From Candidatus Aenigmatarchaeota archaeon (lineage in GTDB: Archaea; Aenigmatarchaeota; Aenigmatarchaeia; GW2011-AR5; WALA01): 7,982 nucleotides of DNA. A model generated the notes under the pieces. That model searched no databases. It worked only from the letters and a program-made list of their open reading frames with translations, and was not told the origin of the DNA. How positions within the stretch are numbered: position 1 is the stretch's first letter; every line of letters begins with the position of its first letter. A program made the translations under genes and the position numbers. The stretch spans positions 1 to 7,982 of the forward strand of contig WALA01000004.1 in NCBI GenBank assembly GCA_015523085.1, given 5' to 3'. Of the stretch, positions 1-7,982 are shown piece by piece.

Positions 1-43
1 GCTTCATTGTGTATCCAATTACATCGTCTTTAATATAATTCAT
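1..43 (-). CDS. 5' start of an unidentified gene running off the left edge
   Basis: Reading the minus strand from an ATG at 43 gives an open frame starting MNYIKDDVIGYTMK, uninterrupted to the window edge. Only 14 residues are visible, so no function can be assigned. Support for a real start comes from the promoter: a TTTAAA box (66-71) is centred about 25 bases upstream of this ATG, the same leaderless geometry as at other lead genes in the window. The gene is divergent from the NurA-domain gene, with 63 bases between the two start codons. The open frame could still be chance, because it is so short. Confidence 0.5.
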   Translation of the reverse strand, partial: MNYIKDDVIGYTMK

Positions 44-65
44 AACTTTATAGTAAAAACGAATG

Positions 66-71
66 TTTAAA
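66..71 (-). promoter_or_regulatory. TATA box for the left-edge minus-strand gene
   Basis: TTTAAA is centred 25.5 bases upstream of the minus-strand ATG at 43, so transcription would begin at or next to the start codon (leaderless). The hexamer is palindromic, so direction is inferred only from its spacing to the start codon. Confidence 0.45.
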
Positions 72-80
72 TCATTTTCT

Positions 81-86
81 TTTAAA
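81..86 (+). promoter_or_regulatory. TATA box for the NurA-domain gene
   Basis: TTTAAA (inside CTTTTAAAC) is centred 23.5 bases upstream of the ATG at 107, with no Shine-Dalgarno sequence between them. This fits a leaderless archaeal transcript. It also argues against the upstream TTG at 89 as the start, because that codon would lie only a few bases from the box. Confidence 0.55.
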
Positions 87-106
87 CATTGCTCCGAAAT
101 TTTTTC

Positions 107-1018
107 ATGAATTTCAACGACGTCATGAAAAAAGTCAATGAGATGAGGACGGCTGCAAGTGAAAGGGCGAATGAGCTCAGGAAAGACGTTGTCCGTCTCG
201 ACGAAGTTGACCTCAGTGGAAAGAGAATCGGAAGCGTTGACGGCGGACTGCTCAAAAAGTCATACCACCCATTTGACGTTGTCATCACAAGGGCCCTCGG
301 TGTTGTTTACACATACGGCGAAAAGTTCTCCGTATCATACTACCCGTCAAAATTTCCAAAGCGCGACATAGAATTCTACATAGGCGATGAATTCAAGTTT
401 TTCTCCAACATAACGCGCGTCAAGAAGGAGATAAAGACGTCGCTTGAATTGGTTGACCAATTCGACCTCGACGCCCTGATAGTTGACGGCTCAATCGTGC
501 CTCACCCATCCCTGAGACCGAAGGAAAGCTCAACACTGTACGATGATTACGAAGAAATCATCGGGTACTACAAGCAACTTTACGGCAAGTGCAAAAGCAA
601 GGGTTGCCTTCTCGCCGGCGTCGTTAAGGACTCGAAGAGCTCGCACTACTTTAAGGAATTTCGCGACACGTTCGTTTTGTCGTTCGCGCTCAAAGGCGGA
701 GAGCGCACAAAGTCGTTCAAGTACAATGAGACGAATCTCTCAGACGCGCCGCAGAAAGACGAGATATTCTCAATGTACATCAGACCGAATTCGAGGAGCC
801 GCCCGATAAGAATCGATTTTCTCGGCCAGGAAAATGAGATCCAGGTGGCCAACCTCGTTTATACGTTGTCGAAATTCTCGAGCGTCGGCATACCGAACAT
901 AATCCTCGAATGTGACAAGCGGGTAAAGCTTGGCGACGCGGACATATCCATGCTCGAGAAAAAGATGATGTCCGTGCTTCCAAACGTCCGATTGAGGAGA
1001 AACGGTCATCTTTTTTAA
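107..1018 (+). CDS. nurA: NurA-domain nuclease
   Basis: This is a 303-residue protein of the NurA family, 5'-3' nucleases that in archaea usually work with the HerA translocase and Mre11-Rad50 in resecting DNA ends. Seen directly: the first acidic motif GSVDGG (Asp45) on a predicted beta strand, a second IVDGS motif (Asp127), and GVVKDSKS with Lys174, which matches the lysine-containing NurA core strand. The N-terminus (about residues 5-30) is a charged helix. The C-terminal strand typical of NurA is represented by GIPNIILECD, and I do not see the usual C-terminal histidine motif. The length is at the short end for the family. The ATG at 107 is preferred over TTG at 89 because of TATA-box spacing; ATG at 125 is also possible. 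No HerA, Mre11 or Rad50 gene lies in the window, so partnership with HerA is unproven. The last codons interlock with the convergent rhomboid gene. Confidence 0.8.
   Translation: MNFNDVMKKVNEMRTAASERANELRKDVVRLDEVDLSGKRIGSVDGGLLKKSYHPFDVVITRALGVVYTYGEKFSVSYYPSKFPKRDIEFYIGDEFKFFSNITRVKKEIKTSLELVDQFDLDALIVDGSIVPHPSLRPKESSTLYDDYEEIIGYYKQLYGKCKSKGCLLAGVVKDSKSSHYFKEFRDTFVLSFALKGGERTKSFKYNETNLSDAPQKDEIFSMYIRPNSRSRPIRIDFLGQENEIQVANLVYTLSKFSSVGIPNIILECDKRVKLGDADISMLEKKMMSVLPNVRLRRNGHLF
1011..1016 (+). terminator. possible T-tract terminator for the NurA-domain gene
   Basis: Six consecutive T residues lie at the very end of the gene, running into its TAA stop. Archaeal terminators are commonly short T tracts in the non-template strand. 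The tract is short and partly coding (Leu-Phe codons), so the call is weak. Confidence 0.2.
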
Positions 1019-1617
1019 TCCATCCAATCGTCTTCCCAGCGCCTCATTCTGTCCTCGCTTATGAAGTACGTCTTCCTCTTTTCACCGTATTTCTTGCGCA
1101 TAAAAGCCCCTATAAATGCACCAAAGAGGAACCCCCCGATATGCCCCGCGTGCGCAACGTTGTCCGGGTACACTATACCAACAAGGTCGAGAAACATCCA
1201 GAAAACCGACGCCATGTAAAGTGGCATGGGCATTCCGAATGCGAAGACGACCATCTTCGGCCGTATCATAGTCAAACATCCTATTATCCCAAATATCGCG
1301 CCAGAAGCCCCTATTATAGAATTGTAAAGCGAAAGCCCGACGATCCCCGAAACGATTCCACTTGAAAAGAACACGAGCAGAAATCGCTTTGTGCCTATTA
1401 TGTACTCCAAAATATAGCCGAACATCAGGAGCGCGAGCATGTTGTAAAATATGTGCTCTATCGACCCATGGAGGAAAATGTACGTCACGTACGTCCATAT
1501 CGGAGCTCCGCGAGAGAGTGCGAACTCGCTCGTTATCGCCGGATTTGCGATTTGCATTGCGTACACGAGAACGCACGCGATGAATATTGATGCGGTTGCA
1601 TACGGAAACTTGCCCAT
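1015..1617 (-). CDS. rhomboid-family intramembrane serine protease
   Basis: This 200-residue polytopic membrane protein should cleave transmembrane helices of client proteins within the lipid bilayer. The family signature is complete. The EHIFYNM segment supplies the His55 and Asn59 that form the oxyanion region. GASGAIFG carries the nucleophile Ser105. AHAGHIGGFLFG carries the catalytic His159, with the following GGxxxG helix-packing motif. About six transmembrane helices run from residue 6 to 173 with no extra N- or C-terminal helix. A charged cytoplasmic tail (about 174-200, Lys/Arg then Asp/Glu-Trp rich) follows. The start ATG at 1617 has no Shine-Dalgarno sequence and sits 23.5 bases from a TATA-like box, so the transcript is probably leaderless. 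The TAA stop overlaps the stop of the convergent NurA gene. The substrate is unknown. Confidence 0.93.
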   Translation of the reverse strand: MGKFPYATASIFIACVLVYAMQIANPAITSEFALSRGAPIWTYVTYIFLHGSIEHIFYNMLALLMFGYILEYIIGTKRFLLVFFSSGIVSGIVGLSLYNSIIGASGAIFGIIGCLTMIRPKMVVFAFGMPMPLYMASVFWMFLDLVGIVYPDNVAHAGHIGGFLFGAFIGAFMRKKYGEKRKTYFISEDRMRRWEDDWMD

Positions 1618-1636
1618 AACGAGAAGTTGAAGCGAA

Positions 1637-1644
1637 TAAATAAA
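1637..1644 (-). promoter_or_regulatory. TATA box for the rhomboid gene
   Basis: On the minus strand the sequence reads TTTATTTA, centred 23.5 bases upstream of the rhomboid ATG at 1617. The spacing matches that of the other leaderless starts in the window. The divergent promoter for the unknown gene lies about 50 bases away. Confidence 0.5.
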
Positions 1645-1686
1645 AATGGATGAAAAAATAAGTTAATTATTACAGAGTGATAACTA

Positions 1687-1692
1687 TTTAAA
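1687..1692 (+). promoter_or_regulatory. TATA box deciding the start of the unknown 200-residue protein gene
   Basis: TTTAAA (in CTATTTAAAT) is centred 23.5 bases upstream of the ATG at 1713. The first in-frame ATG (1692) overlaps the last base of this box, so it would lie upstream of the expected transcript. The internal ATG at 1713 is therefore the better start. Confidence 0.55.
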
Positions 1693-1712
1693 TGATAACG
1701 GCAATTATAAGC

Positions 1713-2315
1713 ATGGAGCTCACACTATTCGGGAATTATCTGGAAGGAAATGAGAATGAAAATGGTAAAAATAGCAATTACAAGAAGGAAATAGAAGACA
1801 TAAACCTTGGCGCTTACGAGAAATGGGAGCTCCGCGACATCTACGAAGGCCTTTCTTTCTGGACTCAGTTCGAATCGCTGAAATTCGTTCATCCAAATGA
1901 TATGATAGCGCTCGCTCTCGGATACGATTTCAAAACGGTTGGTGACTTCAGAGTGACGGATCGGACAACATGTAAAGAGATATTTAATTATTTCATGAAT
2001 GCGGGCTACGAGCGCAACAAAGAAAAGAAAAAGCATCAGCCAAAGGGAACGTACCAGAAAGATCTTGGTGAAGTGTGCAAAAAATTCGTGAATGAATTCA
2101 AAAAGGCGAAAATACCGCGAACGCCAGATGATTTGAATCATGGTGTTGATGTGTTTTATAAAGAGCGCAAAGAGAATGGTGAGACTGTATTCGAGCGCAT
2201 CCCATTCGAGCACGTTGAGATAATCATACCGAATAATATCAAAGAAATCAGAGAAGGAATCAAAGAAATGCTTCTAAATTATTATCAACGAACTACGGCT
2301 TCTCGCCCCAAATGA
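1713..2315 (+). CDS. unrecognised charged protein, about 200 residues
   Basis: I do not recognise this family. From ATG 1713 it begins MELTLFGNYL and is a soluble, strongly charged protein with no signal peptide or membrane helix. Visible parts: a low-complexity Asn/Glu/Lys stretch (about residues 12-30), a region with aromatic residues (WELRDIYEGLSFWTQF), a middle segment (about 60-90) with GYDFKTVGDFRVTDRTTC, a lysine-rich patch (NKEKKKHQPKG), and a C-terminal part that looks alternating beta-alpha and ends in helical segments. The gene looks more A+T-rich than its neighbours (about 38% G+C in two 60-base samples counted by hand) and uses more A/T-ending codons, which could mean a different origin. 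It has its own leaderless promoter. It overlaps the convergent permease-methyltransferase gene by 23 bases, so its last seven residues are coded opposite that gene's C-terminus. Confidence 0.75.
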   Translation: MELTLFGNYLEGNENENGKNSNYKKEIEDINLGAYEKWELRDIYEGLSFWTQFESLKFVHPNDMIALALGYDFKTVGDFRVTDRTTCKEIFNYFMNAGYERNKEKKKHQPKGTYQKDLGEVCKKFVNEFKKAKIPRTPDDLNHGVDVFYKERKENGETVFERIPFEHVEIIIPNNIKEIREGIKEMLLNYYQRTTASRPK

Positions 2316-4164
2316 ACCAATAGTGCGTGAACCTTTTGCGCTGCCCTTCTATGTGAACGTTGTACCCGGCTTTCTTGAACAAATTGCGAACAGTTTCCTC
2401 GTTCTTCAAATACGGCTCGCACGGGAAGAAGAAGCTCTTTCCAAATGCGAGGAACGAGAACTTTCCGCCGTGCTTAAGATACTTCAAAAGGTTCTTTATC
2501 TGTTCAACGGGGTTTTCCGTGTGCGATAATGTTGACACGGAAACTATGGAATCAAAGCTGTTCTCCGGAAATTTCGTTATCTCGCCGTCTTCGTGAAGGA
2601 GTATGACGTTTGAAAGCGTTTTCTTTCGGAAGATTTTCTTCGATATTCTCGCGAGCTGGTTCTTTGAAAGGTCTGTCGCTACAACGCGCCCGCGCTTCCC
2701 GACTATCAGCGAGAGCTCAAGCGTCGTAAGTCCACTTCCAGCGCCGAAATCGAGCACGGTGCTACCAGGCCGCACACCAGCATTCTTTATGACCTTCATC
2801 TTTTCCTCTTCGCCGTACCATATTGGGAAGAACTTGTCCCATACCCAAGAAAAGTTGTCAAAGAATTTTCCCACGAACTTCTTGTCGCTGTAAAGCTTTA
2901 TGATGAGGTAAAACGGTATGCCTATGAACACGAAGTCGGCATCCGTCATAAGTATACTTAATGAATTAGACGAGTGCCTGAACCAATAGAACATGATGAG
3001 TATGTTGAAGAATATTATGAACCACGCGATAGGACGACCGAAGTGGAACGTGAACGTCCTTTTCGATTTGTTTGTCTTTCGCAACTTTATGAAAGCCGCT
3101 ATCACAAACGTGTACAACGTTATTTCGAGAGGAAGTAGTATCTCAAGAAGGTACTTGTAATTTGCGAACCCGATTATCGTTATCACTATCGCCGATATTG
3201 TCTGGAACAAAATGGCGTTGTAAGGAGTTCCGTATTTCTTGTGAATTTTCGAAAATTGCGTTATCATCGTCTTGTCGCGCGCCATGGCGTACAGGAGTCG
3301 CGGTGACGTTGTTATGTTCCCGGCGACCGTTCCGATAAGCGTTGAAAATATTATTATTGAGAATAAAAATTGCAACGACTTTGGAAATATTCGTTGTACA
3401 ATTAAAAGTATTGGCGTGTCGGACGCCGCAAATTTACTTATGGGCATCACGCCCATGGTGACGAAAACAAAAGCTATGCTCATAACAACCGTGAATATTG
3501 TGGCCCATACGATCACCTTTGGAAACACGTATCGCGGATTCTTGACCTCTTCGGACAAATAAGTTGCGGATTCCCATCCGAAGAAAATCTCGTATATGAA
3601 AAACGTGGCCATCATTATTTTCGAGATGTCGAGTTCAAACGGAAAAAGATTAGAAAATTTCATCTGGAACGCTGATGGAATGGCCACGGTCAGCAGCGCA
3701 AGTATGGTCGCAAACCCGAATATGAGAAGCATCTTTGAGCTCCACTTTATGCCACGGTACGTGACGTAGTTCAAAATGAGAATTATGGAAATGGATATCA
3801 CACCGTACACGAGCATGCTCGCGTGGGGGAGCAGATAATAGAGCGCTCCGACTATGAGCATCGAAATGACTATGTTGAGTATCATCCACGACATCCACCC
3901 GACCGTGAATCCCCAGAATTCTCCAAACGCCTCCTTCGTATACTCGTACGCGCCGCCGGCGTTTGGATAGAGCGATATGAGCTCAGCAAATATCATCGAT
4001 ATGAATATGGATACCGTGCCGACGATTGCCCACGAGATCAACGATGCCGATCCCGCGTACCTCGCCCCAATGGCCGGTATGAAAAATATGTCCGTTCCCG
4101 CGATTATGTTGACTACTAGGAAAAACAAGACGAATGGTCCAATTTCTCTTTTCAGCTTGCTCAT
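2293..4164 (-). CDS. APC-family amino acid permease fused to a SAM-dependent methyltransferase
   Basis: One continuous 623-residue frame carries two domains. Residues 1 to about 425 form a 12-helix APC-superfamily transporter. Helix 1 has the unwound-helix region NIIAGTDIFFIPAIG, helix 2 is followed by the ELISLYPNAGGAYEY motif, and around 193-215 lies WESATYLSEEVKNP, a typical APC signature. After helix 12 (about 409-424) comes a short linker, then from about 440 a class I methyltransferase. It shows motif I VLDFGAGSG (470-478) for SAM binding, the strand-2 acidic residue in VVATDLS (494-500), and FDSIVSVSTLSH (537-548). With 12 helices both termini should be cytoplasmic, so the methyltransferase faces the cytosol. 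The start at ATG 4164 follows GGAGTG (4173-4178), which overlaps the RNase Z stop region; the upstream in-frame TTG at 4185 is disfavoured. It is the last gene of the small-membrane-protein/RNase Z operon. Neither the transported substrate nor the methyl acceptor can be read from the sequence. A lost stop codon joining two adjacent genes is the main alternative. Confidence 0.9.
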   Translation of the reverse strand: MSKLKREIGPFVLFFLVVNIIAGTDIFFIPAIGARYAGSASLISWAIVGTVSIFISMIFAELISLYPNAGGAYEYTKEAFGEFWGFTVGWMSWMILNIVISMLIVGALYYLLPHASMLVYGVISISIILILNYVTYRGIKWSSKMLLIFGFATILALLTVAIPSAFQMKFSNLFPFELDISKIMMATFFIYEIFFGWESATYLSEEVKNPRYVFPKVIVWATIFTVVMSIAFVFVTMGVMPISKFAASDTPILLIVQRIFPKSLQFLFSIIIFSTLIGTVAGNITTSPRLLYAMARDKTMITQFSKIHKKYGTPYNAILFQTISAIVITIIGFANYKYLLEILLPLEITLYTFVIAAFIKLRKTNKSKRTFTFHFGRPIAWFIIFFNILIMFYWFRHSSNSLSILMTDADFVFIGIPFYLIIKLYSDKKFVGKFFDNFSWVWDKFFPIWYGEEEKMKVIKNAGVRPGSTVLDFGAGSGLTTLELSLIVGKRGRVVATDLSKNQLARISKKIFRKKTLSNVILLHEDGEITKFPENSFDSIVSVSTLSHTENPVEQIKNLLKYLKHGGKFSFLAFGKSFFFPCEPYLKNEETVRNLFKKAGYNVHIEGQRKRFTHYWFIWGEKP

Positions 4165-4171
4165 TTGCCGT

Positions 4172-5089
4172 TCACTCCAAAACAAGTTTCATTCCGTCGA
4201 CGGCCAAATCCACGTCGAAGTTCGTCTTATGCGATTTTATTATTTTTCTGAGCTCATTGTCGTCTTGATAACGCCTGCTTATATGCGTTACAATGAGCTT
4301 TTTGACGTTTGCCTTTTCGGCTATTTCGAGCGCCTGCTCAAATGTCGTGTGGTACCGTTCAAACTCCTCAAAGTACGTTGACTCGTGTATGAGAATGTCC
4401 GAGTTCTTCGCCAGCTCAACCATGTTTGAGCACGGCATCGTGTCTCCAGAGTACGATATCTTTTTTCCGCGCTCAACGTACGATATGTCCTTCAAGTTCA
4501 CCTCAATGCCCTTGTAAACAGCCTTTCCGAATTTTTTTATCCTCTTGAATATGGGGCTCTTTTTTGGCAGACCGAGCTCGCTTGCCTTCTCATGGTCTAT
4601 CTTCACCCTGTCTTTCTCAACGATTGCATACGCGACCGCCGGTATCCCGTGCTTCACGGGAACGCTTTCCACTTTCAGCTCGTCGTCCTCGAAAATCGTC
4701 GTTTTCTCCTTCCCCTCGTACGGAACGTCAACAGGAATGACCTTGAACTTCCTCGCCGCATATCCAATGGAAAGAAATTGTGGAACGAACTTCTCCGCCT
4801 CGGGTGCATAAACGTAAAGCGGGCGTTTCCTTTTCTCGATTGTCATCGTGGAAACGAGACCGAGAAGGCCAAGGAAATGGTCAGCGTGCCAGTGTGTTAT
4901 GAATATCCTGTCTATCCTCATGAAATTCAGTCCGAGCGATATTATCTGCCTCTGTGTGCCCTCACCGCAGTCGAGCAAAAAGCACTTTTCTCCGGCCGAG
5001 ACATAGCGGACGTATATGGACGGGTGGTTTCTCTTCGGTGTCGGAACCATGGCGGTTGTCCCTAGGAACGTTATTTCGAATCTCGTCAT
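4172..5089 (-). CDS. rnz: ribonuclease Z (tRNA 3' endonuclease)
   Basis: This 305-residue metallo-beta-lactamase-fold enzyme removes 3' trailers from tRNA precursors. The N-terminal FLGTTAMVPTPKRN and LLDCGEGTQRQ segments are characteristic of RNase Z. The metal ligands are all present: THWHADH (His66, His68, Asp70, His71), VKHGIP (His147), SGDT (Asp216) and VTHIS (His269). The HEST segment (His235) matches the conserved His-Glu pair of the family. The flexible substrate-binding arm is expected at about residues 170-195 (LGLPKKSPIFKRIKKFGKA). It is lysine-rich and less glycine/proline-rich than usual, but the surrounding layout is intact. The start at ATG 5089 follows GGAGGA (5095-5100), which lies in the last codons of the upstream small membrane protein gene, with one base between stop and start. 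It is the second gene of a three-gene operon. Confidence 0.96.
   Translation of the reverse strand: MTRFEITFLGTTAMVPTPKRNHPSIYVRYVSAGEKCFLLDCGEGTQRQIISLGLNFMRIDRIFITHWHADHFLGLLGLVSTMTIEKRKRPLYVYAPEAEKFVPQFLSIGYAARKFKVIPVDVPYEGKEKTTIFEDDELKVESVPVKHGIPAVAYAIVEKDRVKIDHEKASELGLPKKSPIFKRIKKFGKAVYKGIEVNLKDISYVERGKKISYSGDTMPCSNMVELAKNSDILIHESTYFEEFERYHTTFEQALEIAEKANVKKLIVTHISRRYQDDNELRKIIKSHKTNFDVDLAVDGMKLVLE
4173..4178 (-). promoter_or_regulatory. ribosome binding site of the permease-methyltransferase
   Basis: GGAGTG on the minus strand lies 8 bases before the ATG at 4164 and inside the last codons and stop of RNase Z. It decides the start against the in-frame TTG at 4185 and points to coupled translation. 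Confidence 0.6.
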
Positions 5090-5090
5090 C

Positions 5091-5294
5091 TTATTCCTCC
5101 TTTATCCTGTAGTCGACGTAGAGAAGCACGAGCAGTATGAGAACGAGAACGGCGATGGCAAATTTTTTGAGTCCGTAGGCCATTCCGACGAGCGCAAGCC
5201 CGAAGTCAAGACCCGCTGTAAAAAGCAGCAGGGAATTCTCCTCCTCCTTCGTGAAAACGCCGAACTTTCTCTTCGTTTTCTTTCTTTTGACCAT
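5091..5294 (-). CDS. small basic two-helix membrane protein
   Basis: This 67-residue protein is not recognised. It starts with a strongly basic cytoplasmic head (MVKRKKTKRK), followed by a short acidic stretch and then two hydrophobic segments (about 23-42 and 44-60) with Gly and Ala in the first. It ends in a charged tail. The ATG at 5294 is chosen because AAGAGGTG sits at a good distance from it; the GTG at 5303 would fall inside that ribosome binding site. It is the first gene of the operon with RNase Z, whose Shine-Dalgarno sequence overlaps its last codons. The basic head could face nucleic acid or the ribosome at the membrane, but that is inference from composition only. Confidence 0.75.
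   Translation of the reverse strand: MVKRKKTKRKFGVFTKEEENSLLLFTAGLDFGLALVGMAYGLKKFAIAVLVLILLVLLYVDYRIKEE
5095..5100 (-). promoter_or_regulatory. ribosome binding site of RNase Z
   Basis: GGAGGA lies 5 bases before the ATG at 5089, inside the last codons of the upstream small membrane protein gene. This is near-perfect complementarity to the 16S rRNA 3' end. Confidence 0.7.
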
Positions 5295-5300
5295 ACGATG

Positions 5301-5306
5301 CACCTC
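5301..5306 (-). promoter_or_regulatory. ribosome binding site of the small membrane protein gene
   Basis: GAGGTG (preceded by AA) lies 6 bases before the ATG at 5294. This lead gene therefore has a short leader, unlike the leaderless lead genes elsewhere in the window. A start at GTG 5303 would destroy the spacing. Confidence 0.6.
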
Positions 5307-5330
5307 TTATAAATCAATAGTGTTTTCCAG

Positions 5331-5338
5331 ATTTAAAT
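5331..5338. promoter_or_regulatory. shared, possibly bidirectional TATA element between aspS and the RNase Z operon
   Basis: The palindrome ATTTAAAT is the strongest TATA-like sequence in the 85-base divergent region, within an A+T run reaching 5346. Towards the plus strand it is centred 25.5 bases before the ATG at 5360. Towards the minus strand, a start site about 25 bases away would fall near 5310, just ahead of the Shine-Dalgarno sequence at 5301-5306. A second A+T block (5341-5347) could instead serve aspS. Confidence 0.5.
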
Positions 5339-5359
5339 AAATTAAAAGATTTTGCCGTT

Positions 5360-5380
5360 ATGTTTTGTATGGTGGTGTGA
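5360..5380 (+). other. candidate six-codon mini-ORF ahead of aspS
   Basis: ATG at 5360 opens a frame encoding MFCMVV followed by TGA (5378-5380). The final A of that stop is the first base of the aspS ATG. The ATG lies where a leaderless transcript from the TATA element at 5331-5338 would begin. This could couple translation of a leader peptide to aspS, or it could be chance. A frame this short has no statistical support. Confidence 0.3.
5371..5377 (+). promoter_or_regulatory. ribosome binding site of aspS
   Basis: GGTGGTG lies two bases before the ATG at 5380. It resembles the GGTGGTGA in front of the small membrane protein gene at 7799 and fits the archaeal GGAGGTGA consensus with one mismatch. 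It lies inside the candidate mini-ORF. It favours ATG 5380 over the in-frame TTG at 5365. Confidence 0.5.
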
Positions 5381-7008
5381 TGAACGTGGTTAGAAATTTC
5401 AATGAGCTCACGGTGGGGTCCGACGTGAAGATATTCGGATGGATTCACAGAATGAGAAAGTACGGAAAGATGATATTCGTTGATGTGAGAAACAGGTCAG
5501 GCATAGTTCAATGTGTCGTCAAGGGCGACGAAATGAAAAAGCTCGATGGCGTTCTTGAAGAGTCAGTTGTAGAAGTCATCGGTAGCGTCGTTGAGCGCAT
5601 AAAGAAGAACCCGAACGCAAAGCTTGGCGATATTGAGATAAAAGTGGACAACATAAACGTCCTGTCAAAGTCAAAGCCACTCCCACTTGAAATCAAAGAC
5701 CCCGAAATAATAAAGAGCACAAAAGAAGAAACGCGCCTGAAATGGAGATACCTCGACTTAAGGCGTCCGGAAGTGATGCAAAACATAATATTCCGCGCTA
5801 AAGTCGCACGCGCGTTCCGCGAATTCCTGGACGCCCACGGTTTCGTCGAGGTGGAAACTCCTTACTTTGCGAAAAGCACCCCAGAGGGAAGCAGGGACTT
5901 CCTCGTTCCATCGAGGATACACGCTGGAAAGTTCTACGCCCTCGCTCAAAGTCCGCAACTGTACAAGCAGATACTCATGGTCGCCGGATTCGAGAAGTAC
6001 TACCAGTTTGCGCGATGCTTCCGGGACGAAGACCCGCGCGCAGATCGCCAGCCGGAGTTCACGCAAGTTGACATAGAAATGTCATTCGTCACGATGGAAG
6101 ATGTGATGAGCATAATCGAGGACATGGTGAAGTACGTCGTGAAATCGTTGACGGGGAAGGAGCTCGGAAAGTTCCCGATAATATCGTACAAGGACGCGAT
6201 GAACGTGTACGGGACGGACAAGCCGGATCTCAGAATAAAGGAAAAAATAGAAACCGTCGGAAACTTAAAATACATCGTCTCAGACATTGACAACGACGGC
6301 ATCTTAAACGACCTCGCAAAAGTCAAGGGCGTCAAGTTCTCGTACAAGGGAAAGGGGAATTTCGATGATGACCTGAAGAGAATCCCCAAAAGCGGGAATC
6401 TCGTTGCGTATGCAAAGTTTGACGAATCCAACTGGGAGAGTGTTTGTAAATCGCTCGGCGTCGTGCGAAGCATAATAGGAAAATATTCGGACCTTCCGAA
6501 GGAGTACAGGTTTGCGTGGATAGTTGATTTCCCGCTTTTCGAGTTGAACGACAACGGCGAAATAACACCGTCGCACCACCCGTTCACAATGGTGAAGGAC
6601 CCGAAAATGCTTGACGACCCATTGAGCGCGCTATCGCTCGCTTACGACATAGTCCTCAACGGCTCCGAGGTCGGGGGCGGAAGCATAAGAATACACGATG
6701 AAAACGTTCAGAGAAGGATATTTGAAATCCTGAATATGAGCGAGAAGGACATAAATGAGCGCTACGGATTCTTGTTGAAGGCGTTTGAGTACGGAGTTCC
6801 ACCGCACGGCGGCATAGCGTTCGGACTCGAGCGATTCGTATCAAAGCTCCTGTTCAAGGAAAACATACGCGAAGTCATAGCGTTTCCAAAGACATCCGAT
6901 TGGCGCGACCTCATGTCAGAAACCCCGTCCGACATACCGAAAAAGTACATAGACGAAACCATAGTGCCCATGATAAAGAGCCTGAAGGACCGTCATCTCG
7001 TGGAGTGA
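5380..7008 (+). CDS. aspS: aspartyl-tRNA synthetase, bacterial type with shortened insertion domain
   Basis: This 542-residue class IIb synthetase charges tRNA-Asp with aspartate in the cytosol. An N-terminal OB-fold anticodon-binding domain covers about residues 15-95 (IFGWIHRMRKYGKMIFVDVR). The linker RYLDLRRPEV (123-132) leads into the catalytic core. Motif 1 lies around 147-161 (ending VEVETP), followed by STPEGSRDFLVPSR and QSPQLYKQ for aspartate and ATP-site contacts. Motif 2 is YYQFARCFRDED with PEFTQVDIEMSF, and motif 3 is GGIAFGLERF (477-486). STPEGSRDFLVPSR, RADRQPEFTQ and YGTDKPDLR mark the bacterial type rather than the shorter archaeal/eukaryotic type. The GAD-like insertion between YGTDKPDLR and WIVDFPLF is only about 95 residues, clearly shorter than in E. 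coli AspRS (by memory about 160 over the same interval). The position that influences Asp versus Asn tRNA selectivity appears to be Tyr28. The gene is followed after four bases by the DUF218 gene. Confidence 0.97.
   Translation: MNVVRNFNELTVGSDVKIFGWIHRMRKYGKMIFVDVRNRSGIVQCVVKGDEMKKLDGVLEESVVEVIGSVVERIKKNPNAKLGDIEIKVDNINVLSKSKPLPLEIKDPEIIKSTKEETRLKWRYLDLRRPEVMQNIIFRAKVARAFREFLDAHGFVEVETPYFAKSTPEGSRDFLVPSRIHAGKFYALAQSPQLYKQILMVAGFEKYYQFARCFRDEDPRADRQPEFTQVDIEMSFVTMEDVMSIIEDMVKYVVKSLTGKELGKFPIISYKDAMNVYGTDKPDLRIKEKIETVGNLKYIVSDIDNDGILNDLAKVKGVKFSYKGKGNFDDDLKRIPKSGNLVAYAKFDESNWESVCKSLGVVRSIIGKYSDLPKEYRFAWIVDFPLFELNDNGEITPSHHPFTMVKDPKMLDDPLSALSLAYDIVLNGSEVGGGSIRIHDENVQRRIFEILNMSEKDINERYGFLLKAFEYGVPPHGGIAFGLERFVSKLLFKENIREVIAFPKTSDWRDLMSETPSDIPKKYIDETIVPMIKSLKDRHLVE
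7002..7007 (+). promoter_or_regulatory. ribosome binding site of the DUF218 gene
   Basis: GGAGTG overlaps the last codons and the TGA stop of aspS and lies 5 bases before the ATG at 7013. aspS ends in tandem stops (TGA TAA). Confidence 0.6.
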
Positions 7009-7012
7009 TAAA

Positions 7013-7552
7013 ATGTACGATGCAATTGTCATCCTCGCGTGCGGCGTCGGAAAAGACGGCCTCTCCGAAGAGAGCAAGAGAAGGGTTGAGCTCGGCGTCG
7101 ACCTATTCAAGAGAGGAAAGGCAAAGAAAATTTTAATGTCGGGCTCGCAATCGAACGGTGTCGCGACCGAATCCGAGCTCATGAAAGAGTACGCAACCCT
7201 TCTTGGTGTGCCGAAATCGAAAATAATCATCGAGAATGAATCCGTTGATACGATAAGCAGCGCGTACTTCGTTGGAAAAATCGCGCGAAACCTCGATTGG
7301 AAGAGGATAGTCGTTGTGACATCATCGTTCCACACGAGGAGGACGTCGTTCATATTCAAGCACGCAATGCCTGACGTATCAATAAGGTTCAAATACGTCG
7401 ATTCGCACGGAGAGACGGAGCGCGAAAGAAAGCTCTTGAGTATGACGAAAAGATTGGTGCCAATTGGCTCTCGCGGAATCAAAAGAGCTCTCCTGATTTC
7501 ATCAATTTACATCACGCTGAAATCGCTGAATACATTTTCAAAATCTATCTGA
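7013..7552 (+). CDS. DUF218 / YdcF-like family protein
   Basis: This 179-residue protein matches the DUF218 family (YdcF, SanA and ElyC relatives), whose biochemical role is mostly undefined and is linked in some bacteria to envelope functions. Visible family landmarks: an N-terminal strand DAIVILACG, then the RR pair in SKRRVELGVDLFKRGKAKKI (20-40), and the strand LMSGSQ. These are followed by the ATESELMKEYATLLGVPKSKIIIENES segment (51-77) with the conserved Glu residues, and by VVTSSFHTRR (101-110), the family's signature strand and His-x-Arg-Arg. There is no N-terminal membrane anchor, unlike SanA/ElyC, so it should be cytosolic like YdcF. The last ~25 residues are basic and hydrophobic and not part of the core. 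It is cotranscribed with aspS, with a four-base gap. It overlaps the convergent membrane protein gene by 8 bases. Confidence 0.88.
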   Translation: MYDAIVILACGVGKDGLSEESKRRVELGVDLFKRGKAKKILMSGSQSNGVATESELMKEYATLLGVPKSKIIIENESVDTISSAYFVGKIARNLDWKRIVVVTSSFHTRRTSFIFKHAMPDVSIRFKYVDSHGETERERKLLSMTKRLVPIGSRGIKRALLISSIYITLKSLNTFSKSI

Positions 7553-7555
7553 AAA
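7535..7555. repeat. weak inverted repeat at a convergent gene junction
   Basis: TTTTCA (7535-7540) and TGAAAA (7550-7555) form perfect inverted arms around a 9-base loop. The element spans both stop codons of the converging DUF218 and small membrane protein genes. The arms are A+T-rich, so any hairpin would be weak. It could act as a bidirectional 3' end, but chance is likely. Confidence 0.2.
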
Positions 7556-7799
7556 GCGGAATGACGGAGTAAAACCTTATGTTGTAAAGCACGGTCCAAA
7601 CGACAAAGAGAGCCAAAAAGAAATGCCAGAATCCGTTCTTCTCGAATTTGGCAAAGTTGAATTCTCCGACAAGGTAATAGTTGAGAGCCAAGTCAAAAAG
7701 AGTCGATATAGTTAACATTAGCGTGTGTATGTCGACCACATACGATAGAACGCCCATGAGCGCCCCGAAAATGTAATTAGCTATCATCTCTTTCTTCAT
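7545..7799 (-). CDS. small membrane protein, about 84 residues
   Basis: I do not recognise the family. From ATG 7799 it reads MKKEMIANYIFGALMG and contains two or three hydrophobic segments: about residues 7-24, 26-46 (these may form a hairpin through VDIH), and 57-76. A short, moderately charged loop containing EFNFAKFEKNG joins the second and third. The inside-positive start (KK) suggests a cytoplasmic N-terminus. ATG 7799 is chosen over the GTG codons at 7805 and 7808 because GGTGGTGA sits directly upstream. The gene overlaps the end of the RNase HII gene by 23 bases, so the two are probably cotranscribed and translationally coupled. Its stop lies inside the convergent DUF218 gene. Confidence 0.75.
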   Translation of the reverse strand: MKKEMIANYIFGALMGVLSYVVDIHTLMLTISTLFDLALNYYLVGEFNFAKFEKNGFWHFFLALFVVWTVLYNIRFYSVIPLFR

Positions 7800-7982
7800 C
7801 GTCACCACCGAATGAGCTCAGTTTCTTCTGTGAATATTTGTTCTTCAATCTTTTATACGTTATCCACTTCTTCCTTATGTAGTCATTGTCTTTGCCGGAT
7901 GAAATGAGCTCCTCCAAGTACTTCATCGTGACCTCGTCACTCGGATACCCGGATCCGATCGGCTTTCCGAGCTCCTTCTCAA
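7777..7982 (-). CDS. rnhB: ribonuclease HII, C-terminal part (continues past the right edge)
   Basis: The last 67 residues are visible. They contain GSGYPSDEVT, followed after a helix by YIRKKWITYKRL. This corresponds to the C-terminal core of archaeal RNase HII, where GSGYPSD and the R-x-x-W-x-T segment are conserved near the substrate-binding surface. RNase HII cuts the RNA strand of RNA-DNA hybrids and at single ribonucleotides in DNA, during primer removal and repair. The active-site acidic residues lie in the missing N-terminal part. After the core comes a basic stretch, then QKKLSSFG, a PCNA-interaction-like motif lacking the second aromatic, and an acidic tail ending DDEERDDS. The stop at 7777-7779 lies 23 bases inside the next gene, whose ribosome binding site is formed by the Gly-Gly-Asp codons after the motif. 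The identification rests on a short segment but the motif match is strong. Confidence 0.85.
   Translation of the reverse strand, partial: EKELGKPIGSGYPSDEVTMKYLEELISSGKDNDYIRKKWITYKRLKNKYSQKKLSSFGGDDEERDDS
7802..7809 (-). promoter_or_regulatory. ribosome binding site of the 84-residue membrane protein, inside rnhB
   Basis: GGTGGTGA on the minus strand lies 2 bases before the ATG at 7799. It is coded as Gly-Gly-Asp in the RNase HII frame, so the same bases serve both genes. Confidence 0.5.

Follow-up and report, generated by a model that had tools for sequence, protein, structure and literature searches.

The genomes of DPANN archaea are very small, and these organisms are believed to rely on partner cells; little is known of how they take up nutrients and control that uptake. 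The carriers closest to the gene described here have the APC fold. The cation-chloride cotransporter NKCC1 combines this fold with a cytosolic C-terminal domain; we know of no SAM motif in cation-chloride cotransporters. Among the amino acid carriers are AdiC, PotE, YjeH, BasC and the SLC7 light chains; the gate residue is aromatic in AdiC and PotE, presumably Trp201 of TM6 as the proximal gate in the case of PotE. In AdiC the proximal gate is Trp202, and a Leu in its place has a strong effect on arginine uptake, whereas the APC carrier GadC has Leu at the gate, according to a study of these carriers (PMC4970712), so that an aromatic gate residue is not universal in the family. KimA, a c-di-AMP-binding K+/H+ symporter of the KUP family, has a cytosolic alpha/beta domain after TM12; this domain resembles phosphopantetheine adenylyltransferase, and a ligand on it traps the carrier via an intracellular loop (PMC10284832). 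In this study, we describe a gene of the phylum Aenigmatarchaeota in which an APC carrier is continued after TM12 by a cytosolic methyltransferase domain, in place of the adenylyltransferase-like domain of KimA, and in which the gate residue is an acid instead of the aromatic residue of AdiC and PotE. No description of a carrier-methyltransferase architecture was found in the open-access PMC literature, within which the statement of an earlier sequence-only reading, that no such system is described, holds.

The window, a stretch of 7,982 nucleotides from contig WALA01000004.1, carries on its minus strand, the sequence-only reading having named no strand, a single uninterrupted frame of 623 codons, running from an ATG at position 4164 to a stop that ends at 2293, without internal stops; frame 1 of the plus strand is interrupted by stops over the same interval. 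The product matched both Pfam AA_permease_2 (residues 9-395, E 1.1e-46, 160.1 bits against a cut-off of 27) and Methyltransf_11 (residues 471-571, E 1.2e-15, 58.3 bits against a cut-off of 21.2), which bears out the sequence-only reading of a permease and a methyltransferase in one chain. The AlphaFold2 model (mean pLDDT 91.9, pTM 0.87) consists of 12 membrane helices, counted by eye, and a compact Rossmann-like domain. The 12-helix APC transporter read from the letters was thus recovered, with a LeuT-type fold, and the SAM motif VLDFGAGSG reported as intact was located within the methyltransferase domain. Motif I and the acid at the end of strand 2, Asp498, which we take to be a SAM ribose ligand by class I precedent, place this domain among the class I methyltransferases. 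The features of the gene are listed in Table 1.

Table 1. Features of the carrier-methyltransferase fusion gene, in window coordinates
Feature	Position	Strand	Evidence
APC carrier-methyltransferase fusion gene, 623 codons and stop	2293..4164	-	frame, Pfam, homologues
APC carrier half, residues ~4-430, 12 predicted membrane helices	2875..4155	-	PF13520 at 9-395; model helices; superposition on LAT1, y+LAT1, AdiC and BasC
Asp25 in TM1 unwound motif (GTD here, GTG in most relatives)	4090..4092	-	alignment
Glu192, acid at the outer gate of the carrier, aligned with AdiC Trp202 and PotE Trp201	3589..3591	-	alignment
Glu198, aligned with AdiC Glu208 and PotE Glu207	3571..3573	-	alignment
Asn283, aligned with AdiC Trp293; Asn in the window lineage, Trp in most relatives	3316..3318	-	alignment
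Carrier segment 284-303 (TM8 inner half and start of TM8-TM9 loop)	3256..3315	-	co-variation scan
Connector, helical in the model, residues 428-461; WY at 449-450 is a clade A signature	2782..2883	-	model secondary structure
Class I methyltransferase domain, residues 462-622	2299..2781	-	Pfam, model, structural matches
SAM motif I VLDFGAGSG, residues 470-478	2731..2757	-	sequence; G474 in 86/86 clade A
Asp498, acid closing strand 2, putative ligand of the SAM ribose	2671..2673	-	conservation
Post-strand-5 segment, residues 574-587 (FGKSFFFPCEPYLK), methyltransferase acceptor side	2404..2445	-	branch-specific signature

Of 1039 homologues, 120 were listed, and 119 of these have both domains, the remaining one being labelled partial by its source; in addition, a 98% identical protein was found on a separate contig, WALQ01000032.1, in a separate assembly; these two observations exclude chance or a chimera. 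At 80 named loci, 78 matches extend to residue 618 or beyond, and the two exceptions are truncated by the end of their contig. Full-length fusion relatives occur in 30 of the 156 genomes searched in the Aenigmatarchaeota, and relatives at E<=1e-80 in 109 of 371 genomes from the phylum of a Woesearchaeota genome. A set of 213 distinct fusion proteins, not counting the window itself, was drawn from the homologues listed together with the loci retrieved, with matches required to span profile positions from below 20 to above 600 and identical last 300 residues counted once. The search for both domains in one chain, proposed in the sequence-only reading, therefore returns more than 200 such proteins from two archaeal phyla. 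Homologues consisting always of two separate genes, which the same reading had considered, were looked for as well, and the homologues proved to be one gene: no split gene was found among the fusion relatives in the genomes searched in either phylum (at most eight candidates per genome in the window's phylum and three in that of the Woesearchaeota). In the window's phylum three fusions are cut at contig ends (G005, G061 and G068) and in G010 a single frame was found in two pieces. Ten matches in the Woesearchaeota phylum do not span the profile; eight lie at contig ends by their coordinates (ends confirmed for four), one (G266) is full length at its own locus, L137, and one runs into a stretch of N (G511). 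The dN/dS values of the two halves are equal (0.026 and 0.025), indicating purifying selection on both. For an assembly or gene-calling artefact joining two adjacent genes no evidence was found, and against it stand this equality and the recurrence of the fusion across separate assemblies and 213 distinct proteins; it has a negligible chance of being the explanation, and is refuted by the homologues, the separate contigs and the genome searches in both phyla.

The carrier half superposes on LAT1, y+LAT1, AdiC and BasC; the fusion is 17-24% identical to the LAT1, AdiC and BasC chains. With TIGR00905, the basic amino acid/polyamine antiporter model of the AdiC/PotE type, it scores 106.9 bits, below the cut-off of 409.05, and the aromatic proximal gate in TM6 that marks this type is replaced by Glu192. 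This position holds E or D in 211 of the 213 fusions and Q in two, against F, W or I in all 26 APC paralogues from the same phylum without a methyltransferase, with E or D in 0/26 (20 better-scoring non-fusion matches and six with other C-terminal parts); the aligned residue is W in AdiC, PotE and YjeH. Same-phylum carriers with CBS-like or Usp-like C-terminal domains, named by reading, belong to the same carrier family and likewise end in a cytosolic domain, but this domain differs from that of the fusion and the gate position is Phe or Ile. In the carrier tree the fusion carriers form one group (45/45, support 0.333). The acid at the gate (Glu192), a second one below (Glu198) and Asp25 of the window lineage (Gly in most relatives) suggest that the carrier likely handles a cation or a cationic amine, and not an ordinary zwitterionic amino acid.

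The structural matches of the methyltransferase half are generic, including 3dh0 of Aquifex (TM-score 0.70), phosphoethanolamine N-methyltransferases, RebM and the phosphatidylethanolamine methyltransferase 8ys9. A Rossmann core, motif I and an acidic end of strand 2 are common to it and the small class I methyltransferases (3dh0, UbiE/Coq5, ArsM and phosphoethanolamine methyltransferases), but scores stayed below the cut-offs of the UbiE/MenG quinone methyltransferase model NF001240 (56.1 against 378 bits) and of the ArsM models NF008823 (38.9 against 263) and NF041536 (52.8 against 575). No close free-standing relative was found with the domain alone, which gave four weak matches, and with the domain alignment the free-standing proteins among 57 listed reached at most 89 bits. 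The two exceptions, P0125 with Pfam domains of the carrier and P0126 from a contig of 1102 bases, look like pieces of fusions. Neither query returned a close free-standing relative that would name the methyltransferase substrate, and the gene neighbourhood at the 80 named loci indicated no substrate pathway; among neighbour clusters, named by eye, a Dph2-like gene occurs at 25 loci and the rest at 13 or fewer, including a Na+/Ca2+-exchanger-like gene at eight and an RNase Z-like gene at six. RimK-like and RimB-like genes lie beside some Woesearchaeota clusters and are absent from the window.

Conservation of the SAM site differs between branches, for which the class labels are rough, 22 proteins being left as 'A?' and class D counted with B. 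In clade A, to which the window protein belongs, G474, D498 and S500 are present in 86 of 86 proteins, and W449, Y450, F574, G575, S577 and P581 are each shared by no fewer than 80% of a set of 92 sequences. D498 is found in 75 of 88 class B and 5 of 17 class C proteins, and G474 is retained in one of the 17 class C proteins. The acceptor side differs by branch (FGKS, DYDK, IAPT), and class B, like the window, has a hydrophobic FFFP/FFxIPN segment following strand 5. On these residues, the domain of the window may transfer methyl groups from SAM.

The acceptor of such a transfer could be the cargo itself, an imported amine being methylated on emergence by the tethered enzyme and thus trapped in the cell. 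The SAM site of clade A, which is invariant, its conserved signature on the acceptor side, a fold matching small-molecule methyltransferases (3dh0, phosphoethanolamine N-methyltransferases, RebM) and an acidic carrier site that would suit an amine are in keeping with this, as is the acceptor segment being the last aligned stretch (residues 584-587) in 10 of 50 structural matches, all of them SLC7 light chains aligned in their C-terminal part. We nevertheless regard this vectorial methylation as rather unlikely, given that the gate is near-constant while the acceptor side varies by branch, that class C has kept the fold with eroded SAM motifs, and that co-variation revealed no specific link. 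In 179 of 194 sequences (class C and two cut copies dropped), the partial correlation between the carrier substrate site and the acceptor side was 0.007 (null mean -0.089, sd 0.079), a value reached or exceeded by 110 of 1000 random sets. This negative result is weak because domain exchange would itself erase co-variation. The top 20-residue carrier segment for acceptor-side co-variation was 284-303, weakly so, with segment values of at most 0.25 read without a null; for the TM8 segment 264-283, beside the substrate site, co-variation was equally high on the SAM side.

Disagreement of the carrier and methyltransferase trees in at least three places shows that carriers within the family have swapped methyltransferase domains. 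The methyltransferase of the window groups with those of L023 and L025 (support 0.94, 50-51% identity), their carriers being only 32-36% identical, whereas P0006, P0009 and P0014 have carriers 47-49% and methyltransferases 45-46% identical to those of the window. Further conflicts, with support of 0.97, place P0086, P0088 and P0090 with L022, L032 and L122, and P0098 with L027 and L029. These conflicts (support 0.94-0.97) led us to reject a single ancient fusion passed on by vertical descent alone. Such exchange would also suit an enzyme merely held at the membrane and acting on a target other than the cargo, for instance a lipid or a membrane protein, with the carrier mainly as an anchor or with a separate function. 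The hydrophobic FFFP/FFxIPN stretch described above and the match to 8ys9 point the same way, but a mere anchor would be expected to decay, and here the carrier is the better conserved half, with a specialised site; this arrangement is improbable. Mean identity between branches is 48% for the carrier and 35% for the methyltransferase (64 versus 29 of 119 sequences, 26 unassigned), for groups set by the motif in the post-strand-5 segment, on which account the comparison was not used for conservation of that segment.

The explanation that we tentatively prefer, at somewhat short of even confidence, is that the methyltransferase half is a cytosolic SAM-responsive control domain of the carrier. 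The domain likely docks on the inner face of the carrier, where it would promote or prevent transport; binding of SAM or SAH near residues 470-500 would shift its seating against the cytosolic ends of TM8 and TM12, in a manner analogous to c-di-AMP on the cytosolic domain of the APC-fold K+ carrier KimA. To judge from its conserved residues, the domain may in addition be catalytically active in the window's branch. Of the two mechanisms offered by the sequence-only reading, SAM as a signal fits the family somewhat better, in view of a near-invariant gate beside a changing acceptor side, exchanged domains, eroded SAM motifs in class C and the null co-variation result, and vectorial methylation drew no support from the co-variation test. 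The better conservation of the carrier between branches also favours control. That further APC carriers from this phylum have CBS or Usp domains (by reading) at their end is also counted for control. Against it, class I methyltransferases that serve only as sensors are rare, the invariant SAM site and acceptor-side signature of clade A are what an enzyme would show, and the segment values of co-variation given above are small. The structural parallels are loose as well, with rmsd of 11-14 across both halves: KimA entry 8b70 aligned over both (491 residues, rmsd 13.2, 15% identity), two other KimA entries over the membrane part only, and NKCC1 entry 9c0e with 515 residues over model residues 3-620 (13% identity, rmsd 12.8). 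KimA/KUP and cation-chloride cotransporters were found by structural alignment only, at 11-16% identity, and were absent among 39 sequence matches at E<=1e-5.

Class C, a Woesearchaeota branch, has an added voltage-sensor domain and eroded SAM motifs on a retained methyltransferase fold. Purifying selection still acts on its methyltransferase (dN/dS 0.053-0.104, three pairs), which together with the voltage sensor is counted for control; in two of these pairs, the methyltransferase is less constrained than the carrier (0.083 versus 0.047; 0.104 versus 0.024), which speaks against a control function. At locus L048 a class B and a class C protein are neighbours. A more elaborate version, which we consider quite improbable, is that of a SAM/SAH-gated cation carrier whose active Woesearchaeota copy and a sister subunit with voltage sensor and decayed methyltransferase would form a complex reading both voltage and methylation potential.

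The SAM supply of the window's genus bears on both signal and cargo. No SAM synthetase of the archaeal (PF01941) or bacterial (PF02773) type was found in either of its two genomes, 81% and 94% complete, so that a control domain there would respond to SAM taken up from outside, a point against the control reading. The carrier might itself import SAM for a cell unable to make it, the attached domain using or sensing it: both genomes encode the SAM-dependent fibrillarin, and Asp25 and Glu192 in the substrate site of the window lineage could suit a sulfonium. Both genomes are incomplete, and among the 156 genomes of the phylum a synthetase of either type is present in 23 of 31 with the fusion and 83 of 125 others (G005, G061 and G068, with cut fusions, placed among the latter). 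SAM import is thus rejected as a general explanation in the window's phylum and, in the absence of a phylum-wide pattern, is kept as a minor and very improbable alternative for the window's genus.

A fusion family spread over two phyla, with a gate residue of its own, constitutes a testable family linking transport to methyl metabolism. If the methyltransferase half is a sensor, this would be the first carrier known to us to read SAM directly; if it is an enzyme acting on the cargo, it would be, as far as we know, the first case of vectorial methylation.

The permease and methyltransferase proposed from sequence alone to share one polypeptide were confirmed as a single minus-strand frame in which both Pfam domains were matched, and the SAM motif VLDFGAGSG was located at residues 470-478. 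The contig belongs to a genome of 431,682 bases (65 contigs, estimated 81% complete). A 207-codon plus-strand frame, for which Pfam gave no match above cut-off, runs tail to tail into the fusion gene and shares 23 bases with its 3' end. AlphaFold2 modelling of the fusion protein from an alignment of 119 sequences gave a mean pLDDT of 91.9 and a pTM of 0.87, with no stretch of three or more residues under pLDDT 50. The three connector helices that link TM12 to the Rossmann core (428-437, 439-449 and 452-461) had block means of at least 83, so in the model the two halves do not look as though they are held by a floppy linker.

Coordinates of the fusion gene, its parts and associated features (L numbers, genome loci)
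Feature	Location	Strand	Remark
Fusion gene	4164 (ATG) to 2293 (last base of the stop codon)	minus	623 codons
AA_permease_2	residues 9-395		Pfam, E 1.1e-46
Methyltransf_11	residues 471-571		Pfam, E 1.2e-15
Carrier segment	residues 284-303		inner TM8 and following loop
Carrier segment	residues 404-423		TM12
207-codon frame	1692-2315	plus	
Class C genes	L048:5928-8252, L075:6094-8424, L089:7925-10255		voltage-sensor APC carrier with eroded SAM motifs in its methyltransferase domain
Small free-standing voltage-sensor-like proteins	L048:8259-8822, L075:8827-9381, L135:3263-3868		beside class C genes
RimB-like/RimK-like region	L048:34-1472, L139:1661-3093, L140:1823-3264		only L048 pair scanned
Non-fusion APC carrier	L025:32-1360, L026:3476-4762		adjoins fusion gene, opposite strand

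Homologues encoded as two separate genes, named earlier as grounds against the fusion, were not found in the genomes searched: both domains were present in 119 of the 120 homologues listed among 1039, and the exception (490 residues, labelled partial at source) stops shortly past motif I. The closest homologue among those listed was 98% identical; its contig, a separate one of 16.2 kb, carries the name Candidatus Aenigmatarchaeota. At 78 of 80 named genome loci the match extends to at least residue 618; the remaining two leave contig ends. The suggested search of archaeal genomes for chains with both domains recovered the full fusion in 30/156 genomes of the window's phylum (E<=1e-20), with one more carrying a single-frame fusion detected as two pieces and three cut at contig ends. 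In a sample from the phylum to which one Woesearchaeota genome belongs, a match was found in 109/371 genomes (E<=1e-80), and the ten rows that fell short of the full profile trace to contig ends, to a run of N or to the scoring. An assembly or gene-calling artefact is ruled out by the 98% copy on a separate contig and by full-length fusions in two phyla. Purifying selection between the window and its congener was equally strong on both halves (dN/dS: carrier 0.026, methyltransferase 0.025). Class B-like fusions also occur under the names candidate division LCP-89 bacterium (L060), Methanosarcinales (L090) and Euryarchaeota (L098); since L060 shares a Dph2-like neighbour with archaeal loci, these records are likely mis-binned archaeal contigs.

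When the carriers of 45 fusions were placed in a tree with 26 non-fusions and three E. coli references, they formed one group with low support (0.333). The carrier and methyltransferase trees conflict. The window's methyltransferase clusters at support 0.94 with those of loci L023 and L025, to which it is 50-51% identical, but the carriers of these two loci share only 32-36% identity with the window's; for proteins P0006, P0009 and P0014 the values are 47-49% for carriers and 45-46% for methyltransferases. With two further conflicts (support 0.97), these trees indicate that methyltransferase domains have been exchanged between family carriers, with the pairing retained. Non-fusion APC carriers adjoin the fusion gene in two genomes of one genus.

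Position 192 aligns with Trp202 of AdiC, Trp201 of PotE and a Trp of YjeH, all from E. coli, whereas 211 of 213 distinct fusions have Glu or Asp there and two have Gln. Among 26 same-phylum APC carriers without a methyltransferase, the equivalent residue is Phe in 21, Trp in four and Ile in one. According to PMC4970712, AdiC Trp202 is the proximal gate that shuts over substrate, a change to Leu has a strong effect on the uptake of arginine, the Trp is kept in AdiC, PotE and CadB and tied to cationic substrates, and GadC has Leu. Glu198 of the fusion aligns with AdiC Glu208, and position 283 with AdiC Trp293, being Trp in most fusions and Asn in the window's lineage, which has Asp25 where most fusions have Gly. 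With so acidic a site, a cation or cationic amine is a candidate substrate. Other same-phylum APC carriers bear, by reading of their sequences, C-terminal paired CBS-like (L113, L115, L116) or Usp-like (L118) domains, placed as in the fusion but of a different kind.

In the METHYLTRANSFERASE half, G474, D498 and S500 were unchanged in 86/86 clade A proteins (the branch including the window), and W449, Y450, F574, G575, S577 and P581 were each kept by 80% or more of the 92 sequences compared from that clade. A working enzyme is thus quite possible, as clade A keeps an apparently working active site. Predicted alone (pLDDT 91.0), the domain is closest among solved structures to small methyltransferases: 3dh0 (TM 0.70), phosphoethanolamine N-methyltransferases, RebM and a phosphatidylethanolamine methyltransferase. 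The fusion protein did not reach the UbiE and ArsM NCBIfam cut-offs, and free-standing relatives are remote, so homology does not name the methyltransferase substrate. After strand 5, most clade A proteins have an acceptor-side segment of FGKSF type; in classes B and D it is of DYDKFF type, and in one sub-branch it reads IAPTITTH.

The window's genome (G000) and its congener (G084) yielded no SAM synthetase, whether archaeal or bacterial in type; both encode fibrillarin. The gene content suggests that cells of this genus may depend on imported SAM. Phylum wide, the fusion as a general replacement for SAM synthesis was rejected, since 23/31 fusion genomes encode a synthetase, against 83/125 others.

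Class C proteins of Woesearchaeota have about 760-790 residues, some 150 of them additional at the N-terminus. A profile of this part, built from 16 class C sequences and three small neighbouring proteins, gave 61 solved-structure matches, of which the 60 listed were all voltage-gated channels, the best being KvAP (E 2.3e-7); the small L048 protein scored under the Ion_trans cut-off. The SAM motifs of class C are eroded (G474 retained in 1/17, D498 in 5/17), and purifying selection on the domain persists: three pairs gave dN/dS of 0.083, 0.104 and 0.053 (carriers, in the same order, 0.047, 0.024 and 0.065). At L048, L075 and L089 a class B fusion precedes the class C gene by about 45 bases, and a third fusion gene follows further downstream. 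RimB-like protease and RimK-like ATP-grasp ligase genes lie upstream of fusions at several Woesearchaeota loci.

Vectorial methylation of cargo and SAM-level signalling had both been offered as roles; from family comparisons we lean towards control of the carrier, while methylation of cargo drew no support from co-variation. Control is favoured because the carrier is better conserved between branches (mean identity 48%, against 35% for the methyltransferase), because the gate is near-constant while the acceptor side varies and domains swap, and because class C retains the fold despite eroded motifs. Moreover, once overall divergence was accounted for, differences at the carrier site failed to predict those on the acceptor side (partial r 0.007, reached by 110/1000 matched random sets; null mean -0.089, sd 0.079). 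Among 20-residue carrier segments, whose values carry no null, acceptor-side co-variation peaked at 284-303 (0.247) and 404-423 (0.241), and segment 264-283 (TM8) was equally high with the SAM side (0.252). The cytosolic domain, with ligand bound, would act on the carrier as in KimA, a precedent for ligand control of an APC-fold carrier in which, per PMC10284832, an intracellular loop touches c-di-AMP on the protein's cytosolic domain and transport becomes trapped. Loose alignments across both halves of the model (rmsd 11-14) were obtained with several NKCC1 entries and with one KimA entry out of three.

The open-access PMC literature yielded no paper on an APC-methyltransferase fusion, in agreement with the initial view that no such system was described, nor any on an APC carrier joined to a voltage sensor. 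NCBI names, where given among the homologues listed, read amino acid permease; some JGI names give both halves, so the architecture is already in databases, though without a description found in that literature. As far as searched, the cytosolic methyltransferase domain is unreported for this known carrier fold, whose gate is rewritten as well.
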